Assembly (NCBI GenBank): GCA_017397125.1
Contig: JAFQKB010000014.1
Span: 1-37,477 of the forward strand
Direction: 5' to 3'
DNA length: 37,477 nucleotides
Source of the DNA: Clostridia bacterium
GTDB lineage: Bacteria; Bacillota; Clostridia; Oscillospirales; Acutalibacteraceae
The notes under the pieces were generated by a model, which saw only the letters and a program-made list of their open reading frames with translations, did not search any database and had not been told where the DNA came from. Below, one piece after another: positions 1-37,477 of this stretch (position 1 is the stretch's first letter; each line of letters begins with the position of its first letter). A program made the position numbers and the translations under genes.

Positions 1-3000
1 ACCTATATCTTCTCCTGCGATTTCAAGTCTTCTGCTGGAGTCAAGCCCGTGATTTATTTCAAGCATATGGATGGCACCACGGACGTGGATCAAACCGAGT
101 GGTATCCCGAGCCGGATGGTGCTAATTGGACACACTTCTCTATGGAAGTGAACAGCGATGTTTACACCAAGCTGAAGTTCCAGCTGTGTGCCGGCAACAA
201 AACCGAGACGCATTTCGATAACGTGTCGCTGATCAAGAAGGCTACTGAGCCGGAAGAGCCTGAAGAACCTGAAGATCCCGTGGTTGAGAACCTGATCGCC
301 AACGGCGACTTTGAGACCGGCGACGGCACCGATTGGGTGCTGCTGGGCGGCTCCGAGGTGAAGGCGGAGGCGGCGAAGGACGGTAGCTATGGTCTGTACG
401 TCCCTGCCGGCAGTGCGTACGTGGGTGGTGTGACCAAGCCTGTGGTCGAGGCGAACACCACGTATCGGTTCTCTTTTGATTTCAAATCTCCTGCCGGAGA
501 TGAGCCTCTGGTTTATTTCAAGCATATGGATGGTACCACGGACGTGGACCAGACCGTCATTTATCCCGAGCCGGATGGTGCTAATTGGACACATTTCTCT
601 GTGGAAGTGAACAGCGATGTTTACACCAAGCTGAAGTTCCAGCTGTATGCCGGCGAAAAAGCCACTGAGAAGTATTTTGACAACGTAACGCTGGTTAAGG
701 TCGGCGCCACGGAGCCCGAAGAACCCGAAGATCCTGTCGAGCCCTCCTTCGATGGTTATATCGCCAACGGCGACTTTGAAACCGGTGATTACACCGGTTG
801 GGGTGGCGCCGGCAATATGCAGATTGCGACAACCAACGTCCACAGCGGTAAGTATGCGGCTATGGTATCTGGCAAACAGTGGTCCGGTCTGTTGCAGAGA
901 GTAAAAGTAGCTCCCAACACGGATTACAAGTACACCTTCTGGGTGCGGTATGAGTATGGTCTCAATGAGCAAACGCTCTTTGTAAAAGCGGGTGACAAGA
1001 ATCTGTCTAATCACGCCATCAAGCCCGGCAAATTAGGTGAATGGACCAAATACGAGATTGCGATTAACAGCGGCGAGTATACCGAGCTCGCTTTACAGTT
1101 CTGTATTACCAGCAATGAAGAGGCTGTGCTGGTGTATGACGATATTTCGTTCACCCAGGTTGGCGGTATTACCTTTGATGGTTATCTGTACAACGGCAGT
1201 TTCGAGACCGGCGATAAAACCAAGTGGAGCGGCGGCAGTTCTTTCGAGATCGTCACCGATGCCCAGGATGGCGCTTTCGCCCTACATATCACCGGCGATA
1301 ACTGGGCCAATATCGGTCAGCAGATCTCCGTCAAGGCCAACACCGATTATACGGTTGTGCTGTGGGCCAAGAAGGCAAAGGGCAGCGGTCAGTTTGCTCT
1401 GCTGTACAAGGATGAGAACCAGACAAAGAATGTAGACCAATTCTACATCGATCCCACAGACGACTGGGAGGAATATAAGTGGACGTTCAATACCGGCGAA
1501 TACGCCAACGGTTACTTCCGTATTATGGCGGACAGTTCCACCAATACAGCGTATGTGGATAATATTTCGATTGTGGAAGGCGTTCCTTCCGCGCCGAATG
1601 GATTGATCGCCAACGGCGACTTTGAGACCGGCGATCTGACCGATTGGGAGAATATCCACTCCGAGTCCGTGGTGGTAAACACCGACAAACAGGAGGGTGA
1701 GTACGCCCTGCATCTGAAGGGCAATCAGTGGTCTGCCGTTCGCCAGACGGTTGCCACCGAGAAGAACACGGATTATGTGTTGACCTTCTATGTCAAGCGC
1801 CTCGCCGGTTTCGACAAGATGGCCGTGTGGCTGAAGGATGGCGACAATAACCTGCTGAATCCCGAAGGTAAGGAGATCGGTCTGGAATACGCCGTGACCG
1901 AGTCGGACGGATGGCTGAAGGTAGAGCACATCTTCAATAGCTACAATCAGACCCAAGTGGACGTGTTGTTCGGCATAATGGCCGCTGGCAACGAGGTGCT
2001 GATCGATAACATCCACTTGGATGTGTACGAGAAGCCTGCGGTAGAGCCCTTAGTGCTGTATTCTTGGGGTCAGGTGGCCAATCGCCCCAACAAGGCGTCG
2101 GACAACCTGATTGTGAACGGCAGTTTTGAATCCGCCGAGGGAGCGCAGTGGAATACCGCCGGTTTTATCAACGAGTATGTCTCGGTGGTAGAGGATGCCA
2201 CCGCCAAGGATGGCAATAAGGTGCTGTATTTCAACTCTCACGCCGCCACGGAGAAGACAATGTACGTCTTCTGGGTGGATGTGGAGCCCAATACCAATTA
2301 CACCTTCTCGGCATTCGTCAAGGGTGCCTTTATGTCCAGAGAAAACCGTTGCACCGCCACCTTTGGTGTGGTAGACCCCGATGAGATGACCTTCCTCATT
2401 TATGACGGCGAAAAGGGTAAGAACTCCAAGGAATACTATCAAATGGTTCCTCCCAGCTGGGATAACGTTTGGCACTTGCGTTCGGTGGCCTTCAACAGCG
2501 GCGAGAAGACCAAGATCGGTATCGCTGTCTACGGCGTGGCGTCTCAGATGTATCTGGACGATATCGCGCTGTTCAAGAGCGATGCGGGTGCGAAATACAC
2601 AGTCCCCGTAATGACCGATGTGGTTTCTACCAACATTCTGTCTAAGCACGCCGGTTGCGACCCTCAGGACAACTTGGTGGGCAACTTCAACCTGAATGAT
2701 GTGGAGGATACGTTCTGGTCTGCCGGTTACGGCTGGAAGAATGGTACTTTGTGCATCCGTGAGGATGAGTACGGTTACGGCAACTCTCTGCAATATACCG
2801 CCAGTGACGATCCTGTGGGTATCCATTATATCCGTTGGATCGATGTGGAGCCCAATACCGCCTACACATTCTCTGTGGATCTGTTGGTGCAAGAGAGCGG
2901 CAACGGCTATTTGGCGCTTATTGACTCCAAGCCCAGCAAACCCGCCCAATTCATCAATCTACAGTTCAGTACGGATGTATTTGGCGAAGAGTGGATAAAG

Positions 3001-4029
3001 TTCTATATCGATTTCAATACCGGCTGCTACGATCGCATCGGCATCGCCATCGTGGACAAGGGCGGTCAGGCATTGCTGGATAACATCCGCATCTTCAAAA
3101 CGGTAGATGGCAAGGATGTGATCGACGACTTTGTCGCGGCTAAGACCGGCTGGGAGAAAGATGGTTCCAAGTGGATCTACTTTGAGGATGGAGATCAGGT
3201 CTATGGTAAGTGGATCCAGGACGGTGGCGCTTGGTATTACATTGGCGCCGACGGTTATATGGTTGCCAATAAGTGGATGAAGGATTCTAAGGGCTGGTGC
3301 TGGCTGACCTCTTCCGGTAAGATGGCGGTCAATGCTTGGGTCATGGATTCTAAGGGTTGGTGTTATGTGGGCGACGATGGCTACTGTGTCACCAATACAT
3401 GGAAGAAGGACAGCATTGGCTGGTGCTATCTGGACGAAAACGGCTCTATGGTAAAGAACGATTGGGTCGTGGACGGCAACGATTGGTATCTGCTGGATGC
3501 CAACGGCTATATGGTTGCTAATAAGTGGGTGCACGACGGCATTGGTTGGGTGTACCTAGAGGGCTCCGGCAGACTGGCCGCCAACAAGTGGGTTAAGGAT
3601 TCTACCGGTTGGTGCTACCTGGGTGCTGATGGCTATATGGTGACTGATAAATGGATTAAGGATAGCGTGGGCTGGTGCTATGTAGGTGCCGACGGCTACT
3701 GTGTCACCAATGCCTGGAAGAAGGATTCCAAGGGCTGGGTTTATCTGGACGGTAATGGACGTATGGTGACCAACAAGTGGGTCAAGGATAGTGTAGGCTG
3801 GTGCTATGTAGGTGCCGACGGCTACGCGGTGACGAATTGTTGGAAGAAGGATTCCATCGGTTGGTGCTATCTCAACGCCAACGGTTCGATGACCAAGAAC
3901 GGTTGGGTCTATGACGGCGGTCAGTGGTATTATTTGGACGGCAACGGCTATATGGTCGCCAATAAGTCTCTCACCATCAAGGACAAGACCTATCACTTCA
4001 ACACCTTCGGTGTGTGCACCAATCCTTAA
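1..4029 (+). CDS. Large secreted surface protein: tandem carbohydrate-binding modules plus wall-binding repeats (5' truncated)
   Basis: The frame is open from base 1 and no true start is visible (the first candidate start, at 49, is an internal GTG), so the gene begins outside the window; 1342 residues are visible. From the N side there are about seven related beta-sandwich-like modules of 130-160 residues. Most open with a G(D/S)FE-type motif (nt ~289, 757, 1183, 1603, 2107) and end in a D(N/D)I/V motif, the pattern of CBM4/9/22-type modules (PF02018-like). Acidic Pro-Glu linkers separate the first ones (~244-288 and ~709-750). From ~3150 to 3990 come about twelve 21-residue repeats of the type W-x2-D-x2-GW-x-Y-x2-x-DG-x-M-x2-N-x-W, typical of choline/cell-wall-binding repeats (PF01473/PF19127). 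A short cap follows. Inferred role: wall-attached glycan binding. No catalytic domain is visible in this part; one may lie upstream. It is followed 61 bp later by a lipoprotein gene. Confidence 0.85.
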   Translation, partial: TYIFSCDFKSSAGVKPVIYFKHMDGTTDVDQTEWYPEPDGANWTHFSMEVNSDVYTKLKFQLCAGNKTETHFDNVSLIKKATEPEEPEEPEDPVVENLIANGDFETGDGTDWVLLGGSEVKAEAAKDGSYGLYVPAGSAYVGGVTKPVVEANTTYRFSFDFKSPAGDEPLVYFKHMDGTTDVDQTVIYPEPDGANWTHFSVEVNSDVYTKLKFQLYAGEKATEKYFDNVTLVKVGATEPEEPEDPVEPSFDGYIANGDFETGDYTGWGGAGNMQIATTNVHSGKYAAMVSGKQWSGLLQRVKVAPNTDYKYTFWVRYEYGLNEQTLFVKAGDKNLSNHAIKPGKLGEWTKYEIAINSGEYTELALQFCITSNEEAVLVYDDISFTQVGGITFDGYLYNGSFETGDKTKWSGGSSFEIVTDAQDGAFALHITGDNWANIGQQISVKANTDYTVVLWAKKAKGSGQFALLYKDENQTKNVDQFYIDPTDDWEEYKWTFNTGEYANGYFRIMADSSTNTAYVDNISIVEGVPSAPNGLIANGDFETGDLTDWENIHSESVVVNTDKQEGEYALHLKGNQWSAVRQTVATEKNTDYVLTFYVKRLAGFDKMAVWLKDGDNNLLNPEGKEIGLEYAVTESDGWLKVEHIFNSYNQTQVDVLFGIMAAGNEVLIDNIHLDVYEKPAVEPLVLYSWGQVANRPNKASDNLIVNGSFESAEGAQWNTAGFINEYVSVVEDATAKDGNKVLYFNSHAATEKTMYVFWVDVEPNTNYTFSAFVKGAFMSRENRCTATFGVVDPDEMTFLIYDGEKGKNSKEYYQMVPPSWDNVWHLRSVAFNSGEKTKIGIAVYGVASQMYLDDIALFKSDAGAKYTVPVMTDVVSTNILSKHAGCDPQDNLVGNFNLNDVEDTFWSAGYGWKNGTLCIREDEYGYGNSLQYTASDDPVGIHYIRWIDVEPNTAYTFSVDLLVQESGNGYLALIDSKPSKPAQFINLQFSTDVFGEEWIKFYIDFNTGCYDRIGIAIVDKGGQALLDNIRIFKTVDGKDVIDDFVAAKTGWEKDGSKWIYFEDGDQVYGKWIQDGGAWYYIGADGYMVANKWMKDSKGWCWLTSSGKMAVNAWVMDSKGWCYVGDDGYCVTNTWKKDSIGWCYLDENGSMVKNDWVVDGNDWYLLDANGYMVANKWVHDGIGWVYLEGSGRLAANKWVKDSTGWCYLGADGYMVTDKWIKDSVGWCYVGADGYCVTNAWKKDSKGWVYLDGNGRMVTNKWVKDSVGWCYVGADGYAVTNCWKKDSIGWCYLNANGSMTKNGWVYDGGQWYYLDGNGYMVANKSLTIKDKTYHFNTFGVCTNP

Positions 4030-4047
4030 CCGAGTTATGTTCGACAA

Positions 4048-4075
4048 GGTCGCGGCTTCGTCGGAAGCCGCGACC
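4048..4075 (+). other. Intergenic hairpin between surface protein and lipoprotein genes
   Basis: A perfect 12-bp GC-rich stem (4048-4059 with 4064-4075, loop GTCG) is followed by a purine-rich ribosome site rather than a T tract. It is therefore more likely a 3'-end-stabilising or processing hairpin inside an operon than a full terminator. Confidence 0.6.
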
Positions 4076-4090
4076 TGAAAGGAGAAAACG

Positions 4091-5722
4091 ATGAAAAAGA
4101 TATTTTCTGTTCTGTTGACACTACTGATCCTGCTGGGCTTGTGTGTTGGCTGTGGACAGACGCCGGAGCCGGACTTCAGCAAAGATGTGGACGTATCCAC
4201 GGACATTAGTCAAGAGGAGAGTTCTACCGTATCGGACGACAGCACCGATGACTCTACGACCACCACCGAGACAGATGCGTCCGGCACAGTGGAAGACAGC
4301 GATGTGACGGATAGCCCCTCTTCTGATGCGTCCGACAACAGATCTACCTCAAAGACGTCTGAAAAGACCTCTGACAAGGGCACGACTTCTTCTCCCCTCA
4401 GGGGTACAACGTCTTCCACAACCAGAGGGCAGGCCGGTCCTATTCGCACCACCACCAAAACCACTGTTGCTACTTCTACAGGCAGTATGACCAAAACCAC
4501 TGTGAATGTGGATACTCAAAAGACGCTGTTTGATGAAATCCCTGCGGCACTCAGCAAGCAAAAGGTCAAAATGCTGGTGTGGTGGCCTATAATGGACAGC
4601 GACAATGAGCAGTCTGCTTTCTTTACGGAAAAAACCGGCATTGGGGTTAAATACGAAACGATCAACGCTTCCAACTACCAGACCCGTCTGTCGGCGATGA
4701 TTATGAGTAACAACGCACCCTCCTGTGCGGCAATGCTTGCCGGTTGGTATCCTCAGCCCATCACCCGTGGTCTGCTCCAGCCTATCAAGAATACAGGCTG
4801 GGATTTCACAGACGATATCTATGCCACCAATCTGATGGACGAGTTTGCCTATAAGGGTGAATATTATGCAATTGCCTTGACGGGCTCTGTCAATCCTACC
4901 TTCAACATAATGTTCTTCAATCGTGATCTTCTCAAGAGATTTGGCGTGACCCAAGATCCTTATCAACTATGGAAAGCCGGTAAGTGGAACTGGGATACTT
5001 GCCTGGAGATGGCGAGAAAGTGTACCGACATTTCCAAGGGTATGTACGGCATGACCCTAACCTGGCAGTATTATTGGATGGTTTCTGCCGGTCAGGACTT
5101 TGTAGTACCCACCAAGGACGGCTTGATGAACAATGTGAAGAACCCGGCGATAGCCGATGCATGGATGTATGCTTGGCGTCTTACCAATGAGTACAAGGTA
5201 GTGGACCATAGTTTTACAGATTCGGCACCCTTTTACGCGCATACCAGTGCTCTGTATGCAACCGGCAGTTATGAGATGCAGAACAACCAGCCAACGTATC
5301 CTCCGGCTATGATGGCCGATGTAGATTGGGGCGTTGTTCCGTTCCCATCCCCCGCCGGTATGGATCCCATTGCCTCCTGTGATGGTACGGTGTGGGGCTT
5401 CCCAAGCCGCGTGACCGGAGACGAACTACAAGCGGCTGCTTGGTTCCTACGTTATTGGTTGGACGATGCTCAGTTCAAGTCCGCCGACTTCTATCCGAAG
5501 GAAGAGTGCTGGGAGGTTATGAACTGGATGTGGGAACAGAAGATTGAGTCCTTCAACTCGATGGGCGTATTGGGCTATGGGGGCGAATATGACGCAGCTA
5601 ATATGCAGCCGCTTATTATGGAAGGTGGCATAGCGAATATTAAGAATAATCTGGATTCTTGGTATGGTATAGCCGAGAGCAACATTAAAAAGATCGAAAC
5701 GGAAATGCCCATCCCTGATTAA
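4091..5722 (+). CDS. Extracellular solute-binding lipoprotein with Thr/Ser-rich linker
   Basis: 543 residues. The N-terminus is a lipoprotein signal (KK, hydrophobic stretch, VGC with the likely lipidated Cys at residue 21). Residues ~25-140 are a low-complexity acidic then Ser/Thr-rich spacer. From ~155 the sequence resembles family 1 extracellular solute-binding proteins of ABC sugar importers: a beta strand ending LVWWP, a region around NRDLLKRFG, a KWNWDT motif that usually follows it, and a late VWGFP segment. A good ribosome site (AAAGGAG) precedes the ATG. No permease or ATPase gene is adjacent, so it may work with a distant transporter or only as a surface glycan-binding protein. The long linker would let the domain reach through the wall. 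It is downstream of the CBM surface protein and probably co-transcribed. A strong terminator follows. Confidence 0.75.
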   Translation: MKKIFSVLLTLLILLGLCVGCGQTPEPDFSKDVDVSTDISQEESSTVSDDSTDDSTTTTETDASGTVEDSDVTDSPSSDASDNRSTSKTSEKTSDKGTTSSPLRGTTSSTTRGQAGPIRTTTKTTVATSTGSMTKTTVNVDTQKTLFDEIPAALSKQKVKMLVWWPIMDSDNEQSAFFTEKTGIGVKYETINASNYQTRLSAMIMSNNAPSCAAMLAGWYPQPITRGLLQPIKNTGWDFTDDIYATNLMDEFAYKGEYYAIALTGSVNPTFNIMFFNRDLLKRFGVTQDPYQLWKAGKWNWDTCLEMARKCTDISKGMYGMTLTWQYYWMVSAGQDFVVPTKDGLMNNVKNPAIADAWMYAWRLTNEYKVVDHSFTDSAPFYAHTSALYATGSYEMQNNQPTYPPAMMADVDWGVVPFPSPAGMDPIASCDGTVWGFPSRVTGDELQAAAWFLRYWLDDAQFKSADFYPKEECWEVMNWMWEQKIESFNSMGVLGYGGEYDAANMQPLIMEGGIANIKNNLDSWYGIAESNIKKIETEMPIPD

Positions 5723-5740
5723 AACAGAAAAGGCAAAATG

Positions 5741-5774
5741 AAAGTGCGTAGCGAAATTCCGCTACGCACTTTTA
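5741..5774 (+). terminator. Rho-independent terminator
   Basis: A 13-bp perfect stem (5741-5753 with 5760-5772, loop of six) is followed by T residues, 18 bp after the lipoprotein stop codon. Confidence 0.85.
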
Positions 5775-5998
5775 TTAGTGCTTTAGCCCGAGAGCAACAG
5801 GCGCAGACTGTTGCTCAACAACCGCCCGCTATGTGGTGGGATTAATATCCTATCAGCGGACTTGTTTTTGCCGTGAATGAAAAGCAACAAAACTCATATT
5901 TTTACAAAAGATGGAAGAGTATTTGTCATTACACTTCCGGATGCTAAGAATGCTATACAAGTGTTAAAACGAAACGACTGGATACTATACTAATATTC
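5775..5998. other. Intergenic stretch with hairpin and 38-codon open frame
   Basis: No recognised gene. It contains a 9-bp hairpin (5792-5800 with 5808-5816). On the + strand there is a short ATG frame at 5877-5993 encoding 38 residues, with a plausible protein-like composition (ending near LKRNDWILY) but no ribosome site. The short frame is preceded in frame by TGA at 5874-5876. It may be a gene remnant or a chance frame; no function is assigned. Confidence 0.3.
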
Positions 5999-6027
5999 AA
6001 AAGCGAGGTGACGCTCCCCTCGCTTTT
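5999..6027. terminator. Terminator hairpin downstream of DUF4037 gene
   Basis: A 10-bp stem (5999-6008 with 6018-6027) with A and T flanks lies just after the minus-strand DUF4037 stop at 6046. The symmetrical A/T flanks would allow action in both directions. Confidence 0.7.
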
Positions 6028-6045
6028 GCTATATACTCTCGATTG

Positions 6046-6987
6046 TTACACGCCGTGCAGGATGTGCAGGTTGCGGATGGTGGGGTCGGCAATGGTGTCG
6101 TTGACCGCATAGGCCTGCTGCTCCATTTCCGCACCCGGCAGGTCGGTCAGACCCTGCGCCCGTGCCTCGCCGGCGATGGCGGCGCAGATCTGCTCCATCG
6201 TCTGCGCCTTCTGCCGGGCCTCCGGGGTGGTGTTGCCGCTGGAGATCAGCCGCTCCAGCTCCTGCGCCAGCCCGCCCAGCCGGGGCAGATCGTGCAGCCC
6301 ACGGAAGCACCATTTATAATACGGCATATAGGCACGGTTCAGCAGATAGATGCTGTGCAGGGCGCTTTGGACAAACTCGAACACCGCCAGCTGGGCGGCG
6401 GCGGTTTCTCCGCGCGCCAGGCACCGGTCATAGTTGTACTGCCCTGCCTGCCCCATCAGCAGCAGGTGGCCCGCCAGCTTTTTGCGCCGCACGTCCTCCG
6501 GGAAATAGCGCAGCCGCTCCCGGATGGCGGAAAACTGCCCGTAGGGGTCGGCGAACACCGCCCCGTTGGTGGCCTCCAGCAGCCCATACTCCGGCACGGC
6601 AAACCACTGGTCGGTGGACAGGACGCCGTCCGGGCTGCCGGTTTTTTCCAAAAAGAAATCCTGCATCCGGATGGCCCCGTGGCGGCTGCCGCCCACCGGG
6701 CTGATGGGGCTGCGCTCCAGCCCCATAAACTGCTTGGGCAGCTTGGCATAGGCCCGCTCCAGCAGAAAGGCCGCCCGCCGGTCCACCAGGTCCTCCCCGG
6801 GCAGAAACAGGCAAAAGGCCGGCTCAAAATCGTGGTCCCGGGAGGTCTCGTCGTCGTAGCCGTAGCACTCCGAGCCGCTGCCCGCCAGGCCGGCCGCCAC
6901 ATAGGGCGCCACCTGGGGGAATTGCTCCCGGAGCATGGCCTCGCCATAGGCGGTATAATACTGTTGTGCCAGCTCAAGCCCTTTCAT
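6046..6987 (-). CDS. DUF4037 protein, nucleotidyltransferase-like
   Basis: 313 residues. The N-terminal part has a GSGSE motif followed about 13 residues later by a DHDFEP segment. This matches the G-S...D-x-D pattern of the nucleotidyltransferase superfamily as found in DUF4037 proteins, and the two acidic residues could bind metal. The C-terminal part is helical, with several Tyr/Arg-rich segments. Substrate and reaction are unknown. The ATG at 6987 follows a GGAGGA ribosome site, and the gene overlaps the end of the upstream TPR gene by 14 bp, so the two are translationally coupled. Family assignment is by recognition of the motif and layout; catalysis is inferred. Confidence 0.75.
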   Translation of the reverse strand: MKGLELAQQYYTAYGEAMLREQFPQVAPYVAAGLAGSGSECYGYDDETSRDHDFEPAFCLFLPGEDLVDRRAAFLLERAYAKLPKQFMGLERSPISPVGGSRHGAIRMQDFFLEKTGSPDGVLSTDQWFAVPEYGLLEATNGAVFADPYGQFSAIRERLRYFPEDVRRKKLAGHLLLMGQAGQYNYDRCLARGETAAAQLAVFEFVQSALHSIYLLNRAYMPYYKWCFRGLHDLPRLGGLAQELERLISSGNTTPEARQKAQTMEQICAAIAGEARAQGLTDLPGAEMEQQAYAVNDTIADPTIRNLHILHGV

Positions 6988-7720
6988 AAATCCTCCTGCA
7001 GCGCTCGGTCAGCTCCACCGCATACGCCTCGTATCCGTAATAGCCAAACACCGATGCGCATTTTTCGCACACAAAGGCATAGTTGCCGTCGGTCCGGTCC
7101 CGGCCCACCTCCAGGCAGGCCTTGGCCTTTTCGGTCAGCTCTGCGATGCGGGGTTGTGCCGGGGTCAGGCCGTGCTCCGTCTCGGCGGCGGTGGCCATGT
7201 TCAGATAGGTGATGGCCTGCTCCGGCTCGGTCTGCGGCAGCGCCGCCAATACGGTCAGCGCCTTTTGGTACAGCTCGTCGGCTTCCCGAAACTGCTGCAG
7301 ATCCACCAGCGCCAGGCCCATATTGTTGTACAGCCCGGCCAGCCGATCGTCGGTGGGGGACAGGTCCCGTTCGTAGATGGCCTGCGCCATCCGGTATAGG
7401 TTGAGGGCGTCCTCGGGCAGCCCAAAGGCCTTGCACACCGTGGCGCTGTTGAGATAGGTGGTGGCGGCGCCCACGTTGTCCTCGATGTGCATCCGGCCCA
7501 CCAGGTCCAGCGCATCCTGGGCATACTGCAGCGCCTGTTCTTTTTCGCCCAGCTTGCGGCACAGGCCCATCAGCTCGTTTTTCATCAACAGACTGCCGTG
7601 TCGGTCGCCGGTACACTCTGACTCGGAGAGCCAGTATTGCAGCAGCCGCTTGCCCCCGGCATAGTCGTTGGCCCGGAGCAGCGAATCCAGCTTGTCCAGC
7701 ACCCGCTCTTTTGGTATCAT
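6974..7720 (-). CDS. Tetratricopeptide-repeat protein
   Basis: 248 residues, built from helix pairs of about 34-40 residues with TPR-type spacing (for example segments around LYRMAQAIYERD, GLYNNMGLALVDL and ITYLNMATAAE). No signal peptide or membrane segment, so cytoplasmic. The ATG at 7720 is chosen over an in-frame GTG three codons upstream because it sits 8 bases after AGGAGG. It is the first gene of a two-gene unit with the DUF4037 gene. A TPR protein next to a DUF4037 protein suggests a physical or regulatory partnership, but no function is established here. Confidence 0.75.
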   Translation of the reverse strand: MIPKERVLDKLDSLLRANDYAGGKRLLQYWLSESECTGDRHGSLLMKNELMGLCRKLGEKEQALQYAQDALDLVGRMHIEDNVGAATTYLNSATVCKAFGLPEDALNLYRMAQAIYERDLSPTDDRLAGLYNNMGLALVDLQQFREADELYQKALTVLAALPQTEPEQAITYLNMATAAETEHGLTPAQPRIAELTEKAKACLEVGRDRTDGNYAFVCEKCASVFGYYGYEAYAVELTERCRRIYERA

Positions 7721-7742
7721 ACGCGCCACCTCCTTTTTCTAT

Positions 7743-7771
7743 ATTGTATGACCAATTGGCCGATTTTACAA
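7743..7771 (-). promoter_or_regulatory. Promoter of TPR-DUF4037 unit
   Basis: Minus-strand TTGTAA (7766-7771), 17-bp spacer, TACAAT (7743-7748). The spacer contains the 8-bp palindrome CCAATTGG (7752-7759), a possible regulator site. Confidence 0.65.
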
Positions 7772-7866
7772 GTCCTATTTGCGTATCTCCTTAGAAAAGG
7801 CTCTACCGAAAGATGTCTCTGAGAGCTTGCATTGTTTCGGGGGTGGGGGTGGCGAAAGGACAAAAG

Positions 7867-7891
7867 AGCGGAGTGGAAATTCCACTCCGCT
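7867..7891 (-). terminator. Terminator of AraC-type regulator gene
   Basis: An 11-bp stem (7867-7877 with 7881-7891) with a T-rich minus-strand tail lies 21 bp after the regulator's stop codon. Confidence 0.8.
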
Positions 7892-7911
7892 TTTACAATA
7901 CCCGGGGACGG

Positions 7912-8742
7912 TTATCCCGTTTGAAACTGTTTTTTGTACTGTAGGGGGGTGATGCCGAACTCTTTGCGAAAGAGCTGAATGTAGTGGGAATAATCCGAAA
8001 ATCCGCTTTTCAGCGCCGCCTCCGTGACCGTATCCCCGTTGCGGAGAAACGCCATAGAGGCAAACAACTTTTTCTTGCGCAGCATGGCAAAGGGCACCGT
8101 GCCCAGGGCCTCCCGGAAATGGCGCTCCAGCGTATGGGCGCTGACACAGCACGCCGCCGACAGGGTCTTGACATCCAATTCCTCGGTCAGATGCTCGTCC
8201 ATATAGAGTAATGCCGCCAGCACGTCCGGGGGCAGCTTTTCCCCCTCGTGGGTGCTGTTTTCGCTGCTGCCGCTGCGCAGGACATTCAGCAGCTGCAAAA
8301 AGCCGATCCGGCGCAGCAGCGGATCCTTTCCTCCCTCCAACAGATCCTCCAGCACCCGGCAGCAGGTCCCCAGCTGCTCCTCGTCCAGCCGGATGAGGTT
8401 GTTCTTTCCTTTTTCGCGGCCAAAGAACAGGCGCAAAAACGCATCGTCTTCGGCGGCGGAGAAGGTGATCCAAAAGTGCCGGTGCTGCCGGTTGGAGTGA
8501 TAGATGCAGTGGTGATACTCAAAGGGGCGGGTGATGATCACGCTGCCCCGCGTGACGGGATAAATGTGGTTCTCCACCTCAAAGGATACGTCGCCGCTCA
8601 GATTGATGTAGATTTCGCAGCGGTTGTGGATGTGGGCTTCGTTTTGGTTCAGCGGAGACGCGGCGTTGAGGTCTGCATAGGTGACCGAAAAATCCACCCG
8701 AGATAACTCCGGCAGCGAAAATTCACGCGATTGGATGGTCAT
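7912..8742 (-). CDS. AraC-family transcriptional regulator
   Basis: 276 residues. The N-terminal half is a cupin-like sensing domain with a His-rich strand (HIHNRCEIYINL) typical of sugar-responsive AraC regulators. The C-terminal ~100 residues carry the two helix-turn-helix motifs: the first around LSAACCVSAHTLERHF, the second around AALKSGFSDYSHYIQLFRK. Cytoplasmic DNA-binding protein. It is transcribed divergently from the DMT transporter and GH36 alpha-galactosidase genes with an 87-bp gap, so it most likely controls them in response to a galactoside or its product. The ribosome site AAGGGGGTGAT overlaps the start codon (GTG 8745 / ATG 8742), an unusual arrangement; no better in-frame start exists nearby. 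Confidence 0.85.
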   Translation of the reverse strand: MTIQSREFSLPELSRVDFSVTYADLNAASPLNQNEAHIHNRCEIYINLSGDVSFEVENHIYPVTRGSVIITRPFEYHHCIYHSNRQHRHFWITFSAAEDDAFLRLFFGREKGKNNLIRLDEEQLGTCCRVLEDLLEGGKDPLLRRIGFLQLLNVLRSGSSENSTHEGEKLPPDVLAALLYMDEHLTEELDVKTLSAACCVSAHTLERHFREALGTVPFAMLRKKKLFASMAFLRNGDTVTEAALKSGFSDYSHYIQLFRKEFGITPLQYKKQFQTG

Positions 8743-8760
8743 CACCCCCTTACGTGACGA

Positions 8761-8790
8761 TTATATCATATTTTGTGGGCCGTTTACAAT
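8761..8790 (-). promoter_or_regulatory. Promoter of AraC-type regulator
   Basis: Minus-strand TTGTAA (8785-8790), 18-bp spacer, TATAAT (8761-8766), 19 bp before the start codon. Confidence 0.65.
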
Positions 8791-8810
8791 ATAAATATTG
8801 CATTATGTTT

Positions 8811-8819
8811 GCTATAATG
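8811..8819 (+). promoter_or_regulatory. Extended -10 promoter of transporter-galactosidase unit
   Basis: TGCTATAAT is an extended -10 element with no good -35 at the usual distance, as expected for an activator-dependent promoter. The predicted start (about 8826) leaves only a few bases before the first ATG (8830). Confidence 0.5.
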
Positions 8820-8829
8820 GTTTTGGTGA

Positions 8830-9696
8830 ATGTATATGAATTACGCACTTGTCCTCATGGCAACCGTTTTGCTGGCCGTTGATTTCGTGCTGCAAAACCA
8901 ATATCAGCGGGCCGAGGGGGCCGATCTGGTCTCCGGACTGACCTTTAATGCGCTCAACGGCTTGCTCACCGCCCTGGTTTTTTGGGCGTTGTCGGGCTTT
9001 TCGGTGCCCTTTTCGCCGTTTTCTCTGCTTTTGGCGCTGGGTATGTCCCTTTGCCTGACGGCATATAGCGTTCTGGGGTTCCGCATACTCAAGACCGGCA
9101 ATATGTCCACCTACACTCTGTTTTTAATGAGCGGCGGTATGCTGCTGCCCTATCTGTTTGGGGTGTTGTTTTTGGACGAGCCGCTGACGGTGTGGCGGAT
9201 CGTGGGCGTGGTGCTGATCTTGGCCGCCGTGCTGCTGACCAACCGAGCCCGGCTGGAGCGCAGCGTGACCTTTGTGCTGCTGTGTGTGGCGGTGTTCGTG
9301 CTGAATGGCTTTGTCAGCATCCTGTCCAAATGCCACCAGATCCATACGGTCTACGAGACGGTGGACAGTATGGCCTTTGTGATGTATTCCGGGCTTGGCA
9401 AGTTCTTTTTCAGCGCGGTTGCGCTGGCGTGCCGCCGGGGCGGACGCAAACCGGCGTTTGCCGCCAAGAGCACCCCCTGGCTGGTGCTGGGTTCGGCCCT
9501 GATCGGCGGCGTTTCGTATACGTTTCAGCTGATCGGAGCCAAGGCGCTGCCGGCCACTGTGTTGTATCCGCTGGTCACCGGCGGCTGCATCGTTTTCTCC
9601 GCCCTGGCGGAAAAGCTGTATTTCAAGGCGAAACTGTCGCCCTTTCAGTGGGCGAGTATCGCGTTGTGCTTTTTAGGGACCGTATTCTTTTTGTAG
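8830..9696 (+). CDS. DMT-superfamily (EamA-like) membrane transporter
   Basis: 288 residues with about ten hydrophobic segments in two similar halves, the architecture of drug/metabolite transporters. The first half ends with LLLTNRA after the typical LFLDEPLTVWRIVGVVLI segment (the conserved E-P before the last helix). The second half ends with the matching EKLYFKAKLSPFQWASIALCFLG segment. ATGs at 8830 and 8836 are both possible; neither has a clear ribosome site. The stop lies 12 bp before the GH36 start, and the GH36 ribosome site (9695-9700) overlaps this gene's end, so the two are co-transcribed. By context it may carry a galactoside or galactose, though the family also exports metabolites. 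Confidence 0.8.
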   Translation: MYMNYALVLMATVLLAVDFVLQNQYQRAEGADLVSGLTFNALNGLLTALVFWALSGFSVPFSPFSLLLALGMSLCLTAYSVLGFRILKTGNMSTYTLFLMSGGMLLPYLFGVLFLDEPLTVWRIVGVVLILAAVLLTNRARLERSVTFVLLCVAVFVLNGFVSILSKCHQIHTVYETVDSMAFVMYSGLGKFFFSAVALACRRGGRKPAFAAKSTPWLVLGSALIGGVSYTFQLIGAKALPATVLYPLVTGGCIVFSALAEKLYFKAKLSPFQWASIALCFLGTVFFL

Positions 9697-9708
9697 GAGG
9701 GATCTTTA

Positions 9709-11673
9709 GTGGATTTTCTGAAAAACAACCGGCGCTTTGATCTTCTGTACGGCGGCGTTCCCTTTGCGGAGCTTGCCTGCCGGGTGGAGCAGACCCAGAC
9801 CGACACCACCCTGACCACGGTGTACACCCTGGAGGACGGTCTGCGGATCACCAACGTGGCCGAAAAGCGCGGCGGCGCCTACGAGTGGGTCAACTGGTTT
9901 GAAAACACCTCCGACCACCCTTCGCAGATTCTGTCGGAGGTATACGATGCGTGCGTGGCGCTGCCGATGCCCCACGAGGATTGGACCCAGTGGCAGATAC
10001 CGTACCAGCCGGAATTTGAAGACGTCACCGCGGTCTACGCGCCCACCGGCTCCTCCTGGCGATACGACGAATTCTCCTGCACCGCAGATAGCAGCAACCG
10101 CGTATACGACGGCCAGATCTGGGTGGGCAAGACCAACACCTATTCCACGTCGGGCGGCCGCTCCAGCGAGCAGAACGCCCCGTTTTTCAACCTGCATAAG
10201 GATGGCAAGGGCTACGTGTTCGCCATCGGCTGGACCGGCCAATGGAATTGCAGCCTGCTGCGCAATACCGACGATATGCTGGTGAAGACCAAGATCGAGG
10301 ACACCCATTTCCGGCTGCTTTCCGGCGAGAAGATCCGCACCTCCTCCTTTGTGGTGATGCCCTACGAGGGGACGGTGGAGCAGGCCCAGAATCAATGGCG
10401 CCGGCTGGTCCGCGAGCAGTACTCTCTCATCGGACGCGAGGGGCGGGATGCCTGCGGGCCTCTGTGCGCCTGCGTCTGGGGCGGTATGAAGACCCAGGCG
10501 GTGCTGGAGCGGGTCAAGACCATCCAGGAGAACCGGCTGCCCATTGAATACGTATGGATGGACGCCGGCTGGTATGGCGCGGACACCCACCCCACCGCCG
10601 ACGATTTCGAGGGGGATTGGGGTCGGCATACCGGCGATTGGCAGGTCAGCCCCTATATTCACACCAACGGGCTGAAGGACGTGTCCGACGCGGTGCACCG
10701 GGCGGGGATGAAATTCCTGTTGTGGTTTGAGCCGGAGCGGGTCATCCGCGGCACGCCTCTGTCCCTGTCCCACCCGGAGTATTTCCTCTATCCCGAGAGC
10801 GAGGAGGACCCGAATCTGCTGCTGGATCTCGGCAACGAGGAGGCGTGGAATACCTGCTTCCACACCCTGGCGCAGCTGATTGGGGACATCGGCGTGGATT
10901 GTTATCGGCAGGACTTCAATATGGGGCCGCTGTCCTATTGGCGTCGAAAGGATACCGAGGACCGCCAGGGCATCTCCGAGATCAAGCATATTATGGGTAT
11001 GTACCGCCTGTGGGACGCTTTGCTGGAAAAGTTCCCCCACCTAATCATTGATAACTGCTCCTCCGGCGGCCACCGCATCGATATCGAGACGCTGCGGCGC
11101 AGCGTTCCGTTGTGGCGCAGCGACTATCAGTGCCTGGCTAACTATGCCTCCCGCGGGGCGCAGTGCCACCACCTGAGTTTTAATACCTGGATGCCTTTTT
11201 CCGGCACGGGTACCGGTCGGTTGTACGACACCTACCACGTGCGCAGCGCGTACAGTCCCGCGCTCACCATCCACTATACCCTCAGCGAGCGGGAGACCTT
11301 TGGAGACGACCCTGATAAGATGGCGTGGCTCCGGCAACGGCTGGATGAGTATATCCGGGTGCGCCCCTATTTGAGCGAGGATTTTTATCCTCTCACCCAG
11401 ATGAGCGACCGGCTGGACGTGTGGAGTGCGGCGCAGTTTGACCGTCCGGCCCAGGGGGACGGCATCCTCCAGATCTTCCGCCGGGAAAGATCGCCGTATG
11501 AGACGGCGTGCTTTACCCTGCGCAACGTGGATCCGGGCTGCGACTACGTTTTCACCGACGCGGACACCGGGGATGAGTTTACGGTCAGCGGAGCGGAGCT
11601 GGCGGCCCGGGGCCTGTGCATCGACGGGCTGGAAAAGCGCTCTTCTAAGATCTATTTCTATCAAAAACGATGA
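9709..11673 (+). CDS. Alpha-galactosidase, glycoside hydrolase family 36
   Basis: 654 residues with no signal peptide, so cytoplasmic. Hydrolyses terminal alpha-galactose from melibiose/raffinose-type sugars (family knowledge). The N-terminal beta domain is followed by a TIM barrel with GH36 signatures: WMDAGWYG (~residue 282), LLWFEPERV (~340), YRQDFN with the likely nucleophile Asp402, DNCSSGGHRID (~447) and WRSDYQ with the likely acid/base Asp472. A small C-terminal beta domain closes the protein. The start is GTG, 8 bases after AGGAGG. It is somewhat shorter than the ~720-740 residues common in the family. Second gene of the unit with the DMT transporter, divergent from an AraC regulator. 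Confidence 0.9.
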   Translation: MDFLKNNRRFDLLYGGVPFAELACRVEQTQTDTTLTTVYTLEDGLRITNVAEKRGGAYEWVNWFENTSDHPSQILSEVYDACVALPMPHEDWTQWQIPYQPEFEDVTAVYAPTGSSWRYDEFSCTADSSNRVYDGQIWVGKTNTYSTSGGRSSEQNAPFFNLHKDGKGYVFAIGWTGQWNCSLLRNTDDMLVKTKIEDTHFRLLSGEKIRTSSFVVMPYEGTVEQAQNQWRRLVREQYSLIGREGRDACGPLCACVWGGMKTQAVLERVKTIQENRLPIEYVWMDAGWYGADTHPTADDFEGDWGRHTGDWQVSPYIHTNGLKDVSDAVHRAGMKFLLWFEPERVIRGTPLSLSHPEYFLYPESEEDPNLLLDLGNEEAWNTCFHTLAQLIGDIGVDCYRQDFNMGPLSYWRRKDTEDRQGISEIKHIMGMYRLWDALLEKFPHLIIDNCSSGGHRIDIETLRRSVPLWRSDYQCLANYASRGAQCHHLSFNTWMPFSGTGTGRLYDTYHVRSAYSPALTIHYTLSERETFGDDPDKMAWLRQRLDEYIRVRPYLSEDFYPLTQMSDRLDVWSAAQFDRPAQGDGILQIFRRERSPYETACFTLRNVDPGCDYVFTDADTGDEFTVSGAELAARGLCIDGLEKRSSKIYFYQKR

Positions 11674-11680
11674 TGAAACA

Positions 11681-11710
11681 AAAAGCGAGGTGGGTTTCCA
11701 CCTCGCTTTT
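11681..11710. terminator. Bidirectional terminator between alpha-galactosidase and xylA
   Basis: A 13-bp stem (11681-11693 with 11698-11710, loop GTTT) with A4 on one side and T4 on the other serves both converging genes. Confidence 0.85.
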
Positions 11711-11728
11711 GTTATGTAAGAACGGTAT

Positions 11729-13045
11729 TTATCGGAACATTATCTCGCCCATGATGCTCTGCAGGTATTCCTGCCGGCCGCTGGCGGGAAGGGCGGGGGC
11801 GCCCATCTCGTCGGCGATCTGCGCCAGCTGCTCCAGCGTGGCCTCCCCCCGGCGGATCTGCTGACCCAAGTGGGACTCGAAAGAGGCGTACCGCTCCCGG
11901 ACAAAGGCGTCGATGCGGCCGTCCTCGAGGATCTCCGCCGCCTTGATAAGACCCAGCGCAAAGGTGTCCATACCCAGAATGTAGGCATAGGCCATATCCT
12001 CCGCCGTATAGCTGGGGCGGCGGTTCTTGGCGTCAAAGTTGAAGCCGCCGGTGAGGCCGCCCGCCTTTAACACCTCATACATACACAGGGTGGTCTCGTA
12101 CACGTTGGCGGGGAACTCGTCGGTATCCCAGCCCAGCAGCAGGTCGCCCTGGTTGGCGTCGATGGAGCCCAGCATCCCGTTGATGGCGGACACCCGCAGC
12201 TCATGTTGAAAGGTGTGGCCCGCCAGGGTGGCGTGGTTGGCCTCGATGTTCATTTTGAAATCCTTGTCCAGTCCGTACTGCCGCAAAAATCCGATGGCGG
12301 TGGCGGCGTCAAAGTCGTACTGGTGCTTCATAGGCTCCTTGGGCTTGGGCTCGATGTAGAAGTCGCCGGTAAAGCCGATGGAGCGGCCGTAGTCCACCGC
12401 CATCTTCATCAGGGCGGCGATATTCTCCTGCTCAAATTTCATATCGGTATTCAGCAGGGTCTCGTAGCCCTCTCTGCCGCCCCAGAAGACGTAGCCCTTG
12501 CCCCCCAGCTTGACGGTCAGGTCAAGCGCCTTTTTGATCTGCGCGGCGGCAAAGCAATACACGTCCACCGAGTTGGTGCTGCCTGCGCCGTTCATATAGC
12601 GGGGGTTGGAGAATAGATTGGCGGTGCCCCACAGACATTTGATGCCGGTGGCCGCCATCTTCTCCAGCATATAATCGGTGATCTGGTCCAGGCGGCGGTT
12701 GGTTTCTTTAATGTCGTCGGCCTCCGGCACCAGATCCACGTCGTGGAAGCAGAAATAGTCTATGCCCAGCTTTTGCATAAACTCAAAGCCGGCGTCCACC
12801 TTGGCCTTGGCGTGCTCCATAGTGCCCTTTTCGGCGCCGAAGGATTTGTCGGCGGTGTCTCTGCCGAACATATCGGTGCCGGCGGCGCACAGATTGTGCC
12901 ACCAGGCCATGGCAAAGGGCAGGTGCTCCTGCATGGTCTTACCCAGGATCACCCGGTGGGCATCGTAGTATTTGAAGGAAAGGGGATTTTTGCTGTCCTT
13001 GCCCTCGTACCGGATCTGCGGGATGTTGGGAAACAGTTCTTTCAT
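11729..13045 (-). CDS. xylA: Xylose isomerase
   Basis: 438 residues, the usual length for class II enzymes. Converts D-xylose to D-xylulose in the cytoplasm using two divalent metals. Active-site landmarks are present: FHDVD with His101 and Asp104, the FWGGREGYE segment, EPKPKEP, the [10 protein letters not shown] metal region, and DANQGD near the end of the barrel. The ATG at 13045 is preferred over an in-frame GTG three codons upstream because it has GAGGTG at a good distance. It lies 10 bp after xylB and is the second gene of the pair. No xylose transporter or XylR gene is next to it. Confidence 0.95.
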
Positions 13046-13055
13046 TGTATGCACC

Positions 13056-14534
13056 TCATTTCAGTGTTTTGAACAGATCTTTCAGCGTGGGATAGATCTC
13101 TTTGTATTTGCGGTATTGCTCCTCATACCGGGCCGCGATGACCGGGTCGGGGGTTATAGTTTTTTGGGGCTTTACAAACGCGTTGGCACACGCCTTCACA
13201 TCGGCATACGCGCCGCAGCCAACCAGCGCCAGCATGGCGGCCCCGTAGCCGGGACCCTGCTCGGTCTGCAACAGGGTGATATCCACATTCAGCACGTTGC
13301 AGAGGATCTTTTGCCACAGCTCTGACTTTGCGCCGCCGCCGCAGAGGGTGCTGCCGGCGATGGATAGGCCCTGCCGGCGGGCGATCTCCACGTTGTCCCG
13401 GATGGCAAAGGCCACCCCCTCCAGCACCGCCAGCAGCATATCCTGCCGTCGGGTATCCATCCGCAGGCCAATAAAGGTGCCCCGGGCGTCGGTGTCGTTG
13501 ATGGGGCTGCGCTCCCCCATCAAATAGGGGAGGAAGAATACGTGGTTGCGCCCCAGGTGGTCGTCGGTGAGACCCGCCTGCTCGGCTGCATAGTCGTGGG
13601 TGCCGAGGATATCCTCGCAGAACCATTTGTTGCAGGAGGCCGCCGACAGGATGCAGGCCATCAGGTGATAGTCGCCGCCGGCGTGGCAGAAGGCGTGCAG
13701 GGCGTTGGCGGGGTCCACCGCAAACCGGTCCGAGGAGATGAACACGGTGCCGGAGGTGCCCAAGGAGATGTTGCACCGGCCGTCCTCTACGGTGCCGGTG
13801 CCGATGGCCGCCGCCGCGTTGTCTCCGGCTCCGGCCACCACCCTTGTGCCGCTGTCCAGGCCCAGCTCGGACGCAACCTCCGGCAGCAAAGCCCCCACCG
13901 CCGCATAGCTTTCAAAAAGAGCGGGCATTTGCTCCTTTTGGATGCCGCAAATGCCGAGCATCTCATCCGACCAGCGTTTGTTTTTCACGTCCAGCAGCAG
14001 CATCCCCGAGGCGTCGGAATAATCGGTGGCGTGCACGCCGGTGAGCCTATAGTTTATGTAGTCCTTGGGGAGCATAATTTTACGGATCTTCGCAAAATTC
14101 TCCGGCTCGTTGTTTTGCAGCCACAGGATCTTCGGCGCCGTAAACCCGGCAAAGGCGATATTGGCGGTAAGCCGCGACAGAGTCTCCTTACCGATGACTT
14201 CGTTGAGATATTTCGTTTCTTTATCCGTTCTACCGTCGTTCCAGAGGATGGCGGGGCGGATGACGTTGTCCTTTTCATCCAGCACCACCAGCCCGTGCAT
14301 CTGCCCGCCGACCCCGATGCCCCGGACGTGCGAGGCATCCACGTCTTGCGTGAGCTCCCGGACCCCGGACACAAAGGCGGCCCACCAGTCCTCGGGGGCC
14401 TGCTCGCTCCATCCGGGATGGGGGTACTGAACGGGATACGACCGGGATACCGTTTTCACGATTTCGCCGCGGCCGTCCACCAACAACAGCTTTAAGGCCG
14501 ATGTGCCCAGATCGGCACCGATACAATAGTTCAT
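13056..14534 (-). CDS. xylB: Xylulokinase (FGGY family)
   Basis: 492 residues. Phosphorylates D-xylulose to xylulose 5-phosphate for the pentose phosphate pathway. FGGY-kinase marks: an N-terminal phosphate loop [24 protein letters not shown] (the QMHG motif is typical of xylulokinases), ILWNDGRT, the central [22 protein letters not shown], and SLGTSGTVF. The start at 14534 is supported by AGGAGG five bases upstream. A longer open frame upstream is only readthrough into the control region. First gene of xylB-xylA. Confidence 0.93.
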
Positions 14535-14559
14535 ACGGTCCTCCTTGCCCTTTTTTATC

Positions 14560-14630
14560 AGTATAACGCAAAAAAGTTCACTTTTCTCGCAATAAAAAGT
14601 ACGATATATAGACAAAAATGGACTTTTGTC
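14560..14630 (-). promoter_or_regulatory. xylB-xylA control region with two inverted repeats
   Basis: A minus-strand TATACT (14560-14565) lacks a good -35. A perfect 14-bp inverted repeat AAAAGT-TC-ACTTTT (14572-14585) covers the -35 area. A second one, GACAAAA-6-TTTTGTC, lies at 14611-14630. These are candidate regulator sites for xylose control; the regulator is not in the window. Confidence 0.45.
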
Positions 14631-14660
14631 CGGCGCGCCTGGCGGCCACAGACAAGAAAA

Positions 14661-14712
14661 CCACAAAAAGTGGAGCGGCTCTCCCTCCGCTTCGCCACTT
14701 TACTTTTTGTGG
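14661..14712. repeat. Long inverted repeat between xylB and the next gene
   Basis: An 11-bp perfect inverted repeat, CCACAAAAAGT (14661-14671) with ACTTTTTGTGG (14702-14712), encloses a GC-rich partly pairing centre. It overlaps the -35 region of the rightward gene. It could be an operator or a terminator-like structure insulating the divergent units. Confidence 0.5.
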
Positions 14713-14728
14713 CCGGGTGTGCTATAAT
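14699..14728 (+). promoter_or_regulatory. Promoter of the 14.75-16.2 kb gene pair
   Basis: TTTACT (14699-14704), 18-bp spacer, TATAAT (14723-14728), 21 bp before the start codon. Confidence 0.5.
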
Positions 14729-14749
14729 GAAATCAAAGGCGGTGAGAGC

Positions 14750-15445
14750 ATGAAGATTTCCCTTGTGCTGAAAGAGAGCATCTACGATTGCCAGGTGGAA
14801 ATAACCGATTCGCAAGGGACTCGGTACTATTATCTTCCTGCATTGGCAGAGAGCGAAACCGTCCATCCCTTTGTTTGGGCAGAGGTGTACGACAGCGAGT
14901 TTGACATGACGCTTACTCCTATAGTGCCGGATACGAGCTCGATGATGGATGAGATCGAGTCCAACACCTGGAAAGAAAAGTTCGCAAAAAAAGTCGTAGG
15001 TGCTTTGCTTTCTTCTCTGGAAAAAGTACCGATGCGCGTCGCCTGCCGGTATCACGTGGACCAAATTGAAGAGGGAGACAGACTGGTCGTCGCCTTGCAG
15101 GGTTACTTTTTCGGTACGTTTGACCGGTATGATCTGCTGGATTTGTTTCCGGTGATGTATATGTTCTTCGAGGTGTTTCGGGTGGACAAACAATTTGCCC
15201 TCACCACTGCATTTGCGACCAATCGCAAGGAAGTTCTAAAGGCAGCAAGAGCGCTCACCTTCGCCGGCGTATGGGGAATTGACTGGTTATTTACACTCCT
15301 TCTTGCCTATCCCTTCCAGCTTGGCAGAGTGAAGCACCTGACCCGAAATAAAAAGATAGCCAAGACCTTGATCGAATTCAACCGTTTAAGCGATGCTGAG
15401 CGGCAACGCTTCCTTGAAAAACAGGAAGAAATAATGAACAGATAA
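14750..15445 (+). CDS. Hypothetical protein
   Basis: 231 residues, not recognised. The N-terminal ~75 residues look like a beta-rich domain with many aromatic and acidic residues. Residues ~115-145 hold a hydrophobic aromatic stretch (FFGTFDRYDLLDLFPVMYMF), and another hydrophobic stretch around WGIDWLFTLLLAYPFQLG may be a membrane or buried helix. The C-terminus is a charged helix. The ATG follows GGCGGTGAG. The 14-bp gap to the next gene marks an operon. The pair is AT-richer than its neighbours and sits as an island between xylB and gltX, which suggests acquired accessory DNA. Confidence 0.65.
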   Translation: MKISLVLKESIYDCQVEITDSQGTRYYYLPALAESETVHPFVWAEVYDSEFDMTLTPIVPDTSSMMDEIESNTWKEKFAKKVVGALLSSLEKVPMRVACRYHVDQIEEGDRLVVALQGYFFGTFDRYDLLDLFPVMYMFFEVFRVDKQFALTTAFATNRKEVLKAARALTFAGVWGIDWLFTLLLAYPFQLGRVKHLTRNKKIAKTLIEFNRLSDAERQRFLEKQEEIMNR

Positions 15446-15459
15446 AGGCAGGTGATCGT

Positions 15460-16209
15460 ATGCACTACATCTTTAACGGAACGCTTGACGAATTGAAAGA
15501 AACCATTTCCATCAAAGCAAAAGAACACAACAAGGACATTCTTATTAACCACAACGAACCGAACACATTGGAGATCGGGTTTCAGCGCTTAGGCCACAGT
15601 GGCGGCAGATTTTTCATTGCCAATGTTACAGAAGAGTCTGCGAAGGTTATATTAGACGGCGAGATTAAAGATGTATTCCCCAATCAAAAGAAAAGCAAAG
15701 CCGGGCGCAGTTGGAAAGGATTCACAGACTATCTTTTGGCGTATGTTTTCCTTGAGGTTTTGCTCATCATTCCGTGGTCGTTTATAAAAGATGTCAAAAG
15801 CATTTGGATCCCCCTGATTTTGCCTATTATTTATTTAATCATACGCCATTTTTTGAACAAAAAATACGATGACAAATTGGACAAAGAGTTTGAAGAGTTT
15901 ATGTCCTTCTGCACAGCCTATACATCAGACGAACAGAATTGGTATGACCCATACAAAAAAATAGATCTTGCCTGCGGAACTTTGCAAAGCATCTGCGACG
16001 ACGATGAAGATATGTTGCTTATTACCTACGAAGATGGTATGCAAATCGATGTAGGGTATATGGAAGAGGAAAAAACGTATTCTATTACCGTTGTGGCGGA
16101 CGACACAATGGACGCTTGGAACAATCCGTTGGGGGTATTCACAACGAAAGATAAATCCAAACTGGCTTGTGAATTGCAAAAGGCAATCTATAGATTCCGA
16201 AACGTATAA
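15460..16209 (+). CDS. Hypothetical membrane protein
   Basis: 249 residues, not recognised. The N-terminal ~85 residues are soluble; two membrane helices with a short hairpin follow (about 90-128, ending PLILPIIYLIIRHF). An acidic C-terminal domain (~130-249) contains DEDMLLITYEDG and a last helix KLACELQKAIYRF. The ribosome site GGCAGGTGATC is close to the full anti-Shine-Dalgarno complement. Second gene of an AT-rich pair; the soluble-membrane-soluble layout and the pairing resemble accessory immunity or stress proteins, but this is only an impression. Confidence 0.65.
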   Translation: MHYIFNGTLDELKETISIKAKEHNKDILINHNEPNTLEIGFQRLGHSGGRFFIANVTEESAKVILDGEIKDVFPNQKKSKAGRSWKGFTDYLLAYVFLEVLLIIPWSFIKDVKSIWIPLILPIIYLIIRHFLNKKYDDKLDKEFEEFMSFCTAYTSDEQNWYDPYKKIDLACGTLQSICDDDEDMLLITYEDGMQIDVGYMEEEKTYSITVVADDTMDAWNNPLGVFTTKDKSKLACELQKAIYRFRNV

Positions 16210-16213
16210 CCAT

Positions 16214-16245
16214 AAAAGCGGAGTGGACGTGTCCACTCCGCTTTT
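16214..16245. terminator. Bidirectional terminator
   Basis: A 14-bp stem (16214-16227 with 16232-16245) with A4/T4 flanks lies between two converging genes (hypothetical membrane protein and gltX). Confidence 0.85.
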
Positions 16246-16248
16246 GCG

Positions 16249-17706
16249 TTAGCGATTCAGTTCTTCCAGAGCCAGGTCGATGCGGCCCAGGGCCTCCTCC
16301 TTGCCCAGCACCTCCATCACCTCGGTGGCGCCGCCGGGGGTGACCCCCTGCCGGGCCACGGCGATGCGCACCGCCCACATGATGGCGCCCGCCTTGCGCT
16401 CGGTGGCGGCGGCGTACTCCTTGAGCAGCTCGAACAGGGCGGTGTTTTCCCACACTGCGCAGTCCGCCAGCAGCGGCCGCACGTCCTCCAGGATGGTCCG
16501 GCACAGCTCCGGGGTGGTCTTGTTCTTTTTGTTGGTATACAGCTCGGTGTCCAGGGGCAGCCGCTCCCGGGCGAACCGGCTCATCTCCACCACCTCGTCC
16601 AGGGTGGCCACACGGCTCTGCAGCAGGCCGATGAGCTTATCCAGGTCCACGTGGGCGGGGGTGCAGTCCTGCAGCCGCTGCCGGGCGGCGGCGGCGAACC
16701 GGGCCGGATCCATCTGCTTGATGTATTCCGAGTTGAACCACTTGAGCTTTTCGTAGTCAAAGACCGAGGGGGACTTGCTGATGGCGTCGATGGAGAAGCA
16801 CTCCCGCAGCTCGTCCAGGGTAAACATCTCCCGGTTGGTGTCCTTGGGGCACCAGCCCAGCAGGGCGATGTAGTTGACGATGGCCTCCGGCAGATAGCCG
16901 CTGTTGACCAGGTCCTGGAAGCTGACGGCGCCGTGGCGCTTGGACAGCTTGGATATCTTGCCGTCGTCCGACCGGCCCATCAGCAGGGGCAGGTGGACGT
17001 AGTGGGGCCGCTGCCAGCCAAAGGCGTCGTACAGCAGCACGTATTTGGGGGTGGAGGTCAGGTATTCGCTGCCCCGCACCACGTGGGTGACCTGCATCAG
17101 ATAGTCGTCCACCACGTGGGCGAAGTTATAGGTGGGGAACCCGTCGCTCTTGAGCAGGATCTGGTCCTGCATCTCGGCATTATCCATAGTGATCTCACCG
17201 AACACCTCGTCGTAATAGGTGGTGGTGCCGGACAGAGGCATCTTCTGCCGGATGACGTAGGGCTCGCCCCGGTCCAGGTGCTGCTGCACCTCCTCGGGGG
17301 TCAGGTCGCGGCAGTGGCGGTCGTAGCCGCCGATGCCGTTCTCGTCGTGCATCTCCTGCAGCCGCTCCTGGGTGCAGAAGCAATAGTAGGCATATCCCTT
17401 GGCCACCAGCTGGTCGGCGTATTGGCGGTAGATGTCCTTGCGCTCGCTCTGGACGTAGGGGCCGTTGGGGCCGCCCACGATGGGGCCTTCGTCGTAGGAC
17501 AGGCCGGTCATCCTGAGGGTGTCCAGGATCACGTCCACCGCGCCCTCCACCAGACGGACCTGGTCGGTGTCCTCGATGCGGACGATGAACCGGCCGCCCG
17601 TGGTCTTGGCCAGCAGGTGGGCGTACAGGGCGGTGCGCAGGTTGCCGATGTGCATATAGCCGGTGGGGGAGGGGGCAAAACGGGTGCAGATAGGACCGTG
17701 ACTCAT
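16249..17706 (-). CDS. gltX: Glutamate-tRNA ligase
   Basis: 485 residues, normal for the family. Charges tRNA-Glu (and in many Clostridia also tRNA-Gln, for later amidation) with glutamate. Class I signatures: FAPSPTGYMHIGN near residue 10 (the HIGH-type motif) and KLSKRHG about half-way (the KMSKS-type motif), followed by the helical anticodon-binding domain. The ATG at 17706 follows GGAGGT by seven bases; the longer upstream frame runs into the promoter. Divergent from citrate synthase. Confidence 0.95.
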   Translation of the reverse strand: MSHGPICTRFAPSPTGYMHIGNLRTALYAHLLAKTTGGRFIVRIEDTDQVRLVEGAVDVILDTLRMTGLSYDEGPIVGGPNGPYVQSERKDIYRQYADQLVAKGYAYYCFCTQERLQEMHDENGIGGYDRHCRDLTPEEVQQHLDRGEPYVIRQKMPLSGTTTYYDEVFGEITMDNAEMQDQILLKSDGFPTYNFAHVVDDYLMQVTHVVRGSEYLTSTPKYVLLYDAFGWQRPHYVHLPLLMGRSDDGKISKLSKRHGAVSFQDLVNSGYLPEAIVNYIALLGWCPKDTNREMFTLDELRECFSIDAISKSPSVFDYEKLKWFNSEYIKQMDPARFAAAARQRLQDCTPAHVDLDKLIGLLQSRVATLDEVVEMSRFARERLPLDTELYTNKKNKTTPELCRTILEDVRPLLADCAVWENTALFELLKEYAAATERKAGAIMWAVRIAVARQGVTPGGATEVMEVLGKEEALGRIDLALEELNR

Positions 17707-17769
17707 AGGGATTACCTCCAGGATGGTTATTGGTGATGGGAGAGGGCAGACCTCTCGAATATACAAACT

Positions 17770-17798
17770 ATTATACCATCCTTACCGGGCAAAGTCAA
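17770..17798 (-). promoter_or_regulatory. gltX promoter
   Basis: Minus-strand TTGACT (17793-17798), exact 17-bp spacer, perfect TATAAT (17770-17775). Confidence 0.85.
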
Positions 17799-17861
17799 GC
17801 CGCAGCAAGGGGGCCACCGCCGGCGAAATCATTTCTGCTTATGAACATTTTGTCGAACGTC

Positions 17862-17890
17862 TTGCCTTTTTCTAAAAGGTGTGCTATACT
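17862..17890 (+). promoter_or_regulatory. Citrate synthase promoter
   Basis: TTGCCT (17862-17867), 17-bp spacer, TATACT (17885-17890), 50 bp before the start codon. Confidence 0.75.
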
Positions 17891-17940
17891 ATCGCCATAC
17901 TGGATAACGATACCCTTTTACACGAGAAACGAGGTACCCT

Positions 17941-19311
17941 ATGAAACGTTCTTATTCCGAAATCACGCCTTATATTGCCCAGCTGGCCCAGATGTCCTGC
18001 GAGAACAATCACATTGTTCCGGATATGTATGCCCAGTACCAGGTCTATCGTGGCCTGCGCGACGTAGAGGGCCGCGGTGTGGTCACCGGCCTGACCGAGG
18101 TGTCCACCGTCAACGCCAAAAAGCCCGGCCCCGACGGCACGCTGGTGCCCTGCCCCGGCGAGCTGTTCTATCGCGGCTATAACATTAAGGATATGGTGGC
18201 CGGCTTTCAGGCGGACAACCGCTTCGGCTTTGAGGAGACGATCTATCTGCTGCTGTTCTCCAAGCTGCCGGACGAGGGCGAGCTGTTCCGCTTCCGTCGG
18301 GAGCTGGCCTCCTGCCGCACCCTTCCGCCCTCTTTCGTGCGGGATATGATCCTCAAGGCCCCCGGCCGGGATATGATGAACATCCTGTCCCGCTGCGTGC
18401 TGGCCCTGTATGCCTATGACGAAAATCCCGATGACGTCTCGGTGGCCAACGTGCTGCGCCAGTGTCTGCAGCTCATCTCGGTATTCCCCATGCTGGCGGT
18501 GTACAGCTACCAGTCCTATCAGCACTACCACCAGGATAAGAGCCTGTTCATCCATCTGCCCCGCCCGGACTATTCCGTGGCGGAGAATCTGTTGCATTTG
18601 CTGCGGGAGGATAGCCAGTTTTCGCCCCTGGAGGCCAAGATCCTGGATCTGGCGCTGGTGCTGCACGCCGAGCACGGCGGCGGTAACAACTCCACCTTTA
18701 CCACCCACGTGGTCACCTCCTCCGGCACCGACACCTATTCGGCGGTGGCGGCGGCGCTGGGCAGCCTGAAGGGTCCCCGCCACGGCGGCGCCAACATCAA
18801 GGTGGTGCGGATGTTTGACGATATGAAGGAGACCATCGACACCACCGACGACAACCAGATCCGGGATTATCTCTCCCGGCTGCTGGATAAGAACGCCTTT
18901 GACCGCACCGGCCTGATCTATGGTATGGGCCACGCGGTGTATTCTCTGTCCGACCCCCGCTCGGAGGTGCTCAAGGACTGCGCCAAGACCCTGGCCGAGG
19001 CCAAGGGGATGCAGGAGGAGTACGCCCTGTACGAAAAGGTGGCCAAGATGGCACCGGAGCTGATCGCCGAAAAGCGCAAGGTGTACAAGGGTGTCAGCCC
19101 CAACGTGGACTTCTATTCCGGCCTCATCTACCGGATGCTGGATCTGCCCTGCGAGCTGTTTACTCCCTTGTTCGCTGTGGCCCGCATTGCCGGCTGGAGC
19201 GCCCACCGAATCGAGGAGATCCAGAACGCGGGCAAGATCATCCGTCCCGCCTATATCAGTGTCAAGGACAACCGGGACTATCGGGCGCTGCGCGACCGCC
19301 TGGAACTGTAA
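17941..19311 (+). CDS. Citrate synthase (citrate/2-methylcitrate synthase family)
   Basis: 456 residues. Condenses oxaloacetate and acetyl-CoA to citrate, probably to feed 2-oxoglutarate and glutamate synthesis. Family landmarks: a catalytic-His region LHAEHGGGNNS, GPRHGGANIK, the second His region GMGHAVYSLSDPRS, and the Asp-containing DFYSGLIYRML near the C-terminus. It is longer than the ~370-residue short bacterial enzymes, with an extra N-terminal ~50 residues, as in several clostridial members. The ATG follows GAGG. A single gene with its own promoter and a strong terminator. Its divergence from gltX (glutamate use) is metabolically sensible but may be chance. A 2-methylcitrate role cannot be excluded. 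Confidence 0.9.
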   Translation: MKRSYSEITPYIAQLAQMSCENNHIVPDMYAQYQVYRGLRDVEGRGVVTGLTEVSTVNAKKPGPDGTLVPCPGELFYRGYNIKDMVAGFQADNRFGFEETIYLLLFSKLPDEGELFRFRRELASCRTLPPSFVRDMILKAPGRDMMNILSRCVLALYAYDENPDDVSVANVLRQCLQLISVFPMLAVYSYQSYQHYHQDKSLFIHLPRPDYSVAENLLHLLREDSQFSPLEAKILDLALVLHAEHGGGNNSTFTTHVVTSSGTDTYSAVAAALGSLKGPRHGGANIKVVRMFDDMKETIDTTDDNQIRDYLSRLLDKNAFDRTGLIYGMGHAVYSLSDPRSEVLKDCAKTLAEAKGMQEEYALYEKVAKMAPELIAEKRKVYKGVSPNVDFYSGLIYRMLDLPCELFTPLFAVARIAGWSAHRIEEIQNAGKIIRPAYISVKDNRDYRALRDRLEL

Positions 19312-19320
19312 AAATCGACA

Positions 19321-19355
19321 AAAAGAGGCTCTGCCCATCGGGCAGAGCCTCTTTT
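19321..19355. terminator. Bidirectional terminator, end of citrate synthase gene and his operon
   Basis: A 16-bp perfect stem (19321-19336 with 19340-19355, loop ATC) with A4/T4 flanks lies 9 bp after the citrate synthase stop and 6 bp beyond the hisIE stop. Confidence 0.9.
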
Positions 19356-19361
19356 GCGTTA

Positions 19362-20009
19362 TCAGGTCATTTTTTCCTGCTTGACCTTGTGGTCGATGAC
19401 GTGGCGGGAGGCCAGCTCCTTGTGGATGTCCTCCAGAGAGATGCCCGCCTCGATCATCAGCACCATCACGTGATAGCACAGATCCGCAATCTCGTAGACG
19501 GTCTCTTTTTTGTCCTCCGCCTTGGCGGCAATGATCACCTCGGTGGTTTCCTCGCCCACCTTTTTGAGGATCTTGTCCAGCCCCTTTTGGAACAGATAGG
19601 TGGTGTAGGACCCCTCCTTGGGGTTTTCCTTGCGGCCGCGGAGCATCTCCATCAGCCCCTCCAGAGAAAAGGCGTGGCGTTCCTCACTCTCCCACAGGGG
19701 GTTGTGGAAGCAGCTCTCCTCGCCCAGATGGCAGGCAGGCCCTTCTTTCTCTACCAGCACCGTGAGGGCGTCCCCGTCGCAGTCGGCGGTGATGGACACG
19801 ATGTGCTGATAGTTGCCGCTGGTCTCGCCCTTAAGCCAAAGCTCCTGCCGGGAGCGGCTCCAGAAGCAGGTCAGCCCCTTTTCCATAGAGATCTGCAGGC
19901 TCTCCCTATTCATATAGGCCACGGTCAGCACCTCTTTGGTGACGGCATCCACCACCACCGCCGGGATGAGACCCTTTTCGTCAAATTTTAACGTACTAAT
20001 ATCTATCAT
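19362..20009 (-). CDS. hisIE: Bifunctional phosphoribosyl-AMP cyclohydrolase / phosphoribosyl-ATP pyrophosphatase
   Basis: 215 residues. Steps 2 and 3 of histidine synthesis. The N-terminal HisI domain (to ~115) has the metal-site cluster DCDGDALTV and the Cys pair in CHLGEESCF. The C-terminal HisE domain (from ~120) has the helical [14 protein letters not shown] and [11 protein letters not shown] segments. An in-frame GTG at 20030 overlaps hisF, but the ATG at 20009 is eight bases after AAAGGAG and is the likelier start. Last gene of the his operon. Confidence 0.94.
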
Positions 20010-20026
20010 AACCACAACTCCTTTAT

Positions 20027-20785
20027 TCACAGGCGGGTCGGAATACCGGCCGCCGCCATTTGCTGTTTCAAATCTTGGATGGCCACCTCGCCAAAGTGGA
20101 AGATGGAGGCCGCCAGGCCCGCATCCACCCCGGGCAGGGTGTCAAACAGGGTGATGAAATCCTGTATGTTGCCGGCGCCGCCGGAGGCGATGACCGGCAC
20201 GGACACGGCGTCGCACACCGCCCGCAGCATCTCCAGGTCAAAGCCGCCCTTGACCCCGTCGGTGTCGATGGAATTGACCACGATCTCGCCGGCGCCGTTT
20301 CCGACGCACCGGCGGATCCATTCGATGGCCTCCATGCCGGTGTTTTCCCGGCCGCCCTTGGCGAACACCCGGAATACGCCGTCCACCCGCTTGATGTCGG
20401 CGGACAGCACCACGCACTGGTCGCCGTACAGCTTGGCCGCCTCGTACACCAGATCGGGGTTGCGGATGGCACCGGAGTTGACGCTGACCTTGTCGGCGCC
20501 GCAGCCCAGCACCCGGTCAAAGTCTGCCACCGTGTTGATGCCGCCGCCCACCGTCAGAGGGATGAACACCTGCCGGGCGGTCTCGCACAGAATGTCGGTG
20601 AACAGCTGCCGCCCCTCTGCGGAGGCGGTGATGTCGTAAAAGACCAGCTCGTCCGCCCCGTTGTCGCTGTAGAATTTGGCCAGCTCGATGGGGGAGGACA
20701 CGTCGCTGAGCCCCTCAAAATTGACTCCCTTGACCACCCGTCCGTTGCGCACGTCCAGGCAGGGGATGATGCGCTTTGTGATCAT
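20027..20785 (-). CDS. hisF: Imidazole glycerol phosphate synthase, cyclase subunit
   Basis: 252 residues, the standard length. A (beta/alpha)8 barrel that joins with HisH to make imidazole glycerol phosphate and AICAR from PRFAR and ammonia. [12 protein letters not shown] at the N-terminus holds the catalytic Asp, with the second-half phosphate site at SGGAGN. The start overlaps the hisA stop by 4 bp (ATGA), giving translational coupling. Confidence 0.95.
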
Positions 20786-21498
20786 CGTACCACCTCACAA
20801 GCCTCTTTCAGATCGATGGCGCCCACGTAGTAGGCCTTGCCGATGATGGCGCCGTGCAGGCCGGTGTCCGCCAGCCGCCGCAGGTCCTCCATGGAGGACA
20901 CGCCGCCGGAGGCCACGATCTGCAGGGCGGGGAATTGGGCCTGCAGGTCCCGGTATAGCTGATGGTTGGTGCCCTGCATCGCCCCGTCCTTGGATATGTC
21001 GGTGACGATGAGGGTGCGCACGCCGATGTCCTGCATCTGCCGGCAGAAGGTGACCGCGTCCAGGGTGGACTGCTCGGTCCAGCCCTTGACCGCTATGTAG
21101 CCGTCCTTCAGGTCCACCCCCACCGCGATCTTGTCGCCGTAGGCGGCCACTGCCTCACGGACAAAAGCGGGATCTTCCACCGCGGCGGTGCCCAGGATCA
21201 CCCGGTCCAGCCCCGCCTCTACGTAGGTGTTGACCACCTCCATATTGCGCACGCCGCCGCCGATCTCACAGAACAGGCCGGAGGCCTCCTTGATGCGCAG
21301 GACGGTGCTGAGGTTGGGGGTGGTGCCGCATTTGGCACCCTCCAGGTCCACGATGTGGATGTGTTTCGCTCCGGCGGCGGCAAAGTCGCGGGCCACCGCC
21401 GTGGGGTCGTCGTTGTAGACGGTCAGTTGGTTGTAGTCGCCCTTATACAGGCGCACCGCCTTGCCGTCGTAGAGGTCGATAGCAGGGAATAGAAACAT
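20782..21498 (-). CDS. hisA: ProFAR isomerase (HisA)
   Basis: 238 residues. Isomerises ProFAR to PRFAR. The barrel starts with PAIDLYDGKAVRLYKGDY (catalytic Asp) and has GGGVRN in the first half and SGGVSS in the second-half phosphate site. An in-frame TTG two codons upstream (21504) is less likely than this ATG, which has AAGGAG at seven bases. Between hisH and hisF, the usual order. Confidence 0.94.
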   Translation of the reverse strand: MFLFPAIDLYDGKAVRLYKGDYNQLTVYNDDPTAVARDFAAAGAKHIHIVDLEGAKCGTTPNLSTVLRIKEASGLFCEIGGGVRNMEVVNTYVEAGLDRVILGTAAVEDPAFVREAVAAYGDKIAVGVDLKDGYIAVKGWTEQSTLDAVTFCRQMQDIGVRTLIVTDISKDGAMQGTNHQLYRDLQAQFPALQIVASGGVSSMEDLRRLADTGLHGAIIGKAYYVGAIDLKEACEVVR

Positions 21499-21509
21499 AC
21501 ACAATCTCC

Positions 21510-22121
21510 TTACAGTTCGCAGAACGCCTTTAGAATGGAAAGACCCACCGTGCCGCTTTTCTCCGGGTGGAACTGACAGCCGTACACGTTGCCCCGGGCC
21601 ACGGCGGCGGTGAGGGGTGCCCCGTACTCGGCGGTGGCGATCACCGCCCCGTCGCAGCCGGTGGCGTAGTAGGAATGGACGAAATACACGCAGTCCCCCT
21701 CACTCAGATAGCGAAAGAGGGGGTGCTTATCCCCGGAAAAGCGCAGGGCGTTCCACCCGATGTGGGGTATCTTATAGCCGGCGGGGATAGCGTCGGCGAT
21801 GGGGCGCACACAGCCGGGTATCAGGGAAAGCCCCCGGTGCTCGCCGTATTCATAGCTGGTGTCAAACAATAGCTGCATACCCAGGCAGATGCCCATAATG
21901 GGCTTGCCGGCGGCGGCCTGCTCCCGGACCAGGTCACCCATACCGGTGTCCCGCAGCTTGGCCGCGGCGTCTGCAAAGGCGCCCACCCCCGGCAGAATGA
22001 TGCGGTCGGCCGCCCGGATGAGAGCCGGGTCGGCGGTGACCACCGCCTCGGCACCGATGGCGGCAAAGGAGCTTTTCAGCGAGAACAGATTGCCCACGCC
22101 GTAGTCGATGATGGCGATCAT
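21510..22121 (-). CDS. hisH: Imidazole glycerol phosphate synthase, glutaminase subunit
   Basis: 203 residues. A class I glutamine amidotransferase supplying ammonia to HisF. Nucleophile Cys79 lies in GICLGMQLLF, with the His-Glu dyad in QFHPEKSG near the C-terminus; the N-terminal DYGVGNL is typical of HisH. It overlaps hisB by 4 bp (ATGA). Confidence 0.95.
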   Translation of the reverse strand: MIAIIDYGVGNLFSLKSSFAAIGAEAVVTADPALIRAADRIILPGVGAFADAAAKLRDTGMGDLVREQAAAGKPIMGICLGMQLLFDTSYEYGEHRGLSLIPGCVRPIADAIPAGYKIPHIGWNALRFSGDKHPLFRYLSEGDCVYFVHSYYATGCDGAVIATAEYGAPLTAAVARGNVYGCQFHPEKSGTVGLSILKAFCEL

Positions 22122-22759
22122 TGGAGAACTCCCTTCGTAGAGGGGATGGAGTCCGCAAACCGGGGGTCGATGGCCACGGCGTCCCGCAGGGTGCGGGCAA
22201 CGGACTTAAAGGTGCCCTCGATGATGTGGTGGGAGTTGGTGCCCGCCAGCAGCCGGATGTGGAGGGTGGCGCCGGCGTTGCGCACAAAGCCCAAAAAGAA
22301 CTCCTGCACCAGCTCGGTATCGAAGGAGCCCACCTGCCGGGTGGGGATGGGCAGGTCGTAGCTCAGCCCGTCGGTGATACACACCTTTTCGTCCGGGATG
22401 GGCAGCTCGTACCCCAGAAAATCCCGGCCGGACAGGTCCACGGCGGTGAGCACCAGAGCCTCGTCCATAGGCAGCACGCAGCTGCCGTAGCGGGTGATGC
22501 CTTTTTTATCCCCCAGGGCCTGGGCAAAGGCGGCCCCCAGGCTGATGCCGATGTCCTCCACCGTGTGGTGGTCGTCCACCCAGGTATCCCCCTTGCAGGT
22601 GAGGGTCAGGTCAAAGCCGCCGTGCTTGGCGAACAGGATCAGCATATGGTCGAGAAAACCGCAGCCGGAGTCGATCTGTGCCGTACCGGTGCCGTCCAGG
22701 CTCAGGGTCAGGGCAATATCGGTCTCGGCGGTCCTGCGGGTATAGGTTACGGTGCGCAT
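22118..22759 (-). CDS. hisB: Imidazoleglycerol-phosphate dehydratase
   Basis: 213 residues, monofunctional. Dehydrates imidazole glycerol phosphate to imidazole acetol phosphate. Manganese-binding His motifs: FLDHML, DDHHTVEDIG and TNSHHIIEGTFK. There is no fused phosphatase domain, unlike the E. coli HisB. The start at 22759 (MRTVTYTRRT...) is 4 bp after hisC ends; the longer frame upstream is hisC in another frame. Confidence 0.94.
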   Translation of the reverse strand: MRTVTYTRRTAETDIALTLSLDGTGTAQIDSGCGFLDHMLILFAKHGGFDLTLTCKGDTWVDDHHTVEDIGISLGAAFAQALGDKKGITRYGSCVLPMDEALVLTAVDLSGRDFLGYELPIPDEKVCITDGLSYDLPIPTRQVGSFDTELVQEFFLGFVRNAGATLHIRLLAGTNSHHIIEGTFKSVARTLRDAVAIDPRFADSIPSTKGVLQ

Positions 22760-22763
22760 AGGA

Positions 22764-23822
22764 TCATTCCTCCAAAATGGATGTGATGGCGTCCAGCAGA
22801 ATTTGCATTTGCTCGGGTGTGCCGATGGTGATGCGGACCAGCCCGCGGATACGGGGCTTATCAAAGTGGCGCACCAGGATACCCCGCTCCTTGAGGGCCA
22901 GATACAGCTCCTTACCGCCGATGGCGGGGGAGCCCGCAAACAGAAAATTGGTCAGGGAGGGCACGACGGTAAAGCCTAGCGCCTCCAGCCGTTCGGTTGT
23001 CCACTGACGGGTCTCGGCGATGCGGCGGCAGTTGGCCATATAGTAGGCGTCCTCTGCCAGGGCAGCCACTCCGGCCGCAGCGGTCATGCGGTTGACGTTA
23101 TAGGGGTTGGTGGAATTGCGGATGGTCTGCAGATCCCGGATGAGAGCGGCGCTGCCGATGCCGAAGCCCAGTCGCGCCCCCGCCAGAGAGCGGGATTTGG
23201 AAAAGGTCTGGGTAACCAGCAGGTTATCGTATTTATCCACCAGCTCCACCGCGCTTTCGGCGCCGAAATCCACATAGGCCTCGTCGATCACCACCACGTT
23301 ATTGGGGTTGCTGCTGATCAGGGCATCCAGCTCGGTCAGGTTCAGCGCTCGCCCTGTGGGGGCGTTGGGGTTGGCTAAGAAGAGGGTACCCTCTAGCCCC
23401 AGCAGATCCTCCAAGGCTATGCCCAGATCCGGCTGCAGGGGGATCTCCCGGTAGGGGATGCCGTGCAGCTCCGCAAACACCTTATAAAAGCCGTAGGTGA
23501 TATCCGGAAATACCGCGGGATGCTTCTGGTCACAGAACGCCATAAAGGCAAAATTCAGCACCTCGTCGGAGCCGTTGACCAGAATCACCTGCTCCGGCTG
23601 CACCCCATATCGCCCGGCCACCGCCCGGGTAAGCGCCTTGCATTCCGGGTCGGAGTAGAGCTGCAGCCGGTCTGCCTCGGCGGCCACCGCCGCGGCCACC
23701 CCCGGTGAGGGGGGATAGGGGGATTCGTTGGTGTTGAGTTTGACGTATTGCTTATCCTGGGGCTGCTCCCCCGGGGTATAGGGGGTCAGCCGATTGAATT
23801 TTTCACTGAAAAAGCGGCTCAT
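22764..23822 (-). CDS. hisC: Histidinol-phosphate aminotransferase
   Basis: 352 residues. A PLP-dependent class I/II aminotransferase making L-histidinol phosphate with glutamate as donor. The PLP Lys is in TFSKSRSLAGARLGFG. Other marks are NTNESPYPPSP near the N-terminus, LANPNAPTG in the cofactor pocket, and a C-terminal RITIGTPEQ with the substrate carboxylate Arg. Between hisD and hisB. Confidence 0.94.
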   Translation of the reverse strand: MSRFFSEKFNRLTPYTPGEQPQDKQYVKLNTNESPYPPSPGVAAAVAAEADRLQLYSDPECKALTRAVAGRYGVQPEQVILVNGSDEVLNFAFMAFCDQKHPAVFPDITYGFYKVFAELHGIPYREIPLQPDLGIALEDLLGLEGTLFLANPNAPTGRALNLTELDALISSNPNNVVVIDEAYVDFGAESAVELVDKYDNLLVTQTFSKSRSLAGARLGFGIGSAALIRDLQTIRNSTNPYNVNRMTAAAGVAALAEDAYYMANCRRIAETRQWTTERLEALGFTVVPSLTNFLFAGSPAIGGKELYLALKERGILVRHFDKPRIRGLVRITIGTPEQMQILLDAITSILEE

Positions 23823-23829
23823 AGTATCA

Positions 23830-25104
23830 TCACTTTTCTAAACGAATTACAGCGCTTTTGGCGTGGGCGGTGAGCCCCTCCTTTTCGGCAAAGAAGGCCA
23901 CGTCCCGGGCCACCGCCTCCAGAGCGGAGCGGGTATAATAGGTGTACTGGGTCTTCTTGACAAAATCGTCCACCGACAGGGGGCTGGAGAATTTGGCAGT
24001 GCCGCCGGTGGGCAGGGTGTGGTTGGGGCCGGCCATATAGTCGCCCAGCGCCTCCGGGGTGTTGCGGCCCATAAAGATGGAGCCCGCGTGGCGGATGGCG
24101 TCCAGATAGTCAAAGGGGGCGTCCACGCACAATTCCAGGTGCTCCGGCGCCAGCTCGTTGGCGATGTCGATGGCGGCCCACAGATCCTCGGCTACGATGA
24201 TCTTGCCGTTGCGGTCGATGGACTCCCGGGCGATGTCCGCCCGCTCCAGCTGAGGTATCTGCACCTCCAGCTCGGCCTGCACCGCCACCGCCAGGTCCAT
24301 ACTGTCGGTGACCAGCACCGCGCTGGCCAGTCGGTCGTGCTCCGCCTGAGAGAGCAGGTCCGCGGCGGCGCATCGGGGGTCGGTGTTGCCGTCCGCCACG
24401 ATGAGGATCTCGCTGGGGCCGGCGATCATGTCGATGGACACCACGCCGAACACCTGCTTTTTGGCCTCCGCCACAAAGGCGTTGCCGGGGCCGACAATCT
24501 TGTCCACCTTGGGCACACTCTCGGTGCCATAGGCCAGGGCGGCCACCGCCTGGGCGCCGCCCAATTTGAAGATCTTATCCACGCCGGCGATGGCGGCCGC
24601 CGCCAGGATAACGGGGTTCACCTTGCCGTCGGCGCCGGGAGGCGTCACCATGACCACCTCCGGGCAGCCGGCGATCTTGGCCGGGATGGCGTCCATCAGC
24701 ACCGTAGAGGGATAGGCGGCGGTGCCGCCGGGCACGTACAGGCCCGCCCGGTCCACCGGGATGACCTTTTGCCCCATGACGATGCCGGGGCGGTCGTTGA
24801 TGACAAAGGAGTTGCGCACCTGGCGCTCGTGAAAGGCCCGGATATTGTCCGCCGCCTCCTTGAGGATCTTGATAAAGCGGGGCTCCACCAAGGCCAGCGC
24901 CTCCTGGATTTCCTCCGGGGACACCTGCAGGCCGGTGAGCTTGGCCTTGTCAAATTTTTCGCAGTATTCGTAGAGGGCGGCGTCACCCCGGGTGCGGACG
25001 TTGTGGATGATGTCGGTGACGATGCCCGCCACGTCCACGGTGGGTACCACCCGGGCAAAGATCTCGTCGTTGGCGACCTCGCCGTATTTCAGTATTTTGA
25101 TCAT
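23830..25104 (-). CDS. hisD: Histidinol dehydrogenase
   Basis: 424 residues. Zinc- and NAD-dependent double oxidation of histidinol to histidine, the last step. Landmarks: GPGNAFVAEAKK, DMIAGPSEILIVAD, the QAEHD zinc/catalytic motif, and AGPNHTLPTGGTAKF. It starts 2 bp after hisG ends. Confidence 0.95.
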   Translation of the reverse strand: MIKILKYGEVANDEIFARVVPTVDVAGIVTDIIHNVRTRGDAALYEYCEKFDKAKLTGLQVSPEEIQEALALVEPRFIKILKEAADNIRAFHERQVRNSFVINDRPGIVMGQKVIPVDRAGLYVPGGTAAYPSTVLMDAIPAKIAGCPEVVMVTPPGADGKVNPVILAAAAIAGVDKIFKLGGAQAVAALAYGTESVPKVDKIVGPGNAFVAEAKKQVFGVVSIDMIAGPSEILIVADGNTDPRCAAADLLSQAEHDRLASAVLVTDSMDLAVAVQAELEVQIPQLERADIARESIDRNGKIIVAEDLWAAIDIANELAPEHLELCVDAPFDYLDAIRHAGSIFMGRNTPEALGDYMAGPNHTLPTGGTAKFSSPLSVDDFVKKTQYTYYTRSALEAVARDVAFFAEKEGLTAHAKSAVIRLEK

Positions 25105-25106
25105 AG

Positions 25107-25739
25107 TTATCTCTCCGTCAGTACAGCCATCTGCTGCAGGATTTTTTCAATAGGCTCGTTTTTGAACTTAAAGGAGGCCTTGTTGGCGATGAGGCGGGCG
25201 CTGATGGGCACCACGGTCTCGGTGACCTCCAGGTTGTTCTCCTTCAGGGTGGTGCCGGTCTCCACAATGTCCACGATCACGTCGGACAGCCCCAGAATGG
25301 GGGCGATCTCGATGGAGCCGTTGAGGTGGATGATGTCGATGTCCCGGCCCTGCCCGGCGTAATAGTCCCGGGCGATGCGGGAGAATTTGGTGGCCACCCG
25401 CAGGGTGCGGTTGGGGTCGTCCCGGAAGCCTGCCGGGGCGGCCACCGCCATGCGGCACTTGCCGATATCCAGATCCAGCAGCTCATACACCTGGGGGCGG
25501 TACTCCAGCAGGATGTCCTTGCCGGCCACGCCGATGTCAGCGGCGCCCCGCTCCACGTAGATGGCCACGTCCGAGGGCTTGACCCAGAAATACCGGACAC
25601 CGGCCTCCTGGTTTTCAAAGATGAGCTTGCGGTTGTTCTCCTTGATGGAGGGGCAGGGGAAGCCCGCCTGCTCAAACATAGCGTACACCTTTTCGCCTAG
25701 CCGCCCCTTGGGCAGGGCAATATTCAGCATTTCTTTCAC
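25107..25739 (-). CDS. hisG: ATP phosphoribosyltransferase, catalytic subunit (short form)
   Basis: 210 residues, so the short HisG type that lacks the C-terminal regulatory domain and needs HisZ. First committed step, ATP plus PRPP. The N-terminal ALPKGRLGEK and the later DIVETGTTLKENNL phosphate-binding motif are characteristic. The start is GTG overlapping the hisZ stop by 4 bp (GTGA), with GAGGTGAG upstream; an ATG three codons in is an alternative. Confidence 0.95.
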   Translation of the reverse strand: MKEMLNIALPKGRLGEKVYAMFEQAGFPCPSIKENNRKLIFENQEAGVRYFWVKPSDVAIYVERGAADIGVAGKDILLEYRPQVYELLDLDIGKCRMAVAAPAGFRDDPNRTLRVATKFSRIARDYYAGQGRDIDIIHLNGSIEIAPILGLSDVIVDIVETGTTLKENNLEVTETVVPISARLIANKASFKFKNEPIEKILQQMAVLTER

Positions 25740-26836
25740 AGGGGTCTCACCTCGCCGTCCTCAAACGCATACAGCCGACGATAGGTCAGCTTTTGGGGAA
25801 TCTCTTTTTGCAGGATGAGGGTGCCCTCCTGCCGCAGGGTGTCGGCGGCCGCCATCAACGCCGCCAGGTCACAGCCGTCCTTATATAGCAGCAGAGCATC
25901 CACGTCGTAGCCGGCGGCCTCCTGGTCCCGGCCCAGGCGGTCCAGGTACACCGCAAAGCCCACGGCCTTGCCCCGGCGCCCCATCCGCCGCATCAGCTTG
26001 TCGTACTGGCCGCCGGACAGCACGCTGTCCGGCGAGCCGGCCACAAAGCCCTTAAATACAATGCCATTGTAGTAGCGGCCCGCCGCCACCACGCTAAAGT
26101 CGATACGCAGCATCTCTGCCCAGGCGCTGCCGGCAAAGGCGTCGGTCAGCCGCCGCAGCTGGGCCACCGCCGGGGTCTCTCCCAGCAGGTCGGCCAGCCG
26201 GGGCAGCACCGCCGCCGGCGGGCCGTACAGCCCCACCAGCCGGCGCAGGGTGTCGGCGGTGGGGTCGGGAATGCCATAGGTGTCGCACACCGCCTGCAGC
26301 TCGTGGGCGTTCTTTTCGCCCACACAGCGGTAGACGGCGGCCTGCCCCTCGGCCGAGAGGGCCAGGGGCGCCAGCAGATCCTCCAGCACCCCCAGGTGGG
26401 AGATGTCCAGCACCGCCTTGGGGTGGATGCGGCGCAGGCTCTCCGCCGCCAGCCGCAGCACCTCGTACAGAGTGCAGTCGTCGATGTCTCCCATACACTC
26501 TACGCCGGTCTGCAGGATCTCCTTAAAGCAATGGGCGTCCTCCGACACCCGGTATACGTTTTCGTTGTAATAGACCCGTTGCACACAGCCGGCCTCGTCC
26601 CGGCTGTTTTTGATGATGGAGAGGGTCACGTCCGGCTTGAGAGCCATCAGCTTGCCGTCGGTGTCGGTAAAGGTGATGACCCCGTCGGAGATGAGGAACT
26701 CCTTATTGCGGACGTAGAGGTCGTATTCCTCGAATTTGCTCATCTTGTAGGGGGCGTAGCCGTATTGCTCGTACAGTCCCCGCAGGGCAAAGACCGCCTG
26801 CTCCTCTTTTTTCAGCGTACAGCCGTAGCCATTCAT
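25736..26836 (-). CDS. hisZ: ATP phosphoribosyltransferase regulatory subunit
   Basis: 366 residues. A paralogue of histidyl-tRNA synthetase catalytic domains without tRNA charging, forming the hetero-octamer with short HisG and giving histidine feedback. Class II-like strands: a YLYVRNKEF/LKPDVTLSI region near residues 50-80 and a late LSGGQYDKLMRRMG (motif 3-like) at ~280. The C-terminal anticodon-binding domain is absent, as expected. It overlaps the regulator upstream by ATGA, with GAGGAGGGTGA as ribosome site. Confidence 0.93.
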   Translation of the reverse strand: MNGYGCTLKKEEQAVFALRGLYEQYGYAPYKMSKFEEYDLYVRNKEFLISDGVITFTDTDGKLMALKPDVTLSIIKNSRDEAGCVQRVYYNENVYRVSEDAHCFKEILQTGVECMGDIDDCTLYEVLRLAAESLRRIHPKAVLDISHLGVLEDLLAPLALSAEGQAAVYRCVGEKNAHELQAVCDTYGIPDPTADTLRRLVGLYGPPAAVLPRLADLLGETPAVAQLRRLTDAFAGSAWAEMLRIDFSVVAAGRYYNGIVFKGFVAGSPDSVLSGGQYDKLMRRMGRRGKAVGFAVYLDRLGRDQEAAGYDVDALLLYKDGCDLAALMAAADTLRQEGTLILQKEIPQKLTYRRLYAFEDGEVRPL

Positions 26837-27129
26837 AGGTCACCCTCCTCCTTCATCCGGTCCAGGGCATCCCGATAGCCGCCGGCGCCGTAGCTGAGGC
26901 ATTTGCTCACCCGGCTGATGGTGGCGGTGCTGATGCCTACCCGCTCGGAGATGGCCTGGTAGCCCAGTCCCTGGTCCAGCAGGATGGCGGCGTCCAGCCG
27001 CTGTGCCATATCCTGCACCTCCTTGATGGTGCAGATGTCCTCAAAAAACTTCGCGCAGTCCTCTTTGGTTTTCAGTCCCAATACGGCGGCAAACAGCCGA
27101 TCGATCGAGGGTGTGTTGAACGGTGCCAA
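26833..27129 (-). CDS. TrpR/YerC-family transcriptional regulator heading the his operon
   Basis: 98 residues (100 if the TTG at 27135 is used). All-helical, with a helix-turn-helix YQAISERVGISTATISRVSKCL (two parts, ~60-82), the YerC/YecD branch of the TrpR family. B. subtilis YerC has been linked to control of histidine genes (recalled, not checked). Both possible starts are TTG; 27129 is preferred because AAAGGGG lies eight bases upstream. As first gene of the operon and next to an 18-bp promoter palindrome, it is most likely an autogenous, histidine-responsive repressor. Confidence 0.88.
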   Translation of the reverse strand: MAPFNTPSIDRLFAAVLGLKTKEDCAKFFEDICTIKEVQDMAQRLDAAILLDQGLGYQAISERVGISTATISRVSKCLSYGAGGYRDALDRMKEEGDL

Positions 27130-27148
27130 AGCCAAAACCCCTTTCCTG

Positions 27149-27164
27149 GCGAAAATTACTTCGC
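27149..27164 (-). other. Small hairpin in the his operon leader
   Basis: GGCGAA and TTCGCC form a short inverted repeat just after the predicted transcription start and before the ribosome site. No T-box, His-rich leader peptide or terminator fold is visible. Confidence 0.4.
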
Positions 27165-27165
27165 C

Positions 27166-27194
27166 ATTTTATCACTTTACCAAAGTAAAGTCAA
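27166..27194 (-). promoter_or_regulatory. his operon promoter
   Basis: Minus-strand TTGACT (27189-27194), exact 17-bp spacer, TAAAAT (27166-27171). This is the only strong promoter upstream of the ten-gene operon. Confidence 0.85.
27174..27191. promoter_or_regulatory. Candidate operator in his promoter
   Basis: A perfect inverted repeat ACTTTAC-CAAA-GTAAAGT fills the promoter spacer and overlaps three bases of the -35 hexamer. A repressor bound here would block RNA polymerase. The nearby YerC-family gene is the obvious candidate binder. Confidence 0.65.
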
Positions 27195-27246
27195 GAGGGA
27201 AAATGCAATATTTTTCTTTTTTATATATTTATATATACATATAGGA

Positions 27247-27276
27247 ATGGCCGGCGGAGAACACTCCGTCGGCCAT
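27247..27276 (-). terminator. Likely terminator after the 62-residue protein gene
   Basis: A 13-bp stem with one G-T pair (27247-27259 with 27264-27276) lies 35 bp past the stop codon. The following minus-strand tract is A/T-rich but not a clean T run, so strength is uncertain. Confidence 0.5.
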
Positions 27277-27310
27277 GGGCAGGGCAGGCTCAGCGTGAGG
27301 TGGTTGCTGT

Positions 27311-27499
27311 TCATTTCTTGTTGCGGATGCCCAGCACCAGCATGGCCACGGCGGCCACGCCGATGACCACGACCAGCACGGTGGTGACCACGGGGGTGCG
27401 GTCGCCGGTGGCGGGGCTGAGGGTAGCGGCTGCCGCCGGGATAGACATAACCGCTACCCAGGCCAGGCAGAGCAGTGTGCGCAGGACGTGTTTCATCAT
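27311..27499 (-). CDS. 62-residue secreted mini-protein with sorting-like tail
   Basis: The sequence reads as a signal peptide (residues 1-25, ending AAAA), a very short segment with SPATGD, then a second hydrophobic helix (~37-57) and a basic tail RNKK. The second half matches the layout of sortase signals (an L/S-P-x-T-G-D motif, hydrophobic stretch, positive tail). If cut at both sites, the exposed peptide would be only about six residues. It may instead stay as a two-helix membrane peptide. It has its own promoter, an AAAGGGTGA ribosome site and its own downstream hairpin, so it looks like a real gene. Not recognised as a known family; neighbours are the his operon and the M56 operon. Confidence 0.6.
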   Translation of the reverse strand: MMKHVLRTLLCLAWVAVMSIPAAAATLSPATGDRTPVVTTVLVVVIGVAAVAMLVLGIRNKK

Positions 27500-27528
27500 G
27501 GGGTCACCCTTTCTCGGTTGATGCCACC

Positions 27529-27557
27529 AGTATAGCACACGTCTGTCCATAAAACAA
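27529..27557 (-). promoter_or_regulatory. Promoter of the 62-residue protein gene
   Basis: Minus-strand TTGTTT (27552-27557), 17-bp spacer, TATACT (27529-27534). The -35 overlaps the T tract of the preceding terminator. Confidence 0.6.
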
Positions 27558-27589
27558 GCCCGCTCTTGAAAGAGTCAAGAGCGGGCTTG
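27555..27589 (-). terminator. Terminator of the BlaI-lipoprotein-M56 operon
   Basis: A 15-bp perfect stem (27555-27569 with 27575-27589) followed on the minus strand by TTTT, 17 bp after the M56 stop codon. Confidence 0.85.
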
Positions 27590-27606
27590 GGAAATTATTT
27601 GCGGGG

Positions 27607-29931
27607 TTATGCAAGGGCGTAGATGCACACGTCATCTTCGGCATCGACCCAAAAAGTGGAATACCCCTCGGCGGCCATCCGGTCCAAGGCATCGGCGGCG
27701 GCAAGCACCCAGGCCTCGTTAGAATCCAGTGGGACTCTTTCATACAAAGCATCTGGCGAGGTCAAAGAGTTGTTCACCGACAGTTCCAACTCCTCTTGGC
27801 CATATATTCGCAGCAGATACTCAAAAAGAATCATCCGGTTGTTGTGTTTTTCAAACACGTGGGCACGGACGCTACACACACCTTCTGTATAGGAATAGTT
27901 ATCTCCGGTTAAGCATAAGGATGCGCCTAAAGGCATCGGGACAGTCGTATCAAAGGGGGACCAGGTATCCCAGCTTCCACTAATGGTGCCGGTCCAAATG
28001 TCGCCCTCCTGCACGAAGGAGCACGAACCATCATAAAAGTAGCGGCGGTCGTCAGAGGCAATTGGACCGGCGCCAGATCCTATAAAATGGGTGCCCGGGG
28101 GAGCGTACAATTCTTGAAATTGGATTTTATCACCATTAAACAGCACCGTATACCCTTTTCCCAGAGACTTGCCAAAGAGGCGTTCCCACAGGTTCACTTC
28201 ACCTACCCACAGCTCAGTTTGGCGTTGCACGCCCAGAACCTGGGCATAGATGGGGGCGGGCGGCGGTGCGGTTGTGGTGGTTGTGCCCATGGTGGTTGTG
28301 GAGGTCGTGGTGGTAGCAGGTTTCGTGGTTGTGGTTGTGGTGGTTGTTACGGCCGTCGTTGCGGTGGTTGTTGTTGTGGTCGTAGCCGTAGTCGTGGTGG
28401 TGGGCGGGTCCGGCTCCGGGTCAGCGTGGGGCGCCAGCACCGCATTGACCGCCTGGCGCTCCGCCTCGGTCAGGGCCAGCAGGCTGTCCCCGGCCCGGAA
28501 GGTGCCGCAGTGGGCGGAATAGTCCACCACCTGGCCGCCTATGCTGATGCGGCAGGTGGTCTCGCACTCGGAAGGATCGGTATGCCAGGGGTGTTTCTGC
28601 ATCCGGTCGGAGATGGCTTTGCTGTCCGGGCGGCTCAGGGCCGTCCAGGTACCGTCTCCCGAGGCGGGGCAGATCCGCAGTATCCCGTCCATGGTCTGGT
28701 CGTAGAGGGCCAGCCACTGGTTGGCGGAGGCCCAGGCCGCCTCGTCCTGCCCCACACCGGTGATGCGGGCGCAGGCGGTGGCCATCAGATATTCCACCAG
28801 CCCGTGCTCCTTGCGGCGGCGCAGGGCGGCTACGTAGCAGTCTACGGTGTCCTCGCCGCCGGACAGGATCCGGTCGTACAGCACCGGGCTGGCTGCGATG
28901 TAATCCTCGGCACGGGAGGAAAAGGCAATCTCGTCGTTATCGGCGATCTGCTGGGCCATATCCAGCAGTTGGGCGTCGGAATAGGGCTGGTCGGGGTTGG
29001 TGAGCAGGCACACCGCCGCCACGGTGGTGGCCACCACGCCGGCCAGCAGGATCCATAGGGTGGGCTTGCGGTAGTGCAGCACCGAGCGGATGCGCCCCTT
29101 TACCGCCGTCTCGCCAAAGGCCACCGGGCAGGCGGCGATGGTGCGGCGGTGTACGCTGCACTGGAGCAGGGTGGAGGCATACAGGTATTTTTCCTCCTCG
29201 GGCAGGCGGCGCACCACCTGCTCGTCGCAGGCCAGCTCGATATCCCGGCACAGCAGGATATAGGCCACCCACAATAGCGGCTGGAACCAATACACCGTCA
29301 GCAGCAAAAAGCCGACCGGCTTCCACCAGTGGTCCCGGCGCTTCAGATGGGCCTGCTCGTGGGCGATGATGTGGGGGCGCTGCTCCTCACTGAGGTTGGT
29401 GGGCAGATAGATCACCGGCCGGAACACCCCCAGGATAAAGGGGGAGTCGATGGCGTCGCACACACGGATGCTTTTCTGCAGAGGCAGGGCCACCTGCACC
29501 CGCCGGTACATCCGCCAGAAGCTGATGACCCCATACAGAAGCATGGCCGCCATGCCCGCCACCCACAGCAGGGCGGCGATGCCGGTGAGGGTCTCCAGGG
29601 GGTGGGGTGAGGCGTCCTCGGCGGGGACGAAATGCTGGTGCAGCACCTGGTTGACCGGGACGTCCAGGGACGGGATGCCGATGTGGATGGAGGGGGTGGT
29701 GGACTGGGTGATATTGGGCGGCACCGTCTGGGCGCTGGGAATGAGGCTCAGAGGGCTCTCAAAGGAGAAGGGCAGCACCAGCCGGACCGCCACCAGCAGC
29801 CACAGGCCGCAGGTGAGGGCCTTGGGGGCGCGCCGCAGCAGCAGCCGCAGCAGGGCCACCGCCAGCACGATCCAGCCGGCGGTGATGCTCATATTCAGTA
29901 GCCGCAGGAATACGGCAGACAGGGTGTCCAT
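27607..29931 (-). CDS. M56-family (BlaR1/MecR1-like) membrane metalloprotease with Thr-rich linker and extra sensor domains
   Basis: 774 residues. Membrane helices at ~14-33, 38-57, 117-138, 204-228 and 291-311. The zinc site HEQAH (191-195) and ELACDEQ (232-238) mark a gluzincin of the M56 type. In BlaR1 this protease destroys the BlaI repressor on signal. Unlike BlaR1, the outside part is not a penicillin-binding domain. It has a ~200-residue alpha/beta region (~315-508), a nearly pure threonine linker (~511-555) and a second domain (~557-774) with no recognised family. Start ATG 29931 has GGAGGGAG upstream. It lies 99 bp after the poly-Thr lipoprotein and in the same direction as blaI, so the three form a probable operon. 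The ligand is unknown. Confidence 0.85.
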   Translation of the reverse strand: MDTLSAVFLRLLNMSITAGWIVLAVALLRLLLRRAPKALTCGLWLLVAVRLVLPFSFESPLSLIPSAQTVPPNITQSTTPSIHIGIPSLDVPVNQVLHQHFVPAEDASPHPLETLTGIAALLWVAGMAAMLLYGVISFWRMYRRVQVALPLQKSIRVCDAIDSPFILGVFRPVIYLPTNLSEEQRPHIIAHEQAHLKRRDHWWKPVGFLLLTVYWFQPLLWVAYILLCRDIELACDEQVVRRLPEEEKYLYASTLLQCSVHRRTIAACPVAFGETAVKGRIRSVLHYRKPTLWILLAGVVATTVAAVCLLTNPDQPYSDAQLLDMAQQIADNDEIAFSSRAEDYIAASPVLYDRILSGGEDTVDCYVAALRRRKEHGLVEYLMATACARITGVGQDEAAWASANQWLALYDQTMDGILRICPASGDGTWTALSRPDSKAISDRMQKHPWHTDPSECETTCRISIGGQVVDYSAHCGTFRAGDSLLALTEAERQAVNAVLAPHADPEPDPPTTTTTATTTTTTTATTAVTTTTTTTTKPATTTTSTTTMGTTTTTAPPPAPIYAQVLGVQRQTELWVGEVNLWERLFGKSLGKGYTVLFNGDKIQFQELYAPPGTHFIGSGAGPIASDDRRYFYDGSCSFVQEGDIWTGTISGSWDTWSPFDTTVPMPLGASLCLTGDNYSYTEGVCSVRAHVFEKHNNRMILFEYLLRIYGQEELELSVNNSLTSPDALYERVPLDSNEAWVLAAADALDRMAAEGYSTFWVDAEDDVCIYALA

Positions 29932-30030
29932 AATCTCCCTCCTTTGACGGGGTTAATCGAAATACTAAAAAGCAAAAACGTTGTCTCGATGGTGTTTTAC
30001 ATAATCTCAAAAGCTCTGGAGCGGGTAGAG

Positions 30031-31149
30031 TCATCCTTCCACGTCTTGGAATAAATAGCCGAGGCCGGGGTCGTCGATCTCGGTGAAATGGGCGGCGCCG
30101 TCCAGATGGGTCAGTTCGCTCAAAGGACCGAAGGACAAGTTCTTAGCCGGATCGCCCAGAGTACATTCACTTATGGAGATCTGCCATACCTGGTCAAAAG
30201 GCGTTCCGTTTCGCTCCCCTTGCAGTCGAAGCTGATAGAACACCTGGAATCCGCGGACCTTTTCAGAAAAGGACAGGGCGTAATAGAAACAAGCCTCCGG
30301 CACGGATATGGAGGTGGTATCTTCTATATCCACACCGGTCAGACGGACACCCATAGTCACAAAACCGGGATACTGTTCCTTGAAAACGCTTCCCTCCACC
30401 GGTACCTCATAGTACGGTGAATTGTAAAAGCCCTTGGAGGTGCCTCCCACCTGTTGTGGCGGCTGCTCCTCCAGGTTGACCATAGAGGCCTTGGGCGGGA
30501 GCGTGGTCAGCTCTTGCATCATCGAGTCTGCCAGGGTAGCCCATGCGGGAAGCCCGTCGGTGGTGTACACATATCCCTTGTCGTTGTGGATCCAATGCAC
30601 GTCCTTTTGATCGGTAAAAGAATAATAATATTGGTCGGCCCTGTTATCCGGACTCCACGCGCTTGAACAGAAGCTGGTCAGTTGTCGGGCAGACAGAGGA
30701 TCGTTGGTATCGGCCACGGCGTAGCGCAGGTCAAACTCTGAAAAAAGCGGCGTATCACCAGCGTTCTGCAGCCAGCAGGAGGAACGCTGTATGGTGAGCT
30801 GCAGGCTGTCGGAATCCATCGTCCGTGCCATCGCCGCCGCCAGCCGCTCATAGGCGGAGTAATCCCCCGGCGGCAGTGTGGTCGTGGTGGTGGTAGGCGC
30901 TGTGGTTGTGGTGGTCGGTTTCTTTGTGGTTGTTGTCGTGGTGGTCGCCGTAGTCGTCGTGGTGGTAGTAGTTGTTGTCGTAGTTGTTGTGGTGGTCGTG
31001 GTGGTCGTGGTGGTCTGGTGGCTGTGGGCGGTGACGGAGGTGCTGACCTCCCCCGGCAGGGAGAGGTCGCTTGTGTCCGTATGGGGCTTGCCGCAGCCGC
31101 CGGTCACAACCAGCAGAACAGCCAACAACCATAGGCCGGCTTTTTTCAT
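30031..31149 (-). CDS. Poly-threonine lipoprotein of the BlaI-M56 operon
   Basis: 372 residues. The signal peptide has lipobox TGGC with Cys19. Residues ~46-93 are almost only threonine with a few Ala, Pro and Lys. The rest (~95-372) is a globular domain with alternating strands and several Cys; its shape recalls LolA/LppX-like or DUF6612-type lipoprotein folds, but that is only an impression. The ATG at 31149 overlaps the BlaI stop by 4 bp (ATGA) and has GGGAGG upstream. It sits between repressor and protease genes, so it is likely a co-sensor or ligand-binding partner on the outer face of the membrane. The Thr linker would carry it through the wall and could be O-glycosylated. Confidence 0.8.
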   Translation of the reverse strand: MKKAGLWLLAVLLVVTGGCGKPHTDTSDLSLPGEVSTSVTAHSHQTTTTTTTTTTTTTTTTTTTTTTATTTTTTTKKPTTTTTAPTTTTTTLPPGDYSAYERLAAAMARTMDSDSLQLTIQRSSCWLQNAGDTPLFSEFDLRYAVADTNDPLSARQLTSFCSSAWSPDNRADQYYYSFTDQKDVHWIHNDKGYVYTTDGLPAWATLADSMMQELTTLPPKASMVNLEEQPPQQVGGTSKGFYNSPYYEVPVEGSVFKEQYPGFVTMGVRLTGVDIEDTTSISVPEACFYYALSFSEKVRGFQVFYQLRLQGERNGTPFDQVWQISISECTLGDPAKNLSFGPLSELTHLDGAAHFTEIDDPGLGYLFQDVEG

Positions 31150-31514
31150 CGGTTTTCCTCCCGGCACCGGTCGATCATCTGCTGCAGCTGCTCCACCTCG
31201 GCGGGGGACAACTGCTTGCGGGTGGTAAAGGCGGCGAAAAACGCCGGCAGAGACCCCTCAAAGGTATCCGCCACGAACTGCTCGCACTGCCGGGCATAGT
31301 ATTCATCCCGGGATATGCGGGAGGTGACGATGCTGCTCTGGTTCTGGAACAGACCACGCTCGCACAGCTTGCGCAGTACGGTATAGGTGGTGGGCTTTTT
31401 CCACAGCAGCTCCTTCTGGCAGATCCGTACCAGCTGGGTGGACGACAGGGGCTCGTTTTCCCAGATCAGCTCGGCAAAGCGGGTCTCCACCACGCCCAGT
31501 TTAGTAATTTCCAT
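31146..31514 (-). CDS. BlaI/MecI-family transcriptional repressor
   Basis: 122 residues, normal size. N-terminal winged helix with the ELIWE segment and TTYTVLRKLCERGLF (recognition helix region, including the conserved T-V-x-T/Y pattern), then a C-terminal dimerisation helix pair. In known systems an M56 protease inactivates it; the matching protease is two genes downstream. Start ATG with AAGGAGA eight bases upstream. A consensus promoter and a 19-bp inverted repeat lie just upstream, so it likely represses its own operon. Confidence 0.9.
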   Translation of the reverse strand: MEITKLGVVETRFAELIWENEPLSSTQLVRICQKELLWKKPTTYTVLRKLCERGLFQNQSSIVTSRISRDEYYARQCEQFVADTFEGSLPAFFAAFTTRKQLSPAEVEQLQQMIDRCREENR

Positions 31515-31529
31515 ACAAACATCTCCTTC

Positions 31530-31548
31530 GGTTTATGATTTGTAAACC
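31530..31548. promoter_or_regulatory. Candidate BlaI operator
   Basis: Inverted repeat GGTTTA-7-TAAACC sits between the promoter and the start codon of the blaI-like gene. On the minus strand its left arm and centre contain TTTACAAAT, similar in feel to the TACA/TGTA cores of BlaI/MecI boxes. A second looser pair, TACA...TGTA, lies just upstream over the -10 (about 31549-31564). Confidence 0.6.
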
Positions 31549-31558
31549 CTACAGCCCT

Positions 31559-31587
31559 AGTGTACCGCCTTTTTCTGCGTTTGTCAA
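31559..31587 (-). promoter_or_regulatory. Promoter of the BlaI-lipoprotein-M56 operon
   Basis: Minus-strand TTGACA (31582-31587), exact 17-bp spacer, TACACT (31559-31564). Confidence 0.8.
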
Positions 31588-31648
31588 GCGTTTTTTGCAC
31601 GAAAGAGGCAAGTTGTACATAATATTCTAATGATTTGCGTATTTTTTA

Positions 31649-31677
31649 TTGACAATGACCTATCTCTCCCGTATAAT
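31649..31677 (+). promoter_or_regulatory. Consensus promoter of the DUF1874-like gene
   Basis: TTGACA (31649-31654), 17-bp spacer, TATAAT (31672-31677): a full consensus match, implying high constitutive expression. Confidence 0.9.
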
Positions 31678-31717
31678 GTAGGCAGGGATTATTCACCCGC
31701 AAGAAAGGAGCGTATAT

Positions 31718-32101
31718 ATGAGCAACCATGCTGATCTGCCGTTGCTGTTGTTGGACAACAGCAATATGATGAACGTGCTGAACGAGGGCGAATTCAAGTG
31801 CTACAATCTGCCCTTTGACGAGGCCAAGGTTATTCTGGAGGCCTATGACGAGGAGGAGATCCTCCGCTGCTTCAGCAATTCGGACCTGGAGAACATCATT
31901 TTCGGCTATCTGGGCATTGCCAGGCGGAATTTTGTGTACAAAAAGATCCGCAATATGCGCCCCGGCCAGCACGCCATCGTGTTTAAGCTGTATGTGACCC
32001 CCTCCGAGACTCAGCCCATCATCCAGGCGGATGACGGTGTGGAGGCCAAGAAGATCCAGAACGTATACGTATATTGCCAGCACCTGATCCGCCAGGCATA
32101 A
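31718..32101 (+). CDS. Small protein resembling the STIV_B116/YddF (DUF1874) fold
   Basis: 127 residues, cytoplasmic. The order of features matches DUF1874/YddF proteins as I recall them: an N-terminal LLLLDNS strand, a short turn and EFKCYNLPFDEAKVIL (compare the Y/F-x-P-x-S/L-EEAK helix), a helix around SDLENIIFGYLGI, a short basic segment, then RPGQHAIVFKLYVTP (compare PGD-x-A-LVFKL). Viral members of the family are ring nucleases (AcrIII-1) with a catalytic His before the middle helix; here that position is Phe/Ser, so nuclease activity is unlikely. It has a consensus promoter, an AAAGGAG site and its own terminator, so it is a highly expressed single gene. Similarity is by eye and moderate; function unknown. 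Confidence 0.5.
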   Translation: MSNHADLPLLLLDNSNMMNVLNEGEFKCYNLPFDEAKVILEAYDEEEILRCFSNSDLENIIFGYLGIARRNFVYKKIRNMRPGQHAIVFKLYVTPSETQPIIQADDGVEAKKIQNVYVYCQHLIRQA

Positions 32102-32110
32102 TCAAGACAG

Positions 32111-32141
32111 AAAAAAGCCACCCCGCTGGGGTGGCTTTTTT
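32111..32141. terminator. Bidirectional terminator
   Basis: A 14-bp perfect stem (32111-32124 with 32128-32141, loop GCT) with A6/T6 ends serves the DUF1874-like gene and the converging methyltransferase-family gene. Confidence 0.9.
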
Positions 32142-32149
32142 TATCTGCA

Positions 32150-33112
32150 TTATTCGGGATAGATGCCTTCTTCTTTCCAGAGCTTGTGCACCAGGCGATA
32201 GCGGTCCAGATCCATACCGGTGTATACGCAGTTGGAGGTGCCGAACACATAGCCGCCACCGTCCACCATGCCCTGCCGGAGGGCGCGGCGCACGTCGGCG
32301 ATGACCTCCTCCTCGGTGCCGGTCTGCAGCAGGCCGCAGTTTACGTTGCCGATAAAGGCCAGCTTGTCGCCGTACGTCTTTTTCAGCTCCAGCAGGTCCA
32401 TGCCGCCCTGGGGGTCGATGGAGTGCAGGGCGTCGGGACCGCACTGAACGATCTGGTCCAGGATGGGCATCAGGTTGCCGTCGCTGTGCTTGATGGTGTA
32501 ATAGCCCAGGTCACGATAGCCGTCGATGAGCTTTTTCAGCACGGGGGCGATCACATCCGCGAACACGTCGGGGGAGAAGAAGGGGTTGACGTTCAGGGCG
32601 TAGTCGGAGCACAGGGCAAAGCCGTCCACCAGCTTGTCGTGCTTGTTGATCTTCTCAGCGAACTCCAGGCGCTTGGCCATACGGGCCTCCTGCTCCTTGA
32701 CCAGGCTCTGGGGGTCCTCATACAGGCGGATGGTCATATCCATCATATCCTCGCCGGTGGGGATCTCCAGGGTGGCGTCTCCGTGCAGCAGCAGGAAAAA
32801 CTCGTCGCCGCTCTTTTCCCGGATGATCTCCAGCAGACGCTTGACCGAGTCAAAGTCCTCGGGATTGGGGTGCACCAGAATGGCGCTGTGGTCAAAGATC
32901 TTGGCCGGCTCGATGAAGGTGTCGGCGATATCCGCCAGCTGCAGCTCTTTCTCCTTGACGCTCATCTGATCCCACTGCTCGTAGTGGCGCTGGCTGGCGT
33001 GCACCTTGCCGATGAGCTCCATGGTCAGGAAGAAAACCAACTCAAAGGTGGGGACTCTTCCGCCGATCTTTTCACGCCGCAGGGTGGCCTCAAATAGTTG
33101 CTTGTGTGTCAT
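32150..33112 (-). CDS. Uroporphyrinogen decarboxylase-family protein (probable corrinoid-type methyltransferase)
   Basis: 320 residues, a TIM-barrel of the URO-D superfamily (PF01208), which includes HemE and the MtaA/CmuA methylcobamide:CoM-type methyltransferases. Visible landmarks are KHSDGNLMPILD, DPQGGMDLLELKKTYG, FIGNVNCGLLQTGT and a late GTSNCVYTGM. HemE's N-terminal RQAGRY motif is missing, so haem synthesis is unlikely; many Clostridia carry such orphan paralogues for methyl-group or aromatic O-demethylation pathways. No corrinoid protein or activator gene is adjacent. The ATG at 33112 follows GGAGG; the longer frame upstream lies in the leader. Confidence 0.8.
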   Translation of the reverse strand: MTHKQLFEATLRREKIGGRVPTFELVFFLTMELIGKVHASQRHYEQWDQMSVKEKELQLADIADTFIEPAKIFDHSAILVHPNPEDFDSVKRLLEIIREKSGDEFFLLLHGDATLEIPTGEDMMDMTIRLYEDPQSLVKEQEARMAKRLEFAEKINKHDKLVDGFALCSDYALNVNPFFSPDVFADVIAPVLKKLIDGYRDLGYYTIKHSDGNLMPILDQIVQCGPDALHSIDPQGGMDLLELKKTYGDKLAFIGNVNCGLLQTGTEEEVIADVRRALRQGMVDGGGYVFGTSNCVYTGMDLDRYRLVHKLWKEEGIYPE

Positions 33113-33197
33113 ATGTTTTCCTCCAAACTGTAGATGCCTGTGTGCGTATGGACCTATCGCCGCTGCGGGGCTTGCCGGGCGGCAACCGTTCCCCATT

Positions 33198-33227
33198 ATT
33201 ATGCCACGGCCCTCTCGTCTTTGTCAA
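33198..33227 (-). promoter_or_regulatory. Promoter of the URO-D-family gene
   Basis: Minus-strand TTGACA (33222-33227), 18-bp spacer, CATAAT (33198-33203). The leader is about 80 bases and contains a short GC-rich hairpin (TTGCCG...CGGCAA, near 33170-33190). Confidence 0.7.
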
Positions 33228-33344
33228 GAAAATATCCTATGCACTTGCACACGAAAACCGTTAAAAATCCTTATTATCAGGCAGAATCATCCCTACGGTA
33301 GCGCTCTGTGGGGAGCAATTTTTGTAACAATGCTGTTTTTCACC

Positions 33345-33373
33345 TTGACGAACACCCGCTGACGGTATACAAT
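33345..33373 (+). promoter_or_regulatory. Promoter of small lipoprotein gene
   Basis: TTGACG (33345-33350), 17-bp spacer, TACAAT (33368-33373). Confidence 0.7.
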
Positions 33374-33404
33374 AGGAGCAAGGAAAACAAAAGGAGACAT
33401 AATC

Positions 33405-33980
33405 ATGAAAAAGATCATTGCCATGGTGTTGCTGCTTTGCCTGCTCGGTTCCCTTACCGCCTGCAAAAAGCCGGACACCAACAATCCCATGCATGAAGTG
33501 AAGGACGACCGCGTTACGGTAGAGGACAGCAAAAAGACCTTCGACTATTTGGGCGTGTCTGTCAGCGCTCCGGAAAAGTGGACCGTCATGGAAACCAACG
33601 CCGACAGCGTCTACTCGTATTATTTCCGCGATCCTAAGTTGGGGGAGGACTGTCAGTTTACCCTTTCGATCACCGGCTCCAAGTTTTTGGAGAAGCGGAC
33701 AGAGGCGGAATACCTGGAATATCTTTCCGGCATGGATGGGTATGAAAACGTAAAAATAAATTCTTTTACGGAAGAAAAGCTCGGCGGCTTTGGATGCACA
33801 AAAATTGCGTTCACCTATTCGAAGAATGACACAGAGTACGTGCAGGTGGATTACCAAAACATACTGATCGGTGTCAGACTGTATAGCTGCAGCATCGTTT
33901 ACCCCGCAGAGGAAAAGGACACTTGCCAGTCTGTGCTCGAGGAGATCGTGAATTCCGTCGACTTCAACCCCGACAACTAA
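33405..33980 (+). CDS. Small lipoprotein
   Basis: 191 residues. Signal peptide with lipobox LTAC (Cys20). The mature part from ~50 is a beta-rich domain (SVSAPEKWTVMETN, then YYFRDP, FTLSITGSKFLE, and a C-terminal VLEEIVNSVDF) of the PsbP/DUF1795-like shape often seen in small firmicute lipoproteins (impression, not confirmed). A single gene with its own promoter, ribosome site AAAGGAG and terminator. Function unknown. Confidence 0.8.
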   Translation: MKKIIAMVLLLCLLGSLTACKKPDTNNPMHEVKDDRVTVEDSKKTFDYLGVSVSAPEKWTVMETNADSVYSYYFRDPKLGEDCQFTLSITGSKFLEKRTEAEYLEYLSGMDGYENVKINSFTEEKLGGFGCTKIAFTYSKNDTEYVQVDYQNILIGVRLYSCSIVYPAEEKDTCQSVLEEIVNSVDFNPDN

Positions 33981-34034
33981 AGAGTCTGCCCCTCCACGGA
34001 GGCTGCAGACGGCGAAAAAACAAACAGCCAAAGG

Positions 34035-34060
34035 AAAAGCCACCCAATCGGGTGGCTTTT
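34035..34060 (+). terminator. Terminator of small lipoprotein gene
   Basis: An 11-bp stem (34035-34045 with 34050-34060, loop AATC) followed by TTTTTT. Confidence 0.85.
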
Positions 34061-34137
34061 TTGGTAAGGTTTGAAAATGAATGGATACGAAAAACGTTTT
34101 TAGTTTTTCTTTTCAAATGAATAATAGTCCCTTTCGA

Positions 34138-34536
34138 TCAATGTATAACAAAAGCAAGCAGGACCGCAAGGGCTCCGAACAACACCTTGCCCCATACCGC
34201 CTTAAACGCAGAATATCCCTCTGAGTATTTCCATTGCATGCCGGACGCGACCTTTCGCTCCAAAAGAGAAAGGAGCAACGAGAGCCCCGCCAACAAAAGC
34301 GGAAGGAGAAAAGCGTAGGGAAGTGCTGCTTTTACAAAAATCCACCGCAGCAGTACGATCGTGAAACAAAGTAAAGAAAACCAACACCGCTTTATCCAAT
34401 ACCGGACGAAATATTTGTTCCACACGTGCGTTTCTTTGTCGCAAAAGACGACCGGCTCATAGGTTATCGTGGTGTAGCAAAAGGGACATTCGTTATCGGC
34501 ATCCACCGTCATTTTACAGGTAGGACATTTTTTCAT
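34138..34536 (-). CDS. Zinc-ribbon membrane protein
   Basis: 132 residues. Two CxxC pairs at the N-terminus (CPTC at 4-7 and CPFC at 17-20) form a zinc ribbon. The rest has about three membrane helices (~52-68, 72-92 and a C-terminal one ending AVLLAFVIH), with a basic WIKRCW segment between the ribbon and first helix. The ribosome site AGGGGTGAT is good. It starts 51 bp after the acyltransferase gene, so it may be its second gene. Function unknown. Confidence 0.75.
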   Translation of the reverse strand: MKKCPTCKMTVDADNECPFCYTTITYEPVVFCDKETHVWNKYFVRYWIKRCWFSLLCFTIVLLRWIFVKAALPYAFLLPLLLAGLSLLLSLLERKVASGMQWKYSEGYSAFKAVWGKVLFGALAVLLAFVIH

Positions 34537-34587
34537 TGTATCACCCCTATGATGGTATCCTTCTCTGTTGAGAGGTTTTGTGTGCGC

Positions 34588-35637
34588 TCAGGGTACGATG
34601 TGCTTGAGCAGCGGGATCTTTTTGAGCAAAAAGGTGACAAGCACCGCCGCCGCGTAGATGACAAAGGGGGCAAACAGCCGCCACTCAAAGCCCAGCAGCT
34701 CCTCCGGCAGGACACCCTGCAGATACCGCATCAGGATCTTGTGCATCAGATACACGCCAAAGCTGCAGCCGGAAAGGACGGCGATGGCTTTGGACACCCG
34801 GGGCTTTTGCTGCAGCCAGCGGATGGGCTTCAGGTGCTTAAAGAACACAAACACCGCCACCGCCAGAAAAACGGAATAGTATTCGGTATAGCTGAAGAAG
34901 GTGCGGTTGAGCGTGCCGTCCCGCACCGACAACAGGATGGTCATACCGTAGCGCAGCCCGGCGCCGAACAGCCCCAGTATATAAATGACGATCCGCTGCC
35001 AGCGGCGCAGCTCCTGGGTGGAGAACAGATAGCCCAGGATCACAAAGATGAGATAGCTGCCCACCACCGGCACGTACAGGCCGGAGTTCCACCGCAGCCC
35101 TACGTAGCGGAACAGCGGCGGCAGCAGTGAGGTCAGCACAAAGGAGGCGCCGGCCAGATACCAGAGGGTCCGGCGGTGGTCCTTCAGCAGGGAGAGGGCC
35201 GGCATGGCCAGATAGGCGGCGAACAGGGGGATGAAAAACCAGTATACGTTCTCAATGGAGGTGTCGAATATGCGGCTGATAAATTCCCGCACGCCGATCT
35301 CCAGGGGATTGATCTTTTTGGTGGCGGCCACGATCAGCGACCACACCACAAAGGGGATGGCGGTGCGCAAAAACCGCTTTTTGAAGAATTCCGCCGTGGT
35401 GTAGCGTTTGCGGTAGCCCATCAGGGTGGCGCCGGACAACATAAAGAAGATGGGCACCGGCCAATAGAGGAACACCTCCACAAAGAGGGCCTGATACCAC
35501 GCCGGCGTGTTGCTGTAGGTGTGGGCGATGCCGTTGCAGTGGAGAAACACCACCCCCAGGGTGGCACAGATGTTCAGAACGTCGTAATATAGCACCCGCG
35601 TCTTGGCCGCAGGCGGGGAAAGTGTCTGTGTGCTCAT
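34588..35637 (-). CDS. Acyltransferase family 3 membrane protein
   Basis: 349 residues with about ten membrane helices, the Acyl_transf_3 (OafA/WecH-type) family. The N-terminal YYDVLNICATLGVVFLHCNG contains the conserved His and is followed by the FFMLSGATLMGYRKRY segment with the typical SG and Arg-rich loop. These proteins O- or N-acetylate surface glycans. The ATG at 35637 follows GGAGG; the longer upstream frame is leader. The acceptor is unknown; a wall or exopolysaccharide is most likely. Confidence 0.87.
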   Translation of the reverse strand: MSTQTLSPPAAKTRVLYYDVLNICATLGVVFLHCNGIAHTYSNTPAWYQALFVEVFLYWPVPIFFMLSGATLMGYRKRYTTAEFFKKRFLRTAIPFVVWSLIVAATKKINPLEIGVREFISRIFDTSIENVYWFFIPLFAAYLAMPALSLLKDHRRTLWYLAGASFVLTSLLPPLFRYVGLRWNSGLYVPVVGSYLIFVILGYLFSTQELRRWQRIVIYILGLFGAGLRYGMTILLSVRDGTLNRTFFSYTEYYSVFLAVAVFVFFKHLKPIRWLQQKPRVSKAIAVLSGCSFGVYLMHKILMRYLQGVLPEELLGFEWRLFAPFVIYAAAVLVTFLLKKIPLLKHIVP

Positions 35638-35742
35638 GGTCGATCCTCCGTCATATACGTTCCTTGGTTTTTCACCACGCGCCCCGCACAGCCGCATCCC
35701 CACCGGGGAGGCAGACGCAGAATGAGGGCCCTTCTGAAAGGT

Positions 35743-35771
35743 AATATAGCATTTTCTGCCAAATTTTTCAA
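35743..35771 (-). promoter_or_regulatory. Acyltransferase promoter
   Basis: Minus-strand TTGAAA (35766-35771), 17-bp spacer, TATATT (35743-35748). The ~100-base leader carries a GC-rich CCCCACCGGGG inverted repeat near 35698-35708. Confidence 0.6.
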
Positions 35772-35788
35772 GTTTTATGTAAAAAACG

Positions 35789-35818
35789 AAAATCCGCTCA
35801 CCGAAGTGAACGGATTTT
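35789..35818 (-). terminator. Terminator after the DUF3592 gene region
   Basis: A 13-position stem with one mismatch (35789-35801 with 35806-35818, loop CGAA) and a T-rich minus-strand tail. It closes the AT-rich unit before the acyltransferase promoter. Confidence 0.7.
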
Positions 35819-35893
35819 TGGAGGCGACACTCAAAATGGAACCGGTCAAAAAACCTGATTTTCTCATTATTTTTAGAAACAACAACGAAAATA

Positions 35894-36166
35894 TCACCCC
35901 AGCAATAAGCCTAAACCGGCAGATATAACAGTGGGGAAAAGAACCAAAAACCAAATGTATTTATCAAAACCAAGTTTAATATTGGGGTTTTGTTTTTTGA
36001 TTTCTTTCAAACCATACAATGGGAAGTGTACCACATCAAACGATTCGGTACCGCCGTTTTTGGTTTGTACAACAAAGGTAGCATAACAAGAACTAAACTT
36101 GCTTCTGGACATAACCCTTGGGTGATACGCAATTTCTATAATATTGTTTATATCAATTTCACGATC
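35894..36166 (-). pseudogene. Probable broken small membrane protein gene
   Basis: The ATG frame runs 36112-35894 (72 residues) and ends with one membrane helix (WFLVLFPTVISAGLGLLLG). Coding-like sequence continues upstream in the same frame to about 36166 (DREIDINNIIEIAYHPRV), with no ATG or ribosome site. An ATG with a suitable position (just after the stop of the gene before it) is one frame off and hits TAA after six codons. The simplest reading is a single frameshift near 36155-36166 in a gene of about 90 residues. Alternatively it starts at the internal ATG. Downstream partner of the DUF3592 gene. No family recognised. Confidence 0.5.
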
Positions 36167-36168
36167 AT

Positions 36169-36969
36169 TTAAAAAAGTTCAGAATTATGTACCACACCCA
36201 AAACCTTACCAAAACAAAAACGATTCAAAATTGATAAAATAATAAATGGGCCGATAAAAATTACATACATCGCTAAAACAACAGGCGTTGCCCCAGACAT
36301 TTCAGCAATACCGTTCCAAATATCAAAATTGCCTTTCTTCAATTCAGTCAATATAATCATCACCGGAACTGCAGGAATAAGGCTAAGCTGAATATAAATA
36401 TATGTGTTAAAATATTGCCAACGAATTTTTTTGCCGTTTTTGCTCAAAAGCTCACTGTTTTTTCGTTTTCGTTTCTCGTTTTCATACTCTTCTTCAGTAA
36501 CCAAAAACTTTCGTCTATTCCTCAGCAAAAAAACAATGCCAACCATAGCCAAAGCAAAAACAATCAAGCCTATTGCCAGAAAAGCATAACCAACGTCAAC
36601 CGTACGTGGCGTCGCAATTTCATTCGGGTTTTGCGGGTTATAAAAAATGTTAAGTTTATCTCCAACCGAATAATGCGCTCCCGTGCCGGCAGCAAACGCT
36701 ATTTTAGTGTCGGTACTTAATTCTCGGTTATAAACTATACTATCAACCTCGTAGGTAATATAAATCTCCTGCACATCAGGGCTACGCACATTTACATCTA
36801 AATCAATATTTACAATAATAGCTTCAATAGATTTCATATTTGATACCAAATTATCATATTGAATTTTAGAAATAATAGCAGGCACAATAAAAGCAGCTGC
36901 CAGTAAACAGCAAAATATAAGAGCAATTATACCGTCTCTAAAAACTTTATTGTATCTTAATTTTTCCAT
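36169..36969 (-). CDS. DUF3592-domain membrane protein
   Basis: 266 residues. TM helix ~13-35; an extracytoplasmic beta domain (~45-125) with the DUF3592 pattern (IEAIIVNI..., ITYEVDSIVYNREL, YSVGDKLNIFYNPQNPNE); then TM helix ~133-155, a charged cytoplasmic stretch EEYENEKRKRK, and two or more helices at the C-terminus. The ATG at 36969 has AAAGGTCGGTGAT upstream. It is AT-rich, unlike the neighbouring genes, and has its own promoter. Function unknown; such proteins often occur in accessory or toxin-immunity settings. Confidence 0.75.
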   Translation of the reverse strand: MEKLRYNKVFRDGIIALIFCCLLAAAFIVPAIISKIQYDNLVSNMKSIEAIIVNIDLDVNVRSPDVQEIYITYEVDSIVYNRELSTDTKIAFAAGTGAHYSVGDKLNIFYNPQNPNEIATPRTVDVGYAFLAIGLIVFALAMVGIVFLLRNRRKFLVTEEEYENEKRKRKNSELLSKNGKKIRWQYFNTYIYIQLSLIPAVPVMIILTELKKGNFDIWNGIAEMSGATPVVLAMYVIFIGPFIILSILNRFCFGKVLGVVHNSELF

Positions 36970-36991
36970 ATTATCACCGACCTTTAAGTGT

Positions 36992-37020
36992 ATTATAGCA
37001 TATGGTTGGTGAGGGCGCAA
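36992..37020 (-). promoter_or_regulatory. DUF3592 gene promoter
   Basis: Minus-strand TTGCGC (37015-37020), 17-bp spacer, TATAAT (36992-36997). Confidence 0.6.
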
Positions 37021-37040
37021 GGGGCTCTGCCATTGCCATT

Positions 37041-37205
37041 CGTCATGCTTCCGTTTGCGGTGCCCGAAATGCGCTTTCTCACTATCGCTCGGCGCATTTC
37101 GACCGCTGCACCAGCCTTTTTGCTCGCTGTATCCGCCACTGGCGGCGCTCGCAAACGGCTACCACCGACTTCGCTACGCTCAGTCGGTAAGCGCCTGACG
37201 GCTAG
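37041..37205. repeat. Structured intergenic element with nested inverted repeats
   Basis: No gene is credible here. An outer pair CCGTTTGCG (37051-37059) with CGCAAACGG (37150-37158) encloses two inner hairpins: CGAAATGCGC (37065-37074) with GCGCATTTCG (37092-37101), and CCGCC (37133-37137) with GGCGG (37141-37145). Outside lies a third, ACCGACT (37164-37170) with AGTCGGT (37182-37188). Together they would fold as a branched structure. It resembles a dispersed palindromic intergenic repeat. Confidence 0.6.
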
Positions 37206-37248
37206 TCGCGTTGTGGCAAGTTGGAGCTAAAAGAAAAAGCCAAAAAGA

Positions 37249-37274
37249 AAAGACACACCGGATGGTGTGTCTTT
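37249..37274 (-). terminator. Terminator after tRNA-Asn (rRNA operon end)
   Basis: An 11-bp perfect stem (37249-37259 with 37264-37274, loop of four) starts five bases after the tRNA 3' end, with a T-rich minus-strand tail. Confidence 0.85.
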
Positions 37275-37279
37275 CTTTT

Positions 37280-37355
37280 TGGCTGCTCCTGTCAGGCTCG
37301 AACTGACGACATCATGATTAACAGTCATGCGCTCTACCGACTGAGCTAAGGAGCA
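37280..37355 (-). tRNA. tRNA-Asn (GTT)
   Basis: The minus strand gives a full cloverleaf: acceptor TGCTCCT (37349-37355) pairs with AGGAGCA (37284-37290), discriminator G, and CCA is encoded (37280-37282). The D-arm AGCTCAGTCGGTAGAGC, the anticodon loop with GTT and the T-arm GTTCGAGCC are all normal. It follows the 5S rRNA by about 35 bases and is part of the same transcript. Confidence 0.97.
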
Positions 37356-37390
37356 ATATGCGACCACCGCCGATTGGCGATGGTCCTGTG

Positions 37391-37477
<87 letters not shown>

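Follow-up and report, generated by a model that had tools for sequence, protein, structure and literature searches.

RESULTS

Layout of the locus

The window, the whole stretch of 37,477 nucleotides that was analysed, carries on its minus strand three genes in series, for a BlaI-type repressor, a poly-Thr lipoprotein and a poly-Thr M56 protease. In order of transcription the features are as follows.

31559..31587, minus: sigma-70 type promoter of the operon, TTGACA-17-TACACT (10 of 12 consensus matches)
31530..31548, no strand assigned: likely BlaI operator, 19-base imperfect dyad with core GTTTAC-N5-ATAAAC (predicted from the dyad and its half-site type)
31146..31514, minus: BlaI/MecI-type repressor, 122 aa, Pro41 in the motif KKPTTYT (PF03965, E 3.4e-20)
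30031..31149, minus: lipoprotein, 372 aa, with signal peptide, lipobox, Thr linker and an outside domain of ~280 residues (by reading)
27607..29931, minus: BlaR1-like M56 membrane protease, 774 aa, HEQAH motif at residues 191-195 (PF05569, E 7.1e-52, residues 10-282)
28402..28998, minus: first outside region of the M56 protein, modules d1a and d1b (sequence likeness)
28270..28401, minus: Thr-rich linker of the M56 protein, residues 511-554, 34 of 44 Thr (from the sequence)
27610..28260, minus: second outside region of the M56 protein (d2), without credible relatives in Pfam and genome searches, GC3 0.58
27555..27589, minus: strong terminator-like (intrinsic) hairpin closing the operon (DNA folding, z -7.7, equalled by 0 of 200 shuffles)

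Genes, promoter and dyad are present much as an earlier reading of this DNA, the original prediction, had described them. The BlaI stop and the lipoprotein start share the four bases ATGA (31146-31149), an overlap that suggests coupled translation of the two genes. All three reading frames are intact, as are the lipobox, the promoter and one candidate operator.

The repressor scores 72.9 bits against PF03965 (Penicillinase_R; curated cut-off, 22.6) and, as befits the BlaI/MecI family, has in its own promoter one candidate operator dyad (31530-31548), with a half-site type that suits its residue class. The M56 domain reaches 176.8 bits (cut-off, 31), and H191, E192 and H195 of the HExxH zinc motif are invariant in 13 aligned sequences. 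The NCBIfam blaR1 model matches residues 27-311 only and gives 82.2 bits where the cut-off is 400, which places the protein outside that equivalog. Its 472-aa outside part has no Pfam match at all, and hence none to the penicillin-binding (transpeptidase/class D) domain of BlaR1 and MecR1; the predicted absence of a beta-lactam sensor domain is thereby confirmed. No beta-lactamase or PBP was found among the 8 window proteins scanned.

The lipoprotein and the threonine linkers

The lipoprotein starts with a signal peptide and a lipobox ending in Cys (MKKAGLWLLAVLLVVTGGC, by reading), a pattern in keeping with the lipobox consensus. The threonine-rich stretch announced for it spans residues 46-91 (40 of 46 Thr). 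No recognisable enzyme or binding domain was found in the lipoprotein with Pfam, NCBIfam and PHROGs, which gave nothing useful for the operon past the BlaI and M56 domains. The whole lipoprotein found matches in 12 of 60 relatives' genomes, its own included, and every non-self match lay within residues 1-129, that is, in the signal peptide and Thr stretch. The outside domain retrieved, from 300 family genomes, its own genome and 11 weak matches (E 0.00095 to 0.08); ten of these frames were examined, and seven are DNA ligase-like and the rest like unrelated enzymes (names by eye). Joined with d2 as one query against 394 order genomes, it returned its own genome and 4 weak matches (E 0.0012 to 0.0079). 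A fused counterpart was found in none of the 300 family and 394 order genomes. Among solved structures nothing fell below E 0.2, and the whole M56 protein had no match there at E 0.01; a plasmid search for lipoprotein relatives gave no match, and viral contigs gave 4 pattern matches, none confirmed. By these searches, the outside domain is without credible relatives. Homology between it and d2 was considered and rejected (BLASTP E 21; hhalign probability 0.1, from single sequences and thus of low power), and no similarity to M56 outside parts was detected.

Of the two outside domains of the M56 protein that the original prediction called unrecognised, neither matches Pfam, and the first consists of two small modules for which weak relatives exist in other proteins: d1a resembles the small membrane proteins L077 and L079 and the end of the L125 M56 protein, and d1b resembles L078 and, weakly, L081 and L083. 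The one lead for d2, its best match, is to ~100 residues of a long surface-like protein (L176, E 0.0012), which we count as chance since this value holds for one genome and 394 were searched. The proposed profile search of these domains and the lipoprotein thus yielded no known beta-lactam sensor and no Pfam identity.

The GC3 of the lipoprotein gene (0.68) lies below that of BlaI (0.81) and the M56 domain (0.90). It is not extreme for the genome, since the middle half of 61 long ORFs falls at 0.70-0.83 and 5% lie under 0.57. Among other M56 proteins, GC3 dips to 0.50-0.57 near residues 301-450 in C48, ahead of any Thr linker, and is middling throughout in C35, which has no such linker.

The linker had been thought a rare type that ties the lipoprotein to the protease. 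Thr runs are, however, present in 10 of 10 genus genomes, and of the three further M56 proteins in the same genome, two have a Thr linker; Thr-tethered lipoproteins are likewise common in the genus (by eye). Because of the Thr runs in all 10 genomes, the linker was discarded as a marker of the pair. A control pattern hit five genomes as well, with 1 match each in the own genome, G001 and G006, 2 in G002 and 4 in G003; the 4 in G003 exceed the 2 of the Thr-run pattern there.

Gene order and outside parts in relatives

Gene order was surveyed in 97 M56 ORFs from 93 loci. The loci include 80 named ones, picked by likeness to the genus alignment as the best 80 of 570 candidates that had been confirmed; all survey counts below include this best 80 of 570. 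Three near copies (L110, L127 and L134) were left out of later counts, and the set of 93 outside parts also omits one M56 ORF with an outside part of <100 residues. BlaI directly precedes M56 in 94 of the 97 ORFs, and a gene of another kind stands between them only in the operon described here. The same three-gene order was thus not found in relatives among the 97, and lack of conservation is what the original prediction had itself named as grounds for refutation. By rough counts, 39 of 94 cases lack an 80-aa ORF beginning in the first 150 bases downstream of M56; 11 of the 94 reach the contig end, and many of the other 44 ORFs look antisense. None of the 93 outside parts in this best-80-of-570 set, this one included, has a transpeptidase match (8 of the 93 ORFs are cut by a contig end). 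The non-classical character presented as a special feature of this operon is therefore the norm among relatives.

Around the operon, the gene at 25739-26836, which we take to be hisZ, finds a match in 9 of the 10 genomes of the genus, its own among them. Beyond it the region differs in the five relatives examined (three of those stretches end within 6 kb), and the UroD-like flank matches only one other genome, at 29%. An argument from an empty site was accordingly dropped.

Within the own genome and the genus, 5 of 13 comparisons of M56 outside parts with ORFs of the same locus gave a match, as against 16 of 156 for other loci; over all loci the figures are 6 of 93 and 82 of 8277 pairs (best 80 of 570 included). 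Among the five genus cases, L069 contributes a fragment, 62 aa that repeat the M56 end, and L074 is cut by the contig end. The C62 M56 protein resembles an ORF next to the BlaI-M56 pair of L072 (1.2e-77), and both have an LRR match. The C48 M56 protein resembles L075 (9.6e-41), and its end domain resembles the Thr-tethered lipoprotein L189 of the same genome (1.8e-25). As judged by sequence likeness, modules that are either fused to M56 or held in a neighbouring ORF are a real theme of the genus. In the same survey, ORFs that match are placed either upstream of BlaI or past the end of M56, never between, and for those upstream co-regulation is not clear, since no strict operator away from BlaI promoters was found in the survey loci. 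This sharing lends the proposed co-sensor pair support at the level of the genus; the shared linker offers no mark of it.

Promoter, candidate operator and covariation

The consensus promoter holds with its 10 of 12 matches, but a scan gave 3 promoter-like sites against a shuffle mean of 2.0, so that the match alone is no proof. The 19-bp palindrome lies in the promoter of the operon itself and resembles an operator, though as a dyad it is imperfect (7 of 9 pairs, by eye); it sits where relatives have their second operator. The spacer itself scores 3 of 6 as a dyad, the lowest of 85 promoters compared (best 80 of 570 included; own-shuffle mean, 2.9). At least 4 of 6 is reached by 84 of the 85, and 81 score 5 or 6; three others score 4, near their shuffles. 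The mean over all shuffles being 3.75, only those 81 speak clearly. By this comparison, the spacer lacks the clear operator dyad of most relatives, which may entail weak regulation of the operon.

The outer 6+6 bases of the dyad have no other exact copy in the own genome and a one-mismatch copy at one more place; a control pattern gave an equal number of matches. The looser GTYTAY-N5-RTARAC occurs there at 3 sites, including the promoters of this operon and of the C62 pair (control, 1). Away from BlaI promoters, the survey loci (best 80 of 570 included) hold 2 sites in 1,258,721 bases.

The BlaI residue before TTYT goes with the half-site sequence. In the survey with its best 80 of 570, all half-sites are GTTTA in 21 of 21 cases with Pro and GTCTA in 22 of 23 with Thr, and Ser goes with mixed half-sites in 16 of 18; an operator fell under the pattern, which allows C or T alone at the half-site base concerned, in 65 of 92 rows and none did in 27. 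The dyad of this operon, of the GTTTA type, agrees with the Pro of its own BlaI. The Fisher value for the residue is 5e-13 with kinship ignored. On the tree there are 3 independent pairs, on starred branches and nearly all concordant, too few for a sign test to reach significance (p 0.25). If borne out by binding, this covariation of one residue with one operator base would explain how several circuits in a cell stay apart.

DISCUSSION

Judging from its sequence, the operon is a self-regulating membrane-sensor operon of an uncultured gut bacterium, akin to the staphylococcal penicillin sensor and with different outside parts. By analogy with the family, the M56 protein would receive a signal at its outside part and its inner zinc protease would become active, leading to cleavage of BlaI and derepression of the operon. 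Given the fitting operator type in its own promoter and the lack of another exact site in the genome, the signal probably induces the operon itself. Nothing here points to the wall- or glycan-related ligand once envisaged.

For the lipoprotein, we lean, with confidence somewhat short of even, towards an autoregulated BlaI-M56 circuit in which it is an inducible accessory outside part of the receptor, either a co-receptor or a feedback partner. It would then be a separately encoded surface module, like those of relatives, in which modules occur either joined to M56 or on an ORF nearby; the Thr stretches would be tethers and may be sites of end-domain exchange. In favour of this reading, both the BlaI and the M56 domain are intact, as is HEQAH, the operator type agrees with the BlaI residue, and outside modules of M56 recur in ORFs of the same locus in the genus. 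Against it count the lipoprotein domain, for which the searches gave neither a fused counterpart nor detected similarity to M56 outside parts, its unique position, the weak spacer dyad and the location of the relatives' matching ORFs elsewhere in the locus. A wider proposal is more doubtful: that circuits of the genus are modular surface receptors which swap outside cassettes with tethered lipoproteins at Thr-codon linkers, in cis and in trans, and that here a dedicated, co-induced lipoprotein co-receptor is kept apart from its three paralogues through a repressor-operator code of one residue and one base.

In classical systems a beta-lactamase gene holds the output place, and the lipoprotein could, somewhat improbably in our estimate, be the output here: M56 would sense, BlaI would be removed and the lipoprotein would deal with the signal. 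Apart from repressor and protease, no other gene was seen under the candidate operator: searches of the own genome gave no further exact site of this type, and the hairpin closes the operon. The extra genes of unknown function in Clostridium thermocellum BlaI operons have been proposed as the response (PMC8457756). The lipoprotein's lack of a recognisable domain argues against this role, as do the many related circuits that seem to have no further gene (none between in 94 of 97 and, roughly, none soon after M56 in 39 of 94, best 80 of 570 included).

Rather unlikely, to our mind, is a lipoprotein that is a mere passenger, a Thr-tethered gene that landed between blaI and M56 in a drifting circuit, with the spacer operator decayed and no joint function. 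Its unique position and the weakest spacer dyad (both in the set with the best 80 of 570), its lower GC3, the commonness of such lipoproteins in the genus and the lack of synteny in the five relatives would fit. The intact frames and signals, the agreement between BlaI residue and operator type, the ATGA overlap and a GC3 that is not extreme for the genome speak against drift. A classical beta-lactam sensor operon, suggested by the BlaI and M56 families, is highly improbable and refuted as far as sequence goes, with neither the M56 protein nor the lipoprotein matching a transpeptidase/PBP, a blaR1 score far below cut-off and no beta-lactamase or PBP among the scanned window proteins.

As far as we are aware, almost all knowledge of BlaR1-type receptors comes from beta-lactam resistance, and our literature search, which reached few subscription journals, found no paper devoted to M56 receptors with other outside domains. 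Here one core serves a variety of other outside parts and seems self-contained, which opens to direct tests the matter of which other signals M56 receptors respond to.

With BlaR1-BlaI and MecR1-MecI of staphylococci and Bacillus licheniformis, the operon shares an M56 membrane zinc protease with an outside C-terminal part and a BlaI-type repressor with an operator, here predicted, in its own promoter. It differs in an outside part without a penicillin-binding domain, in the lipoprotein gene added between repressor and protease, and in a core, GTTTAC-N5-ATAAAC, that departs from the consensus with TTACA..TGTA given in PMC5341023. With the BlaI-M56 pairs of the genus and other gut Clostridia (L067-L075 and L095-L174, best 80 of 570 included), it shares adjacent repressor and protease genes, outside parts without a transpeptidase match and promoters with dyads; none of those pairs has a gene of another kind in between.

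PMC8457756 describes C. thermocellum BlaI_0696 and BlaI_1845 as having small self-regulating regulons, as proposed here. The geometry of our candidate operator equals that of BlaI_0696, whose GTCTAT inverted repeats lie five bases apart. C. thermocellum targets have two pairs of inverted repeats, described in that study as apparently a strict requirement, whereas this operon has one pair, whose half-sites have T as their third base. The putative BlaI cleavage site, located by motif match and not by alignment to the staphylococcal protein, reads AF in 86 of 93 cases and SF in 4, with 3 unmatched (best 80 of 570 included); the published site is Asn-Phe (PMC5341023).

The operon and its proteins

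Nearly every detail of the operon layout in the original prediction was borne out by the genes, promoter, dyad, linkers and terminator on the minus strand. In 5' to 3' order the elements are promoter, dyad, BlaI, lipoprotein, gap, M56 gene and terminator.

Features of the operon
Minus strand: promoter, TTGACA-17-TACACT
31530-31548, minus strand: dyad between promoter and BlaI, 19 bases, imperfect
31146-31514, minus strand: BlaI repressor, 122 aa
30031-31149, minus strand: lipoprotein, 372 aa, ATGA overlap with BlaI, 46-residue linker with 40 Thr
27607-29931, minus strand: M56 protein, 774 aa, 44-residue linker with 34 Thr

The gap between the lipoprotein and M56 genes measures 99 bases, and the interval first assigned to the operon probably begins at 27555 because the terminator lies there. 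In a profile search, the BlaI and M56 domains scored far above the Pfam cut-offs. The M56 motif HEQAH occupies residues 191 to 195, its H, E and H being invariant across 13 aligned sequences from this genome and its genus; the protease part is normal. The parts of the operon are intact, and an operator of fitting type lies in its own promoter. By analogy with BlaR1, a signal would activate the M56 protease, leading to removal of BlaI. Directly past the terminator, a 62-aa ORF (27311-27499, minus strand) has a signal-like start, SPATGD, a membrane stretch and an RNKK end, a motif set that we take to resemble a tiny sortase-type substrate.

Gene order in relatives

The genome carries four BlaI-M56 pairs. 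We surveyed 97 M56 ORFs in 93 loci, comprising these four, nine from the genus and 80 named loci (the best 80 of 570 candidates); four loci have two M56 ORFs, and three are near copies of others. BlaI lay less than 100 bases upstream of M56, measured from profile match to profile match, for 94 of the 97 ORFs (named loci being the best 80 of 570). The exceptions are the window, locus L102, with a spacing of 205 bases and no notable reading frame, and the second tandem M56 of L119 (8007-12274), where a single BlaI precedes two M56 genes. The latter is reminiscent of the two BlaR1 genes that a section of PMC8457756 reports for one Clostridium thermocellum BlaI operon. The order BlaI-lipoprotein-M56, whose conservation would have supported the original prediction, is unique to the window's genome among the 97 ORFs (named loci again the best 80 of 570). 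The operon belongs to the BlaI-M56 kind and is neither a conserved three-gene system nor a classical beta-lactam system.

A shared rare threonine linker had also been taken as the sign of a pair, which did not hold. A run of nine Thr codons, the last third base free, was present in 10 of 10 genus genomes, although the control pattern also matched in four further genomes and exceeded it in G003. By reading of the match list, the run occurs in this genome at eight separate places, on contigs C19, C38 (twice), C48, C62 (twice), C80 and C82, versus one for the control. We compared 49 Thr-linker ORFs of this genome and of genus loci, 40 of which had been retrieved on account of their Thr runs. Thirteen of the 49 belong to this genome, including both window proteins, two of its three remaining M56 proteins and several in which a lipobox can be made out by eye. 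The linker is ordinary in the genus, and being so widespread it is weak evidence for a lipoprotein-M56 pair. A further window gene (4079-5719, plus strand) has a paralogue, L192, on contig C71 of this genome, alike over about 405 residues after a Thr stretch (E 3.1e-187).

Outside parts of the M56 proteins

The "non-classical" sensing parts stood in that the window has no transpeptidase match, but not as a distinguishing trait: none of the 93 M56 outside parts matched a transpeptidase in Pfam (eight cut by a contig end; named loci the best 80 of 570). Matches were to Big_14 (11), DUF3221 (3) and FG-GAP repeats (2), with one each to LRR_5, M23 peptidase, PepSY and others. BLAST linkage joined 85 of the 93 in one group and left the window's as a singleton.

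The window's outside part had no match in the Pfam search. Its first half consists of two modules, d1a and d1b. The former resembles small proteins with a hydrophobic N terminus in two other family genomes (L077 and L079; E 4.1e-6 and 0.0019) and the end of the L125 M56 (E 8.8e-6); the latter resembles two stretches of the Thr-linker protein L078 (E 1.8e-5), with a weak likeness to L081 and L083 as well (E about 0.015). Among 300 family and 394 order genomes, no credible relative was found of the lipoprotein domain or of d2, the region after the linker, whose best, weak match covers about 100 residues of the long surface-like protein L176 (E 0.0012 for one genome).

For 6 of the 93 M56 outside parts, a second ORF in the same locus gave a match, compared with 82 matches among 8,277 other-locus pairs (named loci the best 80 of 570); with own and genus loci only, the figures are 5 of 13 against 16 of 156. 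In one of those five, L069, the match is a repeat of the M56 end, 62 aa long. The matching ORFs of L072 and L075 lie upstream of BlaI and have a hydrophobic or lipoprotein-like start, that of L074 lies upstream of BlaI and is cut by the contig end, and that of L070 lies downstream of M56 with a signal-like start. The L072 and L075 modules, separate there, are fused in the C62 (1.2e-77) and C48 (9.6e-41) M56 proteins, respectively. In this same genome, the C48 M56 (L040) and a Thr-tethered lipoprotein (L189, contig C80) have an end domain in common (E 1.8e-25). We tentatively read the window lipoprotein as an inducible accessory outside part of the receptor. It may instead be the output of the circuit, which we consider somewhat less likely, or a passenger, which seems slightly less likely again.

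GC3 in the window M56 gene drops from around 0.9 across the M56 domain to around 0.55 past the linker. The C62 and C48 genes likewise reach their lowest values close to the linker and beyond it, with an earlier dip in C48; values are middling throughout the linkerless C35 gene. The fall is compatible with late addition or faster change of the end domains. Elsewhere, a 266-aa ORF (36172-36969, minus strand) has a GC3 of 0.29, far below the median of the 61 long ORFs in four stretches of this genome (0.78); it might be of foreign origin, or no gene at all.

Promoter, operator and regulon

Exchangeable outside parts and repressor-operator covariation are the genus-wide points of more interest. 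Relatives have a striking promoter in common, in which TTGACA is followed by a dyad that lies in the spacer and overlaps the -10, often with a second dyad about 25 bases further. A promoter could be located upstream of BlaI in 85 of 93 cases (two regions too short, six without a match). Spacer dyads scored 6 of 6 in 45 promoters, 5 in 36, 4 in three and 3 in one, the window's; shuffled spacers averaged 3.75 overall and 2.9 for the window, whose dyad occupies the second place only. Its geometry agrees with the C. thermocellum BlaI_0696 motif, for which the relevant section of PMC8457756 calls two repeat pairs an apparently strict requirement. On the plus strand, a perfect sigma-70 consensus promoter (12/12; 31649-31677) precedes a divergent gene at 31718, whose product had no Pfam match over cut-off.

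Across L039-L041, L067-L075, L095-L174 and the window (31530-31548), the residue before the BlaI motif TTYT covaries with the third half-site base. Pro goes with GTTTA (21 of 21), as does Ala (2 of 2), Thr with GTCTA (22 of 23, one mixed) and Ser with mixed half-sites (16 of 18, two all C); in 27 of 92 rows the pattern used detected no operator. The window combines Pro41 with GTTTA, and its three paralogues have Thr and GTCTA sites, the C48 site being imperfect. Relatedness among the sequences lowers the statistical weight (starred branches support three independent pairs, p 0.25). Possibly, this covariation represents a one-residue code that separates paralogous circuits from one another.

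The pattern GTYTAY-N5-RTARAC, which misses the C48 and C35 operators, has three sites in the 1.8-Mb genome (about 86% complete), at the window, the C62 pair and C55:3559, against one for the reversed control. The last, GTCTATCACCAATAGAC (C55:3559-3575, L181), is an operator-like dyad after a small HTH-like gene, with no promoter seen by eye; it could be a target of the C62 BlaI or a chance occurrence. A pattern search of the genome found no exact window-type site besides the window's own, and the strict operator pattern matched away from BlaI promoters only twice in 1,258,721 bases of survey loci. Within this genome and the survey loci, BlaI-M56 pairs look like closed circuits.
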